A stretch of DNA of 64,000 bases from Tepidiformaceae bacterium. Lineage in GTDB: Bacteria; Chloroflexota; Dehalococcoidia; Tepidiformales; Tepidiformaceae. The DNA is taken from the NCBI GenBank assembly GCA_958295975.1, contig OY282446.1, forward strand, positions 186,001 through 250,000, read 5' to 3'. Below are positions 1 through 64,000 of this stretch, piece by piece. Position numbers and translations under genes: made by a program. The notes under the pieces were generated by a model. That model was given only the letters and a program-made list of their open reading frames with translations, made no database searches and was not told the DNA's origin. Every line of letters starts with the position of its first letter. Position 1 is the stretch's first letter.

Positions 1-1416
1 AACCACTCCCTGCTGCTGGCCGACGTGGCCACCGGCCAGAGCGCCATCCCGCCCTTCGGTCGCCTGATCGTCGACGAGGCGCACAACCTCGAGGCGCAGG
101 CCACGCAGCAGTTCGGCCTGCGCGCCGGGCCGCGCCAGATCATGGAGGCCGTCGAGGCCATCCACCGCCCGCGCGGGCGGGGCCGCCGCGAGAGCGGCAT
201 CGCCGCCGCCGCGGGCGTGCGCGAGACGCTCGGCGCGGCGGCCCTGGACGCCCTCACCGCGGCGCTGGCGCGGGTGGCGGAGCGCACGCCCCATCCCTTC
301 GCGGCGCTGGACGGGCTCGGCGGAGACGGCGCGGACGACCGCGTGAGCATCACCGCCTCCGTGCGCTCGCGCCCCGCCTGGGACGAGGTGGAGGAGGGCT
401 GGACGGAGCTCAACGACGCCATCCTCGACGCCATCGAACGCAGCCGCGCCGCCGCCCGCCTGCTGGAGGCCGCGGGCGTGGCCACGGCGGACGAACTGGA
501 CGGGGCGGCGGGACGGCTCGACGAGCTGCGCCGCGGCCTCGAACGGCTGGTCGCCGGGCAGGACCGCGACGCCATCGTCTGGGCCTCCCTCGGGCGGGAC
601 GGCGCGAACGCCCTGAACTCCGCCCCCGTCGAGGTGGGACCGCTGTTGGCGGAGAAGCTGTTCCGCGGCCGCGCGACCGTCATCGCCACGAGCGCCACGC
701 TGGGGAGCGGGGACTCGATGGCCTTCGCGGCGGAACAGATGGGCCTGCCGGAAGCGGCCACGCTGGCGCTCGGCTCCCCCTTCGACTACGAGCGCTCGAC
801 GCTGCTGGCCACGCCCACCGGCCTGCCCGCCCCCAACGCGCCCGGCTACGACGAGGCCGTGGCGCGGGCGATCGCGGAGCTCGCGTGCGCCTCCGGCGGA
901 CGGGCGCTGGCGCTGTTCACCTCGCACGCCGCCCTGCGCCGCGCCGCCGCCCTCGCACGCCCCGCGCTGGAGGCGGACGACATCGAGGCGCTCGTGCAGG
1001 GGGAGCGCTCGCCGCGACAGCTGATCGACCGCCTCAAGCAGCACCCGCGCGCGGTCGCCTTCGGCACGGTCAGCCTGTGGGAGGGCGTGGACGTGCGCGG
1101 GGACGCGCTGTCGCTCCTGATCGTCGCGCGGCTGCCCTTCCCCGTGCCCACGGACCCCGTGCACCGCGCCCGCGCGACGTTGTACGACGACGACTTCAGC
1201 GAGTACTCGCTGCCCATCGCCGTCCTGCGCTTCCGGCAGGGCTTCGGGCGGCTCATCCGCGACCGCACGGACCGCGGCGTGGTGGCCGTGCTCGATGCGC
1301 GCGTGCGCACGAAACGCTACGGCGCGCGCTTCATCGAAGCGCTGCCGCCCTGTACGCGGCTCACCGCGGACATCGACGCCACCGCCGACCGCACGCGCGA
1401 GTGGCTGGCGCGGTGA
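1..1416 (+). CDS. dinG: DinG/Rad3-family ATP-dependent DNA helicase, C-terminal part (5' end outside window)
   Basis: Reading frame is open from base 1, so the N-terminus with the Walker A motif lies upstream of the window. The visible part begins just before the DEAH box (VDEAHN) and includes the late superfamily-2 motifs SLWEGVDVRG and RQGFGRLIRD that are diagnostic of the XPD/DinG branch. These enzymes unwind DNA from the 5' end using ATP, and DinG itself acts on R-loops and damaged DNA. The cysteines of the FeS cluster, if present, would be upstream of the visible segment. The stop codon overlaps the next gene's GTG start (GTGA), so the acetyltransferase is probably translated with it. 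Confidence 0.88.
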   Translation, partial: NHSLLLADVATGQSAIPPFGRLIVDEAHNLEAQATQQFGLRAGPRQIMEAVEAIHRPRGRGRRESGIAAAAGVRETLGAAALDALTAALARVAERTPHPFAALDGLGGDGADDRVSITASVRSRPAWDEVEEGWTELNDAILDAIERSRAAARLLEAAGVATADELDGAAGRLDELRRGLERLVAGQDRDAIVWASLGRDGANALNSAPVEVGPLLAEKLFRGRATVIATSATLGSGDSMAFAAEQMGLPEAATLALGSPFDYERSTLLATPTGLPAPNAPGYDEAVARAIAELACASGGRALALFTSHAALRRAAALARPALEADDIEALVQGERSPRQLIDRLKQHPRAVAFGTVSLWEGVDVRGDALSLLIVARLPFPVPTDPVHRARATLYDDDFSEYSLPIAVLRFRQGFGRLIRDRTDRGVVAVLDARVRTKRYGARFIEALPPCTRLTADIDATADRTREWLAR

Positions 1417-1799
1417 GCGCGCGCGGGACGCTTCCGCGACGCATCGCGGGCGAGCGCGTCACGCTGCGCCGCGACGATTCCGGCGCGGGCGACGCCATCG
1501 CCTGGGCCATCCACCGCAAGGGCGGGCGCGAGGCCATCGGGCGGGCGGCGGTCGCCTTCGCGGACGGCGTCCCCGTCGTCGAGCGGCTCTGCATCGACGA
1601 AGCGGCGCGCGGCTACGGGGCGGGCTCGGAGGCGGCGGCGCTGCTGCTGGAGACGCTGGCGCGCCGCCACGCGGTCGCGCGCGCCTGGGCGCCCCCCGAC
1701 CTCGGCCTGGCGGTCTACTTCTGGATCCGCATGGGCTTCCGTCCGCTGGCGGGCGAGGGGCCGAACGGCGGCCTGCGGTTCGAGCAGGCGCTGCGCTAA
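1413..1799 (+). CDS. GNAT-family N-acetyltransferase
   Basis: A 128-residue protein with a short GNAT-like fold: a central strand followed by an R/Q-x-x-G-x-G/A-like acetyl-CoA loop (RGYGAGSEA) and a C-terminal strand with YFWIRMGFRP, the usual 'Y-x-x-x-GF' end of the family. The substrate cannot be told. The start is taken as the GTG that overlaps the stop of the DinG-like gene by 4 nt; a longer in-frame ORF upstream is a shadow of that gene. An AT-rich gap follows it. Confidence 0.75.
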   Translation: MSARGTLPRRIAGERVTLRRDDSGAGDAIAWAIHRKGGREAIGRAAVAFADGVPVVERLCIDEAARGYGAGSEAAALLLETLARRHAVARAWAPPDLGLAVYFWIRMGFRPLAGEGPNGGLRFEQALR

Positions 1800-1908
1800 C
1801 TGAGACAAGCCCATGATGTTATGTACAATCCTAGTTTACTTTTTTCTGTAAAGTTGATCCGTCTATGTTTTGGAGATTCTGTGATTTGCATTTTGTGAGA
1901 TTTATCAG

Positions 1909-1914
1909 TAGATT
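1909..1914 (+). promoter_or_regulatory. Putative -10 box of pyrD (TAGATT)
   Basis: TAGATT lies 6 nt before the GTG start in a strikingly AT-rich 120-bp gap, with TTGCAT 17 nt further upstream as a possible -35. There is no Shine-Dalgarno sequence, so a leaderless mRNA is likely. This is inferred from pattern and spacing only. Confidence 0.5.
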
Positions 1915-1920
1915 TTCTCT

Positions 1921-2904
1921 GTGGCACCTAATCTGGCCGTCGAGCTGGCGCCTAAGGGCAAAACTAATCTTAGCCTTCGCAATCCTGTCATGTCGGCCTC
2001 CGGCACCTCCGGGGTGGGGGACGACTTTGCCCGTCAGCATAATGTGAACCGGCTGGGCGCGTTCGTTACGAAGGCGGTCACCCTTCGCCGACGGCAGGGC
2101 AACCCCCAGCCCCGTACGGTCGAGACGCCCGCGGGGATGCTCAACTCCATCGGCCTGCAGAACCCCGGCGTCGAGCGCGTCATCGCGGACATGGCCCCCG
2201 TGTGGGCGGGGTGGGAGACGCCCGTCATCGTGAACGTCGCGGGCGAGACCGCCGGGGAGTTCGGCGCACTGGCCGCCGCCCTCGACGGCGTGCCCGGCGT
2301 GGCCGCCCTCGAGCTGAACATCAGCTGCCCGAACGTGAACAACGTGCTCGACATCGGCCAGAGCGTGCTGGCGGCGGGGCGCGCCACGCGCGCGGCGGCG
2401 CGCGCCACGGAGCTGCCCATCATCGCCAAGCTCACGCCCGCGGCCCAGGAACCGGCGCAGATCGCGCGCGCCTGCGTGGACGAGGGGGCCGCCGTCATCT
2501 GCGCCATCAATACCGTGCCCGGCATGGCCATCGACGCCGAGGCGCGGCGGCCCGTGCTGACGCGCGGCATGGGCGGCCTGAGCGGTCCCGCCATCAAGCC
2601 CATCGCCCTGCGCGTCGTCTACGAGATGGCACGGGCAGTGAGCGTGCCCATCATTGGCTGCGGCGGCATCCGCAGCGGGCTCGACGCCGTCGAGTTCCTG
2701 ATGGCGGGCGCGACGGCGGTGCAGGTGGGCACTGCCTCCTTCGCCAATCCGCACGCCCTGCTCGATGTCATTGATGAACTGGAGGCGTGGCTGGAGGCGC
2801 ACGATGTGTCCGACGTGCGCGACATCATCGGCTGCGCGCAGCAATTCGAGACCGACGTGCCTGCGCCGCTTCTGGAGCCAGTGGAACAGCACGCGGCGGG
2901 CTGA
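1921..2904 (+). CDS. pyrD: Dihydroorotate dehydrogenase, class 1
   Basis: A 327-residue flavoprotein of de novo pyrimidine synthesis, oxidising dihydroorotate to orotate with FMN. The FMN-binding barrel is visible from NPVMSASGT at the start to IIGCGGI and AGATAVQVGTA near the end. The active-site loop NISCPNVNN carries cysteine as catalytic base, which marks class 1 (cytosolic) rather than membrane class 2 with serine. Class 1B enzymes need a PyrK FeS/FAD partner; none is visible in the window, so 1A and 1B cannot be separated. The GTG start directly follows a -10-like box. tRNA-Pro begins 25 nt after the stop and may be co-transcribed. pyrF is about 38 kb away. Confidence 0.93.
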   Translation: MAPNLAVELAPKGKTNLSLRNPVMSASGTSGVGDDFARQHNVNRLGAFVTKAVTLRRRQGNPQPRTVETPAGMLNSIGLQNPGVERVIADMAPVWAGWETPVIVNVAGETAGEFGALAAALDGVPGVAALELNISCPNVNNVLDIGQSVLAAGRATRAAARATELPIIAKLTPAAQEPAQIARACVDEGAAVICAINTVPGMAIDAEARRPVLTRGMGGLSGPAIKPIALRVVYEMARAVSVPIIGCGGIRSGLDAVEFLMAGATAVQVGTASFANPHALLDVIDELEAWLEAHDVSDVRDIIGCAQQFETDVPAPLLEPVEQHAAG

Positions 2905-2929
2905 GCGCATGGACGCGACGAAGCCCCCA

Positions 2930-3007
2930 CGGGGCGTAGCTCAGTCAGGCAAGAGCACGCGGTTTGGGGCCGCGAGGTCCCCGGTTCAACTCCGGGCGCC
3001 CCGACCA
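2930..3007 (+). tRNA. tRNA-Pro (anticodon TGG)
   Basis: Seven-base acceptor arms CGGGGCG and CGCCCCG pair perfectly, followed by discriminator A and an encoded CCA. The anticodon stem CGCGG/CCGCG encloses the loop TTTGGGG, giving anticodon TGG, and the T arm is CCCGG-TTCAACT-CCGGG. The gene ends 3 nt from the convergent reductase stop codon. Confidence 0.95.
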
Positions 3008-3010
3008 GCC

Positions 3011-4504
3011 TCAGTCGCGGACGCGCACGGCGGCATCGCCCCGCAGCCCGCGCAGCGCGTCCGCCACGGCCTCCGGCAGCCGCTCCAGGGGGACGCCGCG
3101 CGCGATGCGCTCGCCCAGCCGCGCGGCCTCGCCGGGATCGCCGCCGGCGAAGACGTCGGCGGCGTCCGCGATCGCGTCGCCGCGGCGCACGCGCGCCCCC
3201 AGCAGGCCAACCTCGCCCAGGCGGTGCTGGCCGCAGGCGTGGGGACAGCCGGACATTCGCAGGCCCACGGGCTCGTCGATCTCGTAGCGCTCGTCGAGGG
3301 CGCGCGCCAGCCGCAGGGCCTCGCCCTTCGTGTCGATCAGGCTGAAGTGGCAGTAGTCGTTCCCCGTGCAGGTGACGACCGACCGCATCCAGGGCGAGGG
3401 CGCGGGGCTGAAGGTTGCGAGCAGGGGCTCGGCCAGCAGCCGTTCGAGGTGGTCGTCGGGAACGTGCGGGATGAGCACGTTCTGCTGCACGGTGAGGCGC
3501 AGCTCGCCCGCGCCGTACTCGCGCGCGAGGCGTCCGAACTCGATGAGCTGGTCCCCGTCGATGCGCCCGACGGGCACGAGGCAGCCGACCACGTTCCCGC
3601 CCGCGCGCCGCGTCACGCCCACGTGGTCGCCGCCCTCGCGCACGGTGGCGGGCCGTCCCGCTTGCGGGAGGGGGAAGGCGACGCGCTCCGCCACCTCCGC
3701 GCGGAAGCGCTCGACGCCCCAATCGCGCAGGAGGTCGCGCAGGCGGGCGGCGCGGCGCGATTCGCGCGGGCCGTGGTCGCGGTAGGCGGCGAGCACGGCG
3801 AGCGCGAGCGGAACCACGCGGCCGGGCGCGACGAAGGCGTCGAGCGGTTGCGCCAGCGCGGGCGCGGACCCGCCGAGCGCGCCGCCCGCGAGCGCGTTGA
3901 AGCCGGGCGTCCCGTCGTCCGCCAGCGCCGGAACGAAGGCGAGGTCGTGCGCGCGGGCGCGGATGCAGTCCTCGCGGCAGCCCGTGAGGGCGAGGTTGAA
4001 CTTGCGCGGCAGGTTGCTGAAGCCCTTGTGGCCGATGATGGCCTGCTGGAGCCGCGCGGCCAGCGGGCGGCTGTCCAGCAGCTCCCCGGGGTCGAGCCCG
4101 GCGATGGGGCAGCCGATCACGTTGCGCACGTTGTCCATGCCGCTCTGCTGCGTGGTCAGCCCCGCGGCGGAGAGGCGCTGGAGAATCCAGGGCGCGTCCC
4201 CGATTTCGATCCAGCGCAGCTGCAGGTTCTGGCGCGTGGTGAGGTCGCACTGGCCGCGCCCGCAGCGGTTGGCGATCTCGCCCACGGCGGCGATCTGCTC
4301 GCTCGTGAGGACGCCGTTCGGGATGCGCAGGCGCACCATGAAGTAGCCGGGCGTGGCCTTGCGGGGGAACAGCCCGTACCACTTCAGGCGGTCGTAATCG
4401 TCGGGATCGATGGCCTCGAAGCCCTCGCGGGCGTAGCGCAGCAGGTCGGGAAAGACGTCGAGCCCATCCTTCGCCCGCTTGATCTCCTCGACCCTGTTCG
4501 CCAT
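3011..4504 (-). CDS. Ferredoxin-type nitrite/sulfite reductase
   Basis: A 497-residue siroheme and [4Fe-4S] protein that performs six-electron reduction of nitrite or sulfite. Two ferrodoxin-like half domains are seen: the first with DLTTRQNLQLRWIE, the second with LRLTVQQNVLIP. The cluster and siroheme ligands are C379, C385, C420 and C424 (patterns CTGNDYC and GCPHACG). The set of substrate-binding residues that separates nitrite from sulfite enzymes cannot be read with certainty, so no symbol is given. The ATG is preceded by TATCCT only 7 nt upstream, suggesting leaderless transcription, and the gene is divergent from the deacetylase lipoprotein. Confidence 0.88.
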   Translation of the reverse strand: MANRVEEIKRAKDGLDVFPDLLRYAREGFEAIDPDDYDRLKWYGLFPRKATPGYFMVRLRIPNGVLTSEQIAAVGEIANRCGRGQCDLTTRQNLQLRWIEIGDAPWILQRLSAAGLTTQQSGMDNVRNVIGCPIAGLDPGELLDSRPLAARLQQAIIGHKGFSNLPRKFNLALTGCREDCIRARAHDLAFVPALADDGTPGFNALAGGALGGSAPALAQPLDAFVAPGRVVPLALAVLAAYRDHGPRESRRAARLRDLLRDWGVERFRAEVAERVAFPLPQAGRPATVREGGDHVGVTRRAGGNVVGCLVPVGRIDGDQLIEFGRLAREYGAGELRLTVQQNVLIPHVPDDHLERLLAEPLLATFSPAPSPWMRSVVTCTGNDYCHFSLIDTKGEALRLARALDERYEIDEPVGLRMSGCPHACGQHRLGEVGLLGARVRRGDAIADAADVFAGGDPGEAARLGERIARGVPLERLPEAVADALRGLRGDAAVRVRD

Positions 4505-4511
4505 GCCGGGA

Positions 4512-4517
4512 AGGATA
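4512..4517 (-). promoter_or_regulatory. Putative -10 box (TATCCT) of the nitrite/sulfite reductase
   Basis: Minus-strand TATCCT sits 7 nt before the ATG at 4504 with no ribosome binding site between. It matches a spacing pattern seen at many starts in this window. No convincing -35 is seen. Confidence 0.45.
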
Positions 4518-4540
4518 CTCCGTGGCGCGGCGGCGGCTGC

Positions 4541-4546
4541 TACCGT
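4541..4546 (+). promoter_or_regulatory. Putative -10 box (TACCGT) of the deacetylase lipoprotein
   Basis: TACCGT is 6 nt before the ATG at 4553. It lies back to back with the reductase promoter about 24 nt away, so the two divergent genes share a very short control region. Confidence 0.4.
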
Positions 4547-4552
4547 GGACCG

Positions 4553-6856
4553 ATGAGGGCTGCGTTCGCCGCTTCGCTCGTGGCCGCGATGGCGTTGGCG
4601 CTCGCCTGCGGCTCGTCCGATCCGGCGCCCCCGCCCACCGCCACGCCGGACGCCGCGACGGTGACGGCCACGGCTACGCCCGTGCCCACGCCGGCCACTC
4701 CCACGGCCACGCCCTCGCCGGTTCCCGCCGCAACGCCGCCCCCGACGCCGACCGCGCCGCCGCGCGAAACCCGGCTGGCCGTCCACGCGCTCGCGCCCGT
4801 CGTCGCCGAATTCGGGGAGGGCGCGGAGATGCTGGAGGCGCACGTGCTCGCGCTGGGACGGGACGGCCTCTGGATCGCGGTCACGAACGGCCCGCAGCCC
4901 CTCCGCGAAACCGCCGACGGGGAGCCCGTCAACTTCTTCCATTTCGCCGCCGTCTACCGCCGCCTGGACGACGGATCGTGGTCGGAGCCGCTGACGCGGC
5001 TGACGTTCGAGAGCGCGCCCCAGCGCACGGCGGTCGAGCTGATCGGGGACGGCGCGGCGCGGCCCGCGTTCATCGCCGTGTTCGGCCCGACGGGGGCGCA
5101 CGGGGGCACGCTCGACGTGCTCCGCTTCGACGGCGAACGGCTGGAGACGGCGATCTCGCACGTGAGCGCGCGCCCGTACTCGGGCGAGATCGTCGACCTC
5201 GACGGCGACGGCACGCCCGAGGTCGCGCTCAACGACTCGGACCCCTACGTCTTCTGCTACGCCTGCGCGGTCGAGGAGAAGCGCGAGCGGCTCTACCGGC
5301 TGGCGGGCGCGGACTGGGTGGCCGTGGAGCTGGCCGCGCCGCCGGGCCTGCCGCCGGAGCTGGCGGCGCGGGCGGAGCGCACGGTGGCGCTGGCGCGCGC
5401 CGGGCTCTGGCGCGAGGCTGCGGCGCTGGCCATCGCCGTGGCGCGCGAGGCCCCCGGCGAGGACGGCCCGCGCTGGCTCTCCATCCTCGTGAACCGCACC
5501 GCCGCCGCGCGCCTGGCCCACGCCGGATCGCCCGGCCAGCCGCTGCTGACCAACGTGCTCGCGGGCGAGTACGGCGCGGCCTTCGCGCTCATGGCGGCGC
5601 ACCCTCCCGCGCGCGCCTTCGCGCTGGACGGGCCGCTCATCGCGGGCACGGCGGCGAGCGACGAGAGGGGCCTGCGCGAAATGGCGGCGCGCCTGCTCGA
5701 CGCCACGGAGCGGGCGCTGACGGAGCGGCCCGACGACCCCGCCATCCTCGCCGTGCGCGCCCTCGGCCTCGCCATCGCCTCGCCCGACGACCCCGCGCGG
5801 GCGGGCGCGGCCATCGCCGCGGCGGCGGGGTTCAGGCCCGGCGACCGTTTCCTGCAGGCCGCGCTCGCCTTCTTCTCCACGCTCGAACGCGCGCCCGGCC
5901 TGCCCGCCGGGACGCCCCCGCCGGAGACGCTGCTCGAAGGCCCCGACGCCGGCGCCTTCGCCCGGGGCCGGACGCTGGGGGCGGGCGACCGCGGGCGCTT
6001 CGTGCGGGCGCTCCAGCAGCGGCTCGCGCGCATCCCCGCGCTCGCCTTCGAGGACCCCGGGCGCTACTACGACGTCTACGACCGGGCCACGCGCGAGGCC
6101 GTGCTGCAGCTGCAGGCCGGGGCCGGTCTGCCGCCCACGGGCGTCGTGGACGGCCCCACGTGGGAGGCGCTGGAAGCGGCGCGGGCCGAGGCCGAAGCCG
6201 TAGCCGTAGCCGGGGCCGCGCCTCCCGTCTCCCGCCCGGCCCCCGCGCCGCCGCCGGCCCCGCGCCCCGCGCACGGCGACGCGGGCGAACCGATCCTCTA
6301 CCTCACCTTCGACGACGGGCCGCATCCGGCCTGGACGCCGCGGGTGCTGGAGGCGCTGGCGCGGCACGGCGCGGTGGCCACCTTCTTCGTGCTCGGCCAG
6401 AACGTGAACGCCTACCCCGGGCTCGTGCTGCGGCTGGTCGAGGCCGGGCACGAGGCCGAGAACCACACCTTCGACCACGCCTCGCTCGACCGCGTCGACC
6501 GCGCGACCTTCATCGCGGAGGTGCGCGACACCGACCACGCCATCCATCAGGCCGCGGGCGAGCGGGCCGACCCCATCGCCTGCCTGCGCCCGCCCTACGG
6601 GGCGGTGGACGAGCGCACCCACGCCCTCGCCGCCGAGCTGGGCAAGACGATCATGCTCTGGAGCGTCGATCCGCAGGACTGGCGGCGTCCGGGCGCGGAG
6701 CAGATCGCGGCCCACCTGCTGGCCCACGCGCGCCCCGGCGCCATCCTGCTGATGCACGACGGCGGGGGCGAACGCTCGCAGACCGTGGCCGCGCTGGAGA
6801 CCGTGCTGGCGGAGCTGGCCGCGCGCGGCTACGCCTTCGCCCTGCTCTGCGCCTGA
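4553..6856 (+). CDS. Lipoprotein with peptidoglycan-binding and polysaccharide deacetylase (NodB) domains
   Basis: A 767-residue exported enzyme. The signal peptide ends in a lipobox-like LALAC with C19 as lipid anchor, followed by a Pro/Thr linker to about residue 75. A middle region has an FG-GAP-like loop (DLDGDGTPEVALND) and a helical stretch. A PG_binding_1 type domain follows at about 475-545 (FVRALQQRL, LQAGAGLPPTGVVDGPTW). The NodB domain starts at about 580 with TFDDGPHP (D587/D588), then HTFDHAS with two metal histidines, RPPYG and LMHDGGG. Such enzymes remove N-acetyl groups from peptidoglycan or other glycans outside the cell. All NodB motifs are intact. A longer in-frame ORF upstream is only readthrough of GC-rich sequence. 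Confidence 0.85.
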   Translation: MRAAFAASLVAAMALALACGSSDPAPPPTATPDAATVTATATPVPTPATPTATPSPVPAATPPPTPTAPPRETRLAVHALAPVVAEFGEGAEMLEAHVLALGRDGLWIAVTNGPQPLRETADGEPVNFFHFAAVYRRLDDGSWSEPLTRLTFESAPQRTAVELIGDGAARPAFIAVFGPTGAHGGTLDVLRFDGERLETAISHVSARPYSGEIVDLDGDGTPEVALNDSDPYVFCYACAVEEKRERLYRLAGADWVAVELAAPPGLPPELAARAERTVALARAGLWREAAALAIAVAREAPGEDGPRWLSILVNRTAAARLAHAGSPGQPLLTNVLAGEYGAAFALMAAHPPARAFALDGPLIAGTAASDERGLREMAARLLDATERALTERPDDPAILAVRALGLAIASPDDPARAGAAIAAAAGFRPGDRFLQAALAFFSTLERAPGLPAGTPPPETLLEGPDAGAFARGRTLGAGDRGRFVRALQQRLARIPALAFEDPGRYYDVYDRATREAVLQLQAGAGLPPTGVVDGPTWEALEAARAEAEAVAVAGAAPPVSRPAPAPPPAPRPAHGDAGEPILYLTFDDGPHPAWTPRVLEALARHGAVATFFVLGQNVNAYPGLVLRLVEAGHEAENHTFDHASLDRVDRATFIAEVRDTDHAIHQAAGERADPIACLRPPYGAVDERTHALAAELGKTIMLWSVDPQDWRRPGAEQIAAHLLAHARPGAILLMHDGGGERSQTVAALETVLAELAARGYAFALLCA

Positions 6857-6868
6857 GCGCGGGGCTGC

Positions 6869-6874
6869 TACCAT
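6869..6874 (+). promoter_or_regulatory. Putative -10 box (TACCAT)
   Basis: TACCAT lies 9 nt before the GTG of the following small gene, immediately after the deacetylase stop codon. It may give the unknown gene and ltaE their own promoter. Confidence 0.4.
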
Positions 6875-6883
6875 GAGGGCCGG

Positions 6884-7321
6884 GTGAGCGACGACTTCGG
6901 CATCGATCTGGAGGAAGTGAGCCGCGTGATCGAGCGCGCGGAGGTGCTCATCGTGCGTCTGGAGACGGTGGGCAGCCGCGTGCTGGTGGATTTCCGCACC
7001 GCGCCGGGGGAGCCGCCCTACATCGGGCGCGTGCCCCGCGTCGGCTCGGTCGAGGAGCGCGTGCGCGCGGTCAAGGAGCTGCGCCCCGCCTTCCCCTATC
7101 CGGAGAAGCTGATGTCCTTCGCCTGGCCGCGCCGCGTGGGCGTGATCGCGGAATCGGGCCTGTGGGAGCGGCTGCGCCAGCGGCTGGAGGCCATCGGCGG
7201 CGAGGCCGCGGGCGAGGCCGCCGTGCGCGTCCACCGCGAACTGCTCGAGGAAGAGCGCCGCGAGGTGGTGGCGGCCGTGCGCGGGGACGACACCATGCGC
7301 ACCATCTGGCAGCGCGAATGA
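6884..7321 (+). CDS. Conserved-looking protein of unknown function (145 aa)
   Basis: No family was recognised. The protein is acidic at the N-terminus, has an alternating strand pattern (VLIVRLETVGSRVLVDFR) and a long charged C-terminal helix (VHRELLEEERREVVAAVRG). There is no signal peptide or membrane segment, so it is probably cytoplasmic. It starts with GTG and its stop overlaps the ltaE start by ATGA, so it is translationally coupled to threonine aldolase and the following lipoprotein. Codon use matches its neighbours, which supports a real gene. Confidence 0.7.
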   Translation: MSDDFGIDLEEVSRVIERAEVLIVRLETVGSRVLVDFRTAPGEPPYIGRVPRVGSVEERVRAVKELRPAFPYPEKLMSFAWPRRVGVIAESGLWERLRQRLEAIGGEAAGEAAVRVHRELLEEERREVVAAVRGDDTMRTIWQRE

Positions 7322-8364
7322 GCGCATCCGCCCCCATCGACCTGCGCAGCGACACCGTGACGCGGCCCGACGCCGCCATGCGCCGCGCCATGGCCGGGGC
7401 CGAGGTGGGCGACGACGTCTTCCACGACGACCCCACCGTGCAGCGTCTGGAGGCGCTGGCGGCGGAGCGGCTGGGCAAGGAGGCCGCCCTCTTCGTCGCC
7501 AGCGGCACGATGGCCAACCTCGTGGCCGTGCTGAGCCACACGCGCCCGGGCGACGAGGCGCTCACGGGCGACGAATCGCACGTCTTCAACTACGAGGCGG
7601 CGGGCGCGGCGCGCGTGGGCGGCGTGCAGCTGCGCCCCCTGCCCAACGCCCCCGACGGCGGCCTCGCCGCGGCGGACGTGCGCGCGGCCATCCGCGAGCC
7701 CGACATCCACGCGCCGCGCAGCGCCCTCCTCTGCCTTGAGAACACGCACAACCGTTGCGGCGGGGCCGCGCTCACGGGCGCGGCCACGGCGGCGGCGGCG
7801 GCCATCGCGCGCGAGGCCGGGCTGGCCGTCCACCTCGACGGCGCGCGCATCTTCAACGCCGCCATCGCCACGGGCGAAGCCGCGGCGGAGCTGGCCGCGT
7901 CCGCCGACTCCGTCTGCTTCTGCCTCTCCAAGGGGCTGGGCTGCCCCGTGGGGTCGCTGCTCTGCGGCCCGCGCGAGTTCGTGGAGCGGGCGCGGCGCGA
8001 GCGCAAGATGCTGGGCGGCGGCATGCGCCAGGCGGGCGTGCTCGCAGCGGCGGGCATCCACGCGCTGGAATGCAACGTGGCGCGGCTGGCCGAGGACCAC
8101 GCCAACGCCCGCGCGCTCGCCGGGGGGCTGGCGCGGCTGGGGCCCTTCGCCGTCGATGCGCCCGCCACCAACATCGTCGTGCTGCGCGTGCGGGCGGGAA
8201 CGCGCGACGGCTGGCTGACGGCCTTCGCCGCGGCGGGCGTGCGCGCCGTGCCCTTCGGCGAGGGGCGCATCCGCATGGTCACGCACAGGGACGCGGGCGA
8301 AGCGGCCGTCGCGGAGGCGCTGCGCCGTCTCGAACACGCCACGGCGGCGGTGGCGGCGGGGTGA
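7318..8364 (+). CDS. ltaE: Low-specificity L-threonine aldolase
   Basis: A 348-residue fold-type I PLP enzyme that splits threonine (and usually allo-threonine) into glycine and acetaldehyde. The N-terminal DLRSDTVTRP and GDDVF signatures are typical of the family. PLP contacts are visible at SGTMANL, HLDGARIFNA (D174) and the Schiff-base lysine K205 in CLSKGLGCPVGS. The length is typical (330-350). It begins at an ATG overlapping the upstream stop (ATGA) and ends with a GTGA overlap into the lipoprotein gene, so the three genes form a tight operon. Confidence 0.92.
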   Translation: MSASAPIDLRSDTVTRPDAAMRRAMAGAEVGDDVFHDDPTVQRLEALAAERLGKEAALFVASGTMANLVAVLSHTRPGDEALTGDESHVFNYEAAGAARVGGVQLRPLPNAPDGGLAAADVRAAIREPDIHAPRSALLCLENTHNRCGGAALTGAATAAAAAIAREAGLAVHLDGARIFNAAIATGEAAAELAASADSVCFCLSKGLGCPVGSLLCGPREFVERARRERKMLGGGMRQAGVLAAAGIHALECNVARLAEDHANARALAGGLARLGPFAVDAPATNIVVLRVRAGTRDGWLTAFAAAGVRAVPFGEGRIRMVTHRDAGEAAVAEALRRLEHATAAVAAG

Positions 8365-9128
8365 GGCGCCGCCTCGCGCTGGCCGCCCTCGCGTTCCTGG
8401 CCCTCGCCGCCGCCGCGTGCGGGAGCGCGCCGCTGGAGGCGCACGCCCCCATCTTCGCGGAGGCGCCCTGGCGCGGCCCCGAACGCCTCCACTACGCCCT
8501 CTCGGAGCGGGACGAGCCGTACGGCACGTGCGTGTTCGAGACGCGCCCCGACGTCTCCCCCGGCGTCACCGAGCTGCGCCGCCTGTGCACCGACGCGGAC
8601 GATGGGCGCTACCGCGACGACGGCTTCGCGCGCGTGGACGCCGCCACGCTGGCCCCCGTCTCCTCGCGCCGCATCGTGGTGGTGGATGACGAGCGCCGTT
8701 TCGACACCAGCTATCCGCCCGGCGGGGGCCGCGTGCGCTTCGACTCGCGCCAGTCGGGCGCGGAGGGGGAAGCGCCGCGCGAGATCACCGCCGAACGCGA
8801 GCTGCCGGCGCCCACCGCGGACGTGCCCGAACCGGCCTGGTACGACGACGAGGAGCTGTTCTGGCTCATCCGCGGGACGCCCCTCGCCGAGGGCTACGAG
8901 GGGGCCTACACCAACGTCAACGCCTCCGCGGGCCGCGTCTTCTCCGTCGCGGTGACGGTGGAGGGGGCGGAGCGCGTCGAGGTTCCGGCGGGCGTCTTCG
9001 AGGCCTGGAAGGTTCGCATCGAAACGAGCACCGTGACGCACTTTCTCTGGGTCGAGCGCGAGGCGCCGCACCGCGTCGTGCGGGCGCGGCTCGAGCGCGT
9101 GCGCTACGAGCTCACGGCCATCGAGTGA
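8361..9128 (+). CDS. Lipoprotein, DUF3108-like
   Basis: A 255-residue exported protein. The signal peptide with lipobox LAAAAC is followed by a beta-rich body. The segment ERVEVPAGVFEAWKVRI resembles the DUF3108/outer-surface lipoprotein pattern in which a sugar or lipid carrier barrel is built from long strands; that assignment is from memory of the motif and is tentative. The GTG start overlaps the ltaE stop by 4 nt. No role can be assigned beyond a cell-surface lipoprotein. Confidence 0.72.
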   Translation: MRRRLALAALAFLALAAAACGSAPLEAHAPIFAEAPWRGPERLHYALSERDEPYGTCVFETRPDVSPGVTELRRLCTDADDGRYRDDGFARVDAATLAPVSSRRIVVVDDERRFDTSYPPGGGRVRFDSRQSGAEGEAPREITAERELPAPTADVPEPAWYDDEELFWLIRGTPLAEGYEGAYTNVNASAGRVFSVAVTVEGAERVEVPAGVFEAWKVRIETSTVTHFLWVEREAPHRVVRARLERVRYELTAIE

Positions 9129-9172
9129 CGCGCCGCACGGGCCCGCGCCGTTCTCCACCAACTCGATTCCTT

Positions 9173-9178
9173 TATGTT
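9173..9178 (+). promoter_or_regulatory. Possible -10 box (TATGTT) upstream of the response regulator
   Basis: TATGTT occurs in a locally AT-richer stretch, with TTCTCC 16 nt upstream as a weak -35. If it is used, transcription would begin near 9185, which excludes the ATG at 9174 as a start and favours the ATG at 9252. Confidence 0.3.
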
Positions 9179-9251
9179 GGGGCGCGGATTGACGGGCCGC
9201 GGGCCGCCCGCCAAGATGCGCGGACCGCCAACCCCGAACGACAGGAACGTG

Positions 9252-9932
9252 ATGCCCCTCGTCGCCGCCGTCAGCCGGGATCCGCGCATGCGGAGCGCCC
9301 TCGAGACGTATCTCGGCGGGCGCGGCTACGCCACCGGGACGTTCGCGAACTACGACGTGCTCATGGAGGACCTCGACCCGGCGGCGCCCGACGGCCTCGT
9401 CGTGGACGTGCAGGGGGTTCCCCGCGGAGAGGCGGGCGCGCGCTTCACGCAGTTCAACCAGTGGCTGGCGCGCACCTACGCGACGGGGAAGCCGCCGGAG
9501 CTCGTCTACCTGCTGCGGAAGGGATCGCGGCGTCCCCGCATCGACCTGCCCGGCCCCATCATCAAGAAGCCGTTCCCGCTGGAGAAGCTGGGGGAGACGC
9601 TGCGCGGCCAGCTCGGCTACCCGCCCCTCGCGCCGCGCCGCCCCCTCCACATCGAGGCGGAGACGAACACGCTGCGGGGGAACGCGGGCGCGGCGCGTCT
9701 GACGAACATCGAGGCGAACCTGCTCGCCTACCTGATGGAGCACGAGGGCGAAATCCTGCACCCCGGCAGGCTGCTCTCGGAGGTGTGGCAGTACCGCGAC
9801 GCCACCGGCGCGAGCACGCTGGTGCGCGCCCACGTGAGCAACCTGCGCCGCAAGATGCGCGCCGTGCTCGGCGAGGGCGAGCAGCTGCACCTCGAAACGA
9901 TCCGGGGGAAGGGCTACCGCTTCGTGGCCTGA
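9252..9932 (+). CDS. Response-regulator-like protein with degenerate receiver and OmpR/PhoB winged helix
   Basis: About 226 residues. The N-terminal domain follows the receiver layout, with D in LVVDVQG at the phospho-acceptor position and the conserved lysine in IIKKPFP. The acidic pair normally found at the end of strand 1 is replaced (AVSRDP), so phosphorylation is doubtful. The C-terminal domain is a PhoB-type winged helix (LTNIEANLLAYLMEHEGEIL ... RAHVSNLRRKM ... IRGKGYRFVA). No sensor kinase is adjacent. The ATG at 9252 has AGGA about 7 nt upstream; an in-frame ATG at 9174 would add 26 residues but lies on a putative promoter. comEC follows 16 nt downstream. Confidence 0.75.
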   Translation: MPLVAAVSRDPRMRSALETYLGGRGYATGTFANYDVLMEDLDPAAPDGLVVDVQGVPRGEAGARFTQFNQWLARTYATGKPPELVYLLRKGSRRPRIDLPGPIIKKPFPLEKLGETLRGQLGYPPLAPRRPLHIEAETNTLRGNAGAARLTNIEANLLAYLMEHEGEILHPGRLLSEVWQYRDATGASTLVRAHVSNLRRKMRAVLGEGEQLHLETIRGKGYRFVA

Positions 9933-9947
9933 GGCCACGCCGACGGC

Positions 9948-12332
9948 GTGACGCTCCCCGTCCTCGCCGCCGCCTGGCTCCTCGGCATCGCCGCCAGCGC
10001 CATCTGGGGCGCGCCGCCGTGGACGGCGGGCGCGTGGTTCGCCGCTCTCGCGCCCGCGGGCTGGGCGTGGAAGGGGGGCGGCGGGGCCCTGCTGGCGCTG
10101 GCGGCGGCGCTGCTCGCCCTGCTGGGCGCGTGGCGCTTCGAGGGCTGGGCGGAGACGCCCGCGCCCGACCTCGCGCGCTTCCTCGACATGGACGTGACGA
10201 TCGAGGGGCGCATCGACTCCGAGCCGGACCCGGGCCTCACCACGGTGCGCTACCGCGTGCGCGCCGAGCGGATCCTCGGCGCGGACGGGCGCTGGCGCGG
10301 GACGGCGGGCCGCGCGATCGTCACCCTGCGCGAGGGCACGGCGCACGACCGCGGCGCGCGCGTGCGCCTCTCCGGCGAGCTGGAAGCGCCCCCGCTCCTC
10401 GAGGCGTTCGACTACCGCGCCTTCCTCGCGCGGCGCGGCATCGTGGGCACGATGTCCTTCCCGCGCGTGGAGACGACGGACGCGGGAACGCAGCGCACGA
10501 TCACGACGATCGCCTCGCGCGTGCGGCTGCGGCTGGAGCGCGCCCTGCGGGCGACGCTGCCCGAACCGACGGCCTCGCTGGCGGCGGGCATCGTCATGGG
10601 GCGCGACGCGGCCATGCCGCGCGAGCTCACGGAGTCCTTCCGCGCGACGGGGCTGGCGCACTTCGTAGCCGTCTCCGGATCGAACGTAGCGCTGGCGGCG
10701 GCGCTCGCCTTCGCCCTCTTCACGCCGCTCGTGGGGCGCACGCGCGCGATCGTGCCCGCCGTGCTCTCGATCGCGGTCTACACCTTCCTCGCGGGCGCGG
10801 AGGAGACCGTCGTACGGGCGGCCATCATGGCGGCCATCGTGCTGGCGGGCTACTGGCTGGGGAGGCCGCAGAGCGGCGTCGCCGCCCTGGGCGCGGCGGC
10901 CATCCTCATGACCGCCGCGCAGCCGGGGCTGGCCGTGGACGCGGGCTTTCAGCTGAGCGTGGCCACCACCGCCGGGCTCATGGCCTTCTCCCCCTGGATT
11001 CGCCACGGGCTGGCCGCGCTGGCGGGGCGGCTGGGCATCGCCGCCGCCGTGCCCGGCGTGCTGCTGGACGTGGCGGCGCTCTCGCTGGCGGCGTGGATCG
11101 CGGCCCTGCCCATCATCTGGGCGGTCTTCGGGCAGGTCTCGCTCATCGGGCCGCTCGTGAACGTGCCCACCGTGCCCGTCTTCGCCATCGCCTTCTGGGC
11201 GAGCGCGGCGGCGGCGCTGGCGGGCGTCGCGTGGGAACCGGCGGGCTGGATCGCGGGGGCCGCCGCCTGGTACCCGCTGGGCTTCATCGTGTGGATGGCG
11301 GAGGCGGGCGCGAGCGTGCCCCACGCCGCCATCGAGCTGCCCCGCTTCGGGTCCGGGGCGGCGCTGGCGGCGAGCCTGGCGCTGGCCGTGGCGGGCTGGC
11401 CCGCCTACCGCCGCCTTCCCCCGGAGCGGCCCCTCCCGGGCCGTCTCGCGCTGGCCCCGATCTCCCCGCGCGCCGCCCGCGTCGTACGGCGGACCGTGGC
11501 CGGAGGCGGCGCGGGAGCGCTCGCGGCGGCGGTCGCCGTCCTCAGCCTCGCGCCCATCGGCGGGCCGGGACGGCTGGAAGTGGCCATCCTCGACGTGGGG
11601 CAGGGCGACGCCATCCTCGTGACCACGCCGAACGGCGCGCGCGTGCTCGTGGACGGCGGGCCGAGCGGCCTCGTGCTCGCGCGGGAGCTGGGCGAGGCGC
11701 TCCCGCACTGGGCGCACTCGCTCCACGCCGTCGTCCTCACCCATCCCGACGCCGACCACGTGGGCGGCCTGCCCGACGCGCTCGAACGCTTCCGCACGGG
11801 GACGGTCTACGACAGCGGCGCGCTGCGCGAGACGGCCGTGTTCGCGCGGTTCGCGGAGGCGGCGGACGCGCGCGAAACGCTGCGGCGCGGCGACGCCTTC
11901 ACGGTAGACGGCGTCCGCTTCGAGGTGCTGTGGCCATCGCCGGGGGAGCTGCCCGACGGGACCAACGCCGCCTCGCTGGCGCTGCTCGTACGCTACGGGA
12001 AAACGCGCATCCTGCTGCCGGGCGACATCGAGAAGACGGCGCAGCGCGCGCTCCTCGCGCAGGGCGTTCCCGTGGCCGACGCGCTGCTCGCGCCCCACCA
12101 CGGCGCGGACACGAACGCCGACGGCTTCCTCGACGCCACGGAGGCGGCGCTCGCCGTGATCTCCGTGGGCACGGACAACCGCCACGGCCACCCCGCGCCA
12201 GAGACGCTGGCCGCGCTCGCCGGGCGGGCGGTGCTGCGCACGGACCTGCACGGGCGCGTCGTCGTCCTCAGCGACGGCGAGGCCCTCCGCGTACGCGCCG
12301 AGCACTTTGCGCCTGCGGGGGGCGGGCGGTAG
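9948..12332 (+). CDS. comEC: DNA internalisation/competence protein ComEC/Rec2
   Basis: A 794-residue membrane protein that forms the inner-membrane channel for single-stranded DNA in natural transformation. N-terminal hydrophobic helices are followed by a DUF4131-like soluble segment, then the Competence domain with many membrane spans (FVAVSGSNVALAAALAF). A C-terminal metallo-beta-lactamase domain from about residue 548 has LDVGQGDAILV, THPDADHVGG and APHHGADTNADG, including the metal-binding histidines and aspartates. Length and order are typical of full ComEC. The GTG start is preceded by no clear ribosome site. No other com genes are in the window. Confidence 0.9.
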   Translation: MTLPVLAAAWLLGIAASAIWGAPPWTAGAWFAALAPAGWAWKGGGGALLALAAALLALLGAWRFEGWAETPAPDLARFLDMDVTIEGRIDSEPDPGLTTVRYRVRAERILGADGRWRGTAGRAIVTLREGTAHDRGARVRLSGELEAPPLLEAFDYRAFLARRGIVGTMSFPRVETTDAGTQRTITTIASRVRLRLERALRATLPEPTASLAAGIVMGRDAAMPRELTESFRATGLAHFVAVSGSNVALAAALAFALFTPLVGRTRAIVPAVLSIAVYTFLAGAEETVVRAAIMAAIVLAGYWLGRPQSGVAALGAAAILMTAAQPGLAVDAGFQLSVATTAGLMAFSPWIRHGLAALAGRLGIAAAVPGVLLDVAALSLAAWIAALPIIWAVFGQVSLIGPLVNVPTVPVFAIAFWASAAAALAGVAWEPAGWIAGAAAWYPLGFIVWMAEAGASVPHAAIELPRFGSGAALAASLALAVAGWPAYRRLPPERPLPGRLALAPISPRAARVVRRTVAGGGAGALAAAVAVLSLAPIGGPGRLEVAILDVGQGDAILVTTPNGARVLVDGGPSGLVLARELGEALPHWAHSLHAVVLTHPDADHVGGLPDALERFRTGTVYDSGALRETAVFARFAEAADARETLRRGDAFTVDGVRFEVLWPSPGELPDGTNAASLALLVRYGKTRILLPGDIEKTAQRALLAQGVPVADALLAPHHGADTNADGFLDATEAALAVISVGTDNRHGHPAPETLAALAGRAVLRTDLHGRVVVLSDGEALRVRAEHFAPAGGGR

Positions 12333-12367
12333 CGTAGCGGGGCCCCACGGGGCGGAGAGGCGGCGTC

Positions 12368-13102
12368 ATGCCGGAACGAGTCGATGGCCGCCAGCCCCGC
12401 GAGCTGCGGCCCGTGACCATCGAGACGGGCTACCAGGAGTTCGCCGAGGGCAGCTGCCTCGTTTCCTTCGGCAAGACGCGCGTGCTCTGCGCCGCGAGCG
12501 TGGCCGAGCGCCAGCCCGGCTGGCTGCGCAACACGCAGAGCGGCTGGGTGACCGCCGAATACGCCATGCTCCCGCGCGCCACTTCGACGCGCACGCAGCG
12601 CGAGGTGGACCGCGGCCATCCGGGCGGGCGCACGCAGGAGATCCAGCGCCTCATCGGGCGATCCCTGCGCGCCGCCGTCGATCTCGACCTGCTCGGCCCG
12701 CGCACCATCACCGTCGATTGCGATGTGCTGCAGGCGGACGGGGGCACGCGCACGGCGGCCATCACGGGCGGCTTCGTGGCCCTGCGCCTGGCCGCCGAGC
12801 GGCTCGCGCGCGACGGGCGCATCCCGCCCGCGACGATTACGACCGCCGTGGCCGCCGTCTCCGCCGGCATCGTCGGGGGCGAACCGCTGCTCGACCTCTG
12901 CTACGAGGAGGACTCGGGCGCCGAGGTCGATTTCAACGTCGTCATGACCGGCGAGGACGCCTTCGTGGAGGTGCAGGGCACCGCCGAAGGCAAGGCATTC
13001 GACGAGGCCGCCCTGGGCGCGCTCACGGGCCTGGCGCGCGACGGCATCTCCGAACTCTTCGAGCGGCAGCGGGAGGCGCTGCGCCTCGCCCCTCAGACGT
13101 AG
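12368..13102 (+). CDS. rph: Ribonuclease PH
   Basis: A 244-residue phosphorolytic 3'-5' exoribonuclease that trims tRNA 3' ends. Recognisable segments are [29 protein letters not shown] with the phosphate-binding arginines, [19 protein letters not shown] and [19 protein letters not shown], the family signature. The length equals that of typical RNase PH. Its 3' end overlaps the convergent HIT gene by 10 nt. Confidence 0.95.
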
Positions 13103-13425
13103 GGGCCGAGCTGCATGCCGCCCACGATGTGGAGGTGCCCGTGCTCCTGACTCTGCATGGCCGCGAAGCCGAAGTTGGAGAGCAGGCGGAAGCCGTCGGG
13201 GCAGACCTTCGCGCCGATCTCGGCGGCCACGCGCCCCACCGCGCCGATGCCGCCGTCCCACAGCTCGGCCTGCGTGCGGTGCTCCTTCGTCATGGCCAGC
13301 AGCATGACCGGGGCCCAGCGCAGCACGTTGCGGATGACGATCACCTCGTCGTCCTCATAGACGACGCTGGCGGGCTCCTCGCCCGCGACGATGTCGCAGA
13401 ACACACAGTAGGGCGCGCGCTTCAT
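13093..13425 (-). CDS. HIT-family hydrolase
   Basis: A 110-residue histidine-triad protein. The catalytic motif is seen as [10 protein letters not shown] (H-x-H-x-H), preceded by [19 protein letters not shown], the typical N-terminus. HIT enzymes hydrolyse nucleotide phosphoramidates or dinucleoside polyphosphates. It lacks the usual QxVxH spacing of Hint proteins, so the exact subfamily is unclear. Minus-strand TAGAAT lies 12 nt before the ATG. Confidence 0.85.
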
Positions 13426-13437
13426 GACGGGGGCCCG

Positions 13438-13443
13438 ATTCTA
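13438..13443 (-). promoter_or_regulatory. Putative -10 box (TAGAAT) of the HIT gene
   Basis: Minus-strand TAGAAT, 5 of 6 matches to TATAAT, 12 nt before the ATG at 13425. No -35 is evident. Confidence 0.45.
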
Positions 13444-13478
13444 CAGGGCGCGGGCGCGCGCCCGCCGGAGGAGCGCTG

Positions 13479-14753
13479 ATGCCCCGCCTCATGCCCATCC
13501 GCGGGCTGCGCTACACGGAGCGGGCGGGACCGCTCGACCAGCTGCTGGCGCCGCCCTTCGACGTGATCGGGGAGGACGAGCGCGCACGCCTCGCCGGGCG
13601 CTCGCCCTGGAACGCCGTGCGCCTCGAGCTGGGCGAGTCCGGCCCCGACCGCGACGCGGCCGTGGCGGCGGAGCTGGCGCGCTGGATCGCGGAGGGCGTG
13701 CTCGCGCGCGACGCCGAGCCCATGCTCTACGTCTACGAGCAGGCCTTCACGGAGGACGGCGCGGAACACCGCCGCCGCGCGCTCGTCTGCGGCGTCGAGT
13801 CGCAGCCCTGGGAGGCGGGGGCGGTGAAGCCGCACGAGTTCACCCTGTCCGCGCCGCGCGCCGACCGCCTGCGCCTGCTGCGGGCCACGCGCACGCAGTT
13901 CAGCCCCATCTTCATGCTGGCGCGCGACCGCTCGGGCCAGCTCGCCACGCTGCTCGCGGACACGGCCGCGGGCGGCGCGCCGGACATGGCGGGCGCGAGC
14001 GGCGGCGTGGCCCACCGCCTGTGGGCGCTCCCCGCCGAACGCGCCGTGCTGCGCCCGATCGCGCCCCTGCTGTCGGAGTCGTTCTACGTGGCCGACGGCC
14101 ACCACCGCTACGAGACCGCCCTCGCCTACCGCCGCTGGCTGGCGGAACGCGAGGGCGAGCTGGCGCCCGACCATCCCGCGCGCTTCGTCATGGCGGGCGT
14201 GGTGCCCGCGGACGACGCCGGGCTCATCGTGCGCCCCCTCCACCGCCACGTGCCCCGTCCCGCGCCCGCGGACTGGGAGGCGCGGCTGGCGCCCGTGTTC
14301 GCCGTCGAGGAGACGGCGGCGGCGCTGGAGGCGGAGGCGCTGGAAGCCCTGCGCGCGACGGCCCCGGAGGCGATCGTGGCGCTGAACCTGGCGCCCGGGC
14401 GCGCGCACCTGCTGCGTCCGCGCGGCGCGGAGGCCGTGGCCGCGATCGCGCCCGCGGGCTCCAGCGCGCGCTGGGCGGGCGAACCGCCCATCCTCCTGCG
14501 CTACGGCGCGCTGGTCCCGCTCTGGGGCATCAGCGACGAGGAGTTCCGCGCGGGCGCGGTGACCTTCACCCACGAAACGTCCGCCGTGCTGGAGGCGCTG
14601 CGCGCGCGCGGCGGGGCGGGCTTCCTGCTCCAGCCCGTGGCCGCGGGCGAGGTGATGGCGCTGGCCGACGGCGGCGAGCGGCTGCCCCAGAAATCGACCT
14701 TCTATCACCCGAAGCTGGGGACGGGGCTCGTGTTCGCGCCGCTCACGCCCTAG
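13479..14753 (+). CDS. DUF1015 family protein
   Basis: A 424-residue soluble protein recognised by its N-terminal (LMPIRGLRYT ... LLAPPFDVI) and central signature (FYVADGHHRYETALAYRRW). The family is widespread and its biochemical role is not firmly established. In several phyla it sits beside serA and class-V aminotransferases, as here, so a link with serine metabolism is plausible. GGAGGAG precedes the ATG by about 7 nt. Its stop overlaps the convergent serA stop by 4 nt. Confidence 0.88.
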   Translation: MPRLMPIRGLRYTERAGPLDQLLAPPFDVIGEDERARLAGRSPWNAVRLELGESGPDRDAAVAAELARWIAEGVLARDAEPMLYVYEQAFTEDGAEHRRRALVCGVESQPWEAGAVKPHEFTLSAPRADRLRLLRATRTQFSPIFMLARDRSGQLATLLADTAAGGAPDMAGASGGVAHRLWALPAERAVLRPIAPLLSESFYVADGHHRYETALAYRRWLAEREGELAPDHPARFVMAGVVPADDAGLIVRPLHRHVPRPAPADWEARLAPVFAVEETAAALEAEALEALRATAPEAIVALNLAPGRAHLLRPRGAEAVAAIAPAGSSARWAGEPPILLRYGALVPLWGISDEEFRAGAVTFTHETSAVLEALRARGGAGFLLQPVAAGEVMALADGGERLPQKSTFYHPKLGTGLVFAPLTP

Positions 14754-16339
14754 AGACGCACGAGGCGCGCGCTGGCGATGCCCTCCATGGCGGCGATCAG
14801 GGCGAGGGCGGCGGCGTCCGGCTCCTCGTCGAGCACCAGCACCATGAGCGCACGCTCGCGGGCGTCGCGCCGCCCCACGCGCATGGCGCTGACGTTGATG
14901 TCGAGCCCGCCCAGCAGCGTCCCCAGCTTGCCGATCATGCCAGGGCGGTCCTCGTTTTCGCAGACGAGCAGGAAGGCGCCCGGGCCGGGCGTGAGGTCGA
15001 TGTCGAACTCGTTGATGCGCACGATGCCGGGCCGCGCGTGATGGGCCGTGCCGCTCACGGTCACGCGCGCCTCGCTGCTGCCCACGCGCAGCTCGATGAG
15101 GTTGTGGAACTCCTCGTGCGAGGCGCGCAGGTGCTCGTCGATGCTCCAGCCGCGCGCCGTGGCGATGCCGGCGGCGTTCACGAGGTTCACGGTCTGGTCG
15201 CTGATCGGCCCCAGCAGGCCGCGCACGGCGAACGCCTTGAGGGGCGTCACGTCGTGCTCCGCGATCTCGCCGAAGAAGGCCAGCTCGATGGTCGTCAGCT
15301 GCCCCCGCAGGAGTTGCGTCGCCACCGTGCCCAGCAGTTCCGCCACGGCCAGGTAGGGCCCCACGATTTCGAGCGTCTCCGGCGGCACGAGGGGGGCGTT
15401 CACGGGGTAGCGCGGCGGACGCCCCGCGAGCACGTCCAGCACCTGCTCGGCCACGTCCACGGCGATGCGCTCCTGCGCCTCGGCGGTCGAGCCCGCGAGG
15501 TGGGGCGTGACGATGATGCGCTCCTCGGCGAGCAGGGGCAGGTCGCCCGGCGGCTCCGTGGAGAACACGTCGAGGGCGGCGCCCGCGACCTTCCCCGAGC
15601 GCACGCCCTCGAGCAGCGCGTCCTCGTCGATGATGCCGCCGCGGGCGGCGTTCACGAGGCGCACGCCGTCCTTCATGGCCGCGATCTGTTCGCGTCCGAT
15701 CATGCCGCGCGTGGCCGCCGTGAGGGGCGTGTGCACGCTGATGAAGTCGCTCTCCGCGTAGAGCCGGTCGAGCTCGACGGGTTCCGCGCCGAGGGCGCGC
15801 ACGCGCTCCGCGGGCACGAACGGATCGTGGGTCACGGCGCGCATCTCGAAGGCGAGGGCGCGGCGCGCCATCTCCGAGCCGATGGGCCCGAAGCCGACGA
15901 GGCCGAGCGTGCGCCCGCGCAACTCCGCGCCCATGAACGCGCGCCGCCGCCACTCCCCGCCACGCAGCGAGCGGTCGGCCCGCGGGATGTGGCGCGCCAG
16001 CGAGAGCAGCAGGGCGAAGGCGTGTTCGGCGGCGGCGATGGTGTTCCCGCGCGGCGCGTTCACCACCACCACGCCGCGCGCCGTGGCCGCGTCGAGGTCC
16101 ACGTTATCGACGCCCGTGCCCGCGCGCGCGATGACCTGCAGGCGGTCGGCCTCCGCGAGCGCCTCCGCGGTGACGCGCACGCCGCTGCGCACGACGAGCG
16201 CGTCGCAGCCGCGCAGGGCCTCGCGCAGCTCGTCCGGCGCGAGGCCGGTACGCACCTCCACGTCGGCGTCGCGCCGCAGGAGCGCCACGCCCTCCGCGGC
16301 GATGGGGTCGGCCACCAGCACCTTCGGGCGTTCGGTCAT
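14750..16339 (-). CDS. serA: D-3-phosphoglycerate dehydrogenase, long form
   Basis: A 529-residue enzyme oxidising 3-phosphoglycerate in the first step of serine synthesis. It has the 2-hydroxyacid dehydrogenase body with GLVGFGPIG as NAD loop, the catalytic arginine segment VNAARGGIIDEDAL, and HLAGSTAEAQ with the catalytic histidine. An extra intervening domain follows (about 320-450), and a C-terminal ACT domain (LLVCENEDRPGMIGKLGTLL) for serine feedback. This is the long type known from actinobacteria. Its ATG overlaps the stop of the upstream helicase gene by 4 nt, an odd coupling between a biosynthetic gene and a defence gene. Confidence 0.95.
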   Translation of the reverse strand: MTERPKVLVADPIAAEGVALLRRDADVEVRTGLAPDELREALRGCDALVVRSGVRVTAEALAEADRLQVIARAGTGVDNVDLDAATARGVVVVNAPRGNTIAAAEHAFALLLSLARHIPRADRSLRGGEWRRRAFMGAELRGRTLGLVGFGPIGSEMARRALAFEMRAVTHDPFVPAERVRALGAEPVELDRLYAESDFISVHTPLTAATRGMIGREQIAAMKDGVRLVNAARGGIIDEDALLEGVRSGKVAGAALDVFSTEPPGDLPLLAEERIIVTPHLAGSTAEAQERIAVDVAEQVLDVLAGRPPRYPVNAPLVPPETLEIVGPYLAVAELLGTVATQLLRGQLTTIELAFFGEIAEHDVTPLKAFAVRGLLGPISDQTVNLVNAAGIATARGWSIDEHLRASHEEFHNLIELRVGSSEARVTVSGTAHHARPGIVRINEFDIDLTPGPGAFLLVCENEDRPGMIGKLGTLLGGLDINVSAMRVGRRDARERALMVLVLDEEPDAAALALIAAMEGIASARLVRL

Positions 16340-19300
16340 GCCGCCGGCTCCACCGCTTCCGTCACGACCTGGAAGGCCACGACGCCGATGTCGTCCGGCG
16401 TCAGCTCATAGCGGGGCGCGTCGGGGAGTTTGACCGGCCGGAGACCGAAGTCGTCGAGGACGATGCGCGCGACCTGCTCGGCGGCATCCAGCATGGGCCG
16501 TTCGCCCGCCTCGCATTCGCGGCGAATGCGCGAGAGCGCACGCAGGAGCGCCCGGCCGCGCGGCGCCAGCAGCGCTTCATCGGCGCGCGAGAACTCATCC
16601 CGGGCTGGAAGCGATATGTCCCGGAGGAGACCGAGCGCCCAGCGCTGGCTCGCGGGCAGGGCGGGGCGCCCCGCCTTCGGATCGCGGGCCGCGTTGTGCA
16701 CCCGGCAGACATCCTCGGCGGCAAGCTCCCACGCCCATTCGAGATAGTCGTCGTCGGGCAGGGCCAGGCGGGATTCGCCAGCCGGATCGGCCAGCCGCAG
16801 GAGCGTGAGCGGCTGGGTCACGACGTCGCCCCTCGCCGTGACCGCGCGCCAGTGCCGGTGGTGGCCGCGCCGCTCCCGCATGGCGAACACGACCACGGGC
16901 AGCGGCAGGTCCGGCGTGCCCCGGTGGCGCGCGAAGGCCGCCCCCACCCCCCACGGCATTTCCCGGAGCCGCGGAATCTCGCCTTCCCTGCGGGCGCGGC
17001 GCAGCAGCTGCCGGTACTCCTCGCCCGCGAACGACCCCGACTGCCCGCCTTCTCCATCCGCGAGCAGCGTCGCATCCCCACCGAGACGGCGCACGTGTCC
17101 CAGCAGGTCCGCGTAGGCGCGCTCCTCGTCGAGGACTCCGCCGAGTACCTGCGACTCCATGCCCACGGAAGCGTTGGCGGCGTGGATCTTGACCGCGATA
17201 CGCGCCTCCAGCCGGAGGATGGCCTCGAGTTCTCCCTGATCGGGCAGCAGCGTCCGCAGGTGCACCTGCGCATGGTCGCTCCCGAGGCGGATCACGCGGC
17301 CATTGCGCTGGACCACGCGCTGGGGGTTCCAGGGCATGTCGTAGGAGATGACCATCTGCGCCTCCTGCAGGTTCTGGCCCTCGGAGAGCACGTCCGTCGC
17401 CAGCAGGAGGTCGACCTCATCGGCCACGGGCGTCTCCCGCACGCCGAGGCCCATCGTACGCGGGCAGAAGCGCCGCAGCTGGCGCTCGCGCTCGTCACTG
17501 TCGCGCTCGTCGCCGATGACGGTGACCATCTCCCGCCCGCCGCGCGCGGAGGCGTCGCCCGCGAGCCGATCGCGCAGGTAGCGGGCCGTATCGCCGTAGC
17601 TCGTGAAGATGGCGACCTTCCCGGCCGTCGACTTCCGCAATTCATCCGCCAGCCTCGCCAGTTTCGGGTCCGGTTGGCCCGCCAGCCGTTCGAGGTCGCT
17701 CCGCATCTCCGCGAGGCGGTCGCGGTCGGCGCGCAGGTCGGGCAGGAAGCCATCGTCCAGCGCCGCCAGCGGGATCGCCTCGTCGTCGCCGTCAAGCGCC
17801 TCGGCGACCACCTCGGGCGGCGGCCCCCCCTCGTCGGCGTACGGGTAGAGCTCGCGCAGGGTCGCGGGCGAGGGCATGACGCCCTGCTCCTCGCAGGCGT
17901 CGAGCGCCACCTCCTGCCTCTCCTGCATGCGCGTCACCGTGCGCAGGGCGGCGTGCACGGAGGACTCGAAGCGCTTGAGCAGGCCCGACCTGATCAGGCC
18001 CGCCAGCGCCTCCTGCCGCCCGGCCGCGCCCCCGCCCGCGAGGCGGTAGGCGTCGGGCCGGTAGCGCGCCATGCTGAGCGCGTCGATCGTGTCCGTGATC
18101 CGCCCCGTGGCCCCGGGGTAGGCCCCGTCGAGGTCGTAGCGCAGCTCGTCCAGCTCCGGCGTCGGGAAGCGCACCGGCGTGCCGTCGGCGAGCGCGTCGT
18201 TGGCGTAGTGCCGCTCCAGGAAGCGCCGATCGCGCCGCACCGTGACCGCATCCACCAGCGGGAAGACCGCCTCCGGCCGGATCGCCTCCGGATCGTTCGC
18301 CCCGCACTCCGCGAAGAAGCTCCGCAGGTCGGCGATGCCCGCCTCCGCGAAGGCCCGATCGTGGCGCGCGAAGAGCATGATCTGGTGGTACAGGTCCCAG
18401 AGCGCGTTGTTCACGGGCGTCGCCGTGAGCAGCACGAGGGCCTTCTTCGTCCCGCCCAGCAGGCGGTCAAGCGCGTGGTACCAGGTCGTGTCCGGATTCC
18501 GCAGGGCGTGCGCCTCGTCCACCACCACCAGCCGGTACACGTCCTTGTCCAGCTGCAGCACCCGCCGCGCGCGCTCCGTCCCGGGGAGCGCCAGCTGCTC
18601 GTCCAGCGCCAGCTCCTGGAAGGAGATCACCTCGCCCGGCAGGTTGGCCGCGGCGATGGCCGGACGCCAGTTCGTGTCCCGCAGCTGGGCGGGCGCGACC
18701 ACCAGCACGTGCCAGCCGCGTTCCCGCGCGTAGTCGCGGATGAACTCCAGCCCGATGAACGTCTTGCCCGTGCCCACGCCATCGGCGTAGAGCACGCCCC
18801 CGCGTTTCCCCACGATGCGCCGCGCGCGCAGATAGCCGTCGCGCTGGAAGCGCGTCAGCTGATCCGTCTCCGGCTCGCCGTCCGCATCGTCCCCGTAGTA
18901 CTCCAGCAGCATGCGCAGGAAGATCTGCTCCGGCGTGTACTCCGGAACGGCGGGGAACAGCCGCTCGCGCAGCTCGTCCTTGTAGTCGTCCGCCCCGGCC
19001 CACAACTCATCGAACCAGCCCGCCGCCTCCGCCGCCACGCCGGGCTGGTAGTGGGCCATGCCCAGCTCGAGGTTCCCGCGCAGGCCGCCCCCCGTCAGGT
19101 TCGCCGAGGTGACCAGCGCCGCCATGCGCCCCTCCGCCCCCGCCCGCGGCGCGAACACGTACGCCTTGCCGTGGAGGAAGCGCCCCGTGTAGCGCCGCGC
19201 CTCCACCCCCTCCCGCGCGAGGAAGGCGTCCACGGCGCGCAGCGTGTCCAGACGGCGGCTGGGCGGGAAGGCGTCGAAATCGCGCTCGTCGCGCAGGCGG

Positions 19301-19575
19301 CGCAGGGCGGCGTCGAAGGCCCGGCCCGCATCCCCGCGCTCGTCCTCCAGCGCGGCCTCGCCGAGCCCCGGCGCGGGCGCGGCCCCCAGCAGCAGCCACA
19401 GCGGACGCCGCTCGCCGAACCCCTCCAGCGCGGCCAGCTCCCCCAGCCCGCCGAGGTTCACGTAGCCCGTCGCCGCACGCAGCGGCTGGTCGAACTCGGC
19501 CGCCAGCCAGCGCAGCGCCTCCGCGTGCCCGTAGCGCCGCCCGTTGTCGATGATCTCCGGCTGCCCGCCGCTCAC
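16336..19575 (-). CDS. SNF2-type helicase with N-terminal phospholipase D-like nuclease domain (DISARM DrmD-like)
   Basis: About 1079 residues. Residues about 20-190 form a PLD-like domain with H135-G-K137 and TSANLTGGGLRGNLE, the HKD-type catalytic signature of PLD nucleases. A SNF2/SF2 ATPase follows: Walker A GVGTGKT (K271), DEAH at 353-356, LLTATPVNN, and the C-lobe with ATDVLSEGQNLQEA and QRNGRVIRLG (about 755-765). Such fusions occur in DISARM and other antiphage modules, where the motor pumps DNA and the nuclease may cut it. The GTG start at 19575 leaves room for a promoter; an ATG at 19611 is also possible. It is divergent from the Panacea gene and its stop overlaps serA. Confidence 0.87.
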   Translation of the reverse strand: MSGGQPEIIDNGRRYGHAEALRWLAAEFDQPLRAATGYVNLGGLGELAALEGFGERRPLWLLLGAAPAPGLGEAALEDERGDAGRAFDAALRRLRDERDFDAFPPSRRLDTLRAVDAFLAREGVEARRYTGRFLHGKAYVFAPRAGAEGRMAALVTSANLTGGGLRGNLELGMAHYQPGVAAEAAGWFDELWAGADDYKDELRERLFPAVPEYTPEQIFLRMLLEYYGDDADGEPETDQLTRFQRDGYLRARRIVGKRGGVLYADGVGTGKTFIGLEFIRDYARERGWHVLVVAPAQLRDTNWRPAIAAANLPGEVISFQELALDEQLALPGTERARRVLQLDKDVYRLVVVDEAHALRNPDTTWYHALDRLLGGTKKALVLLTATPVNNALWDLYHQIMLFARHDRAFAEAGIADLRSFFAECGANDPEAIRPEAVFPLVDAVTVRRDRRFLERHYANDALADGTPVRFPTPELDELRYDLDGAYPGATGRITDTIDALSMARYRPDAYRLAGGGAAGRQEALAGLIRSGLLKRFESSVHAALRTVTRMQERQEVALDACEEQGVMPSPATLRELYPYADEGGPPPEVVAEALDGDDEAIPLAALDDGFLPDLRADRDRLAEMRSDLERLAGQPDPKLARLADELRKSTAGKVAIFTSYGDTARYLRDRLAGDASARGGREMVTVIGDERDSDERERQLRRFCPRTMGLGVRETPVADEVDLLLATDVLSEGQNLQEAQMVISYDMPWNPQRVVQRNGRVIRLGSDHAQVHLRTLLPDQGELEAILRLEARIAVKIHAANASVGMESQVLGGVLDEERAYADLLGHVRRLGGDATLLADGEGGQSGSFAGEEYRQLLRRARREGEIPRLREMPWGVGAAFARHRGTPDLPLPVVVFAMRERRGHHRHWRAVTARGDVVTQPLTLLRLADPAGESRLALPDDDYLEWAWELAAEDVCRVHNAARDPKAGRPALPASQRWALGLLRDISLPARDEFSRADEALLAPRGRALLRALSRIRRECEAGERPMLDAAEQVARIVLDDFGLRPVKLPDAPRYELTPDDIGVVAFQVVTEAVEPAA

Positions 19576-19641
19576 GCCCCCATCTTCACGCAACCCGCCC
19601 GCGTGCGCCATACTGGAACGGACGAACGGGGAGGTTCCGCC

Positions 19642-20193
19642 ATGCGCTTCGTGTTCGACGAACGCCGCGCCGCCCAGGCCGCCGCCCGCCTGCTCGACAG
19701 GCACGGCGGGACGATGCCCTACCTCAAGCTGATCAAGCTGCTCTACCTCGCCGACCGCGCGTCCCTCGTCGAGGGCGGCGTCCCGATCACGGGCGACCGC
19801 CTCGTCTCCATGCGCTACGGTCCCGTCCTCAGCCGCGTGCTCGACCTGATCAAGGACGACTGCCCCGCCGAGGACTCCATCTGGCACGGCTACGTCGCCC
19901 GCAAGCGCTTCGACGCCCGCCTCGTCGGCTCCGCCGACAACGAGTGGCTGTCGGAGCACACTATGGGCATTCTCGACGGCGTTTTCGATGCCTACGGCTG
20001 CCTGGGGGAATGGGACGTGGTCGCCCGTACGCACGCATTGCCGGAGTGGAAAGACCCCGGCGCCAGCGCCATTCCCATCGAGCCCGAGGACATCCTGCGC
20101 TATTCCGGCTTCTCGGACGAGAACATTGAATACGTTGCAGAGCAGGCCGCAGCGGTCTACAGTCTTCACACTACGCTGGAGCGTATGAAATGA
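19642..20193 (+). CDS. Panacea/DUF4065-domain protein, probable antitoxin
   Basis: A 183-residue protein. The DUF4065 core is clear: YLKLIKLLYLADRASLVEGG, PITGDRLVSMRYGPVLSRV, typical of the SocA/Panacea domain. Panacea domains act as antitoxins that neutralise many unrelated toxins, and some members are protease adaptors. The ATG follows GGGGAGG by about 7 nt. The 3' third drops in GC. The next gene starts 15 nt downstream on the same strand and is the natural candidate toxin. It lies between the helicase and the methylase of the island. Confidence 0.85.
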   Translation: MRFVFDERRAAQAAARLLDRHGGTMPYLKLIKLLYLADRASLVEGGVPITGDRLVSMRYGPVLSRVLDLIKDDCPAEDSIWHGYVARKRFDARLVGSADNEWLSEHTMGILDGVFDAYGCLGEWDVVARTHALPEWKDPGASAIPIEPEDILRYSGFSDENIEYVAEQAAAVYSLHTTLERMK

Positions 20194-20208
20194 AATGGAG
20201 GATCACTG

Positions 20209-20610
20209 ATGGCTGCGCCCTTGTCCCTGCGTATCGGTGATGCGTTTCGCGGTATCGATGCACTTAATCACATCTGGTTTATCGTGACCCACCCGACTCC
20301 TGACGGCGAAGTTATTATCACCAACTTCACCCGGCATGCGCCCGATAAGGCTACCTGCAGCGAGGACTGTGTGGTCGTGGACCAGAACGATCACCGCTAT
20401 CTCACCAAGACGTCGTGCATCTTCTACCGGGACATCCGCCGTACGACGGTGCAGCAGATCGTGAAAGGCATTGCGGGAGAATTCCGGAGGGAAGAGCCCC
20501 TCTCCCCCGCGCTCCTGCGCCGCGTCCGGCAAGGAGCGCTCGACTCCGATCTCGTGCCCCGGGCCGTCAAGGACGCGATCCGCGCGAGCCTCGGTCAGAG
20601 CGCGCCGTAG
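20209..20610 (+). CDS. Small protein of unknown family, candidate toxin partner of the Panacea protein
   Basis: A 133-residue protein. The first 75 residues look like a compact beta-barrel (HIWFIVTHPTPDGEVIITNF, CVVVDQNDHRYLTKTSCIF); the rest is helical (TVQQIVKGIAGEFRREE). No catalytic motif was recognised; a MazF/PemK-like barrel is only a guess from the strand pattern. GGAGG precedes the ATG. Local GC is near 52-55% by eye, far below the surroundings, which suggests recent transfer. Its 3' end overlaps the convergent methylase gene by 16 nt. Toxin status is inferred from the position after a Panacea gene. Confidence 0.72.
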   Translation: MAAPLSLRIGDAFRGIDALNHIWFIVTHPTPDGEVIITNFTRHAPDKATCSEDCVVVDQNDHRYLTKTSCIFYRDIRRTTVQQIVKGIAGEFRREEPLSPALLRRVRQGALDSDLVPRAVKDAIRASLGQSAP

Positions 20611-23600
20611 CAGTCCAGCACCCGCTTGCGGTACCGCGTTGGCACGGCGCGCTCCGTGAAATCCCCGAACATGAACGACAGGTCGTCCGCCGACAGGCCG
20701 TAGGCGCGCGCCACGAGCGCGTCGATCTCCGCGCGCAGGCGGTCGCGCTCGTCCGCCTCCAGCGGCCCGCAGTCCACGCCCGCCTTCGCCGCGAAGGCCG
20801 CGTACCGCTCGTCCACGCACGACAGCTGCGCCGCATGCTTCGCGATCTTCTCATGGTCCACCGCATCGTCCGGCGGAAAGCACAGCAGGTCGAGGATGAA
20901 GAAATTCAAATTGGTCGCAACGTAGCGTCGCGCTTGCCAGTCAAAGGGCAGGCTATTGAGGATACCAAGCACATATGCTTCTTCGCGCGGTCCATCATGA
21001 GGAAACACCAAATAGGGTGCCTTGTTTGTCAGTGGCGTTCGCGGAGGCACGAGGCAGGCGAGAACGGTATCGGAGTCCACCGCATTGGTGACATCCCGGA
21101 AGGCCACGCGCGCACGGTGAATCGGATGCGTCGAGGGGTCTTCCAGCACTTCGCGGGGGAACGCCTTCGCGAAACGCGATGCCCGCGACAGCCGCTTCTT
21201 GTGGACGAACTCCAGAATCTCGCCCCACTCGCCGCGGCCCGCCGGAGCGTCCCCATGCGGGTCGTACTGCCCGAACGAGCGCCCCTTCCACACTGGCACG
21301 CCATTCTCCCTGGAAGGATGGAAAAACCGACGCTGCTGCGTCTCGTGCAACTCCGTGGTCGGAAAGATGTCGCGGTATTTTCCCGGTCCGCGAGCTCGAC
21401 GAGACGCAGCAGCGTCGGTTTCGTAAATTTCGGTTTTTGGGGTTTCGCCCCGGGTCCAGAGATCGAAACGCGGCCCCTGCCGGATGCGCCCCAGCACGCG
21501 CACATGCTCCGAAGAGGGAACCAGCGGGATCTCCCAGGTGGACTCGGTATCGCCTGCGGGGGCCGGCATCCAGTCCGCGAGATCGTCGAGCGGAATACGC
21601 ACGCCCTCGCCCTCGATCGCCTGCGCGAAAATGTCGGGACTGCGCGATGGCCCGGTAAGCGTGAGGACGCCGCCCTTGATCGAGGGGAGCACCTCCGCCG
21701 CGAGCAGGGCGATGGTGTACTGGGGATGGATCGGGAACGCCCACTGACGATTGTTGAAGAGGATGTCCAGCCGAGCCGGACGGCACTCGCGGAAGAGCCA
21801 GCGCCGGAAGCCGCGCCCGCCAGCCGTGAGGAACACGGTCCGGGGGAGCACGACGCCCAGCCTTCCGCCAGCGCGTGTCAGGGCGGCGTAGCGTTCGCAG
21901 AAGAGACGGTAGAGATCGGCATCGCTTCCGCCCTGCTGGACGTAGCCGTTGTCGGGTTTGAAGAAGGCGCGATGCGTTTCCGCATCCGCTTTCCGCTGCT
22001 CGAACTCAGGGGCGAGGTCAGGGAATTGCGCCTGCAGATCGGCGATCCACTCCTCCTGCTCCGCGCGCGTCCTGAGCCCGCGCAGGCCCGGGACGTGCAG
22101 CGCATAGAACGCGAGCTCCTCGACCGTGATCTCGTCCCACGGCGGGTTGCCGATGACGGCGTCGAAGCCCGGGTTGCGCTCGCTGGCGCGGTGAAAGACC
22201 TCGGGAAACTCGATGGGCCAGTGGAAGAAGTGGCGGCGTTCCGCCTCGGCGCGGGCCGCGTCCAGCATGGGGCGCAGGGCGTCGGGCGGGCGTCCCTCGA
22301 TGATGGCGTCGGCGCGGTCGAGTTCGGCGCGGGCGCCCTTGAGGCCGAAGGGCTCGGCGGTCCAGAGGTCGAACACGTCGCGGATGCCGCGCACGCGGTC
22401 GTCGAGTTCCTCGCGCCAGTCGCGGGACTCCTCGACCTCGGATTTGGTGCGGTCGGCGCCGTCGGCGATCAGGGAGGCGAGTTCGGTGGCGTCGGCGAGG
22501 GCGCGGTCGAGGGGGCCGTCGGGGGCGGCCCAGAGGGCGGCGCGGGCGGCCCTGCCGCCGGAGGAGGCGAGCACGGCCTCGACGGAGGCGACGCCGACGA
22601 GGGAGTCGCCGCGCTTCAGGTTCTGGTCGAGGTAGGAGAGGGCGAGGTTGGGCACGAAGCTGGAGAGCCAGAGGGCGACGCGGGCCAGCTCGACGGCCAT
22701 GCCGGAGCGGTCGACGCCGTAGACGCAGTGCTTGAGCAGGAGGCGCTTGAGCAGCCAGGCGTCGGAGGAGGCGGAGGCGCCGGCCTCGGCGCGCAGGGCG
22801 TCGAGGCGCCCGCGCAGGGGCGGCAGGGGCGTCTCCGCGAGGAAGGTCTGCACGCGGTCGGCGATGGCGTCGAGGGCGTCGACGAGGAAGTGGCCGCTGC
22901 CCATGGCGGGGTCGAGCACGCGGAAGCGGAAGAGGAGGCGTTCGGCGCGTTCGTGGTCGGCGCGGGCCAGCGCGCGCACCTGGCCGAGGTGGTCGTCGAG
23001 GGCGGGGAGCACGGAGTGGCGCACGAGGTGGCGCACGAACTCCTGGCGGGTGTAGTAGACGCCGCCGCTCTTGCGCCCGCCCGCCTCGGTCTGGAAGAAG
23101 AGGAAGCCGGCGGCGACGCCCTGCTCGCCGGGGGCCTCGGCGGGCAGGAAGCGGTCGCGCTTCTCGCTGTACTCGTAGGTCTGGTCGGCGAGGGAGAGGC
23201 GCAGGGCGAGCAGGCCCTCGTAGATGCCGCCGAGGTGGGCGATGTCGAGGCTGGTGTAGTCGATGCCCGGGCCGTCCTCGTCCTCGGGGTCGAAGCCGAG
23301 GGCGACGAGGGCGGGGGCGAGGCGGTGGTCGGCGATGGCGGCGCGTTCGAGCAGGGCCGCGCCGTCCAGCTCGTCGGGGGCGAAGAGGGAGCCGTTGTAC
23401 TGGTGCAGGGCCAGGGCGGCGTCGCCGTCGCGGATGCCCGCCATGAGCTGGCGCAGGCGCCCCCAGAGGGCGTGGCCGTCGCGGTCGTCGCGGAAAGCGC
23501 GGGCGTCGCGGCAGAGGCGCTTGAGGGAGCGCGCCGCATAGGGGGCGTGGGACAGGGGCAGGTGGCCCGCGCTCTCCGCGTAGAGGACGAAGAGCAGGCG

Positions 23601-24671
23601 GAAGAGGAGCGTGGTGACGGCGCTCTGGATGCCGTCGCGCACGGCGGGGTCGCCGAGGTCCGCGCCTTCGTTCGCATCGAGCCAGTCGCCGAGGCCCTGG
23701 GCCAGTTCGGGCAGTGCGGAGCGGCGGATCTGGGCGTCGAGGCGATCGCGCAGCCCCGTGCCGAAGTCGCGCGCGTCCTCGATCAGGCGGGCGAGGACGC
23801 CGTCCCCGCGCAGGGCGTCGGGGGAGAAGAGGCCGATCAGCTCGCGGCGGTCGTCGGGCAGGCGCGCGAGGTCGAGGTCGATCCAGCGCTCGCTGGCGGC
23901 GCCGCGCGCGGCGCCCGCGTGGAAGAGGCGCAGGCGGGTTCCGGCCGTCATCACGCCCCAGGGCGCGTCCGCCTCCGCGCAGTCGGCCAGCAGCAGGCCC
24001 TCGGGCAGACGGCCCTCGTCGTCCATGCGCGAGAACTCGCCGGGGTTCCGTTTGGGGTGGACGACGGCGAGGGCGCGCCCCTCGTGCGCGGCGGCGTAGC
24101 CGCGTTCGCGCGGACGCAGCGCGAAGCCGAGGGCCTCGAGGGCGGCGCGTCCGTCGCGGGCGGCGCGGGCGGGTTCGGCGGCGGCGGCGAGCTCGCGGCG
24201 CTGGTCTTCCCGCGTCCGCAGGCGCTCCCGCACGTACCAGGCGGTGAGCAGGCCGTGCACGATGACGCCGGGGATGGCCTGGCGGCGCAGGTCGCCGATG
24301 GCGAGCGCGAGGAGGCGCGCGGCCTCGTTGGGCGGGCGTTCGGCGGCCTCGGCGATGGCCCGCGCCAGCCCCGCGGGATCGACCTCGCCGCGCATGTCCC
24401 GCACGGGCCCCACGACGGCGACGTCCCCGGCGGCGGCGTCCGCCGGAGCGACCAGCAGCAGGGGCTGGCCGCCGTCCCCGCTCCGATCGGTCCAGACGCG
24501 CGCGAGGCTGCGTTCGGGGATGGCCGTGCGCGCGAGCGCCACCTCGACGCCGCGGCGGCTCCAGACGGCGTCGACCTCGGCGGGGACGGCGGCGGGGGCG
24601 GGGCGCTGCGCGAGGGCGTCCGTGAGCGCGCGCTCGAACGCGGCCACGGGGGATTCGGGCATGGCCGCCAT
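20595..24671 (-). CDS. Large Eco57I/PglX-like N6-adenine DNA methylase with specificity region
   Basis: A 1357-1358 residue protein. The methylase core has S-adenosylmethionine motif DPAMGSGHFL at 587 and catalytic NPPW at 842-845, with YYTRQEFVRHLV before motif I as in Type IIG and BREX PglX enzymes. Residues 1-550 are a helical region without a recognisable PD-(D/E)xK nuclease motif. Residues about 1000-1350 are the probable target-recognition region. It would modify host DNA, leaving restriction to the PLD-helicase. It starts 1 nt after the aminotransferase stop (second possible ATG at 24662). GC falls from over 70% to roughly 55-60% for codons after about 840. A 23-bp inverted repeat lies inside the coding sequence. 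Confidence 0.9.
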   Translation of the reverse strand: MAAMPESPVAAFERALTDALAQRPAPAAVPAEVDAVWSRRGVEVALARTAIPERSLARVWTDRSGDGGQPLLLVAPADAAAGDVAVVGPVRDMRGEVDPAGLARAIAEAAERPPNEAARLLALAIGDLRRQAIPGVIVHGLLTAWYVRERLRTREDQRRELAAAAEPARAARDGRAALEALGFALRPRERGYAAAHEGRALAVVHPKRNPGEFSRMDDEGRLPEGLLLADCAEADAPWGVMTAGTRLRLFHAGAARGAASERWIDLDLARLPDDRRELIGLFSPDALRGDGVLARLIEDARDFGTGLRDRLDAQIRRSALPELAQGLGDWLDANEGADLGDPAVRDGIQSAVTTLLFRLLFVLYAESAGHLPLSHAPYAARSLKRLCRDARAFRDDRDGHALWGRLRQLMAGIRDGDAALALHQYNGSLFAPDELDGAALLERAAIADHRLAPALVALGFDPEDEDGPGIDYTSLDIAHLGGIYEGLLALRLSLADQTYEYSEKRDRFLPAEAPGEQGVAAGFLFFQTEAGGRKSGGVYYTRQEFVRHLVRHSVLPALDDHLGQVRALARADHERAERLLFRFRVLDPAMGSGHFLVDALDAIADRVQTFLAETPLPPLRGRLDALRAEAGASASSDAWLLKRLLLKHCVYGVDRSGMAVELARVALWLSSFVPNLALSYLDQNLKRGDSLVGVASVEAVLASSGGRAARAALWAAPDGPLDRALADATELASLIADGADRTKSEVEESRDWREELDDRVRGIRDVFDLWTAEPFGLKGARAELDRADAIIEGRPPDALRPMLDAARAEAERRHFFHWPIEFPEVFHRASERNPGFDAVIGNPPWDEITVEELAFYALHVPGLRGLRTRAEQEEWIADLQAQFPDLAPEFEQRKADAETHRAFFKPDNGYVQQGGSDADLYRLFCERYAALTRAGGRLGVVLPRTVFLTAGGRGFRRWLFRECRPARLDILFNNRQWAFPIHPQYTIALLAAEVLPSIKGGVLTLTGPSRSPDIFAQAIEGEGVRIPLDDLADWMPAPAGDTESTWEIPLVPSSEHVRVLGRIRQGPRFDLWTRGETPKTEIYETDAAASRRARGPGKYRDIFPTTELHETQQRRFFHPSRENGVPVWKGRSFGQYDPHGDAPAGRGEWGEILEFVHKKRLSRASRFAKAFPREVLEDPSTHPIHRARVAFRDVTNAVDSDTVLACLVPPRTPLTNKAPYLVFPHDGPREEAYVLGILNSLPFDWQARRYVATNLNFFILDLLCFPPDDAVDHEKIAKHAAQLSCVDERYAAFAAKAGVDCGPLEADERDRLRAEIDALVARAYGLSADDLSFMFGDFTERAVPTRYRKRVLDCYGAL
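21324..21421. repeat. Perfect 23-bp inverted repeat with 52-bp spacer inside the methylase gene
   Basis: Arms 21324-21346 and 21399-21421 are exact reverse complements; identity stops sharply on both sides. Each arm carries GACGC-N4-GCGTC. The element covers codons about 1084-1117 of the methylase. If the segment between the arms is flipped, the reading frame stays open, giving ATPWSERCRGIFPVRELDE in place of RARGPGKYRDIFPTTELHE. Confidence 0.9.
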
Positions 24672-24672
24672 C

Positions 24673-25743
24673 CTACGGCAGCAGGCGCTCGACCACGTCG
24701 AGGGCGGCGGCCACGTCCGCGCGCGTGAAGTGACCCAGGTGGCCCACGCGGAAGATGCGCCCGCGCAGGGACTGCTGCCCCCCGCCGAGGATGACGCCGT
24801 GCTCGTCGCGCGCGCGCCTGGCGATGGCGGGGCCGTCCACGCCCTCCGGCCAGCGCACCGCCGTGACCGTGTCGGAGGCGAAGCGCTCGTCGCGCGCGAA
24901 CAGCTCGAGGCCGAGGGCGCGCACGCGCTCGCGCGTGTAGCGGGCGACCTCGGCGTGGCGCCCGTAGACGCCCTCGATGCCCTCGGCGCGTATCGCCTCG
25001 AAGGCCTTGTCGAGGCCGTAGAAGATGGGGATGGCGGGCGTCCACGGCGTCTGGCCGCTGGCGAGCGAATCGCGCGCGCGCGCGGCGTCGAGGTAGAAGC
25101 GCGGCATGGACGCCTCCGCGTTGGCCGCCCAGGCGCGCTCGCCGAGCCACAGGAAGGCGAGGCCGGGCGGAACCATCCAGCCCTTCTGCGAGCCGCTCAC
25201 GAGCACGTCCACGCCCCAGCGCTCGGCCGCGCAGGGAATGGAGCCGACGCTGCTGACGCCGTCCACGATGAGGAGCGGCCCGCGTGCGCGCACGACCGCC
25301 GCGATCGCCTGCAGCGGGTTGGTCACGCCCGTGGAGGTCTCGTTGTGCGTGACGAGCACGGCCTTCACGGAGGGGTCCGCGTCAAGGCGGCGGGCGACCT
25401 CGTCGGGGTCGGCGGCGTCCCCCCACTCGACCTCGTAGCGCTCGACCCGCGCGCCGTAGGCCTCGGCGATGGCGGCGAGGCGTTCGCCAAAAACGCCGAT
25501 GGTGACGGCGAGCACGCGGTCGCCCGGGCTGAGCGCGTTCACGACGGCGGCCTCGAGCCCGCCCGTGCCCGAGGCGGTGAGCGTGAGCACGTCGCCGGAA
25601 ACGCCGAAGACCCGGTTGAGCCCATCCGTGACGCGCCGCACGATGGCGGCGAATTCGGGGCCGCGGTGGTTCATCATGGGCGCGCCGACGGCTTCGAGCA
25701 CGTCGTCGGGGCAGGGGGTCGGTCCGGGGATGCGCAGGTTCAT
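24673..25743 (-). CDS. Class-V aminotransferase, alanine-glyoxylate/serine-pyruvate type
   Basis: A 356-residue PLP enzyme. The N-terminus IPGPTPCPDDVL and MMNHRGPEF is characteristic of the AGXT/PucG branch. The catalytic lysine is in VSGSQKGWMVPPG, and LIVDGVSSVGS holds the cofactor aspartate. Members near serA often supply the aminotransfer step in serine or glycine/glyoxylate metabolism; the substrate cannot be fixed from sequence alone. GGGAG precedes the ATG. The stop is 1 nt from the start of the methylase gene, on the same strand. serA lies on the far side of the island. Confidence 0.9.
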   Translation of the reverse strand: MNLRIPGPTPCPDDVLEAVGAPMMNHRGPEFAAIVRRVTDGLNRVFGVSGDVLTLTASGTGGLEAAVVNALSPGDRVLAVTIGVFGERLAAIAEAYGARVERYEVEWGDAADPDEVARRLDADPSVKAVLVTHNETSTGVTNPLQAIAAVVRARGPLLIVDGVSSVGSIPCAAERWGVDVLVSGSQKGWMVPPGLAFLWLGERAWAANAEASMPRFYLDAARARDSLASGQTPWTPAIPIFYGLDKAFEAIRAEGIEGVYGRHAEVARYTRERVRALGLELFARDERFASDTVTAVRWPEGVDGPAIARRARDEHGVILGGGQQSLRGRIFRVGHLGHFTRADVAAALDVVERLLP

Positions 25744-25806
25744 GGCTCTCCCGCCAGCGGTGGTGGGGCAATTCTCGCGCAGGCGGCGGCTACGGGCATG
25801 ATCGGG

Positions 25807-25812
25807 CATGAT
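25807..25812 (+). promoter_or_regulatory. Putative -10 box (CATGAT) of selA
   Basis: CATGAT is 6 nt before the ATG at 25819, the spacing seen at other presumed leaderless starts here. It lies in the 75-bp divergent gap with the aminotransferase gene. Confidence 0.35.
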
Positions 25813-25818
25813 TCGGCC

Positions 25819-27228
25819 ATGGGCGGCGCGCGCCGGGATGGCGTGGCGCGCCAGGATGGCGGTGTGTCCTCGCTTCGCGCCCTCCCCGGCGTCGAGACCG
25901 TGCTCGCCGAGCTGCGCGGCGGCGGGCATCCGCACGCGCTGGCGCTGGAGGCGGCGCGCACGGCCATCGCGCGCGCCCGCGAGGCCGTGCGCAATGGCGG
26001 GCCCGCGCCCCCGACGGCGGCCATCGCGGCGGAGGCGCAGGCGATCCTGCGGCGGCTCGCGCGCCCCTCGCTGGGCCGCGCCGTGAACGCCACGGGCGTC
26101 ATCCTGCAGACGAACCTGGGGCGCGCGCCCCTCGGCGAGCGCGCCATCGCGGCCATGACCGAGGCCGCGCGCGGCTATTCCAACCTCGAATTCGACCTGG
26201 CGGAGGGGACGCGCGGCTCGCGCCACGAGCACGTGCGCGACCTCGTCCGCCGCGTCACGGGCGCGGAGGACGGGCTCGCGGTGAACAACAACGCCGCCGC
26301 CCTGCTGATGGCGCTGCAGGTGTTCGCGCGCGGGCGCGAGGTGATCGTCTCGCGCGGCGAGGCGGTGGAGATCGGCGGGCGCTTCCGCATCCCCGACGTG
26401 CTGCGCGAAAGCGGCGCGCGGCTGGTCGAGGTGGGCACGACCAACCGCACCTACGCCGCCGACTACGCCGCCGCGCTGGGCGACGAGACCGCCGCCATCC
26501 TGCGCGTGCACCGCTCGAACTTCGAGGTGACGGGCTTCACGGCGCGGCCCGAGGCGTCCGAGCTGGCGGCGCTGGCGCACGCGCGGGGCGCGCTCCTGCT
26601 CGACGACCTCGGCAGCGGCTGCCTCGTGGAAACCGTCGACTACGGCATCCCCCACGAGCCCACCGTGGGGGAGAGCCTGCGCGCGGGCGCGGACCTCGTG
26701 CTGTTCAGCGGGGACAAGCTGCTGGGCGGGCCGCAGTGCGGCGTCATCGCCGGGCGGGAGGCGCTCGTGGCCGAACTGCGGCGGCATCCGCTGGCGCGCG
26801 CCCTGCGCGTGGACAAGCTCACCATCGCCGCCCTCAACGCCACCCTCGCCGCCTACCTCGCGGGCGCGGAACGCGAGGAGATCCCCGTCTGGCGCATGTT
26901 GGCGCTGGACGAACCGCAGCTGCGCCCGCGGGCGGAGGCCTGGGCGCGGGCGGCGGGCGGGCGCGGGCGCGTGGTCGAATCGCGCTCCGTGGTCGGCGGG
27001 GGCGCGGCGCCGGGCGCGGGACGGCCCACGTGGTGCGCGGCCCTGCGCGCCGAACGCGGGGCGGAGCGGCTGACGCGCGCCCTGCGCGGGGCCGACCCGC
27101 CCATCGTCGCGCGCGTGGAGGACGGCGAGACGCTGCTCGACCCGCGCACCGTGGACGAGCGCGACGACGCCCACGTGGCCGCCGCCATCGCCGCCCTCAC
27201 GGCGCCGGACGCGGGCGGGCGCCCGTGA
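25819..27228 (+). CDS. selA: L-seryl-tRNA(Sec) selenium transferase
   Basis: About 469 residues (454 from the alternative GTG at 25864, which has AGGA 7 nt upstream). SelA converts seryl-tRNA(Sec) to selenocysteinyl-tRNA(Sec) with PLP and selenophosphate. Signatures are RAVNATGVILQTNLGRAPL, VNNNAAALLMAL, LLDDLGSGCL and the Schiff-base lysine in LFSGDKLLGGPQCG. Its presence implies that the organism encodes selenocysteine, although selB, selD and tRNA-Sec are not in the window. The stop overlaps the rex start (GTGA), a coupling to a redox regulator. Confidence 0.93.
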   Translation: MGGARRDGVARQDGGVSSLRALPGVETVLAELRGGGHPHALALEAARTAIARAREAVRNGGPAPPTAAIAAEAQAILRRLARPSLGRAVNATGVILQTNLGRAPLGERAIAAMTEAARGYSNLEFDLAEGTRGSRHEHVRDLVRRVTGAEDGLAVNNNAAALLMALQVFARGREVIVSRGEAVEIGGRFRIPDVLRESGARLVEVGTTNRTYAADYAAALGDETAAILRVHRSNFEVTGFTARPEASELAALAHARGALLLDDLGSGCLVETVDYGIPHEPTVGESLRAGADLVLFSGDKLLGGPQCGVIAGREALVAELRRHPLARALRVDKLTIAALNATLAAYLAGAEREEIPVWRMLALDEPQLRPRAEAWARAAGGRGRVVESRSVVGGGAAPGAGRPTWCAALRAERGAERLTRALRGADPPIVARVEDGETLLDPRTVDERDDAHVAAAIAALTAPDAGGRP

Positions 27229-27860
27229 GCGACGACATCCCCGAGGTCGTGGTCAACCGCCTGCCGCTCTACGCGCGGGCGCTCACGCGGCTCGCCGCCG
27301 CCGGGGAGCGGGTGGTCAGCTCGCAGCGGCTGGGCGGAGAGCTGGAGGTGACGCCCGCGCAGATTCGCAAGGACCTCAGCTACTTCGGGCGCTTCGGCAC
27401 GCAGGGGCGCGGCTACGACGTGGACGGGCTGCTGGAGCGGCTGCGCGCCATCCTCGGGCTGGACCGGCGCTGGCGCGTGTGCGTGGTCGGCGTCGGGCGG
27501 CTGGGGCAGGCGGTGCTCGAATACGAGGGCTTCGCGCGGCAGGGGTTCCACATGACCGCCGCCTTCGACGCCAGCGCCGCAGTGGCGGGACGCACCATCC
27601 GCGGCGTGGCGGTGCGCGCCATGGACGAGCTGGAGGCCAGCCTCGCACGGGAACCCGTCGACATCGCCGTCGTGACCGTGCCCGCCGCCGCCGCCCAGGA
27701 GGTGGTGGACCGGCTCGCGGCGGGCGGCGTGCGCGCCATCCTCAACTACGCGCCCATCTCCGCGCACGCGCCGCCGGGCGTCGTCGTCCGCCAGATCGAC
27801 CCCGTCGTCACGATGCAGGCCATGACCTACCACCTGAAGGCGCCGGACGGGGATCGCTAG
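27225..27860 (+). CDS. rex: Redox-sensing transcriptional repressor Rex
   Basis: A 211-residue dimeric repressor sensing the NADH/NAD+ ratio. The N-terminal winged helix (SQRLGGELEVTPAQIRKDLS, YFGRFGTQGRGYDV) is followed by a Rossmann domain with VVGVGRLGQAVLEYEGF and the C-terminal swapped helix with YHLK. All parts typical of the family are present. It is translated from a GTG overlapping selA. Its 3' end overlaps the convergent kinase gene by 4 nt. Regulated operons usually include respiratory or fermentative genes; none with a clear Rex site was found here. Confidence 0.95.
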   Translation: MSDDIPEVVVNRLPLYARALTRLAAAGERVVSSQRLGGELEVTPAQIRKDLSYFGRFGTQGRGYDVDGLLERLRAILGLDRRWRVCVVGVGRLGQAVLEYEGFARQGFHMTAAFDASAAVAGRTIRGVAVRAMDELEASLAREPVDIAVVTVPAAAAQEVVDRLAAGGVRAILNYAPISAHAPPGVVVRQIDPVVTMQAMTYHLKAPDGDR

Positions 27861-28414
27861 CGCTCCGGCGGCAGCGCCTCCGCCAGCCAGCGCGCGACGG
27901 CGGCGGGCGAGCGCAGCCGCACGAACCCCGCCCGCTGGCGCGGATCGGCCATGTGCGCGGCGTAGGCGCGACGGCGGCGGCGGTGGCTCGTCAGCGTCCA
28001 CCAGACGAGCGAGCGGTCCCAGGGCAGGAGGTGCACCCAGAAGCGCTCGCGGTTGACGCCCCAGAGCAGCTCGCGCTCGCGCCAGCGCCGCCACGAGCGC
28101 GCGAAGGTGCGCGGCAGCGTGACGCGCAGGGGCAGGTCGAGCCACACCACCGTGTCCGCCGCCGCGAAGGTGAGGTCGCCGAGGGAGCTGAGGTAGTTGC
28201 CGTCCACCACCCAGCCGGGCTCGGCCAGTGCCTCGCGTACGCGCCGCCGCAGTTCGTCGCGGGGAACCTCGGTCCAGCCCGGGGCCCAGTTGAGCGCGTC
28301 GATCTCGACGTGGCGCAGGCCGAGGCGCGCGGCGATGGCCGCGGCCAGCGTGGTCTTGCCGGAACAGCTGTCGCCCACGACGCGCACGTTGGGGCCGATG
28401 GCGGGGCGCGTCAT
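27857..28414 (-). CDS. P-loop nucleoside/nucleotide kinase-like protein
   Basis: A 185-residue protein with Walker A GDSCSGKTTLAAAIA near the N-terminus and a following HVEIDALNWAPGW, the pattern of adenylate-kinase-like 'topology modulation' proteins. The lid region is rich in Arg and Trp (ARSWRRWRERELLWG, RSLVWWTL). The substrate is unknown. The ATG shares one base with the mreB stop (TGATG), so it is the last gene of the atp-murA-mreB strand. Confidence 0.8.
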   Translation of the reverse strand: MTRPAIGPNVRVVGDSCSGKTTLAAAIAARLGLRHVEIDALNWAPGWTEVPRDELRRRVREALAEPGWVVDGNYLSSLGDLTFAAADTVVWLDLPLRVTLPRTFARSWRRWRERELLWGVNRERFWVHLLPWDRSLVWWTLTSHRRRRRAYAAHMADPRQRAGFVRLRSPAAVARWLAEALPPER

Positions 28415-29475
28415 CAGCGTTCGGGCTGGGGGAAGAGGCCCACGAGCTGCTCCTCTTCGGTGGGCAGGCTGCGCTCGATGATCTCGAGGTGGTCGAGGGC
28501 GATGGCCGCGCCGATGGCGACGCATTCGAGAGGACCGTCGGCCACGTAGCAGGGCACGCCCGTCTCCTGCGTGAGCAGCTGGTCGAAGTGGCGCAGGAGG
28601 GCGCCGCCGCCGGTGAGCACGATGCCGCGGTCGATCACGTCGGCGGCCAGCTCGGGGGGCGTGCGCTCCAGCACGCCGCGCACGGCCAGGATGATCTGGC
28701 CGAGCGCGTCCTGGATGGCCTGCGCGATCTCGTCGCTCCCGACCGTGATCGTGCGGGGCAGGCCGTTAATCTGGTCGCGCCCGCGCACCTGCGTGTCCAG
28801 GCCCTCGCCGAGGGGGATGGCGGAGCCGATGGCGATCTTGATCTCCTCCGCCGTGCGCTCGCCGATGATGAGGTTGTGGCGGCGGCGCACGAACGACTGG
28901 ATGGCCTCGTCGATGCGGTCCCCGGCGACGCGCACGGATTCGCTCGCGACGATGCCGTAGAGGGAGATGATGGCGGCCTCCGTGCGCCCCCCGCCGATGT
29001 TCACGATCATGTTGCCGCGGGGCGTGCCCACGGGCACGCTCGCGCCCAGGGCGGCGGCCAGCGGTTCGGGCACGAGGTGGGCGGGGCGGCGCGCCCCCGC
29101 CTGCTCCGCCGCGTCGCGCACGGCGCGCTGCTCCACGCTGGTGATGCCCACGGGCACGGTCACCATGATCTCGGGGCGCACGAGGCTGAAGCGCCCCGCG
29201 ATGAAGCCGATGAAGTAGCGCAGCATCGCCTCCGTCGTGAGGTAGTCGGCGATGACGCCCTCGCGCATGGGGCGGATGATGCTGAGCGCGCCGGGCGCGC
29301 GCCCCTGCATCGTGCGCGCCTCCGCGCCCACGGCCACGAGCGCGTTGTCGCGGTTGTGGCGCGCGACGACTGACGGCTCGTTCACCACGATGCCCTGTCC
29401 CTGCACGAACACGAGGATGTTGGCCGTGCCCAGATCGATGCCCGCGCGCGTGCCCGAGAGGAAGCCGAAGGGCAT
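28414..29475 (-). CDS. mreB: Rod-shape determining protein MreB
   Basis: A 353-residue bacterial actin that polymerises under the membrane and directs lateral wall synthesis. Phosphate-1 loop GIDLGTANILVF, TVPVGITSVEQRAV, the phosphate-2 region NMIVNIGGGRTEAAIISLYG and the adenosine loop VLTGGGALLRHFDQLL are all present. Length is a little above the usual 330-345. murA lies 3 nt upstream. The murA-mreB order after the ATP synthase genes recalls the murAA-mbl arrangement of Bacillus. Confidence 0.95.
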   Translation of the reverse strand: MPFGFLSGTRAGIDLGTANILVFVQGQGIVVNEPSVVARHNRDNALVAVGAEARTMQGRAPGALSIIRPMREGVIADYLTTEAMLRYFIGFIAGRFSLVRPEIMVTVPVGITSVEQRAVRDAAEQAGARRPAHLVPEPLAAALGASVPVGTPRGNMIVNIGGGRTEAAIISLYGIVASESVRVAGDRIDEAIQSFVRRRHNLIIGERTAEEIKIAIGSAIPLGEGLDTQVRGRDQINGLPRTITVGSDEIAQAIQDALGQIILAVRGVLERTPPELAADVIDRGIVLTGGGALLRHFDQLLTQETGVPCYVADGPLECVAIGAAIALDHLEIIERSLPTEEEQLVGLFPQPER

Positions 29476-29478
29476 GGC

Positions 29479-30750
29479 CTAGGCCCGCTCGATCTCGACG
29501 CCGAGCGCGCCCAGCTTGCCGTCCAGCCGCTCGTACTTGCGGTCGAGGTGGAACACGTCGTCGATCACGGTGGTGCCGGCGGCGCGCAGGGCGGCCAGCA
29601 GCACGGCGGCGCCCGCGCGCACGTCGAGCGCGCGCAGATGCGCGCCGTGCAGGGGCGCGGGCCCGCTGACGATGGCGGAGGCGCCCATGCTCACGATCTC
29701 GGCCCCCATCTTGCGCAGCTCGCCCACGTACAACATGCGGTTGTCGAACACGCGCTCATGGATGACGGAGACGCCCTCGGCCTGCGTGAGCAGCGCCGCC
29801 AGGGGGGCATGCAGGTCGGTGGCGAGCCCCGGATAGGGCAGCGCCTGGAAGCTCACGGGGGCGAGGCGCTCGCCGGCGGCCACGCGCATGGCGTCCGCGC
29901 TCGCCTCCACCGTGGCCCCGCAGGCGCGCAGCTTGCTCACGAGCGCGTCCACGACGGAGACCGGGGCGTCCTCGATCTCCACGTCCCCGCCGCTGATGGC
30001 GGCGGCCACGGCGAAGGTGCCCGCCTCGATGCGGTCCGGCGGCAGGCGGAAGGTCGCGCCGTGCAGACGCTCCTCGCCGCGCACGGTCACCATCTGCGTG
30101 CCCGCGCCCTCGACGCACGCGCCCATGGCATTGAGCAGCTGCGCCAGCGCCTGCACCTCCGGCTCGGTGGCGGCGTTGACGATGGTGGTCTCGCCGCGGG
30201 CCAGCGCCGCCGCCATCATGATGTTCTGCGTGCCGGAGACGGAGGGGTAGTCGACGAACACGCGCGCGCCGGTGAGGCCGCCGGGGGCGCGCGCCTGCCA
30301 GAACTCGCCCGCGCGGGCGATGACCGCGCCCATGGCCTCGAAGCCGAAGAGGTGCGCGTCGATGGGGCGCTGGCCGATCACGTCGCCGCCGGGCGGCGGC
30401 AGGGAGGCGAAGCCGTGGCGCGCGATCAGCGGTCCCATCACCTGGAAGGAGGCGCGGTTCTCCGTGATCAGCTCGACCGGCGCCTCCAGCACGTTCACGC
30501 CGCCGCCGTTGACGGCGACGCGATCGGGCGCGGGCCGCTCCACGCGCGCGCCCAGCGCCGTCAGCAGCTCGGCAAGCGAGTCGATGTCGGAGACGTCGGG
30601 CACGTTGTCGAGCACGACGGTCTCGTCGCTCAGGAGGCAGGCGCACATGGCCGCCAGCGCCGCGTTCGCCGAGCCGGAGACGCGCACGCGCCCGCGCAGC
30701 ACCGCGCCGCCGCGCACCCGATACTGGCCGTTGGCGCGTCGGGAAGCCAT
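29479..30750 (-). CDS. murA: UDP-N-acetylglucosamine 1-carboxyvinyltransferase (MurA) with altered active site
   Basis: A 423-residue EPSP-synthase-like protein for the first committed step of peptidoglycan synthesis, enolpyruvyl transfer to UDP-GlcNAc. Conserved are N29, R99 (NRAS), R128 and H133 in the GQRPIDAHL loop, the TD pair in PGLATDLHA, and the DNRMLYVGEL region. Two key residues differ from E. coli MurA: the K22 position is A28 in SGSANAAL, and the C115 position is D123 in PPGGDVIGQRP. C-to-D is known from natural fosfomycin-insensitive MurAs; loss of K22 is not usual. A possible -10 (CATACT) lies 7 nt before the ATG, apart from atpC. Confidence 0.9.
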   Translation of the reverse strand: MASRRANGQYRVRGGAVLRGRVRVSGSANAALAAMCACLLSDETVVLDNVPDVSDIDSLAELLTALGARVERPAPDRVAVNGGGVNVLEAPVELITENRASFQVMGPLIARHGFASLPPPGGDVIGQRPIDAHLFGFEAMGAVIARAGEFWQARAPGGLTGARVFVDYPSVSGTQNIMMAAALARGETTIVNAATEPEVQALAQLLNAMGACVEGAGTQMVTVRGEERLHGATFRLPPDRIEAGTFAVAAAISGGDVEIEDAPVSVVDALVSKLRACGATVEASADAMRVAAGERLAPVSFQALPYPGLATDLHAPLAALLTQAEGVSVIHERVFDNRMLYVGELRKMGAEIVSMGASAIVSGPAPLHGAHLRALDVRAGAAVLLAALRAAGTTVIDDVFHLDRKYERLDGKLGALGVEIERA

Positions 30751-30757
30751 GCCCGCC

Positions 30758-30763
30758 AGTATG
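30758..30763 (-). promoter_or_regulatory. Putative -10 box (CATACT) of murA
   Basis: Minus-strand CATACT 7 nt before the murA ATG, in the 56-bp gap after atpC. It would allow murA-mreB to be expressed apart from the ATP synthase genes. Confidence 0.35.
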
Positions 30764-30806
30764 GGGAGCGGCGGGGGCGCCCGCAATCGCCGGGGGCGCG
30801 GCCCCG

Positions 30807-31261
30807 TTAGCCGCCGACGGGGCGGGGAGCGCCCGTGGCCGCGCGGCGGCGGCGGCGTTCGGCCACGCGCAGGCGCAGGAGCGCGCGCTGCATGGCCGCC
30901 CGCGCGCGCGCGAGGTCGGTGTCGCCCATGTCCGGCTCGTGGCCCTCGCGCAGGCGCGCCTCGGCCCGCTGGCGGGCCTGCTCGGCGCGGTCCACGTCGA
31001 TCTCGTCGGCGGCCTCGGCGGCGTCGGCGAGCACGGTCACGCGGTTGTCGCGCACCTCGAGGAAGCCGCGCTCGATGGCGAAGACGGATTCCTCCGCGCC
31101 GCGCCGGAAGACGAGCTCGCCGTACTCCAGCGTGGTCATGAGGGGCGCGTGGCGGGGCAGGATGGCGAGCTGGCCCTCGCTGCCGGGCGCGATCAGCACG
31201 TCGACCGCCTCCTCGGTGCGGACGACGCGCTCGGCCGTGACGATCTCGACGGAGAGGGGCA

Positions 31262-31262
<1 letters not shown>
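30807..31262 (-). CDS. atpC: F1Fo ATP synthase epsilon subunit
   Basis: A 151-residue central-stalk subunit. The N-terminal beta-sandwich is clear (SVEIVTAERVVRTEEAVDVL, GSEGQLAILPRHAPLMTTL), followed by a helical C-terminal part that is longer than usual and ends in a basic run (RVAERRRRRAATG). The GTG start shares a base with the atpD stop (TAGTG). It is the last gene of the ATP synthase operon. Confidence 0.93.
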
Positions 31263-33444
<2,182 letters not shown>

Positions 33445-33452
<8 letters not shown>

Positions 33453-34326
33453 TGACGGCCTCCGCGCCGCCCACGATGTCGAGCAGCTCGGTGGTGATCT
33501 GCTCCTGGCGCGCCTTGTTGTAGGTGAGCGTCAGCTCGCGCTCGATCTCGTTGGCGTTGTCGGTGGCGTTCTTCATGGCCACCATGCGCGCGGACTGTTC
33601 GGAGGCCGCCGATTCGAGCACGGCGGCGTGCACCTGCATCTCCACGTAGCGCGGCAGCAGGCGCTCGAACACGCGCGCCGGGTCGGGCTCGAAGAGGTAC
33701 TCGCGGCGCAGCGCCTCGGCGGCCGCCTCGCTTTCCGGCGCGGGGGGCTCCACGGGCAGCAGCTGGCGCACCACGGGGCGCTGGTTCACGGTGTTCACGA
33801 ATTCGGCGAAGCCGAGGTAGACGCGATCCACCTCGCCCGCCAGGTAGTCGTCCATCGCCAGCCGCGCGATGGCGCGCGTCTCGTTGAGCGCGGGGTAGTC
33901 GCCCAGGTCGGTGAATTCGGCGGCCACGCGCACGCGCGCGCGCGTGAGGAACTCGCGCCCCTTGCGGCCCACGGCGATGGCCGCCACGGGCGCCTCCTGC
34001 CCGTTCACGAAACCGCCCGCGGCGCCGTTCAGGTTGGCGTTGAGCGCGCCGCAGAGGCCGCGGTCGGGCGTGATGTGGAGGAAGCCGACGGCCTCGACGG
34101 GGCGCTGGCGCAGGAAGGGATGCGAATCCTCTTCCTCCGCGCCGGGGGCCGCCGCCGCCAGCGAGGAGAGCACCAGCTGGAGCTTCTCGGCGTAGGGGCG
34201 GCCCTCGGTGGCGCGCTCCTGCGCGCGGCGCATCTTGGAGGCCGCCACGAGCTGGAGCGCGTTCGTGATCTTGGCCGTGCTCCGCACGGAGCCGATGCGA
34301 CGGCGCAGCTGCTGGATGGTGGGCAT
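33445..34326 (-). CDS. atpG: F1Fo ATP synthase gamma subunit
   Basis: A 293-residue rotor shaft. The N-terminal helix RRRIGSVRSTAKITNALQLV and the C-terminal helix MVAMKNATDNANEIERELTL with LTYNKARQEQITTELLDIVG are highly characteristic. The central Rossmann-like part is intact (HITPDRGLCGALNANL). It lies between atpA and the crotonase-like gene. Confidence 0.96.
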
Positions 34327-34335
34327 GGTTCACCC

Positions 34336-35838
34336 CTAGTAGGGGACGGTCTCCTTGAATTCGGCGACGGCGGCGCGCAGGTCCGCCTCCAGCTCCTCGC
34401 CCAGCTCGCGTTCGCGCGCGAGGCGCTCGCCGATCTCGGGCTTGTTGCTGGCGAGGAAGCTGACGAAGGCGGCCTCGAAGGCGGCGATGCGCTCCACGGG
34501 CACGTCGTCCAGCAGCCCCTGCGTGAGGGTGAAGATGACGGCCACCTCGGCGGCCAGGCCGAGGGGCGCGAACTGGGGCTGCTTCAGCACCTCGTTGGCG
34601 CGCAGGCCGCGCTCCAGCTGGCGCTGCGTGGCCGCGTCGAGGTCGCTCGTGCCGAACTGGGCGAAGGCCTGCAGCTCGCGGAAGAGGGCGTGGTCGAGCT
34701 TGAGCCGCCCCGCCACCGAGCGCATCGCCCGCGTCTGCGCGGCGCCGCCCACGCGGCTCACGGAGAGGCCCACGTTCAGGGCCGGGCGCAGGCCCGCGTT
34801 GAAGAGGTCCGCTTCCAGGTAGATCTGGCCGTCCGTGATGGAGATGACGTTGGTGGGGATGTAGGCGGAGACGTCGTTGGCCTGCGTCTCGATGATGGGC
34901 AGGGCCGTGAGCGAGCCGCCCGCGCGCAGTTTGGCGGCGCGCTCCAGCAGGCGGCTGTGCAGGTAGAACACGTCGCCCGGATAGGCCTCGCGGCCGGGCG
35001 GGCGGCGCAGCAGCAGCGAGATCTGGCGGTAGGCCCAGGCGTGCTTGCTGAGGTCGTCGTAGATGATGAGCGCGTCGCGCCCGCTCTCCATGATCTCCTC
35101 GCCCATGGCGCAGCCCGCGTAGGGCGCGAGGTACTGGAGGGCGGCCGATTCGGAGGCGTTGGCGGCCACGATGATGGTGTGCTCCATGGCCCCGTGCTCT
35201 TCCAGCTGGCCGAGCACCTGCGCCACCTTGCCCGCCTTCTGGCCGATGGCCACGTAGATGCAGACGAGGTCGCCGCCCTTCTGGTTGATGATGGCGTCGA
35301 GGGCGATGGCGCTCTTGCCCGTCGAGCGGTCGCCGATGATGAGCTCGCGCTGGCCGCGCCCGATGGGGATCATGGCGTCGATCGCCTTGATGCCCGTCTG
35401 CACCGGCGCGTTCACGCTCTCGCGCAGGGTGACGCCGGGCGCGATGCGCTCCACCGGGCGCGTCCTAGTGGTGCCCACCGGGCCCTTGCCGTCGATGGGA
35501 TTGCCGAGCGCATCGACCACGCGCCCGATCAGCTCGTCGCCCACCGGCGTCTCGATGATGCGGCCCGTGGCGCGCACCTCGTCGCCCTCCTTGATGCCCT
35601 CGTAGTCGCCGAGGACGACGGCGCTGACCGATTCCTCCTCGAGGTTGAGGGCGAGGCCCATGGAGCCGTTGGGGAATTCGAGCAGCTCCGAGTAGCGCGC
35701 GTTGGCGAGGCCGTGGGCGCGGGCCACGCCGTCCCCGGCCTCGATGACGACGCCCACGTCGGTGGCGACCGCGGGAGCGTCGAACTGCTCGATCTGCCCG
35801 CGGATGATGGATGCGATCTCTTCGGCGCGAACGGCCAT
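34336..35838 (-). CDS. atpA: F1Fo ATP synthase alpha subunit
   Basis: A 500-residue regulatory nucleotide-binding subunit. Walker [40 protein letters not shown] and the sequence [20 protein letters not shown] are typical. The N-terminal crown ([18 protein letters not shown]) is intact. Length is standard. Spacing to atpG is 9 nt. Confidence 0.97.
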
Positions 35839-35872
35839 GCTCTTCCCTCGTGCTCTCCCGGTAGCGCGCGCC

Positions 35873-36409
35873 TCAGCGGGCGCCGCTCAGATCCCGGCGC
35901 AGCCGCCGCAGGCGGGTGCGCACGCTGCCGTCGATGAGACGGTCGTCGATCCGCAGGACGGCGCCGCCGATGATGGAGGCGTCGACGCGCGCGGTGGCGG
36001 TGATGCGTTTGCCCAGGGCCGCGCCGAGGCGCCGCTCGGCGTCCGCCACCTGCTCCGCGGGCAGGGGCACGGCGGTCGTGATCTCGGCCCGCGCGAGCCC
36101 CTCGTGTTCGTCGGCCAGGCGGTTGAAGGCGTTGGCGATTTCGCGCGCCTCCGCCGTGCGCCCGCGGGCGACCAGCAGTTTGGCCAGGTTGAGCGCCAGC
36201 GGCGAGACGTCGAGGACGCGCGCCACGGCCTCCTGCCGCCGGGCCACGGGCACGCGGGCGGCGGCGAACCAGGCGGCGGCGTCCGATTCGGCCAGCGCCA
36301 CGGCCACGTCGTCGAGGTCGGAGCGCCACGCGGCGATGGCGTCGCCGTCGCGGGCGATGGCGAAGGCCGCCTGCGCGTAGCGCCGCGCGGCCTGCGGATC
36401 GGCGGCCAT
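35873..36409 (-). CDS. atpH: F1Fo ATP synthase delta subunit
   Basis: A 178-residue peripheral-stalk protein joining F1 to the b subunits. The N-terminal helical bundle ([15 protein letters not shown]) and the conserved C-terminal stretch [20 protein letters not shown] support it. It starts directly after the atpF stop, with no gap. Confidence 0.93.
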
Positions 36410-36922
36410 CTAGGAGCGCTCCCCCAGCTCGGACTCGGCGAGCGTCTCCTCGATGATGCGCTGGTGGGCCTCGCCGTCGAGCGACTGGCGGATGACGCGC
36501 TCGGCGGCGGTGACGGTGATTTCGGCGAACTCGGCGCGCAGGTCGGCGATGGCGCGGTCGCGCTCCAGCTGGATCTCCTGGCGGGAGCGGTCGGCGGCGG
36601 CCTCGCGGTCGCGTTCGGCCTGCGCGCGCGCCTCCTCCTGGAGGCGCGCCGCCACCTGCTGGGCGTTGGCCACGATCTCCTGTCCCTGGCCGCGCGCCTC
36701 GTCGAGCTGGGCCTGGATGCGGGCCTGCGCATCGCTGGCCTCGGCGCGCGCCTCCTCGGCCGCGCCCAGCCCCTCGGCGATGCGCGCGCGGCGCGCGTCC
36801 AGCATGCGCAGCACGGGCTTGTAGAGGGTGAAGCGCAGGATCAGGAGCAGGACGACGAAGTTCGCCACCTGCGCGATCAGCTGCGGCAGGTTGATGCCGA
36901 GGGCCGTGAAAGCCTCGCCCAT
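36410..36922 (-). CDS. atpF: F1Fo ATP synthase b subunit
   Basis: A 170-residue peripheral-stalk subunit. One N-terminal membrane helix (LIAQVANFVVLLLILRFTLY) is followed by a long charged coiled coil (RARIAEGLGAAEEARAEASD and onward). Order between atpE and atpH is standard. Confidence 0.94.
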   Translation of the reverse strand: MGEAFTALGINLPQLIAQVANFVVLLLILRFTLYKPVLRMLDARRARIAEGLGAAEEARAEASDAQARIQAQLDEARGQGQEIVANAQQVAARLQEEARAQAERDREAAADRSRQEIQLERDRAIADLRAEFAEITVTAAERVIRQSLDGEAHQRIIEETLAESELGERS

Positions 36923-36959
36923 GTGCGCCCCCTCGCTTCCGCGACGCGCGTCCGCCCGG

Positions 36960-37286
<327 letters not shown>

Positions 37287-38576
37287 CTAGGGCCCCACGC
37301 TCCCCCGCGATTCCGTTTCGTGGCCGGCCTCGCCTTCGTGGCCCTCGTCCTCCTCGTCGTGGTGCTCCACCGCCATGACGGCGAACACCAGCGTGAGCAG
37401 GGCGAAGACCGCGGCCTGGATGAAGCCGACGAAGAGCTCCAGGCCGTAGATGATATCGACGATGAGGAATGGCAGCAGGAAGGTGAGCATGAGAATGAGC
37501 ACCTCCCCCGCGAAGATGTTGCCGAAGAGGCGGAAGGCGAAGCTGATGATGCGGATGAATTCCGAGAGCAGCTCGAGGATGCCCACGAAGGCGGGGATCA
37601 CGCCGCTGAAGTTGAAGAACTTCCGCAGGTAGCCCAGCCCCAGCGCGCGCAGGCCCCAGAACTCCACCATCGCGAACGAGATCAGCGCCAGCGCGATGGT
37701 GTTGTTCACGTCGCTGTAGACGGAGCGGAAGAGGGGGATGATGAGCGCCAGCTTCTTGCCCGGGAACTCGACGCCGCCCACCACCAGCTCCTCGCCGAGG
37801 GCGGCGCTGGCGACGCCGTGGCCGCCATCGCCGGCCAGCAGCCGGGGCGCGTCGGGGTCGGCGGCGAGGGCCGCGCGCGCGCCCGCCAGCGTCTCCGCCG
37901 AGGGGGCCTCGTCGTGGCCGTTCCCCTCGAAGTCGGTGAACGTCTCCGCGAGGAAGACGACGTAGCGGTCGAGCGCCTCGGCGGGCGAGACCGGCGACGC
38001 CTCGGAGGCGCCCATCTCGAATTCGGCGTTGCTCGCGCCACGGGGAGGCACCAGCCCGATGCCGCCGGTGTTGTTCATGAGCCAGCCGGAGGCGTGGCCG
38101 ATCTCCTCCGTGAAGTCCTTGTGGTCGGACTCGTGCTCCTCGATCTCGTGGAAGATGTGGTGGCCGATGTCCTCGGTCTTGCCGATGGCGTTGAAGAAGG
38201 GGAGCAGGCCCATCCAGTTGGAGAGCAGGATGAAGAGGAAGAAGGTGGCGATGACGGGGAAGAAGATGCGCGTGTTGCGCTGCCCGGCGATGTCCTCCAT
38301 CTGGCCCACGAGGAACTCGACGGCGGATTCGAAGAAGTTCTGCGCGCCCCGCGGGATGAGCTTCATGGCGCGCGTGCCGAGGAAGGTAACGACGGCGAGG
38401 ATGATCATGGCCGCCCACGCGGAGATGAGCGTGTTGGACACGTTGAGGGGGCCGAGCTTCGTGATGATCTCGGCGGGCACGATGATTTCGGGCTGCGGGC
38501 CGCGCGCCACGATGAGGCCGAGGGCCACCCAGCCCAGCACCGCGATGACGCCGCCGGCGATGTAGACCTTCCGCAT
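37287..38576 (-). CDS. atpB: F1Fo ATP synthase a subunit with large internal insertion
   Basis: A 429-residue membrane subunit that forms the proton half-channels. The essential arginine is R349 in SFAFRLFGN; the flanking core (SDVNNTIALALISF, LELLSEFIRIIS) is well conserved. Most a subunits have 230-300 residues. The excess lies mainly in residues about 131-280, an acidic and His-rich hydrophilic stretch between the second membrane helix and PGKKLALIIPLF, plus an acidic tail (EHHDEEDEGHEGEAGHE). The reading frame is unbroken and the flanks are normal, so this looks genuine rather than a frameshift. Confidence 0.93.
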   Translation of the reverse strand: MRKVYIAGGVIAVLGWVALGLIVARGPQPEIIVPAEIITKLGPLNVSNTLISAWAAMIILAVVTFLGTRAMKLIPRGAQNFFESAVEFLVGQMEDIAGQRNTRIFFPVIATFFLFILLSNWMGLLPFFNAIGKTEDIGHHIFHEIEEHESDHKDFTEEIGHASGWLMNNTGGIGLVPPRGASNAEFEMGASEASPVSPAEALDRYVVFLAETFTDFEGNGHDEAPSAETLAGARAALAADPDAPRLLAGDGGHGVASAALGEELVVGGVEFPGKKLALIIPLFRSVYSDVNNTIALALISFAMVEFWGLRALGLGYLRKFFNFSGVIPAFVGILELLSEFIRIISFAFRLFGNIFAGEVLILMLTFLLPFLIVDIIYGLELFVGFIQAAVFALLTLVFAVMAVEHHDEEDEGHEGEAGHETESRGSVGP

Positions 38577-38583
38577 TCGCGCG

Positions 38584-38829
38584 CTACCCGCCGCCGCCGA
38601 AGCGTTTCATGAAGGGAATCAGCATCCGTATCCCGCCGCCGATGGCCAGCGTCAGCCCGAGGACGATCCCCAGGAGGGTGAAGAGCGGTTCGGCGCCGGC
38701 GAGGCCGTCGAGCCAGCGGCCGAGGACGATGCCGATCACGATGCAGGCGGCGAAATACCAGCCCGCACCCATGAGATAGGCGGTGGGAACCACCCAGCCG
38801 CGCTCCGGCCTTGCCATCACGATGCTCAA
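38584..38829 (-). CDS. atpI: AtpI/AtpZ-like ATP synthase accessory membrane protein
   Basis: About 81 residues with two membrane helices (YFAACIVIGIVLGRWLDGL and LFTLLGIVLGLTLAIGGG), the usual shape of AtpI/AtpZ proteins that begin atp operons and help assemble the c ring or carry Mg2+/Ca2+. A TTG start at 38829 is chosen because a TATCAT box is 9 nt upstream; an in-frame ATG at 38817 gives 77 residues. It begins the ATP synthase operon. Confidence 0.82.
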   Translation of the reverse strand: MSIVMARPERGWVVPTAYLMGAGWYFAACIVIGIVLGRWLDGLAGAEPLFTLLGIVLGLTLAIGGGIRMLIPFMKRFGGGG

Positions 38830-38838
38830 ACCGCGCGG

Positions 38839-38844
38839 ATGATA
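38839..38844 (-). promoter_or_regulatory. Putative -10 box (TATCAT) of the ATP synthase operon
   Basis: Minus-strand TATCAT (5 of 6 to consensus) 9 nt before the TTG start of atpI. It is the most likely promoter for the ATP synthase genes within the 54-bp gap to the DUF151 gene. Confidence 0.5.
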
Positions 38845-38883
38845 GGGCGCTTGTGAAGGAACGCGCAAGCGGCGGGCCGCGCG

Positions 38884-39429
38884 CTAGCGCCGGGGATCGT
38901 CGAACCCGCTCAGGTCGAGCCCCTCGATGAAGTCCTTGAAGGGGCCCAGGCGCTCCAGTTCGGCGGGGTCCACGGGCTTCTCCTCGCCCTCGCCCTCCGC
39001 CTCCTCGTCGCGGATGATCTCGCCGCCCTGCTCCAGCACGGACTCCTCGGCGTAGATGGGCGCGCCCGCGCGCACGGCCAGCGAGATGGCGTCGGAGGGG
39101 CGCGCGTCGATCTGCACCTCCTCGCCCTTGGCGTCGAGCACGATGCGCGCGTAGTAGGTGTCGCGCGCGAGGTCGTTGAGCAGCACGTAGCGCACGGTCG
39201 CGCCCAGCCGCTCGATCACGTCGCGCAGCAGGTCGTGCGTCTGCGGGCGGGGCGGCGTCACCTCGTGCAGGCGCAGGGAGATGCTCTCCGCCTCGTAGGG
39301 GCCGATCCAGATGGTGAGGTAGCGGTCCGTGTCCTTCTCGCGAAGGATGGCGATCCGCTGATAGCTGTTCAGCGAGAGCCTGATGCTCTCGATCGTCATC
39401 TCACGCACGTGCGGCCCCGGCGGAAGCAT
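38884..39429 (-). CDS. DUF151 / bifunctional nuclease family protein
   Basis: A 181-residue protein. DUF151 is recognised from RIAILREKDTDRYLTIWIGP and YYARIVLDAKGEEVQIDARPSDAIS. Plant and some bacterial members have nuclease activity; the function in bacteria is unclear. The C-terminal extension is acidic (RDEEAEGEGEEKP). The ATG at 39429 is preceded by TATCAT at 8 nt; a second ATG at 39399 is an alternative. Its stop is followed by the atpI promoter. Confidence 0.88.
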   Translation of the reverse strand: MLPPGPHVREMTIESIRLSLNSYQRIAILREKDTDRYLTIWIGPYEAESISLRLHEVTPPRPQTHDLLRDVIERLGATVRYVLLNDLARDTYYARIVLDAKGEEVQIDARPSDAISLAVRAGAPIYAEESVLEQGGEIIRDEEAEGEGEEKPVDPAELERLGPFKDFIEGLDLSGFDDPRR

Positions 39430-39437
39430 CCGCGCGA

Positions 39438-39443
39438 ATGATA
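39438..39443 (-). promoter_or_regulatory. Putative -10 box (TATCAT) of the DUF151 gene
   Basis: Minus-strand TATCAT 8 nt before the ATG at 39429, with TTGCCG 18 nt upstream as a possible -35. It is one of the clearest leaderless-type promoters in the window. Confidence 0.5.
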
Positions 39444-39489
39444 GGCGCGCAGGGCGCGGCGCGGCAAGACGCCCCCGCGCCCGCGCCGC

Positions 39490-40764
39490 TCACGACCGCA
39501 GGACGCGCACGGCGGCGGCGGCCAGCCCGGCGGCGAGGATGGCCAGCACGGGCTGCACGCCCAGCCAGTCGCCCAACGCCCCGGCGGCCAGCACGGGCAG
39601 GGAGACGGCCACCGCCGCCATGACCCCCTGCGTGGCCAGCACGCGCCCCTGCAGGGCGAGCGGCACGCGGTCGTTGAGCACCGTCTGCGCGGCCACGCTC
39701 ACGATGGCCCAGGCGAAGCCGAGGGGCGCCGCGCAGGCCAGCGCCAGCAGCGCGCCGCCGTCGAAGGTCCCCAGCCGGAACGCGCCCAGCCAGGCGAAGG
39801 CCCCGTAGCCGCTGAGGAAGGACGCCTCCTCGTTGACGAAGGCGAGGGCCAGCAGCACCCCCGCGAAGGCCGCGAAGCCGAACGAGCTGAGCGCCCCGTG
39901 GGGGACGCGGCGCGCCAGCGGCCCGGCCACGCGCAGCCCCAGGGCCACGCCCGCCGCCGCGGGCGTCAGCACCAGCGCGCCCGCCTCGAAGGGCAGGTCG
40001 AGCACGTCGCGGAGGTAGGCGGGCACGATCCCGCCGAGGATGATGAGCGCCATGGCCATGAAGGTGAGCTCGACGGCGGCCCCGAACACGACCGCGTCGG
40101 CGCGCATGGCGTTCCAGCCGGTTTTCCACCACGGCCCCGCGCCCGCCTCCGTCGCCGCCTCGCCGCGCACGGGGCCGATGGCGACGACCTGGGCGGCGGC
40201 CAGCAGGAAGAGCGCCGCGCCGATGGCGAAGAGCGCGTCGGCGCTCCCGAAGAGGCGCAGGACCACGGGCGTGAGCACGGCGAAGCCCGCGATCTGGGCC
40301 GCGCCCGTGGCCGCCTGGCCGATGGCGTTGGCGCGTGTCAGGTCCTCCCGCACCACCACCGCGGGCAGGATGGCGCCTTCGGCGGCGGAGACGAACTGCG
40401 TGCACGCGGCGAGCAGGATGGCGGTGACGTAGAGCGAGCCCGCGCCCCCCTCGCCCACGGCGAAGCCGACGCAGACGGCGGCGCGGGCGACGTTGCCGAG
40501 GGCCGCCACCAGCCGCCGCGGGAAGGCGTCGGCGGCCACCCCCGCGACGATGCCGGAGAGCGTCGCCGGGGCCACCAGCGCCAGCACCAGCAGGCTGGTG
40601 AAGAACGCCCGCCCGGTGGCGTCCAGCACCAGCAGCACGAGCGCCAGGTTGAGCGCGTTCTGGGCGGCGCGCGAGGAGAAGCGCGTCAGGATCAGGCGGC
40701 GGAAGGGGCGCTGCCGCAGCAACGCCGCGGACGGCGTCGCCGCGACGGCCCGCGGCGCGTTCAC
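39490..40764 (-). CDS. Major facilitator superfamily transporter
   Basis: A 424-residue integral membrane protein with about 12 predicted spans. It is of the enterobactin-exporter/MFS-3-like type: RFSSRAAQNALNLALVLLVL at the start, DAFPRRLVAALGNVARA for the loop 2-3 motif, and AQTVLNDRVPLALQGRVLA in the second half. The substrate is unknown. The GTG start overlaps the DUF951 stop by 4 nt, so it is the last gene of the murI-pyrF-DUF951 operon. Confidence 0.87.
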   Translation of the reverse strand: MNAPRAVAATPSAALLRQRPFRRLILTRFSSRAAQNALNLALVLLVLDATGRAFFTSLLVLALVAPATLSGIVAGVAADAFPRRLVAALGNVARAAVCVGFAVGEGGAGSLYVTAILLAACTQFVSAAEGAILPAVVVREDLTRANAIGQAATGAAQIAGFAVLTPVVLRLFGSADALFAIGAALFLLAAAQVVAIGPVRGEAATEAGAGPWWKTGWNAMRADAVVFGAAVELTFMAMALIILGGIVPAYLRDVLDLPFEAGALVLTPAAAGVALGLRVAGPLARRVPHGALSSFGFAAFAGVLLALAFVNEEASFLSGYGAFAWLGAFRLGTFDGGALLALACAAPLGFAWAIVSVAAQTVLNDRVPLALQGRVLATQGVMAAVAVSLPVLAAGALGDWLGVQPVLAILAAGLAAAAVRVLRS

Positions 40765-40961
40765 GGAGGGCCGGGAGCGGCGGAGACGCGCGTTTTGGCC
40801 CGCGCCTCGAAGCGGCGGCGTGCGAGCGTCGCCCGCCGCCCGCAGGTCAGGCAGACGATGCCGACGTCCGCGCCAACGCGCACCACGCGCCATTCCCAGC
40901 CGCCGCAGGGATGGCGGCGGCGCATGCGCCAGACGTCGCCCGCCGCCGCCTCCACGCCCAC
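40761..40961 (-). CDS. DUF951 small zinc-ribbon-like protein
   Basis: A 66-residue protein with GDVWRMRRRHPCGGWEWRVV and GIVCLTCGRRATLARRRFE, matching the DUF951 pattern (H-x-C-G ... C-x-x-C-G-R). The cysteines could bind metal. Function is unknown; the family is common in Firmicutes and Chloroflexota. It lies 4 nt after pyrF and overlaps the transporter start. Confidence 0.85.
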   Translation of the reverse strand: MGVEAAAGDVWRMRRRHPCGGWEWRVVRVGADVGIVCLTCGRRATLARRRFEARAKTRVSAAPGPP

Positions 40962-40965
40962 GGGG

Positions 40966-41727
40966 TCAGGCGGCGGCGTTGAGGGCGTCGCGCAGGGCGC
41001 GCGCCGCCGCCGCCGGATCGGGCGCGTCCGCGACGCCGCGCGAGGAGCTCACGACGACGAGGCCGGGCTCGCCCCCGGCGGCGGCCACCGCCGCCGCCGG
41101 ATCGCCGCCCTGCGCGCCCACGCCGGGCACGAGCAGGGGCGCGCGCGGGGCCAGCTCGCGGATGCGCGCGAGCTCCGCGGGCGCCGTCGCCCCCGCCACC
41201 AGCCCCACGTTCGCGCCCCAGCGGGGGGCCTCCCGCGCGATGCGCTCGTGGAGCATGTCGCCGTCCGCGAGCCGCGCGTGCTGGAACTCCGCCGCGCCCG
41301 GATTCGAGGTGCGGCAGAGCACGTAAAGGCCGCGGTCCGCGTAGGCCAGGAACGGTTCCAGCGAATCCCGCCCGAGGAAGGGGTTGACGGTCACGGCGTC
41401 GAATCCCCAGACCTCGAAGAGGGCGCGCGCATGGGCGGCGGCGGTGTTGGCCATGTCGCCGCGCTTGGCGTCGCCGATCACGGGGATGCCGTCGGGGATG
41501 GCGGCGAGCGTCGCCTCCAGCGCCCGCAGCCCGGGGATGCCGGACTGCTCGTAGAAGGCGAGGTTGGGCTTGAAGCAGGCGGCGAAGGGCGCGGTGGCCG
41601 CCACGATCGCGCGGTTGCGCGCCGCCACCTCCGCGACCGGCAGCGACGCGGGCGGGTCCAGCCCCACGCAGAGCAGGCTGCCAACGTCGCGGCTGCGGCG
41701 CGCGAGCCGCTCGACGAAGCCGCTCAC
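40966..41727 (-). CDS. pyrF: Orotidine 5'-phosphate decarboxylase
   Basis: A 253-residue TIM-barrel enzyme making UMP. The catalytic Asp-Lys-Asp network is in PVIGDAKRGDMANTA. The N-terminal LLCVGLDPP and the C-terminal LLVPGVGAQGGDP and VVVSSSRGV are typical of the type 2 (longer) family. Its GTG start overlaps the murI stop by 4 nt. Confidence 0.95.
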   Translation of the reverse strand: MSGFVERLARRSRDVGSLLCVGLDPPASLPVAEVAARNRAIVAATAPFAACFKPNLAFYEQSGIPGLRALEATLAAIPDGIPVIGDAKRGDMANTAAAHARALFEVWGFDAVTVNPFLGRDSLEPFLAYADRGLYVLCRTSNPGAAEFQHARLADGDMLHERIAREAPRWGANVGLVAGATAPAELARIRELAPRAPLLVPGVGAQGGDPAAAVAAAGGEPGLVVVSSSRGVADAPDPAAAARALRDALNAAA

Positions 41728-42515
41728 GACGGCGTCTCCGCGGACGCGCGCGGGGCGAATCCCAGCCGCGGCAGCACGGCCAGGAACGCCTCGCGGTTCC
41801 CCGTCACGATCAGGTCGAGCGCGCCCGCGGCGTCGGGCGGGGCCTCCAGCCCGCGCCCGGCGAGCAGGTCGCGGGCGCGGCGCGCCACCGCCTCGCTCGT
41901 GCCGAGCACGGCCACGCCGGGGAACTCGGCCTCGATGGCGGGGGCCAGGAATTCGTAGTGCGTGCAGCCCAGCGCCACCGTGTCCGCGCCCGCCGCCACG
42001 GCCCCGCCGAGGGCCGCGCGCACGGCCTCGCGGGCGGCGGGCGAATCCGCCTCGCCGCGCTCGACCAGCTCGGCCAGATCGCGCCCGCTCACGGCCTCGA
42101 TGGCGGCGTCGCGCCCGAACTCGGCGACGACGGCGGCGTAGAGGTCGCCGCCGAAGGTGCCGGGCGTGGCGAGGATGGCCACGCGCCCGCTGCGCGAGGA
42201 GCGCGCCGCCGGTTTCACGCCGGGCACCATGCCCACGAAGGGGATGTCGGCGAACAGCTCGCGCAGGTCGGCCACGGCGGCGGCGGAGGCCGTGTTGCAG
42301 GCCACCACGATCAGCTTCGCGCCCGCGTCCGCGAGCCGTCGCGCGGCGGCGAAGGCGCGCTTGCGAACCTCCCCCGCGTCGCGCGGGCCGTAGGGGAAGA
42401 AGGCCGTGTCGGCGAAGTAGACGACGCGCTCGCGCGGGGCGAGGCGCTGGAATTCGCGCAGGACGCTCAGTCCGCCGACGCCCGAATCGAACATGCCGAC
42501 GGGTCGCGGGTCCAT
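41724..42515 (-). CDS. murI: Glutamate racemase
   Basis: A 263-residue enzyme making D-glutamate for peptidoglycan. The two catalytic cysteines are present in VVACNTASAAAV and ALGCTHYEFL, and the N-terminal MFDSGVGGLSVL is diagnostic. A TATCCT box lies 7 nt before the ATG. It is the first gene of murI-pyrF-DUF951-MFS and divergent from comB. Together with murA and mreB it argues for a peptidoglycan wall. Confidence 0.95.
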   Translation of the reverse strand: MDPRPVGMFDSGVGGLSVLREFQRLAPRERVVYFADTAFFPYGPRDAGEVRKRAFAAARRLADAGAKLIVVACNTASAAAVADLRELFADIPFVGMVPGVKPAARSSRSGRVAILATPGTFGGDLYAAVVAEFGRDAAIEAVSGRDLAELVERGEADSPAAREAVRAALGGAVAAGADTVALGCTHYEFLAPAIEAEFPGVAVLGTSEAVARRARDLLAGRGLEAPPDAAGALDLIVTGNREAFLAVLPRLGFAPRASAETPS

Positions 42516-42522
42516 CCCCCAC

Positions 42523-42528
42523 AGGATA
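42523..42528 (-). promoter_or_regulatory. Putative -10 box (TATCCT) of the murI operon
   Basis: Minus-strand TATCCT 7 nt before the murI ATG, with no ribosome binding site in between. Same layout as the nitrite/sulfite reductase promoter. Confidence 0.45.
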
Positions 42529-42571
42529 CGCCGCGCGTGCGAACGGGGCGCGCGGGGCGCACCATGCGCGC

Positions 42572-43330
42572 ATGACCGCGCGCGTCGAACTGGCGCTCCT
42601 GCCCGCCGAGGCCGCCGCCATCGAGGCGGACGCCTTCCTCGTCGTCGATACGCTGCGCGCGACCACCACCATCGCGGCCATGTTCGGGGCCGGGCTCGAC
42701 GACCTGCTCGTGCTCGGCCGCGTGGACGCGGCGCGCGAGCGGGCGCGCGCGGAGGACCGCCTCCTCTTCGGGGAGGTCGGCGGGCTGCCCCCCGACGGCT
42801 TCGACCACGGCAACTCGCCCGCCGAGGCGGCAAGCCTGCCCCTGCGCGGGAGGCGGGCGGCGCTCGTCACCACCAATGGCACACGCGCCATCCTCGCCGT
42901 GGCGGGACGGGGCGAGGCCATCGCCGCCGCCTTCGCCAACGCCTCCGCCGCCGCGCGTTGGGCGGCGGGCTTCGGGCGCGTGGCCATCGTGTGCGCGGGC
43001 GAGGCGGGCGGCGCGCGCTTCGCCCTCGAGGACTACGCGGCGGCGGCGCGCCTCATCCAGCTGATCGCGCGCGCAAGCCCCGGCGTCGAGCTGGACGACG
43101 CCGCCGGGCTGGCGTCCGAGGCCACCGGCTACGAGGACTGGATCGCGCCGGGCCTGCCCCAGCGCACGGCCCGCAGCGCACGGCTCGTGACGAGCGCCGC
43201 CCACGCCCGCGCGCTCAAGGCGCTCGGCCTCGACGCCGACATCGCCTACGCCGCGCGCGAGGACACGTCGGAGGCGGTTCCGCGCGTGGTCGCGCACGGC
43301 GAGGGCTGGGCGCTCCTGCGCGACGGGTAG
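42572..43330 (+). CDS. comB: 2-phosphosulfolactate phosphatase family protein
   Basis: A 252-residue protein of the ComB family, which dephosphorylates 2-phosphosulfolactate. Recognisable segments are FLVVDTLRATTTIAAMF, LLFGEVGGLPPDGFDHGNSP and LVTTNGTRAIL. In methanogens the reaction is part of coenzyme M synthesis; in other bacteria its role is unclear and the other com genes are not seen here. Length is typical. Confidence 0.9.
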   Translation: MTARVELALLPAEAAAIEADAFLVVDTLRATTTIAAMFGAGLDDLLVLGRVDAARERARAEDRLLFGEVGGLPPDGFDHGNSPAEAASLPLRGRRAALVTTNGTRAILAVAGRGEAIAAAFANASAAARWAAGFGRVAIVCAGEAGGARFALEDYAAAARLIQLIARASPGVELDDAAGLASEATGYEDWIAPGLPQRTARSARLVTSAAHARALKALGLDADIAYAAREDTSEAVPRVVAHGEGWALLRDG

Positions 43331-43336
43331 CGGGGC

Positions 43337-43342
43337 TATCAT
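43337..43342 (+). promoter_or_regulatory. Putative -10 box (TATCAT) of the first small paralogue
   Basis: TATCAT 10 nt before the ATG at 43353. An almost identical GCTATCATC is found ahead of the second paralogue. Confidence 0.45.
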
Positions 43343-43352
43343 CAGCGGCGCG

Positions 43353-43610
43353 ATGCTGGACCCGCGGCTGGAGCGGCAGCGCAACGAGGAGCGCCGGAAG
43401 CGCCTTCGGGCCGACGTGCTGGCCGAGCGCCTGCGGGAGGCGCGCGACGCCGCCATCTACGCCGCCGAACGGCGCAAGCTCGTCCGCATCCTCACGTGGA
43501 AGCCGCGCGGGGGACGCCAGCGGGCCATCTACTGGGCGCTGCTCCTGCCGGTGCTGTTCGGTTCCTCCCTGCTGGGGACGCTCGTCATCGGCCCCTGCGT
43601 CCGCGGCTGA
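43353..43610 (+). CDS. Small single-span membrane protein, paralogue 1 (unknown function)
   Basis: An 85-residue protein: a charged N-terminal helix (LEEQRN-like RNEERRKRLRADVLAERLRE) followed by one membrane helix (YWALLLPVLFGSSLLGTLVI). It shares the MLDP start and the HEER/NEER...RLRxxVLAERLR pattern with the next gene, so the two are tandem paralogues. No family was recognised. Confidence 0.65.
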   Translation: MLDPRLERQRNEERRKRLRADVLAERLREARDAAIYAAERRKLVRILTWKPRGGRQRAIYWALLLPVLFGSSLLGTLVIGPCVRG

Positions 43611-43642
43611 GGCCGTCGCCGATCCGTCCAACCCGATTGCGC

Positions 43643-43648
43643 TATCAT
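43643..43648 (+). promoter_or_regulatory. Putative -10 box (TATCAT) of the second small paralogue
   Basis: TATCAT in the context GCTATCATCCGCG, 21 nt before the ATG at 43670, with GAGGAG in between as a possible ribosome site. The same nine bases GCTATCATC occur ahead of paralogue 1. Confidence 0.4.
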
Positions 43649-43669
43649 CCGCGAGAGGAGCGCGACGAC

Positions 43670-44053
43670 ATGCTGGACCCGCAGTCGGAGCGGCGGCACC
43701 ACGAGGAGCGCTGGCAGCGCGTGCGGGCGGAGGTGGTCGCCGAGCGCCTGCGGGACGCCGCCGATGCGTCCGCCGATGCCGCCGACGGCCTCTTCCGCCG
43801 CATCAACCGGGCCATCTCGTGGAGGCCGGAGCAGTGGCGCTACCGGCTGCTCCTTGCCGTCCCGGGCCTTGCCGTCCTGTCGCTCGCGTACTACCTCGTG
43901 TACTTCCACGATGCGCCGCCCGTCGTCGCCTTCGTCCTCACCGTCCTCGTCCCTCTCGCGTTCGCGGCGCTGACCGGGCTCATCGCGCGCGGCTACATCG
44001 CCCGCCAGCGGCGCGAGGAAGCCATCGCCAACCGCCAGCGCGGGGCGCGCTAG
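43670..44053 (+). CDS. Small two-span membrane protein, paralogue 2 (unknown function)
   Basis: A 127-residue protein. The N-terminal half resembles paralogue 1 (MLDPQSERRHHEERWQRVRA, VVAERLRDAA). It then has two membrane helices (LLLAVPGLAVLSLAYYLVYF and VVAFVLTVLVPLAFAALTGL) and a basic C-terminus. It overlaps the convergent DUF4129 gene by 4 nt. No function can be given. Confidence 0.7.
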   Translation: MLDPQSERRHHEERWQRVRAEVVAERLRDAADASADAADGLFRRINRAISWRPEQWRYRLLLAVPGLAVLSLAYYLVYFHDAPPVVAFVLTVLVPLAFAALTGLIARGYIARQRREEAIANRQRGAR

Positions 44054-45417
44054 TCCGGCGCTTCCCAGCGGCGGCGCAGCTCCGCCAGCGCCCCGGCGTC
44101 CGGCTCGCGGCCCGCGTAGCGCGCCTGCTCGAAGGCGGCGGTGATGCCGTCCGTGGCTGTCGCGCGCCCCAGCGCCCCGGCGAGCACGGGGGCGAACTCG
44201 CGGGGCGTGCGCGCGGGCTCACGGGGCGCTCCCGCGCGGCGCGACGCCTCCAGCACCTCGCCGTAGAGGCGCGCGACGCCCTCGGCGGGGAGCGGGCGGC
44301 GGCGCTCGCGACGGAGCAGCGCGCGCGCCGTCTCGCGCAGGTCGTCGCCGAACCCGCCGATGCGCTCCGACTCCGCCGCCGGGCGAGGGCCTTCCCCGTC
44401 GTCACGGCGCAGGCGCGCGACCAGCAGCAGGATTCCCACGACCACGCCGAGGCCGAGGAAGAGCGCGAGCGCGGCGAGGGCGTAGCGGCCCGCGCGGGGG
44501 ATGCCCTCGGCATCGCGGGCGGCGGCCAGCGGATCCTGGGCGTCCAGGCCCTCGGGCGGCGGTTCGGGGAGCACCGGTTCGGGCGGCGCCCCGCCCCCGA
44601 ACAGCTCGCTCAGCACCTCGAAGAGGTTGACGATCAGCCAGCCGATGGGGAACAGCACCGTCCACGTGAGAAACCACATGACGCCTTCCCCGACGGCCTC
44701 CGCCGGGGTCGAAAGCGCGCCGAGGATGGGGTCGAGGAAGAGGCCGAGCAGGAGCACGCCCGCGAGCGCGAAGACCGCCACCGCCGCCAGCAGGGCCGCG
44801 GTGACGCCGCCCGCGCGCAGGGCGCCGATGGTGGCGCCGCCCTGCGAGAGCTGCGCGCAGGCCAGCGCCGTGAGGGCCACGCCGTAGAAGACCGCCCCGC
44901 CGCGCACGACGATGGGGGCGGCCTCGCCGCTGGCCGCCGCAATCGCCAGCGCCACCGTGACCAGCCCGAAGGGCGCGGCGAGGGAGCGGGGCGCGTTGTC
45001 GATCCAGACCTCGCCGCGCGCCCGCCAGGCCGACCGCGCCCACGTCCCCAGCAGCAGCGCGGCGCTCACGACGACGGGCGGGACCATGTCCCCCACCGCG
45101 CCCGGGTCGGTCACGAAATCGAGCGCCCAGCGGAAGTCCCAGAAGGCCGGGGCGCCCGCGTACTGGAGGTGCAGGACGGCGTGGAGCGCGAGCAGGGCGA
45201 CGGCGGCCAGCGCGAGCGCCCGCGCGATGCCGCGCAGGCCGAACCAGCCGGCCGCGCGCGGCAGGAGGAAGGCGGCGTACGCGACGGCGACGAAGGCCCC
45301 GCCGTGGGCGATGGCGTTGTGCGGCTCCGGCAGCACGCGCGCGGCGAGTTCGCCCGCCACGTAGAAGGCGAGCGCCTCGGCGGCGAGGAGGGCGGCGATG
45401 GCGGCGCGGGCGATCAC
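44050..45417 (-). CDS. Membrane protein with C-terminal DUF4129 domain
   Basis: A 455-residue protein with several membrane helices in the first 250 residues, a Pro-rich loop (PPEPVLPEPPPEG), another helix and a cytoplasmic DUF4129-like end (RLYGEVLEASRRAGAPREPA, RTPREFAPVLAG, FEQARYAGREPD). DUF4129 proteins often accompany DUF58/MoxR and transglutaminase genes; the transglutaminase is absent here. The GTG start overlaps the DUF58 stop by 4 nt. Confidence 0.83.
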   Translation of the reverse strand: MIARAAIAALLAAEALAFYVAGELAARVLPEPHNAIAHGGAFVAVAYAAFLLPRAAGWFGLRGIARALALAAVALLALHAVLHLQYAGAPAFWDFRWALDFVTDPGAVGDMVPPVVVSAALLLGTWARSAWRARGEVWIDNAPRSLAAPFGLVTVALAIAAASGEAAPIVVRGGAVFYGVALTALACAQLSQGGATIGALRAGGVTAALLAAVAVFALAGVLLLGLFLDPILGALSTPAEAVGEGVMWFLTWTVLFPIGWLIVNLFEVLSELFGGGAPPEPVLPEPPPEGLDAQDPLAAARDAEGIPRAGRYALAALALFLGLGVVVGILLLVARLRRDDGEGPRPAAESERIGGFGDDLRETARALLRRERRRPLPAEGVARLYGEVLEASRRAGAPREPARTPREFAPVLAGALGRATATDGITAAFEQARYAGREPDAGALAELRRRWEAPD

Positions 45418-46628
45418 GCGATCACCTCGCGCTCCTCGAATTCGCGCCCGGCCACGCGCACGGGCAGCCCCGCCAGCGTGGCCGGATCGACGCGGTCGGA
45501 GGTGACCACCACGGCCACGCGGTGGCCCCCGTCGCGCAGGCGGCGCAGCTCCTCGGCCAGCTCCTCCGGCACGAGCGCGGCCACGAGCACGAGCGTCGAG
45601 CCGAGCGGCAGGCGTCCCGCTTCGCGCTGGAGGTGGCGCGCCAGCGCGCCCATCGTGAGGGGCTGCACCACGGCCAGCGCCTCCAGCAGGCGCGGCAGCT
45701 GTGAGCGCGCGCGCGAGGGCGCGAGGCGGATGGGCCGGTCGGAGTTGGGCACGGCGCCGTTCGCCAGCAGGCCCACGGCGTAGCGCCGCTCCATGCCCCA
45801 CAGCGCCAGCGAGGCCGCCACCGAGACGGTGCGCTCCAGCTCGTCCTTCAGGTAGCCCTCCCAGGAGTGCTCGAGCGTGTCGATGTTGAGGAGCACGTAG
45901 AGCTGCGGCGTGGCCGAGGGCTCGTACACGCGCGACTGCAGCTCGCCGCGCCGCGCCGTGGCCTTCCAGTCGATGCGGCGCAGGGGATCGCCCGTCTCGT
46001 GGTCGCGCAGCCCGGCGATGCGGAGCGGGTCCTCGAAGATGGGGTTGCGCCCCTTGTCCTCGCCGAGGGGGCGGTCGGCGGGAAAGCCGAGGTCGTCGAG
46101 CGCGAACACGCGCGGGTAGGCAATGAGCCGCGTCGCGCCCGCGTCCTCGTGCTGGCGGGGGAAGAGGCCGAGGAGGTCGGCGGCGTGCAGCTGCGTGGGG
46201 CCGATGCGGAACTGGCCGCGCGCCCGCGCCCGCAGGCGCACGCGCCAGCGCCGCCGTTCGTACCAGCCCAGGGCGCCGCGCCGCGGCAGCCAGCTGAAGC
46301 CGGGGGAGGATGCCTCGGCGGTGTCCTCGCCCTCCACCTCCAGCCCCTCGGCCACGGCGAGGCGCAGGTTGAACCAGGGCAGCGGCAGGGGCTTGCGGTT
46401 CTCCAGCTCCAGGCGCAGCTCCACGGGCTCGTCCTGGAAGGCGTGCGTCTGGTTCAGTTCGCAGCGCACGCGCACGCGGGCGAAGAGGACGCGCGCCCAC
46501 CAGCGCGCCCCCGCCCCCACGATCAGCACGACGAAGCCGATGCCCGTGATCATGGGCTGGCCCGTGCCGAAGCCGACCCCGATCAGGACCGGGCCCGCCA
46601 GCAGCCAGGCCTCGTGGAAGGGGAGCAC
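45414..46628 (-). CDS. DUF58 domain protein
   Basis: A 404-residue protein with two N-terminal membrane helices and a vWA-like DUF58 domain marked by GLRDHETGDPLRRIDWKATA and RGELQSRVYEPS. DUF58 proteins function with MoxR ATPases, probably in assembling or activating membrane or periplasmic complexes. The GTG start is 3 nt from the MoxR stop. Confidence 0.9.
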   Translation of the reverse strand: MLPFHEAWLLAGPVLIGVGFGTGQPMITGIGFVVLIVGAGARWWARVLFARVRVRCELNQTHAFQDEPVELRLELENRKPLPLPWFNLRLAVAEGLEVEGEDTAEASSPGFSWLPRRGALGWYERRRWRVRLRARARGQFRIGPTQLHAADLLGLFPRQHEDAGATRLIAYPRVFALDDLGFPADRPLGEDKGRNPIFEDPLRIAGLRDHETGDPLRRIDWKATARRGELQSRVYEPSATPQLYVLLNIDTLEHSWEGYLKDELERTVSVAASLALWGMERRYAVGLLANGAVPNSDRPIRLAPSRARSQLPRLLEALAVVQPLTMGALARHLQREAGRLPLGSTLVLVAALVPEELAEELRRLRDGGHRVAVVVTSDRVDPATLAGLPVRVAGREFEEREVIA

Positions 46629-46631
46629 GCC

Positions 46632-47702
46632 TCAGCGCCGCCGCCAGGGCGAATCGTCGTCCGCCGCGGGCGCGGGCTCCGGCGGGGCCGCGGGCTGCGG
46701 CGGAGGCGCGGGCGCGGGCGTCTCGCCCTCGACGGGCACGGGCACGCGGTCGAGCAGCTCGCCGATGAGGTCGGCCACCTCGCGGCCCCGCAGGCGCGTG
46801 CGCGAGGAGAGGATGAGGCGGTGGGGCAGCACGTGCGGGGCCATCGCCTTCACGTCGTCGGGCAGGGCGTAGTCGCGCCCGGCGATGGCCGCCCAGGCGC
46901 GCGCCGCGTGGAAGAGGGCGAGGCTGGCGCGCGGGCTGGCGCCCAGCTCGAAGGCCGCCTCGCGCCGCGTCTCGCGCACGATGCGCACGGCGTAGCGCCG
47001 CACCGCCGGGTCGACGTGCAGCCGCCGCAGCGCCGTCGCCATCTCCGCCAGCCGCTCCGCCGTCACCACCGGTTCCACCGCGTCCAGCGGGTGCTCGCGT
47101 TCGAGCCGCGCCAGCACCTCGTCCTCGCCGTCCTCGTCGGGGTAGCCCAGTTCGAGCCGCAGCAGGAAGCGGTCGAGCTGCGCCTCCGGCAGGGGGAAGG
47201 TGCCCTCCAGCTCGACCGGATTCTGGGTGGCGAGCACGAGGAAGGGGCGCGGCAGGAGCGCCGTCTCGCCCTCCACCGTGATCTGGCGCTCCTCCATGGC
47301 CTCCAGCAGCGCCGACTGCGTGCGCGGCGTGGCGCGGTTGATCTCGTCCGCCAGCACCACCTGCGCGATGAGCGGCCCCTCGCGGAAGGCGAACTCCTGC
47401 GTGCGCTGGTCGAAGTAGTGGATGCCCGTGATGTCGGCGGGCATGAGGTCGGGCGTGAACTGGATGCGGCGGAAGGAGCAGCCCAGCGAGCGCGCGATGG
47501 CCTTCGCCAGCGTGGTTTTGCCCGTGCCGGGCACGTCCTCCAGCAGGATGTGCCCCTCGCAGAGGAGCGCCACCAGCGCCAGCCGCACCACGTCGGCCTT
47601 GCCCACGATCACGCGCTCGACGCTGGCCCGCAGGTCGCCAGCCACGGCGCGGATGGCGTCCACCTCGGCGGGGGCGAGACGGTCGTCGGGATCATCGGGC
47701 AT
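46632..47702 (-). CDS. MoxR-family AAA+ ATPase
   Basis: A 356-residue AAA+ protein. Walker A EDVPGTGKTTLAKAIA, Walker B VVLADEINRATPRTQSALLE, sensor 1 VLATQNPVELEGTFPLPEAQ and LDRFLLRLELGYPDEDGE are typical of MoxR. The C-terminus is a Pro-rich tail. AGGAGG precedes the ATG at 47702 by 5 nt; in-frame upstream ATGs are less likely. It begins the MoxR-DUF58-DUF4129 operon, a chaperone module. Confidence 0.93.
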   Translation of the reverse strand: MPDDPDDRLAPAEVDAIRAVAGDLRASVERVIVGKADVVRLALVALLCEGHILLEDVPGTGKTTLAKAIARSLGCSFRRIQFTPDLMPADITGIHYFDQRTQEFAFREGPLIAQVVLADEINRATPRTQSALLEAMEERQITVEGETALLPRPFLVLATQNPVELEGTFPLPEAQLDRFLLRLELGYPDEDGEDEVLARLEREHPLDAVEPVVTAERLAEMATALRRLHVDPAVRRYAVRIVRETRREAAFELGASPRASLALFHAARAWAAIAGRDYALPDDVKAMAPHVLPHRLILSSRTRLRGREVADLIGELLDRVPVPVEGETPAPAPPPQPAAPPEPAPAADDDSPWRRR

Positions 47703-47784
47703 GGGGGCCTCCTGGCGCATGATCGCGGGGCGAATCGTAAGGGGCTCCGGCGGACGCCCGCCCGCCTCGTGGCACACTGGGCCG

Positions 47785-48762
47785 GTGAGCGACGTGCGCG
47801 CCATCGCGCTGGGGGACAATACCGCCTATCTCGTGCAGCGGGGCGGGACGCGCCTGCTGGTGGACACGGGACCGGACTACGCGGGCGCCTGGGAGGCGCT
47901 GCGGGACGCGCTCGGCGGCGAACCGCCCGACGTGGTCGTGGCCACGCACGGCCATCACGATCACGCCGGGCTGGGCGCGCGCTGGCGGGCGGAGGGCGTC
48001 CCCGTGTGGCTGGGCGCGGCGGACGCGCCCCTCACCGAGCGCCCCCCGCTCCAGTCCGCGGCGGAGGCGGCCGCCCACCTCGCCTGGGCGGAGGGCGCGG
48101 GCGCGCCGCCCGCCACGCTGGCGCACGTGCGCGAGCGCATCGCCGCGCGCCGCGAGGCCGCCCGCCTGGCCGCCGAATCGCCGGACCATCCCGACGGCGA
48201 CGGGCGCTGGCCCACGGGGCTGCGCTATCCGCCCTTCCGCGCCAGCGCGCTCATCGACGGCGACGCCGCGATCGCGGGCGTCGAGCTGCTGGCCGCGCCC
48301 GGCCACACGCCCGGCAACCTCGTGCTGGCCGTGCGCGAGGAGGGCTGGCTCTTCTCCGGCGACCAGCTGCTGCCGCACGTCGACCCGCTGCCCGCCATCC
48401 AGTTCACGGCGGCGGGCGGAGGCCTCGCGCGCTTCCCCACGCTCCCGCGCTTCGCGGCCTCGCTCGAGCGGCTGGCGGACGGCGGCTTCACGCGCTGCTT
48501 CCCCGGCCACGGCCAGCCCTTCGACGGCGCGGCGGAGGCCATCGCGGGCGCGCTGGGCCGCATCGAGCGCCGTTGCGCGCGCGTGCGCGAGTCGCTGCGG
48601 GGCGCGGGTCCGGCCACCGTCCACGGCCTCTGCGAACGCCTCTACCCGCGCGCCGCGTCCCGCCGCTGGTGGCAGACGGCCTCGAGCCTGCAGGGCCAGC
48701 TCGACCTGCTGGAGTGGCGCGGAGAGGCGGCGGAGCGGGCGGGCCTGTGGGAGGCGCGCTGA
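47785..48762 (+). CDS. Metallo-beta-lactamase fold hydrolase
   Basis: A 325-residue protein. The metal site THGHHDHAGLG, AAPGHTPGNLVL, LFSGDQLLPHVDP and FPGHGQPFDG are in family order, so a glyoxalase-II/RNase Z-like hydrolase of small molecules is likely. The C-terminal part (about 240-325) is a helical LACTB2-like extension. Start at GTG with CACACT 6 nt upstream. tRNA-Leu follows 44 nt downstream. Confidence 0.87.
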   Translation: MSDVRAIALGDNTAYLVQRGGTRLLVDTGPDYAGAWEALRDALGGEPPDVVVATHGHHDHAGLGARWRAEGVPVWLGAADAPLTERPPLQSAAEAAAHLAWAEGAGAPPATLAHVRERIAARREAARLAAESPDHPDGDGRWPTGLRYPPFRASALIDGDAAIAGVELLAAPGHTPGNLVLAVREEGWLFSGDQLLPHVDPLPAIQFTAAGGGLARFPTLPRFAASLERLADGGFTRCFPGHGQPFDGAAEAIAGALGRIERRCARVRESLRGAGPATVHGLCERLYPRAASRRWWQTASSLQGQLDLLEWRGEAAERAGLWEAR

Positions 48763-48783
48763 CGCGCCGCGACGGCAAACGCC

Positions 48784-48789
48784 TATCAT
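48784..48789 (+). promoter_or_regulatory. Putative -10 box (TATCAT) of tRNA-Leu
   Basis: TATCAT 17 nt upstream of the tRNA 5' end, in the 44-bp gap after the hydrolase gene. No convincing -35 is seen. Confidence 0.4.
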
Positions 48790-48806
48790 CTGCGGGAGCG
48801 CGGAGC

Positions 48807-48891
48807 GCCGGGGTGGCGGAACGGAATACGCAGCGGACTTAAAATCCGTGGCCCTTGCGGCGTGAGGGTTCGAATCCCTCCCCCGGCACCA
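48807..48891 (+). tRNA. tRNA-Leu (anticodon TAA)
   Basis: Acceptor arms GCCGGGG and CCCCGGC pair over seven bases, with discriminator A and encoded CCA. The anticodon loop CTTAAAA within GCGGA/TCCGT gives TAA. A long variable arm (GGCCCTTGCGGCG region) marks a class II tRNA, and the T arm is GAGGG-TTCGAAT-CCCTC. Confidence 0.95.
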
Positions 48892-48911
48892 GCACTGCCC
48901 CAACACGCGAA

Positions 48912-48936
48912 GAGGCCGGGCGCGGGGCCCGGCCTC
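48912..48936. terminator. Bidirectional hairpin between tRNA-Leu and the convergent flavoprotein gene
   Basis: Perfect 10-bp stem GAGGCCGGGC / GCCCGGCCTC with a 5-nt loop. No T tract follows, but the position 21 nt after the tRNA and 28 nt from the convergent stop fits a shared terminator. Confidence 0.6.
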
Positions 48937-48963
48937 CCGTGCGTGGTCGGCGGACGCGCGAAG

Positions 48964-50184
48964 CTACGACGCGCCGCGGAACTCCATGTCGGGCTCGTGG
49001 CCCAGGTAGAGCTTGCCGATGGTCTCGTAGAGCGGGTGCGCCACCCAGCGGTGCGAGGCGCAGCCGTGGGCGTCCCGCAGCTTGCGCTCCAGCGGGCTGT
49101 ACATGCGCGCCCCCGTCGTGCCCGCCGTGTTGTGGATGCCGTCCACGGCGTGCATGCAGGCGTTGGCCGCGAAGGTGCAGGCCAGGCGCGCCTTGCGCGT
49201 GGTCTCCGGGCCGGGATGGGGCGCGCCCGCGTGCAGCTCCTCCTCGATCTCGCGCATGGATTCCATGACGAAGGCGCGGGCGGCCTGCACGGTGGCCTCG
49301 GCCTCGCCCATGCGGTACTGGGCCACGGGCCGGTCGCGCAGGGTGCCGGGGGAGAGCATGGGCACCTTGTTCTGGGCCAGGTCGGAGAAGGCGTCGAGCG
49401 CGCCGCGGCCCACGCCCAGCGCCACCGCCGCCTTGTTGTAGGAGAGGCGCAGGGGCACGGGCATGCGGAAGACGGGGTTCGGGTAGAGGGCGGGCAGCTT
49501 CATCAGCTCCACGTCCAGCCACTTCTTCTCGATGACGGCGCCGTCCACCTTCACGTCGTGGCTGCCGGAGCCGCGCAGCCCGGCCACGTCCCAGGTATCG
49601 ACGATCTCGAAGAGGGAGCGGTTGACGAAGAACATCTTCATCTTCGGCATGCCCGCGGCCTCGTCCATGATCGGGGCGGGGGCGTCCTCGCTCTCGTAGA
49701 TGGGGCAGGACATGAAGGCCCATTCGACCTGGTGGCAGCCGCTCTGGAAGGTGGTCTGGCCCCAGATTTTGAAGCTGCCGTCGGGCTGTTCGACGGCCCT
49801 GCCGGGCACGGTGCCGGGGCCGCCGCCGCCGCACATGATGACGCGCGGGTTGTCGAGGTAGACCTCGCGCGCGAGGTCCTTGGGCATGCCGCCCGCGGCC
49901 ATGGCGTTGATCTCGGAGCCGATCATGACGTTCCAGCCGACGGAGGCGTCGATGGCGGAGATGGCCTCGAGCACCTCGATGGTCTCCACCGAGCTGGCGT
50001 CCTCGCCGCCCAGCTCGGGCGGCAGGGTGAAGCGGAAGAGCCCCTCGTCGATGAGGATGTCGACGGTCTCGTGGGGCAGGTGGCGAAGCTTCTGCGCCTC
50101 GTCGCCGCCCTCGCGGATGATCTGGGTGAGCCGGTGCACGCGCTCGACGGGCGTGCCCTCGAGCGTGGTCGGGGCGATTGCCAC
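48964..50184 (-). CDS. Acyl-CoA dehydrogenase-like flavoprotein (HsaA/monooxygenase branch)
   Basis: A 406-residue protein with the acyl-CoA dehydrogenase fold: GLFRFTLPPELGGEDASS in the N-terminal helical part, FKIWGQTTFQSGCHQVEW in the middle beta domain, and a C-terminal helical domain ending in YLGHEPDMEFR. It lacks the usual dehydrogenase glutamate signature and resembles the flavin-dependent hydroxylase branch (HsaA, DszC), which uses reduced flavin from a partner reductase; none is adjacent. The GTG start has AGGAGG 6 nt upstream. Confidence 0.8.
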   Translation of the reverse strand: MAIAPTTLEGTPVERVHRLTQIIREGGDEAQKLRHLPHETVDILIDEGLFRFTLPPELGGEDASSVETIEVLEAISAIDASVGWNVMIGSEINAMAAGGMPKDLAREVYLDNPRVIMCGGGGPGTVPGRAVEQPDGSFKIWGQTTFQSGCHQVEWAFMSCPIYESEDAPAPIMDEAAGMPKMKMFFVNRSLFEIVDTWDVAGLRGSGSHDVKVDGAVIEKKWLDVELMKLPALYPNPVFRMPVPLRLSYNKAAVALGVGRGALDAFSDLAQNKVPMLSPGTLRDRPVAQYRMGEAEATVQAARAFVMESMREIEEELHAGAPHPGPETTRKARLACTFAANACMHAVDGIHNTAGTTGARMYSPLERKLRDAHGCASHRWVAHPLYETIGKLYLGHEPDMEFRGAS

Positions 50185-50217
50185 GGGAAAGCCTCCTGCG
50201 TGAAGTGAGCGACGCGG

Positions 50218-50223
50218 AGTATA
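50218..50223 (-). promoter_or_regulatory. Putative -10 box (TATACT) of the flavoprotein gene
   Basis: Minus-strand TATACT, 5 of 6 to consensus, 33 nt upstream of the GTG at 50184, leaving a leader of about 25 nt that contains AGGAGG. This is a conventional, not leaderless, layout. Confidence 0.5.
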
Positions 50224-50294
50224 CGACATGCGCGCGCGGTTGACGGCGGGCGCGTTTGGCCCCAGCATGGAGCGCGCACATTCCGAAGGGAATC

Positions 50295-50380
50295 TGCCGC
50301 CGGGGGGGCCGCAAGGCTGAGATCCGCGAGGACAACCCCAGGAACCTGATCTCGGTAATGCGAGCGTAGGGAAGCGGCGA
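50295..50380 (+). ncRNA. TPP riboswitch (THI element)
   Basis: The thi-box is read directly: CTGAGA at 50317, an ACCC block, GAACCTGATC at 50342 and GGTAATGCGAGCGTAGGGAA, closed by a P1 stem GCCGC/GCGGC (50296-50300 with 50374-50378). Binding of thiamine pyrophosphate should lower expression of the ABC transporter operon that begins at 50516. Confidence 0.93.
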
Positions 50381-50486
50381 CATGGCGCGACATCCGGCAG
50401 ACGAGGTCCCGCGGGCGCATCCGCGTCCGGCCAGCCATCGCTGAGGCGCGCCCTCCCCGTTCCCCGCCCGCCCCCGAATCAGGCGT

Positions 50487-50510
50487 CCCCTCCGACGGCG
50501 TCAGGGAGGG
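50487..50510 (+). promoter_or_regulatory. Hairpin covering the ribosome binding site after the TPP riboswitch
   Basis: CCCTCC (50488-50493) can pair with GGAGGG (50505-50510), the Shine-Dalgarno of the first operon gene, with an inner GAC/GTC pairing. The start codon is 5 nt further on. This is a likely translational expression platform of the riboswitch. Confidence 0.6.
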
Positions 50511-50515
50511 CGCAC

Positions 50516-50815
50516 GTGATCGTCGAGCTGCAGTGTCTGGCCAGCCCCGCGGGGACGCCGGACGATCCCTACCGCCACATCGACGCGGCCATCGCCGTGG
50601 TGCGGGAGTCGGGGCTGAAATACGAGGTGGGCGCGCTGGGCACCACCGTGGAGGGCGAGCCCGACCGCCTCTGGCCGCTCATGCGGCGCGTGCACGAGGC
50701 CTGCCTCGCGGCGGGCGCGGAGTCGCTCGTGACCGTCGTCAAGGTCGAGCAGACGGCGGGCGCGGGCCCCACCATGGCCAGCCTCACGGGCAAGCACCGG
50801 GCGGACGGCGCATGA
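50516..50815 (+). CDS. Thiamine-binding protein, MTH1187/YkoF-like
   Basis: A 99-residue ferredoxin-fold protein of the DUF77 family: DPYRHIDAAIAVVRESGLKY, LGTTVEGEPDRLW and SLVTVVKVEQ. Members bind thiamine or its pyrimidine. The GTG start has GGGAGGG 5 nt upstream. It is the first gene behind the TPP riboswitch, so it probably helps deliver or sense the transported compound. The permease start overlaps its stop (ATGA). Confidence 0.9.
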   Translation: MIVELQCLASPAGTPDDPYRHIDAAIAVVRESGLKYEVGALGTTVEGEPDRLWPLMRRVHEACLAAGAESLVTVVKVEQTAGAGPTMASLTGKHRADGA

Positions 50816-51621
50816 CCGCCATCCCGCGGCGCATGGCGGCGCTGGCGCGCGAGTACGCGCCCGCGCTGGCGCTGCTCGTGGCGCTGGTGGGCCTGTGGGA
50901 GGCGCTCGTGCGGGCGCTGGACGCGCGCCCCTACATCCTGCCCGCGCCGAGCGCCATCTGGGCGGCCTTCCTGGAGACGCGCGAGCTGCTGCCGGCCCAC
51001 CTCGAGGCCACCGCCACCGAGGCGCTCGCGGGGCTGGGGGCGGCGGCCGTCGGGGGCGTGGCCCTGGCCGTGCTCATCGCCAGCGTGCCCCTCGTGCGCC
51101 GCGTGCTCTACCCCATCGTGGTGGCCTCGCAGACGGTGCCGCCGCTGGTGCTGGCGCCGCTGCTCATCGTGTGGGTGGGCATCGGCATCGAGTCCAAGCT
51201 CATCGTGGTGGCGCTCGTGGGCTTCTTCCCCATCGTGGTGAGCACCGTGGACGGGCTGGCCTCGGCGGACCGCGAACTGGTGGCGCTCGTGCGCGGCATG
51301 GGCGCGGGCAAGCTGGCCGTGCTGCGCCACGTGCTCATCCCCTCGGCGGTGCCGGCCTTCTTCGCGGGGCTCAAGATCGCCGCCGCCTACGCCGTCATCG
51401 GGGCCGTCATCGGCGAGTGGGTGGCGGCCAAAGAGGGGCTGGGCATCTTCATCATCCGCTCGCAGGCGTCCTTCCGGCTGGACCAGATTTTCGTGGCCAT
51501 CGCCGTGATCGCGCTGCTCAGCATCGCCCTCTTCGTCACCGTCCACCTGCTGGCGAGGCTCGCCTCGCCGTGGAACTACGTCGACCACGCCGCCGATTCC
51601 AAAGGAGAACCCCGGCCATGA
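50812..51621 (+). CDS. thiX: ABC transporter permease for thiamine precursor (ThiX-like)
   Basis: A 269-residue membrane protein with six predicted spans. The EAA-type coupling loop is ELVALVRGMGAGKLAVLRHV followed by LIPSAVPAFFAGLK. The family also transports taurine and nitrate, but position behind the TPP riboswitch and next to an NMT1-like binding protein points to a pyrimidine moiety of thiamine. It overlaps the next gene by ATGA. Confidence 0.88.
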   Translation: MTAIPRRMAALAREYAPALALLVALVGLWEALVRALDARPYILPAPSAIWAAFLETRELLPAHLEATATEALAGLGAAAVGGVALAVLIASVPLVRRVLYPIVVASQTVPPLVLAPLLIVWVGIGIESKLIVVALVGFFPIVVSTVDGLASADRELVALVRGMGAGKLAVLRHVLIPSAVPAFFAGLKIAAAYAVIGAVIGEWVAAKEGLGIFIIRSQASFRLDQIFVAIAVIALLSIALFVTVHLLARLASPWNYVDHAADSKGEPRP

Positions 51622-52619
51622 AAACGAAACTCCCCTTCCGCCTTCTGCTCCTGCTGCCGGCGCTGCTGCTGGCGGGCCTCGCGCTCGCGGCCTGCGGCGA
51701 CGACGAGCCGGAGGAGCTTCGCCCCGTCACCTTCATGCTCGACTGGACGCCGAACACGAACCACGCGGGCGTCTACGCGGCGCGGGCGCAGGGCTGGTAC
51801 GAGGACGCGGGCATCGTCGTCGAGATCATCGAGCCCGGCGCGGGCGGCGTGGAGCAGGCCGTGGCCGCGGGCGCCGCCCACTTCGGCATCTCCGTGCAGG
51901 AGGCGGTCGTGCCCGCGCGCGAGCAGGGCCTGCCCGTCGTCTCCCTCGCCGCCATCATCGAGCGCAACACCTCCAGCCTCGTGGCGCTGGGGAGCGAGGG
52001 CATCGCGCGCCCGCGCGACCTCGCGGGCAAGACCTACGGCGGCTGGGGCGGCCCCCTCGAAACGGCCCTCGTCTCGCGCCTCGTCGAGTGCGACGGCGGC
52101 GACCCGGACACGGTCGAGTACGCCATCATCGGCAACGTCGACTACCTCGTGGGCATGGAGCAGGACCACTACGACTTCGTGTGGATCTTCGACGGCTGGG
52201 ACGGCATCCGCTACACGCGCGTGCTGGGCGAGGACGTCGTCACCCTGCCCTTCATCGACTACACGGAGTGCATCCCCGACTGGTACACGCCCGTGATCAT
52301 CGCGGGCGAGGGCCTGATCGCGGACGACCCCGACCTCGTGCGCGACTTCATGGAGGCGACGGCGCGCGGCTACCGCTTCGCCATGGAGAACCCGGGCGAG
52401 GCCGCGGACATCCTGCTGGAGGCCGCGCCCGAGCTGGACGGGGCCCTCGTGCGCGCCAGCGCCGGCTACCTCGCCGGGCGCTACGCCGCCGACGCCGATG
52501 ACTGGGGCCGCCAGCAACTGGAGGTCTGGACCCGCTTCGAGGCCTTCCTGCGCGAGGCCGGGCTGACGGAGGCGCCCATCGACGTGGAGGCCGCCTTCAC
52601 CAACGAGTTCCTGCCCTAG
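51618..52619 (+). CDS. thiY: NMT1/THI5-like substrate-binding lipoprotein (ThiY-like)
   Basis: A 333-residue lipoprotein. The signal peptide ends in LALAAC. The mature protein opens with FMLDWTPNTNHAGVYAARAQ, the hallmark of NMT1/THI5 proteins that bind the thiamine pyrimidine or its degradation product. DNA-like periplasmic binding-protein fold is seen throughout (GISVQEAVVPAREQGLP, DLAGKTYGGWGGPLE). Confidence 0.92.
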   Translation: MKTKLPFRLLLLLPALLLAGLALAACGDDEPEELRPVTFMLDWTPNTNHAGVYAARAQGWYEDAGIVVEIIEPGAGGVEQAVAAGAAHFGISVQEAVVPAREQGLPVVSLAAIIERNTSSLVALGSEGIARPRDLAGKTYGGWGGPLETALVSRLVECDGGDPDTVEYAIIGNVDYLVGMEQDHYDFVWIFDGWDGIRYTRVLGEDVVTLPFIDYTECIPDWYTPVIIAGEGLIADDPDLVRDFMEATARGYRFAMENPGEAADILLEAAPELDGALVRASAGYLAGRYAADADDWGRQQLEVWTRFEAFLREAGLTEAPIDVEAAFTNEFLP

Positions 52620-52646
52620 CGGCGCGGGCGCGGGAAAGGGGACGGC

Positions 52647-53426
52647 ATGGACGGCGCGGCGGTGGCCATTCGCGGGCTGCGCCACGCCTTCCCCGGCCCG
52701 CCGCCCGTGCCCGCGCTCGACGGCGTCGAGCTGGAGGCGGCGCGCGGGCAGTTCGTGAGCCTCGTGGGGCCGAGCGGCTGCGGCAAGAGCACGCTGCTGC
52801 GGGCGCTGGCGGGGCTGCTGCTGCCCGACGCGGGCGAGGCCCTGATCGAGGGGCGTTCGGCGCTGGGCCGCCCCGGGCTGGCGGCCTACATGCCCCAGCG
52901 GGACCTGCTCCTGCCCTGGCGGCGGGCGCTCGCCAACGCCACGCTGGGGGCGACCATCGCGGGCGTGGGGCGGGCGGAGGCGCGGCGGCGCGCCCTCGAC
53001 CTGTTCGAGCGCTTCGGGCTGGCGGGCTTCGAGCGCAGCTGGCCCTCGCAGCTGAGCGGGGGCATGCGCCAGCGCCTCGCCCTGCTGCGCACCTTCCTCA
53101 TGCCGCGCGACGTGCTGCTGCTGGACGAGCCCTTCGGCGCGCTGGACGCGATCACGCGGCGCGAGATGCACCAGTGGCTGCAGGAGGTCTGGCGGCGCGA
53201 CGCGCGCACCGTGCTCTTCGTCACGCACGACGTGGAGGAGGCGCTCGTCCTCTCCGACGCCGTGTGCGTACTCACGCCGCGGCCCGCGCGCGTGGCGGCG
53301 CGGCTCGCCATCGACTACCCCCGCCCACGCGCGCCCGCCCTCGTCACCGACCCCGCCTTCGTCGCCGACAAGGCCCGCCTGCTCGCGGCGCTGGACCAGC
53401 ACGGCGCACGGAGCGGCGACGCCTGA
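52647..53426 (+). CDS. thiZ: ABC transporter ATPase (ThiZ-like)
   Basis: A 259-residue ATPase. Walker A VGPSGCGKSTLLRALAG, the Q-loop YMPQRDLLLPW, signature LSGGMRQRLALLRTFL, Walker B VLLLDEPFGALDA and the switch histidine in VTHDVEEALVL are complete. It powers the thiamine-precursor transporter and closes the riboswitch operon. Confidence 0.94.
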   Translation: MDGAAVAIRGLRHAFPGPPPVPALDGVELEAARGQFVSLVGPSGCGKSTLLRALAGLLLPDAGEALIEGRSALGRPGLAAYMPQRDLLLPWRRALANATLGATIAGVGRAEARRRALDLFERFGLAGFERSWPSQLSGGMRQRLALLRTFLMPRDVLLLDEPFGALDAITRREMHQWLQEVWRRDARTVLFVTHDVEEALVLSDAVCVLTPRPARVAARLAIDYPRPRAPALVTDPAFVADKARLLAALDQHGARSGDA

Positions 53427-53502
53427 GGGAAGGCCGCGGAAATCGCGGGGGGGGGTTGCGCGTTAACGATGGATGCCGTATTGCTCTGATCGATGCTGGA
53501 TC

Positions 53503-53716
53503 GGATCGCCGGATCGCCGGATCGCCGGATCGCCGGATCGCCGGATCGCCGGATCGCCGGATCGCCGGATCGCCGGATCGCCGGATCGCCGGATCGCCGG
53601 ATCGCCGGATCGCCGGATCGCCGGATCGCCGGATCGCCGGATCGCCGGATCGCCGGATCGCCGGATCGCCGGATCGCCGGATCGCCGGATCGCCGGATCG
53701 CCGGATCGCCGGATCG
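53503..53716. repeat. Tandem octamer repeat (GGATCGCC)26
   Basis: Exactly 26 perfect copies of the 8-bp unit GGATCGCC (53503-53710) plus six further bases. There are no mismatches. Each unit carries a GATC site. All six frames are open across it, giving runs of GSPDRRIA-type peptides, but no start codon or signal ties it to a gene. It lies between the thi operon and the protease gene. Confidence 0.97.
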
Positions 53717-53824
53717 TCACCAGGACGCCCTCACCGTCGCGAACGCCGCGGGAACGCACGCGCCGCGACCGGCTCCGCCGCTCGCGTGCCGCCGGGCCGT
53801 GGAGCGCAGCGTGAAACCTCCCTC
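53717..53824. other. Gap between the octamer repeat and the protease gene
   Basis: About 108 bp with no gene, no clear promoter and no terminator that could be recognised. On the other side of the repeat, at 53434-53448, a short CCGCG/CGCGG hairpin after thiZ could be a weak terminator. Confidence 0.5.
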
Positions 53825-55378
53825 ATGAAACCGGTAACTCTCGGGGTCATCGCGGCGCTGTTCCTCATCGCCACGCTGGCCCCCGTCAACGGAGCGGCGG
53901 CGCAATCGACGGCCAGCGTCGAGGTGCGCGTGTGGCAGAGCGTCTCCGACGACCGCGGCCTCTACGTGAGCGCGCGCCCCGCGGGCGGCTCCTGGGGCAC
54001 GCTGGGCACCATCCCCCTCGACATGGACGGCCTCAGCAGCTCGGGGGCCTACCGCTACGGCGACGTCGCCGTCGAGGCGCCCCTGTCGGCCGAACCGGAC
54101 GCGCCGCGCGCGACCATCGAGGTGCGCGTCTGGCAGAAGATCGCGGACGAGCGCGCGCTGTACGTGAGCGCGCGCCCCGCGGGCGGCTCCTGGGCCACGC
54201 TCGGCACCATCCCCCTCGACATGAACGGCCTCAGCAAATCACGCGCCTACCGCTACGGCGACATCGCCGTCGACGTGCCGCTGGAGGACGAACCGGCGGA
54301 CCCGTCCGGCGGGACGCGGGCGAGCTGCCGCTTCGAGGACGCCGCGTCGAAGGTCATCGGGGCCACCGTGCGCGTGGTCACGGACCGCGGCACCGGCACC
54401 GCCTTCTACGCGGGCGACTCGCAGTTCGTGACGGCGGCGCACGTGGTGGAGGGGGCGCGCACGATCCGCCTGCGCTCGTCCGACATGGACATGCCCGCGC
54501 GCGTGCTGGGGGCCCACGGCGTGGCCGACATCGCCATCCTCACCGCCCCGGCGGGGGAGCTCGATGCGCTGGACTTCGCCTCGCCCGGCGCGATCCGCAC
54601 CAGCGCCCGTCCGGGCACCGCCGTGGCCGCCGCGGGCTACGCGGACGGGATGGGGGAGGACGCGGCCATCACGCGCGGCATCGTCTCGCGGCTCTTCACG
54701 CGGGCCAGCATCTCCTGGCTGCAGACGGACGCGGCGCTGAGCCCCGGCTCCAGCGGCGGGCCGCTGTTCGACGCCTGCGGGCGCGTGGTGGGCGTGATCA
54801 GCTCGAAGCTGGTGGGGCAGGGCATCGAGGGCGTGGGCTTCGGCGTGGCCGAGCCCAGCCTCGGCCAGATCATCGCGAACATCCGCACCGACGCGCGCTA
54901 CGGCCCCGGCCCCACCTACGAGCAGATCGACGCCTTCGTCTCGAGCTTCGGCGACGAGCAGCGGCGCGTGCTGTTCGAGTCGATCAACGCGCTCATGGAG
55001 CAGTGGAACGCCATCTGGCCGACGGAGCCGCGCCCTTCCGAGCGGCTGGCGGGGATCGCCCGCGCCCAGCACACCCTCGCCACGCAGGCGTGGACCTTCG
55101 TGCAGACCATTCCCTCCGCCTACCCGACGGCGCTGACCAACGAGGTGGTGGACCACTGGTTCCGGGCCGCCAGCGGCTACCTCGCCGCCTTCATCGCCGA
55201 GGCCGAGGCGGCGGAGGCCTTCGCCCTCGCGCGCGGCGATTACGAGACGCTGCAGCGGCGCACGATGGCCACGAAGATAGCGCTGGACGAGTCCGACCGC
55301 GCCCGCTGCGCCCTCGCCGAGCTGCAGGGCTACGCCACGTGGGCCCACCAGGACGGCACGCCCTGCATCCCGCGCTGA
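53825..55378 (+). CDS. Secreted trypsin-like serine protease with two N-terminal repeat modules
   Basis: A 517-residue protein. A signal peptide (MKPVTLGVIAALFLIATLAP) ends near VNGAAAQ. Two nearly identical modules of about 56 residues follow (32-87 and 98-153: VEVRVWQ, GLYVSARPAGGSW, TLGTIPLDM, AYRYGD). A trypsin/HtrA-like domain has H206 in VTAAHVV, D235 in GVADIAIL and S310 in SPGSSGGPL. There is no PDZ domain; the C-terminal 170 residues are helical. The long in-frame ORF through the octamer repeat is readthrough; the signal peptide fixes this start. Confidence 0.85.
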   Translation: MKPVTLGVIAALFLIATLAPVNGAAAQSTASVEVRVWQSVSDDRGLYVSARPAGGSWGTLGTIPLDMDGLSSSGAYRYGDVAVEAPLSAEPDAPRATIEVRVWQKIADERALYVSARPAGGSWATLGTIPLDMNGLSKSRAYRYGDIAVDVPLEDEPADPSGGTRASCRFEDAASKVIGATVRVVTDRGTGTAFYAGDSQFVTAAHVVEGARTIRLRSSDMDMPARVLGAHGVADIAILTAPAGELDALDFASPGAIRTSARPGTAVAAAGYADGMGEDAAITRGIVSRLFTRASISWLQTDAALSPGSSGGPLFDACGRVVGVISSKLVGQGIEGVGFGVAEPSLGQIIANIRTDARYGPGPTYEQIDAFVSSFGDEQRRVLFESINALMEQWNAIWPTEPRPSERLAGIARAQHTLATQAWTFVQTIPSAYPTALTNEVVDHWFRAASGYLAAFIAEAEAAEAFALARGDYETLQRRTMATKIALDESDRARCALAELQGYATWAHQDGTPCIPR

Positions 55379-55454
55379 GTCCCCGGCGCGCCCCTGACCC
55401 CGCCGTAGTACCCTGCGGACGCGGGCGCGCCCGCACCCGCCCCGGGAGGACGGC

Positions 55455-55862
55455 ATGAACCTCGTGAGTCTGGACTCCAACAGCGCCATCGGCGCCATCG
55501 CCATCGGCACCGTGAACGCCATCGGCTTCATCGCGGTGAGCGTCGTGAACGCCATCGGCCTGGTGGCGGTGAGCGCCGTGAACGCCATCGGCGTGATCGC
55601 CATCGGCAGCATCAACGCCATCGGCGTGATCGCCATCGGCAACGTCAACGCCACGGGGCTGATCGCCATCAGCAACGTCAACGCCAGCGGCGTCATCGCC
55701 ATCGGGCGGCAGCGGGCGTACGGCGTGTTCGCGCTCTCCTGGTCGGGCAAGGGGCGCGCGCGCCACATGCTCTCGCCGGACCGCCGCGACGCGGAGGCGG
55801 AGGCGCTGTTCCGGCGCTGGCTGCCGGCGCGCCTGATCCCGAAGCCGCGGCAGGCGGCCTAG
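55455..55862 (+). CDS. Small protein with eight 11-residue repeats (NAIGVIAIGSV type)
   Basis: A 135-residue protein. Residues 10-97 are eight imperfect copies of an 11-residue unit of form (N/S)A-I-G-(V/L/F)-I-A-(I/V)-(G/S)-x-(V/I), with Asn at 21, 32, 43, 54, 65 and 76. The regular small and branched residues suggest a beta-solenoid or amyloid-like stack. The C-terminal 38 residues are basic (RHMLSPDRRDAEAEALFRRW). No signal peptide is seen. GGGAGGAC precedes the ATG. No named family was recognised. It is convergent with the next gene. Confidence 0.75.
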   Translation: MNLVSLDSNSAIGAIAIGTVNAIGFIAVSVVNAIGLVAVSAVNAIGVIAIGSINAIGVIAIGNVNATGLIAISNVNASGVIAIGRQRAYGVFALSWSGKGRARHMLSPDRRDAEAEALFRRWLPARLIPKPRQAA

Positions 55863-56422
55863 CGCGGCGGCGCGGCGATCTCCTCAAGCAGTTCGAGCCT
55901 GAGGCCCTGGACAAACTCGCGCGCTTTCCGCACGAGATAGCACTGCTCATACTCCCTGTCCGAATACCGCCACTGATGAAGCGGTTTGACGCGGTTGCGC
56001 ACGAGCGTGGCGAGGAACCCGTCGCCTTCGAGTTCGGGCACGCGGTCTCCGTCCGGGATGAACACGAACAGCTTTCTCGCCACATCGCTCTGCCCGACGT
56101 GAAGCACGAGCTCCGCCCGCGCTCCGCGCTGCTCCGCATTGCGCTCGATCAGAATGACCGTGCCATCGCAGGCATCGAACAGCGCGGCCTCATCAACCGG
56201 GTCGCGGGCGAACACCACTTCCTCCACATACGGAAGCGCACCAAGCGCATCCCGCAGCTGTTCGCGCTTGGTGCGCCCATTCCCTGCCAGCCGTTCCGAG
56301 AGAGCGGGATCTCCGCCGTGGAGCATGATGCGAAGCCGGAGCGCTTCCCGTTTCGCATTCTCCGTTCGCTGCCACTCGTCGAGCGAGGTGTCCGCCCCGC
56401 CAGCGATCTCACGGATATTCAC
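55859..56422 (-). CDS. Unknown protein with Rossmann-like (possibly NDT/TIR-like) fold
   Basis: A 187-residue protein. Alternating strands and helices are seen: LRLRIMLHGGDP, VEEVVFARDP, DACDGTVILIERNAEQRGAR, then AELVLHVGQS and RKLFVFIPDG. The layout DGTVILIE-x-RGARAEL recalls the SPGS-AEL region of nucleoside-deoxyribosyltransferase-like and TIR-like effectors, for example those of retrons; this is an inference by eye and not a confirmed match. Local GC is lower than the surroundings. It overlaps the upstream small gene by 4 nt. Confidence 0.7.
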   Translation of the reverse strand: MNIREIAGGADTSLDEWQRTENAKREALRLRIMLHGGDPALSERLAGNGRTKREQLRDALGALPYVEEVVFARDPVDEAALFDACDGTVILIERNAEQRGARAELVLHVGQSDVARKLFVFIPDGDRVPELEGDGFLATLVRNRVKPLHQWRYSDREYEQCYLVRKAREFVQGLRLELLEEIAAPPR

Positions 56423-56772
56423 CGGTCGACGAACATCCGGCGCGCGACGTCTCGCCCGTGGTCCGTGATCAGCAGACCGTCCGGGCCCGCCGTCACCCAG
56501 CCGGCGCGAACGGCAAGCACGATGGCGCGCAGCGCGTCGTAATCGTCCGCGAGTTCGACAACCTCGGGACCGGAGATGAAGGTGCAGTCGCTGATTTTCC
56601 AGAGCAGCCCGCGCGCGTAGCGATCCATCTCGGCCGCGATCTCATGGAACCGCGCGGAATGGCCATCCTCAAGCGTCGGCGGCGCATCCGGTTCGGGCAT
56701 ACGCGCGCCGTTCGCCACGGCTTCGTCCAGCCGCCCGGACGCCGCCTCGACCCCTGCTTCCGTCTCGGCCAT
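56419..56772 (-). CDS. Small protein with winged-helix-like C-terminus, partner of the preceding gene
   Basis: A 117-residue protein. The N-terminal 40 residues are probably disordered (EPDAPPTLEDG). The rest is helical and ends in AGWVTAGPDGLLITDHGRDV, which resembles the recognition helix and wing of winged-helix proteins. The ATG at 56772 is chosen because TATCCT lies 6 nt upstream; an in-frame GTG is at 56778. It overlaps the Rossmann-like gene (ATGA), so the two form an operon of lower GC. Confidence 0.65.
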   Translation of the reverse strand: MAETEAGVEAASGRLDEAVANGARMPEPDAPPTLEDGHSARFHEIAAEMDRYARGLLWKISDCTFISGPEVVELADDYDALRAIVLAVRAGWVTAGPDGLLITDHGRDVARRMFVDR

Positions 56773-56778
56773 GTGCAC

Positions 56779-56784
56779 AGGATA
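56779..56784 (-). promoter_or_regulatory. Putative -10 box (TATCCT) of the two-gene cassette
   Basis: Minus-strand TATCCT 6 nt before the ATG at 56772; the divergent gene on the plus strand has its own TAACCT about 20 nt away. Confidence 0.45.
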
Positions 56785-56804
56785 CCACGGCGGCGCGCGC
56801 CTGC

Positions 56805-56810
56805 TAACCT
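56805..56810 (+). promoter_or_regulatory. Putative -10 box (TAACCT)
   Basis: TAACCT 6 nt before the ATG at 56817. It is divergent from the cassette promoter, and the whole shared control region is under 45 bp. Confidence 0.35.
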
Positions 56811-56816
56811 TCCCCC

Positions 56817-57494
56817 ATGGTGGACGCCAGCATTCCCGGGCACGTGGCCGTGCGCCGCCGCGACGGACGCCGCGAGGTGCTGCTGCACCGCTCGCTCGCG
56901 CTCATCGGCGAGGACCGCGTCGAGATTCGCGGCGCGCGCAGCGCCGTCGCGCTCCCCCTCCTCGGCGTGGCCCTGAGCGCCGTGGCCGGGGCCTTCATCG
57001 CCATCCAGGCGGGCGACCTGCCCTTCCCCCTGCTGGTCGCCCTGCTGCTGTTCGCCCTGCTCGCCTTCCCCGTCTCCGTGATGGCGCTCGTGGGGTCCGT
57101 GGCCGGGGCGGACGTGGTGGCCGACGGGCGCAAGCGCTCCATCACCTGGCAGCAGGGCTATCTGGGCATGGGCGTGGGCACGCGCGAGCTGGTGCCCTTC
57201 GGGAAGATCGAGCGGCTGGCCGTCACCATCGAGGGGGCGGAGGCCGACCGCTGGCGCGGGGAGCGCGACGCCCTGCGCCAGTTCGCCCTCGTGCTCGTGA
57301 AGCGATCGGGCCGCCGCCTCACGCTCGCGCGCGTGCCCGTGCCCGCCGCCGGCCAGACCGACGGCATGGACCGCACGCTCGCCGTGGGGAACGCCATCGC
57401 CGCCCTCGCGGGCGTCGAGGTGGAGCTGCCCGACGGCTGGGAGCTGGTGGAGCTGCCCGAGGAGGAAGCCGCCGCCGGGGGACGCCGTGGCTGA
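56817..57494 (+). CDS. Membrane protein of unknown function (225 aa)
   Basis: Two adjacent membrane helices (ALPLLGVALSAVAGAFIAIQ and FPLLVALLLFALLAFPVSVM) are followed by a soluble domain with a PH-like strand pattern (SITWQQGYLGMGVGTRELVP, FGKIERLAVTIEGAEADRW). No family was recognised. The stop overlaps the next gene by 8 nt, so they are co-translated. Confidence 0.72.
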   Translation: MVDASIPGHVAVRRRDGRREVLLHRSLALIGEDRVEIRGARSAVALPLLGVALSAVAGAFIAIQAGDLPFPLLVALLLFALLAFPVSVMALVGSVAGADVVADGRKRSITWQQGYLGMGVGTRELVPFGKIERLAVTIEGAEADRWRGERDALRQFALVLVKRSGRRLTLARVPVPAAGQTDGMDRTLAVGNAIAALAGVEVELPDGWELVELPEEEAAAGGRRG

Positions 57495-57918
57495 GGACGC
57501 CGCCCTCGAGGCGCTGCTGCGGGCGCGCACCATCGCCGTGGTGGGCCTCGACGCGCGCACGGACCGGCCCGCGTACGAGGTGGCCGCCTACCTGCAGGCG
57601 CAGGGCTACCGCATCGTGCCCGTGCCCGTGCAGCGCCCCGCGGAGGAGGCGCTGGGCGAGCGCGCCTGGCCCTCCCTGCGCGACATCCCCCACGCCGTCG
57701 ATCTGGTGGACGTGTTCGTGCGCGCCGAAGGCACGGACGCCATCGTGGACGACGCCATCGCCATCGGCGCGGGAGCCGTGTGGCTGCAGCTGGGCATCGT
57801 GAACGACGCCGCCCTGGCGCGCGCCCGCGCCGCCGGACTGGCCGCCACGCAGGACCGCTGCACGAAGGTCGAGCACCGGCGCGCGACGGCGCTGGCCCCT
57901 GAGGCGGGGCGGCGGTAG
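57487..57918 (+). CDS. CoA-binding domain protein (YccU-like)
   Basis: A 143-residue protein with a Rossmann-type CoA-binding domain: TIAVVGLDARTDRPAYEVAA, YLQAQGYRIVPVPVQ, AVWLQLGIVNDAA and the cysteine-containing end ATQDRCTKVEHRR. Family members bind CoA but their reaction is unknown. It starts at GTG within the upstream gene. Confidence 0.88.
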   Translation: MAEDAALEALLRARTIAVVGLDARTDRPAYEVAAYLQAQGYRIVPVPVQRPAEEALGERAWPSLRDIPHAVDLVDVFVRAEGTDAIVDDAIAIGAGAVWLQLGIVNDAALARARAAGLAATQDRCTKVEHRRATALAPEAGRR

Positions 57919-57954
57919 GCTTCGCGCCGCAGTGCCCCATCCCTCCCCCCTCCC

Positions 57955-59214
57955 GTGCGCGCCGTGAGCCGGGCGACCTTCGGCGGCCAGTGGGCCGCGA
58001 TCGCGATCGTGGCGGCGCTGGGCGTGCCCGGCATCGCCCTGCGCCTCACCGGCACACACCTCGATCCGCTGGTGGCCTCGGGCGTCTACGGCCTGTCCAT
58101 CCTGGCCGCCGCCTTCCTGCTCAGCTGGGCGGCGGAGACGGCCGAGCTGGACATCTCGCAGGGGCTGGCGCTGGCCATCATCGCCTTCATCGCCGTGCTG
58201 CCCGAATACGCCGTGGACGCCGTGCTCGCGTTCCGGGCGGGGGCCGACCCGGAGGAGGCGGCGAAGGGCCTCGCCATCGCCAACATGACGGGCGGCAACC
58301 GCCTGCTCATCGGCGTGGGCTGGCCCATCGTCTTCCTCATCTTCTTCTACCGCAAACGCCTGCGGGAGCTGGTGGTGAGCCGCTCGCGCTCGCTGGAACT
58401 GGCCTTCCTCGCCGTGGCCACGCTGTATGTCATCTTCGTGCCCCTGCGCGACACGCTCACGCTGGTAGACACCATCGTGCTCGTCTCCCTCTTCGCCATC
58501 TACCTCGTCATGACCAGCCGCACGGAGTCGGAGGAGGTGGAGCTGGTGGGCCCGGCGCGGGCCATGGGCGCGCTGTCCGACTGGCGGCGGCGCTCGCTAG
58601 TCGTGGTGGCGCTGCTCTACGCCGCGGGCGTGATCGTGGCCTCCGCCGAGCCCTTCGCCCACGATGGGCTGGTCGCAACCGGTGAGCAGTTCGGCGTGAG
58701 CGAGTTCTTCCTCATCCAGTGGGTGGCGCCGCTGGCCTCGGAATCGCCCGAGGTGCTGGTGGCGGCGCTGCTCGCCTGGCGCGGGCGCGCGGCGGCGGGC
58801 ATGGGCGCGCTCATCTCCTCCAAGGTCAACCAGTGGACGCTGCTCATCGGCACGCTGCCCATCGCCTTCATGTTCGGCTCCGGCGACTGGGGCCTGCTGA
58901 ACGGCCTGCCGCTGGACGGACGCCAGCAGCAGGAGGTGTTCCTGACGGCGGCGCAATCGGCCTTCGCCATCGCCGTATTCGTGAACCTGCGCATGAACCG
59001 CTGGGAGGCGGGGGCGCTCTTCGTGCTCTTCGCCACGCAGCTGTTCATCACGAACGAGGGCGTGCGGCTCTGGTACGCCGTGGCCTACCTCGTGCTGTGC
59101 GCGGCGCTGCTGGTGCACAACCGGCGCGCCCTGCCCGGTCTGGCGCGCGACGCCCGCGACGTCATCCGCGGCAACGCCGACTTCGACGACGCGGACGCGA
59201 CGGGCGAGCGCTGA
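57955..59214 (+). CDS. Calcium/cation antiporter (CaCA superfamily)
   Basis: A 419-residue protein with about ten membrane helices and two inverted halves, each carrying the alpha-repeat: AVLPEYAVDAVLAF in the first and SESPEVLVAALLAWRGRAAA with ISSKVNQWTLLIG in the second. The acidic residues in both repeats support ion exchange, but Ca2+, Na+ or K+ cannot be told apart. The GTG start at 57955 is the longest; a second GTG at 57964 is possible. Confidence 0.85.
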   Translation: MRAVSRATFGGQWAAIAIVAALGVPGIALRLTGTHLDPLVASGVYGLSILAAAFLLSWAAETAELDISQGLALAIIAFIAVLPEYAVDAVLAFRAGADPEEAAKGLAIANMTGGNRLLIGVGWPIVFLIFFYRKRLRELVVSRSRSLELAFLAVATLYVIFVPLRDTLTLVDTIVLVSLFAIYLVMTSRTESEEVELVGPARAMGALSDWRRRSLVVVALLYAAGVIVASAEPFAHDGLVATGEQFGVSEFFLIQWVAPLASESPEVLVAALLAWRGRAAAGMGALISSKVNQWTLLIGTLPIAFMFGSGDWGLLNGLPLDGRQQQEVFLTAAQSAFAIAVFVNLRMNRWEAGALFVLFATQLFITNEGVRLWYAVAYLVLCAALLVHNRRALPGLARDARDVIRGNADFDDADATGER

Positions 59215-59221
59215 GCGCGCG

Positions 59222-59650
59222 TCAGTACCAGTCGAGGTACTCGTGCGCCACCCAGCCCTCCGCGCCGGACGGGGCGCGGACGTAGACCCACGGACGATCA
59301 CTCCAGGCGACGGACGGGGCGCTTGTGTCCATGAAGAAGATGCCATGGATCCACGCAATCTCCTCCCCCGGCTCGAACGTGCGGCGCTCGAAGGCATCCG
59401 GCGCGGGCGTCGGCGCAGGAGTGGCAGTGGGCACAGGCGTGGGCGTGGCCGTCGGAGCAGGCGCAGGAGTGGCAGTGGGCATGGGGGTGGCGGTCGGCGT
59501 CAGTGTGGGCGTGGCCGCGGGCGTGGCCGTGGGCGACGGCGTGGCGGTGGGAGCCGCCGTCGGCGGCGGCGCGGGCGGGGCGGAGGCGCCGCAGGCGAGC
59601 GCCAGGAGCGCGGCCAGCGCCAGCGTCGCCATGCACATGCCCCGCCCCAT
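59222..59650 (-). CDS. Lipoprotein with Pro-Thr linker and SH3-like C-terminus
   Basis: A 142-residue protein. The signal peptide ends in LLALAC, followed by about 65 residues of (PTATP)n linker. The C-terminal 55 residues (GEEIAWIHGIFFM, SDRPWVYVRAPSGAEGWVAH) look like a bacterial SH3 domain that binds the cell wall. A TATGCT box is 6 nt before the ATG. A second copy of the last 30 residues is found at the transposase end (63539). Confidence 0.78.
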   Translation of the reverse strand: MGRGMCMATLALAALLALACGASAPPAPPPTAAPTATPSPTATPAATPTLTPTATPMPTATPAPAPTATPTPVPTATPAPTPAPDAFERRTFEPGEEIAWIHGIFFMDTSAPSVAWSDRPWVYVRAPSGAEGWVAHEYLDWY

Positions 59651-59656
59651 GCCGCG

Positions 59657-59662
59657 AGCATA
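59657..59662 (-). promoter_or_regulatory. Putative -10 box (TATGCT) of the SH3 lipoprotein
   Basis: Minus-strand TATGCT 6 nt before the ATG at 59650, between that gene and the cimA stop. Confidence 0.4.
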
Positions 59663-59685
59663 GCCGCTCGCGGGGGGCCGTGGCG

Positions 59686-61296
59686 CTACGACGGGCGCGC
59701 GGGATCGGGGGCGGCGCCGATGGCGTACTCCAGCGCGTCGGCGAGCGCCAGCCAGCTGGCCTCGATGATGTCCGTCGAGCAGCCCACCGTGGTCCAGTAG
59801 CGCGCGCCGTCCGTGCTCTCGATGAGCACGCGCACGCGCGCCGCCGTGGCCGATTCGCTGTCGAGGATGCGCACCTTGTAGTCGACCAGCTTCACGTCGA
59901 GCGCGCGCGGATGGGCGGCGGCCAGCGCCTTGCGGGCGGCCAGGTCGAGCGCGTTCACGGGGCCGTTGCCCTCGGCGGCGGTGTGGTGGCGCTCGCCGTC
60001 CACGCGCAGCTTGACCATGGCCTCGGCCACCATGTCGCCGCGCTGGTCGTCGCCGCGGAGGTGGCGGTGGCGCTCCACGATGACGAAGTCCTCGATCTCG
60101 AAGGGGCGCGCGTAGCCCGGCAGCTGGCGGCGCACGAGCAGCTCGAAGCTGGCCTCCGCGCCCTCGTACTGGAAGCCCTCGCTCTCCTTCTCCTTGACGG
60201 CGGCGAGCAGGGCGCGGATTTCGTCCTGCGTGAAGGGGTAGTCGATGCCCAGCTCCTCCAGCTTCATGAGCAGGTTGCGCTGGCCGGAGAGTTCGCTCAC
60301 GAGCACGCGGCTGCTGTTGCCCACGAGCGCCGGGTCGATGTGCTGGTAGGCGTTGGCGTCCTTGCGCACGCCGGCCACGTGGTAGCCGGCCTTGTGGGCG
60401 AAGGCGCTCTGGCCCACGAAGGGGGCCTGCGAGTCGGGCACGAGGTTGGCCAGCTCGTTCACGTAGCTGGAGACCTCGGTGAGGCGCGCCAGCTGCTCGT
60501 CCGCGACCACGTCGATGCCCATCTTCAGCTTGAGGTTGGCGGCGACGGTGAGGATGTCGGCGTTGCCGCAGCGCTCGCCGTAGCCGTTCACGCAGCCCTG
60601 CACCTGCCAGACGCCCGCCTCCACGGCGGCCAGCGTGTTGGCCACGGCCAGCCCCGCGTCATCGTGGCAGTGGATGCCGAGGCGCGCGTCGGGGACGCGC
60701 TGGCGCACGGCCTCGATGGCGGCCAGCAGGCGGGGCGTGGTCATGCCTCCGTTCGTGTCGCAGAGGACGAGCGCGTCGGCCCCCGCGCGCGCGGCGGTGG
60801 CGAGGCACTGCAGGGAGTAGTCGGGGTTGTCGGCGAAGCCGTCGAAGAAGTGCTCGGCGTCGAAGAAGACGGTCTTGCCCAGCGCCTTGAAGTAGCGGGC
60901 GGTGTCCGCGATCATCGCCAGGTTCTCCTCGTCGCTCGTTTCGAGGACGCGGCGCACCTGGTACTGGCTGGCCTTGCCCACGAGCGTAACGCCCTCGGTT
61001 TCGGCGGCCACCATGCTCTGGATGTTGGCGTCGGTCGCGCAGGCGAGGCCCGCGCGGCGCGTGCCCCCGAAGGCGCTCACCTTCGCCCGCGAGAGGGGCG
61101 CGCCCTCGCGCAGGCGGCGGAAGTAGGCGGCGTCGCGCGGATTGGAGCCGGGGAAGCCGCCCTCGATCCACTCCACGCCGAGCTCGTCGAGCTTGCGCGT
61201 GATGCGCACCTTGTCCTCGACGGAGAGGGAGATGCCTTCCATCTGGGCGCCGTCGCGCAGGGTGGTGTCGTAGAGCTGGACGCGGTCGGTGGGCAT
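59686..61296 (-). CDS. cimA: Citramalate synthase
   Basis: A 536-residue enzyme of the 2-isopropylmalate/citramalate synthase family, condensing pyruvate with acetyl-CoA for isoleucine synthesis. N-terminal VQLYDTTLRDGAQMEGISL, metal site HCHDDAGLAVANTLAA, and GQSAFAHKAGYHVAG support the CimA subgroup. The C-terminal regulatory domain is present (about 400-536). TACGAT lies 9 nt before the ATG at 61296. No other leucine or isoleucine genes are nearby. Confidence 0.9.
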   Translation of the reverse strand: MPTDRVQLYDTTLRDGAQMEGISLSVEDKVRITRKLDELGVEWIEGGFPGSNPRDAAYFRRLREGAPLSRAKVSAFGGTRRAGLACATDANIQSMVAAETEGVTLVGKASQYQVRRVLETSDEENLAMIADTARYFKALGKTVFFDAEHFFDGFADNPDYSLQCLATAARAGADALVLCDTNGGMTTPRLLAAIEAVRQRVPDARLGIHCHDDAGLAVANTLAAVEAGVWQVQGCVNGYGERCGNADILTVAANLKLKMGIDVVADEQLARLTEVSSYVNELANLVPDSQAPFVGQSAFAHKAGYHVAGVRKDANAYQHIDPALVGNSSRVLVSELSGQRNLLMKLEELGIDYPFTQDEIRALLAAVKEKESEGFQYEGAEASFELLVRRQLPGYARPFEIEDFVIVERHRHLRGDDQRGDMVAEAMVKLRVDGERHHTAAEGNGPVNALDLAARKALAAAHPRALDVKLVDYKVRILDSESATAARVRVLIESTDGARYWTTVGCSTDIIEASWLALADALEYAIGAAPDPARPS

Positions 61297-61305
61297 GGGG
61301 CGAGA

Positions 61306-61311
61306 ATCGTA
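61306..61311 (-). promoter_or_regulatory. Putative -10 box (TACGAT) of cimA
   Basis: Minus-strand TACGAT 9 nt before the cimA ATG; no ribosome binding site between them. Confidence 0.4.
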
Positions 61312-61463
61312 GCACGCGCCCGCGTTATGGCATGGTCGGGCGGGATGCGGTTGGATGCGACCTGCGCGGGGATGCTTGCGAAACCGCTCGCGATCGCGGA
61401 CACTGCCGCAATTCGCGCACGCAGGGCGCAACCAGAGGGCCAGCGCCACGCCGCTGCTGGCGC

Positions 61464-61469
61464 TATCCT
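61464..61469 (+). promoter_or_regulatory. Possible -10 box (TATCCT) of the ABC binding-protein gene
   Basis: TATCCT 86 nt before the ATG at 61556. This would give a leader of about 80 nt with GGGAGGG near its end. No -35 was recognised. Confidence 0.35.
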
Positions 61470-61555
61470 CTCAGGGGAGCAGCCATGGAACCATTCCGCC
61501 GCACCGCATCAGGTGCAGACCGAGCGTTCCGAATACAGGGGAGGGAACCCGCTTC

Positions 61556-63451
61556 ATGCGCGACAACGAGAACTACTGGAAGAGGCTCCGGAGCCGCCCG
61601 GTCAGCCGGCGCGGATTCCTCATCGGCGGCGGCGTGGCGGCGGCCGGCTCGGCCGCCATCCTCGCGGGCTGCGGGGACGACGACGACGACGATACGCCGA
61701 CCGCGGCGCCCGCCACGCAGGCGGCCACGGCCACGACGGCGGCGGCGGCCACGCAGGCGGCGGCGGCCACGCAGGCGGCCACGGCGACTCCCACCGCCGC
61801 GCCCACCCAGGATCCGGACGCGCCGCGGCGCGGCGGCACGTTCAAGCACTGGAAGACGGCGGAAGACGCTGGCATGGACCCCGCCATCTTCCACGTGAAC
61901 AACACCGAGGTCATCTATTCCACGATGACGCAGGTCTACACCTACCAGCCGTCGAAGGACCTCATCTCCCGCGACGGCATGATCGGCTGGGAGCAGGTGG
62001 ATCCGACCACCCTCGTGTGGAGCATCCGCCCGGGCATGAAGTTCCACAACGGCGATCCGGTGAACTCCGAGGCCGTGGCCTTCAGCTTCTCGCGCCTGCC
62101 GGAGCTCTACACCGCGCTCGGCGCCACGCACGTCACCAACACCGGCTTCACCTTCGTGGACAACTTCGAGGCCACCGACGAGCTGACGATGCGCGAGAAC
62201 TGGCTGACCCCGAACGCGGATGCCCTCATCTACCGCGCCCGCCACTACTACTCCTTCGTCAATCCCCGCATCGTCGAGCGGGAGGGGACCATCGAGGGCA
62301 CGATCGAGCTGGCGGACGGCACGAGCAAGGACATCCTCGGCATCCAGCAGCTGCCGTTCGGCTCCGGCAGCGGGCCCTACACGCTCGCGCGGCGCGACTC
62401 CATCGGCACGCGCATGGAGCGTTGGCCGGACTACCACAAGCACACGCCCGCGGACGACGGCTTCGTCGAGGACGGCCCCTACATCGACGCCTGGGAGATC
62501 CGCATCATCCCCGACGTGGCGGCGGCCAAGTCCGCCTTCCTCGCCGGCGAACTCGACGTCTACAACGACGTCGACCCGCTGGAGCTGCCCGACTTCGAGG
62601 GACAGGACCATCTGTCCATCCTCGAATCCCCCGCGGGCGGCTACGCCCTCTGCGGCATGGACGGCGGCAAGTTCCACGACAAGCGCTCGCGCCAGGCGCT
62701 GCAGAAGGCCTTCGACTACGAGAGCTTCATCGCGGCCCTGCGCCCCTTCGGCGGCACCTACCAGGGCCCGGTCTCGAACCTGCTCCCGCACTTCGCGCTG
62801 AGCCAGGAGGAGATCCGCTCGTACTACCGCTACGACCCCGCCGAGGCGCGGCAGCTCTGGGAAGCGGCCGACTTCGAGTACCCGGTCGAGAGCCTCAAGG
62901 TCTTCCTGTCCACCGGCAGCGCCCTCCAGCAGCAGATCGCCGAGTTCGTCGCCCAGTCGCTCGGCGACTCGCTCGGCCTCCCCACGGAGGTCGAGGCGGT
63001 CGACGTCAACACCTGGGCGGCGCGCGCACTCGAGCGGGCGCAGGTCAAGGACTGGGACCTGCTGACCTACGGCATCGGCACCTCGGGCGGCACCACCGGC
63101 CTCCCGAACGACTCCGCCCTCATCAACTTCGACCCGCGCGGCTATGGCAACAGCGCCTTCAACCACAGCCTGGCCGAGGACCTGATGCCCCGCGCCGAAA
63201 TCCTCGCCGACGGCACCGAGCTCATCGGCATGCTGGAGCGGCAGGAGCAGGAGGTCGACCGCGAGGCCCGCACGCAGCTGCTCTCCGAGGTCCAGCACTG
63301 GATCCTCGACCGGCACTGGTGCAACTGGTCGCTGCCGCCCGCGACGACCTCGTTCTACGGCTTCAGCTCGCGCCTGCGCGACTTCGCCCCGAACGACTGG
63401 CTCAACTCCTACGACCGCAGGCGCGAGTCCATGTGGCTCGCGGACGCCTAG
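61556..63451 (+). CDS. ABC transporter substrate-binding lipoprotein, family 5 (peptide/nickel type)
   Basis: A 631-residue protein. A twin-arginine signal (SRRGFLIGGGVAAAGSAA) and lipobox LAGC direct export by Tat with lipid anchoring. An Asp run and (TQAA)n linker follow. The SBP_bac_5 body is clear from RGGTFKHWKTAEDAGMDP, WSIRPGMKFHNGDPVNSEAV and DKRSRQALQKAFDYESFI. Ligands of the family are peptides, sugars or metals; no permease or ATPase genes are seen near. A strong terminator follows. Confidence 0.92.
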   Translation: MRDNENYWKRLRSRPVSRRGFLIGGGVAAAGSAAILAGCGDDDDDDTPTAAPATQAATATTAAAATQAAAATQAATATPTAAPTQDPDAPRRGGTFKHWKTAEDAGMDPAIFHVNNTEVIYSTMTQVYTYQPSKDLISRDGMIGWEQVDPTTLVWSIRPGMKFHNGDPVNSEAVAFSFSRLPELYTALGATHVTNTGFTFVDNFEATDELTMRENWLTPNADALIYRARHYYSFVNPRIVEREGTIEGTIELADGTSKDILGIQQLPFGSGSGPYTLARRDSIGTRMERWPDYHKHTPADDGFVEDGPYIDAWEIRIIPDVAAAKSAFLAGELDVYNDVDPLELPDFEGQDHLSILESPAGGYALCGMDGGKFHDKRSRQALQKAFDYESFIAALRPFGGTYQGPVSNLLPHFALSQEEIRSYYRYDPAEARQLWEAADFEYPVESLKVFLSTGSALQQQIAEFVAQSLGDSLGLPTEVEAVDVNTWAARALERAQVKDWDLLTYGIGTSGGTTGLPNDSALINFDPRGYGNSAFNHSLAEDLMPRAEILADGTELIGMLERQEQEVDREARTQLLSEVQHWILDRHWCNWSLPPATTSFYGFSSRLRDFAPNDWLNSYDRRRESMWLADA

Positions 63452-63496
63452 CCCAACCGCCCCGCGGGCGCCCGCCGGGCGCTCCGTCCATCCGCG

Positions 63497-63528
63497 AAGG
63501 CCCGCCCCGGAAATGGGGCGGGCCTTTT
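63497..63528 (+). terminator. Rho-independent terminator after the ABC binding-protein gene
   Basis: Perfect 12-bp stem AAGGCCCGCCCC / GGGGCGGGCCTT with loop GGAAAT, followed by further T residues. It lies 45 nt after the stop codon at 63451. Confidence 0.92.
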
Positions 63529-63538
63529 GCCGCCACGC

Positions 63539-64000
63539 TCACCACCATTCGAGATGCTCGTGGGCGGCCCAGCCCTCAATCCCGCCACCGGTACGGACGT
63601 GGACCCAGACAGTGCTTCTGTACAGGCCCGGCCCGTAGGGCGTGTTCACGCTACGGAGCATCTCGTAGCTGAGAGCGAGAAGGATGAAGCCGCAGTAGAG
63701 CGCATCCAGCTTGTCGTAGCGGGAGGCGATGCGACGGTAGCCCTTCAGCCGCCGGATGAGGCGCTCCACCTCGTTGCGACGGCGGTAGCGCTTGCGGTCG
63801 TACTGCCAGGGGCGTCGCCGGTGGGGCATGGGCGGCACCACGGGCACATAGCCCAGGTCCCGCGCCAGCTGGCGCGTGGCATCGCCCTCATAGGCACGGT
63901 CCATGATGAGAAACACGCCCGGCATGGGTCCCAGACGCTGGAGCAGCTTGCGGCCTTCGGGCGCGTCGCCCGCCTGGCCCGGGGAGAGGGTGGCGATCAG
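63539..64000 (-). CDS. IS5-family transposase, partial, fused to the end of an SH3-like lipoprotein
   Basis: The frame is open from the window edge, so the N-terminus is missing. The visible part is the DDE transposase end: LIATLSPGQAGDAPEGRKLL, VFLIMDRAYEGDATRQLA with the second Asp, and RNEVERLIRRLKGYRRIASR with the catalytic Glu. Normal copies end near LDALYCGFILLALSYEML. Here the frame runs on for about 40 residues and ends in STVWVHVRTGGGIEGWAAHE, which matches the C-terminus of the SH3 lipoprotein at 59222-59650. The chimera probably arose by insertion. Confidence 0.85.
   Translation of the reverse strand: MIATLSPGQAGDAPEGRKLLQRLGPMPGVFLIMDRAYEGDATRQLARDLGYVPVVPPMPHRRRPWQYDRKRYRRRNEVERLIRRLKGYRRIASRYDKLDALYCGFILLALSYEMLRSVNTPYGPGLYRSTVWVHVRTGGGIEGWAAHEHLEWW
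63639..64000 (-). mobile_element. IS5-family insertion sequence, one end only
   Basis: The transposase reaches the window edge, so only one end of the element is visible. By sequence, the break between transposase and SH3-like peptide falls near 63635-63660, where a TA dinucleotide (63637-63638) is followed by GGGCGTGTTCACGC, a plausible IS5-group terminal repeat. The exact end is inferred. Confidence 0.6.

Follow-up and report, generated by a model that had tools for sequence, protein, structure and literature searches.

MurA is the UDP-GlcNAc 1-carboxyvinyltransferase of peptidoglycan synthesis, and the phosphonate of its inhibitor fosfomycin mimics the phosphate of PEP. The role of Lys22 in this enzyme is disputed, and the residue has been regarded as a general acid, a PEP anchor or a conformational trigger. 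In Escherichia coli MurA, Lys22 joins Arg120 and Arg397 in holding the phosphonate of fosfomycin (PMC4790336). Saturation editing in E. coli revealed that position 22 tolerates only F, I, N and T in place of lysine, and that Gly398 is among the least tolerant positions of MurA, with G or T accepted according to the table and serine according to the text; neither A22 nor K398 is listed as tolerated singly (PMC9842644). The third position considered here is Cys115. In vitro, the E. coli C115D variant retains activity and is insensitive to fosfomycin, and several genera carry aspartate naturally at this site (PMC4790336).

The window, which is the whole analysed stretch of 64,000 nucleotides from a Tepidiformaceae genome, encodes a MurA of 423 amino acids (Table 1). 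Its frame begins with ATG and contains no internal stops. The protein is covered over its whole length by the NCBIfam murA profile TIGR01072 (470.6 bits, cut-off 392.7), while its score against the aroA profile is 81.2 bits, below the cut-off of 287.25; alignment with relatives of known structure also places it in MurA. The AlphaFold2 model (mean pLDDT 93.4) matches the two-domain inside-out alpha/beta barrel of the solved MurA enzymes, and the closest structures are closed, liganded forms such as 1uae (1.1 Å over 414 residues, Z 60.6). AroA/EPSP synthase and NikO have the enolpyruvyl transferase fold in common with the protein, at an identity of only 20–27%.

The closest described systems are the MurA enzymes of E. 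coli and E. cloacae (TIGR01072; PDB 1uae, 3kqj), with which the window protein shares the fold, the length and the pathway context. It has the same R120, R397, D305, N23, R91 and H125 (E. coli numbering) and all other invariant residues, whereas K22 is replaced by Ala, G398 by Lys and C115 by Asp. Among the features by which a MurA is recognised, the loop residue Cys115 or Asp115 is found as Asp123, and Asp305, Arg120, Arg397, Arg91 and Asn23 are all present; the aligned equivalents of N23, H125 and D305 are N29, H133 and D312. Lys22 of the PEP pocket, a conserved feature rather than a formal membership criterion, is absent. The natural C115D enzymes of Mycobacterium tuberculosis, Chlamydia and Borrelia have Asp at the Cys115 position, as in the window, and alkylation by fosfomycin is not expected at Asp115 in either case. 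Those enzymes keep K22 and G398, both of which are changed in the window protein.

The first-pass annotation, a reading of the letters of this locus, had reported that the K22 and C115 equivalents are replaced by A28 and D123 and that N23, R91, R120, H125 and D305 are retained, and alignment with E. coli MurA bears out both statements. It overlooked G398K (K405), the second change at an otherwise invariant site. Its description of K22 as essential is overstated, as the K22F, K22I, K22N and K22T variants are viable in E. coli, alanine not being among the viable replacements (PMC9842644).

Table 1. Features of the murA locus and its surroundings (window coordinates; residue equivalents in E. coli numbering)
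Feature	Coordinates	Strand	Remarks
murA CDS	29479..30750	-	423 aa; MurA carrying K22A, C115D and G398K
Ala28	30667..30669	-	position of Lys22; codon GCG
Asp123	30382..30384	-	position of Cys115; codon GAC; common state in Chloroflexota
Lys405	29536..29538	-	position of Gly398; codon AAG; proposed replacement lysine
Arg404	29539..29541	-	Arg397, kept; codon CGC
Arg128	30367..30369	-	Arg120, kept; codon CGC
Arg99	30454..30456	-	Arg91, kept; codon CGC
atpC	30807..31262	-	ATP synthase epsilon; upstream neighbour of murA
mreB	28414..29475	-	downstream neighbour of murA
crotonase/enoyl-CoA hydratase-like gene	32694..33452	-	between atpG and atpD
selA	25825..27225	+	L-seryl-tRNA(Sec) selenium transferase
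rex	27222..27857	+	redox-sensing repressor Rex
TPP riboswitch aptamer	50292..50389	+	RF00059

The distribution of these residues was followed in an alignment of 155 MurA rows, nearly all from Chloroflexota; the rows from outside the phylum are one of Bacillota and that of E. coli, whose reference sequence agrees with the PDB alignments. All nine members of the window's genus carry SGSANAAL around position 22. Elsewhere in the family the sampled genera have SG(A/G)KN, apart from a single sister-genus genome (G017, genus code g13) with SGSANAGL. Among the other rows, the 142 that extend over position 22 all have lysine at it, and three are truncated at this point. The G398K change (DRGYE to DRKYE) occurs in exactly the ten genomes with K22A, and glycine is found in the remaining 145 of 145. 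Taken as a pair, residues 22 and 398 read K/G 142 times and A/K ten times, with three rows truncated at 22; the mixed states A/G and K/K are absent from the 155. From 24 columns that are invariant in the 145 other rows, just 22 and 398 differ in the ten, and the remaining 22 columns are intact in every A/K protein. A22 and K398 are fixed together in these ten genomes.

At the DNA level, the pattern HxxRKYE, applied to 393 genomes of the class, matched only murA of the nine genus members and one unrelated chance HFESKYE, and a wider K398 pattern applied to the 38 genomes of the order added murA of G017 and one chance match. For each of the two codon changes, AAG to GCG-type and GGN to AAG-type, a minimum of two base substitutions is required. 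The SGSAN motif recurs in the eight remaining genus members and in one genome of the second genus, which excludes an error of sequencing or assembly. The K22A change is real and rare, and it is confined to ten genomes among the MurAs sampled. In the literature searched, mostly outside subscription journals, no report of a natural MurA lacking Lys22 was found. Position 227 is Arg in the window protein (near 30070) and Ala in the other eight of the nine genus members, and it varies outside the genus too.

Aspartate at position 115 has a much wider distribution, with Asp in 128 of the 155 rows and Cys in 27. Outside the ten genomes, 116 rows with Asp115 have a residue at 22, which is lysine in all of them. 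The C115D state is ordinary among Chloroflexota and has no connection with the K22 change; the annotation was right to call it a known natural state.

Since K22, R120 and R397 hold the fosfomycin phosphonate, the simplest reading of the A/K pair is an active MurA with a moved lysine. At a probability of about 0.7, the protein would be a functional and sole MurA in which the lysine of the pocket has shifted from residue 22 to residue 398, with K398 replacing K22. In the ancestor of the window's genus and its sister genus, K22 would have been lost to alanine and a lysine gained at 398, directly after Arg397. Lys398 would supply the third positive charge for the PEP phosphate beside Arg120 and Arg397, and Ala22 would give room to its side chain, whose ammonium would replace that of K22. 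Asp115 would act for Cys115, as it does in the other enzymes with a natural C115D, and the product would remain enolpyruvyl-UDP-GlcNAc, destined for peptidoglycan. A possible path leads through K22T, viable in E. coli, which would be a one-base step from lysine toward alanine. Catalysis, the placement of the K398 side chain and the functional replacement of K22 are what we infer; K398 could serve another purpose, e.g., conformational closure, and full compensation for K22 may not be required, since some uncharged residues at this position are viable in E. coli.

The changed mechanism proposed in the first-pass annotation is possible in a limited sense. A different lysine in the K22 place was the finding that the annotation had set against its own proposal, and the alignment points to K405 (G398K) as probably this residue. 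A deeper change, in which the chemistry itself differs, is doubtful; K398, beside R397 and Asp115, would then perform proton transfer or control product release, the order of steps and the inhibitor sensitivity would differ, and the two changes would show reciprocal sign epistasis, i.e., each alone would be harmful and both together active, in the active site of an essential enzyme that is invariant elsewhere.

It could also be argued that an active MurA does without position 22 in the C115D background and that K398 is incidental or structural, with no replacement of K22. Such a proposal draws on the four viable E. coli substitutions (PMC9842644) and on the fact that the link between K398 and the phosphate is one that we infer. 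It is nevertheless unlikely, considering that Lys22 is kept in every other untruncated row, including all 116 with Asp115, and that G398 is equally invariant, yet precisely these two positions change together. The moved-lysine reading, on the other hand, predicts that K22A and G398K would each be harmful in E. coli MurA, and that the double change would work. A natural MurA that lacks Lys22 but has gained a lysine at another site, apparently of the same pocket, allows charge and position to be told apart. It offers a specific candidate for the relocation of a functional residue inside an essential enzyme, and suggests that a near-universal active site, the target of an antibiotic, can be rewired in nature.

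Whether the cell depends on this MurA can be judged from the remaining genes of the genome, which is a single 2.40 Mb contig with an estimated completeness of 96.2%. When the whole genome was searched by family and by protein, only two genes of the EPSP family were found, the window MurA and one AroA, which is encoded separately and has retained the lysine motif DKS. The suggested coexistence with a second MurA is contradicted by these searches, as far as a 96%-complete genome shows. An unrecognised MurA or a bypass encoded in the unassembled few percent, for which the completeness estimate leaves room, is highly improbable against an assembly in one contig and the single MurA match in each of eight other genus members (89–95% complete, independent assemblies).

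The pathway around the enzyme is intact. One cluster encodes FtsI, MurF, MraY, MurD, FtsW, MurC, MurB and Ddl, together with a full-length MurG that scores under the curated cut-off, and MurE is encoded elsewhere in the genome. MurB, the user of the MurA product, is present in nine of the nine genus members, and G017 has MurB and several Mur ligase genes. Retention of MurB argues against a bypass by MurNAc salvage (AmgK/MurU). The gene is under strong purifying selection, with dN/dS between close genus members of 0.05–0.10, compared with 0.04–0.06 for relatives with K22. In a phylum sample, 13 Dehalococcoidia genomes of other families gave no MurA match; therefore, MurA is lost where it is unneeded. 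The link drawn earlier to Dehalococcoidia without peptidoglycan does not hold here: the MurA-free genomes belong to other families, the Mur pathway of this genome is complete, and peptidoglycan is known from Tepidiforma, a genus of this family (PMC10284905). The window gene is neither a pseudogene, nor a specialised second MurA, nor the MurA of a wall-less lineage. An active MurA is the parsimonious reading because of the single copy, the full pathway, the low dN/dS, the peptidoglycan of Tepidiforma and the loss of MurA where it is unneeded.

A loss of MurA function is unlikely. Variants of MurA at K22 were long considered inactive, and the gene adjoins mreB; the protein might then have become a regulator, an MreB partner or the catalyst of a different enolpyruvyl transfer, with UDP-MurNAc made or salvaged otherwise. 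Such another role, also raised in the first-pass annotation, is quite improbable in the face of the 22 retained invariant columns, the MurB in every genus member, the purifying selection, and a genome with neither a second MurA nor any EPSP-family gene other than AroA. The adjacency of murA and mreB signals no new role, as the order atpC-murA-mreB is class-wide.

The longer order atpA-atpG-atpD-atpC-murA-mreB is common to most loci of the class, which marks murA as a vertical ortholog. The MurAs of Tepidiforma and of other genera of the family are orthologs in the same neighbourhood, mostly with 68–72% identity and with Asp115, and unlike the window protein they keep K22 and G398. The RpoB tree groups G017 with the window's genus at a support of 100/100. 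A free MurA tree sets G017 apart from the genus, on a very long branch of about one change per site, while a tree constrained to join them has the higher likelihood. Independent convergence in the sister genus is disfavoured by the long branch, the constrained-tree likelihood and the RpoB support, and a single origin is preferred because of the latter two. The A22/K398 pair most likely arose once, in the ancestor of the genus and its sister genus. As RpoB places G017 with the genus, the pair was retained through a long divergence, with the G017 MurA at 57% identity and on its long branch. The ten genomes most likely represent one evolutionary event and two retained lineages, not ten independent events.

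The G017 genome is 1.4 Mb in size, with an estimated completeness of 86%, and its murA locus (L048) has about 42% G+C, with frames that look far less G+C-rich than those of the window. These features suggest a reduced, fast-evolving sister lineage. Within the ATP synthase operon of the window, atpG and atpD are separated by an inserted crotonase/enoyl-CoA hydratase-like gene. Other genera of the family share this insertion (loci L062, L063, L065, L066, L067, L075 and L076), but the Tepidiforma loci L069 and L072–L074 gave no crotonase-like match.

Elsewhere in the window, selA was recognised at 512.8 bits (cut-off 267.9), and this match suggests the use of selenocysteine in the lineage. The gene of the redox-sensing repressor Rex lies directly downstream of selA. 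A TPP riboswitch aptamer (RF00059) was detected at 64.7 bits.
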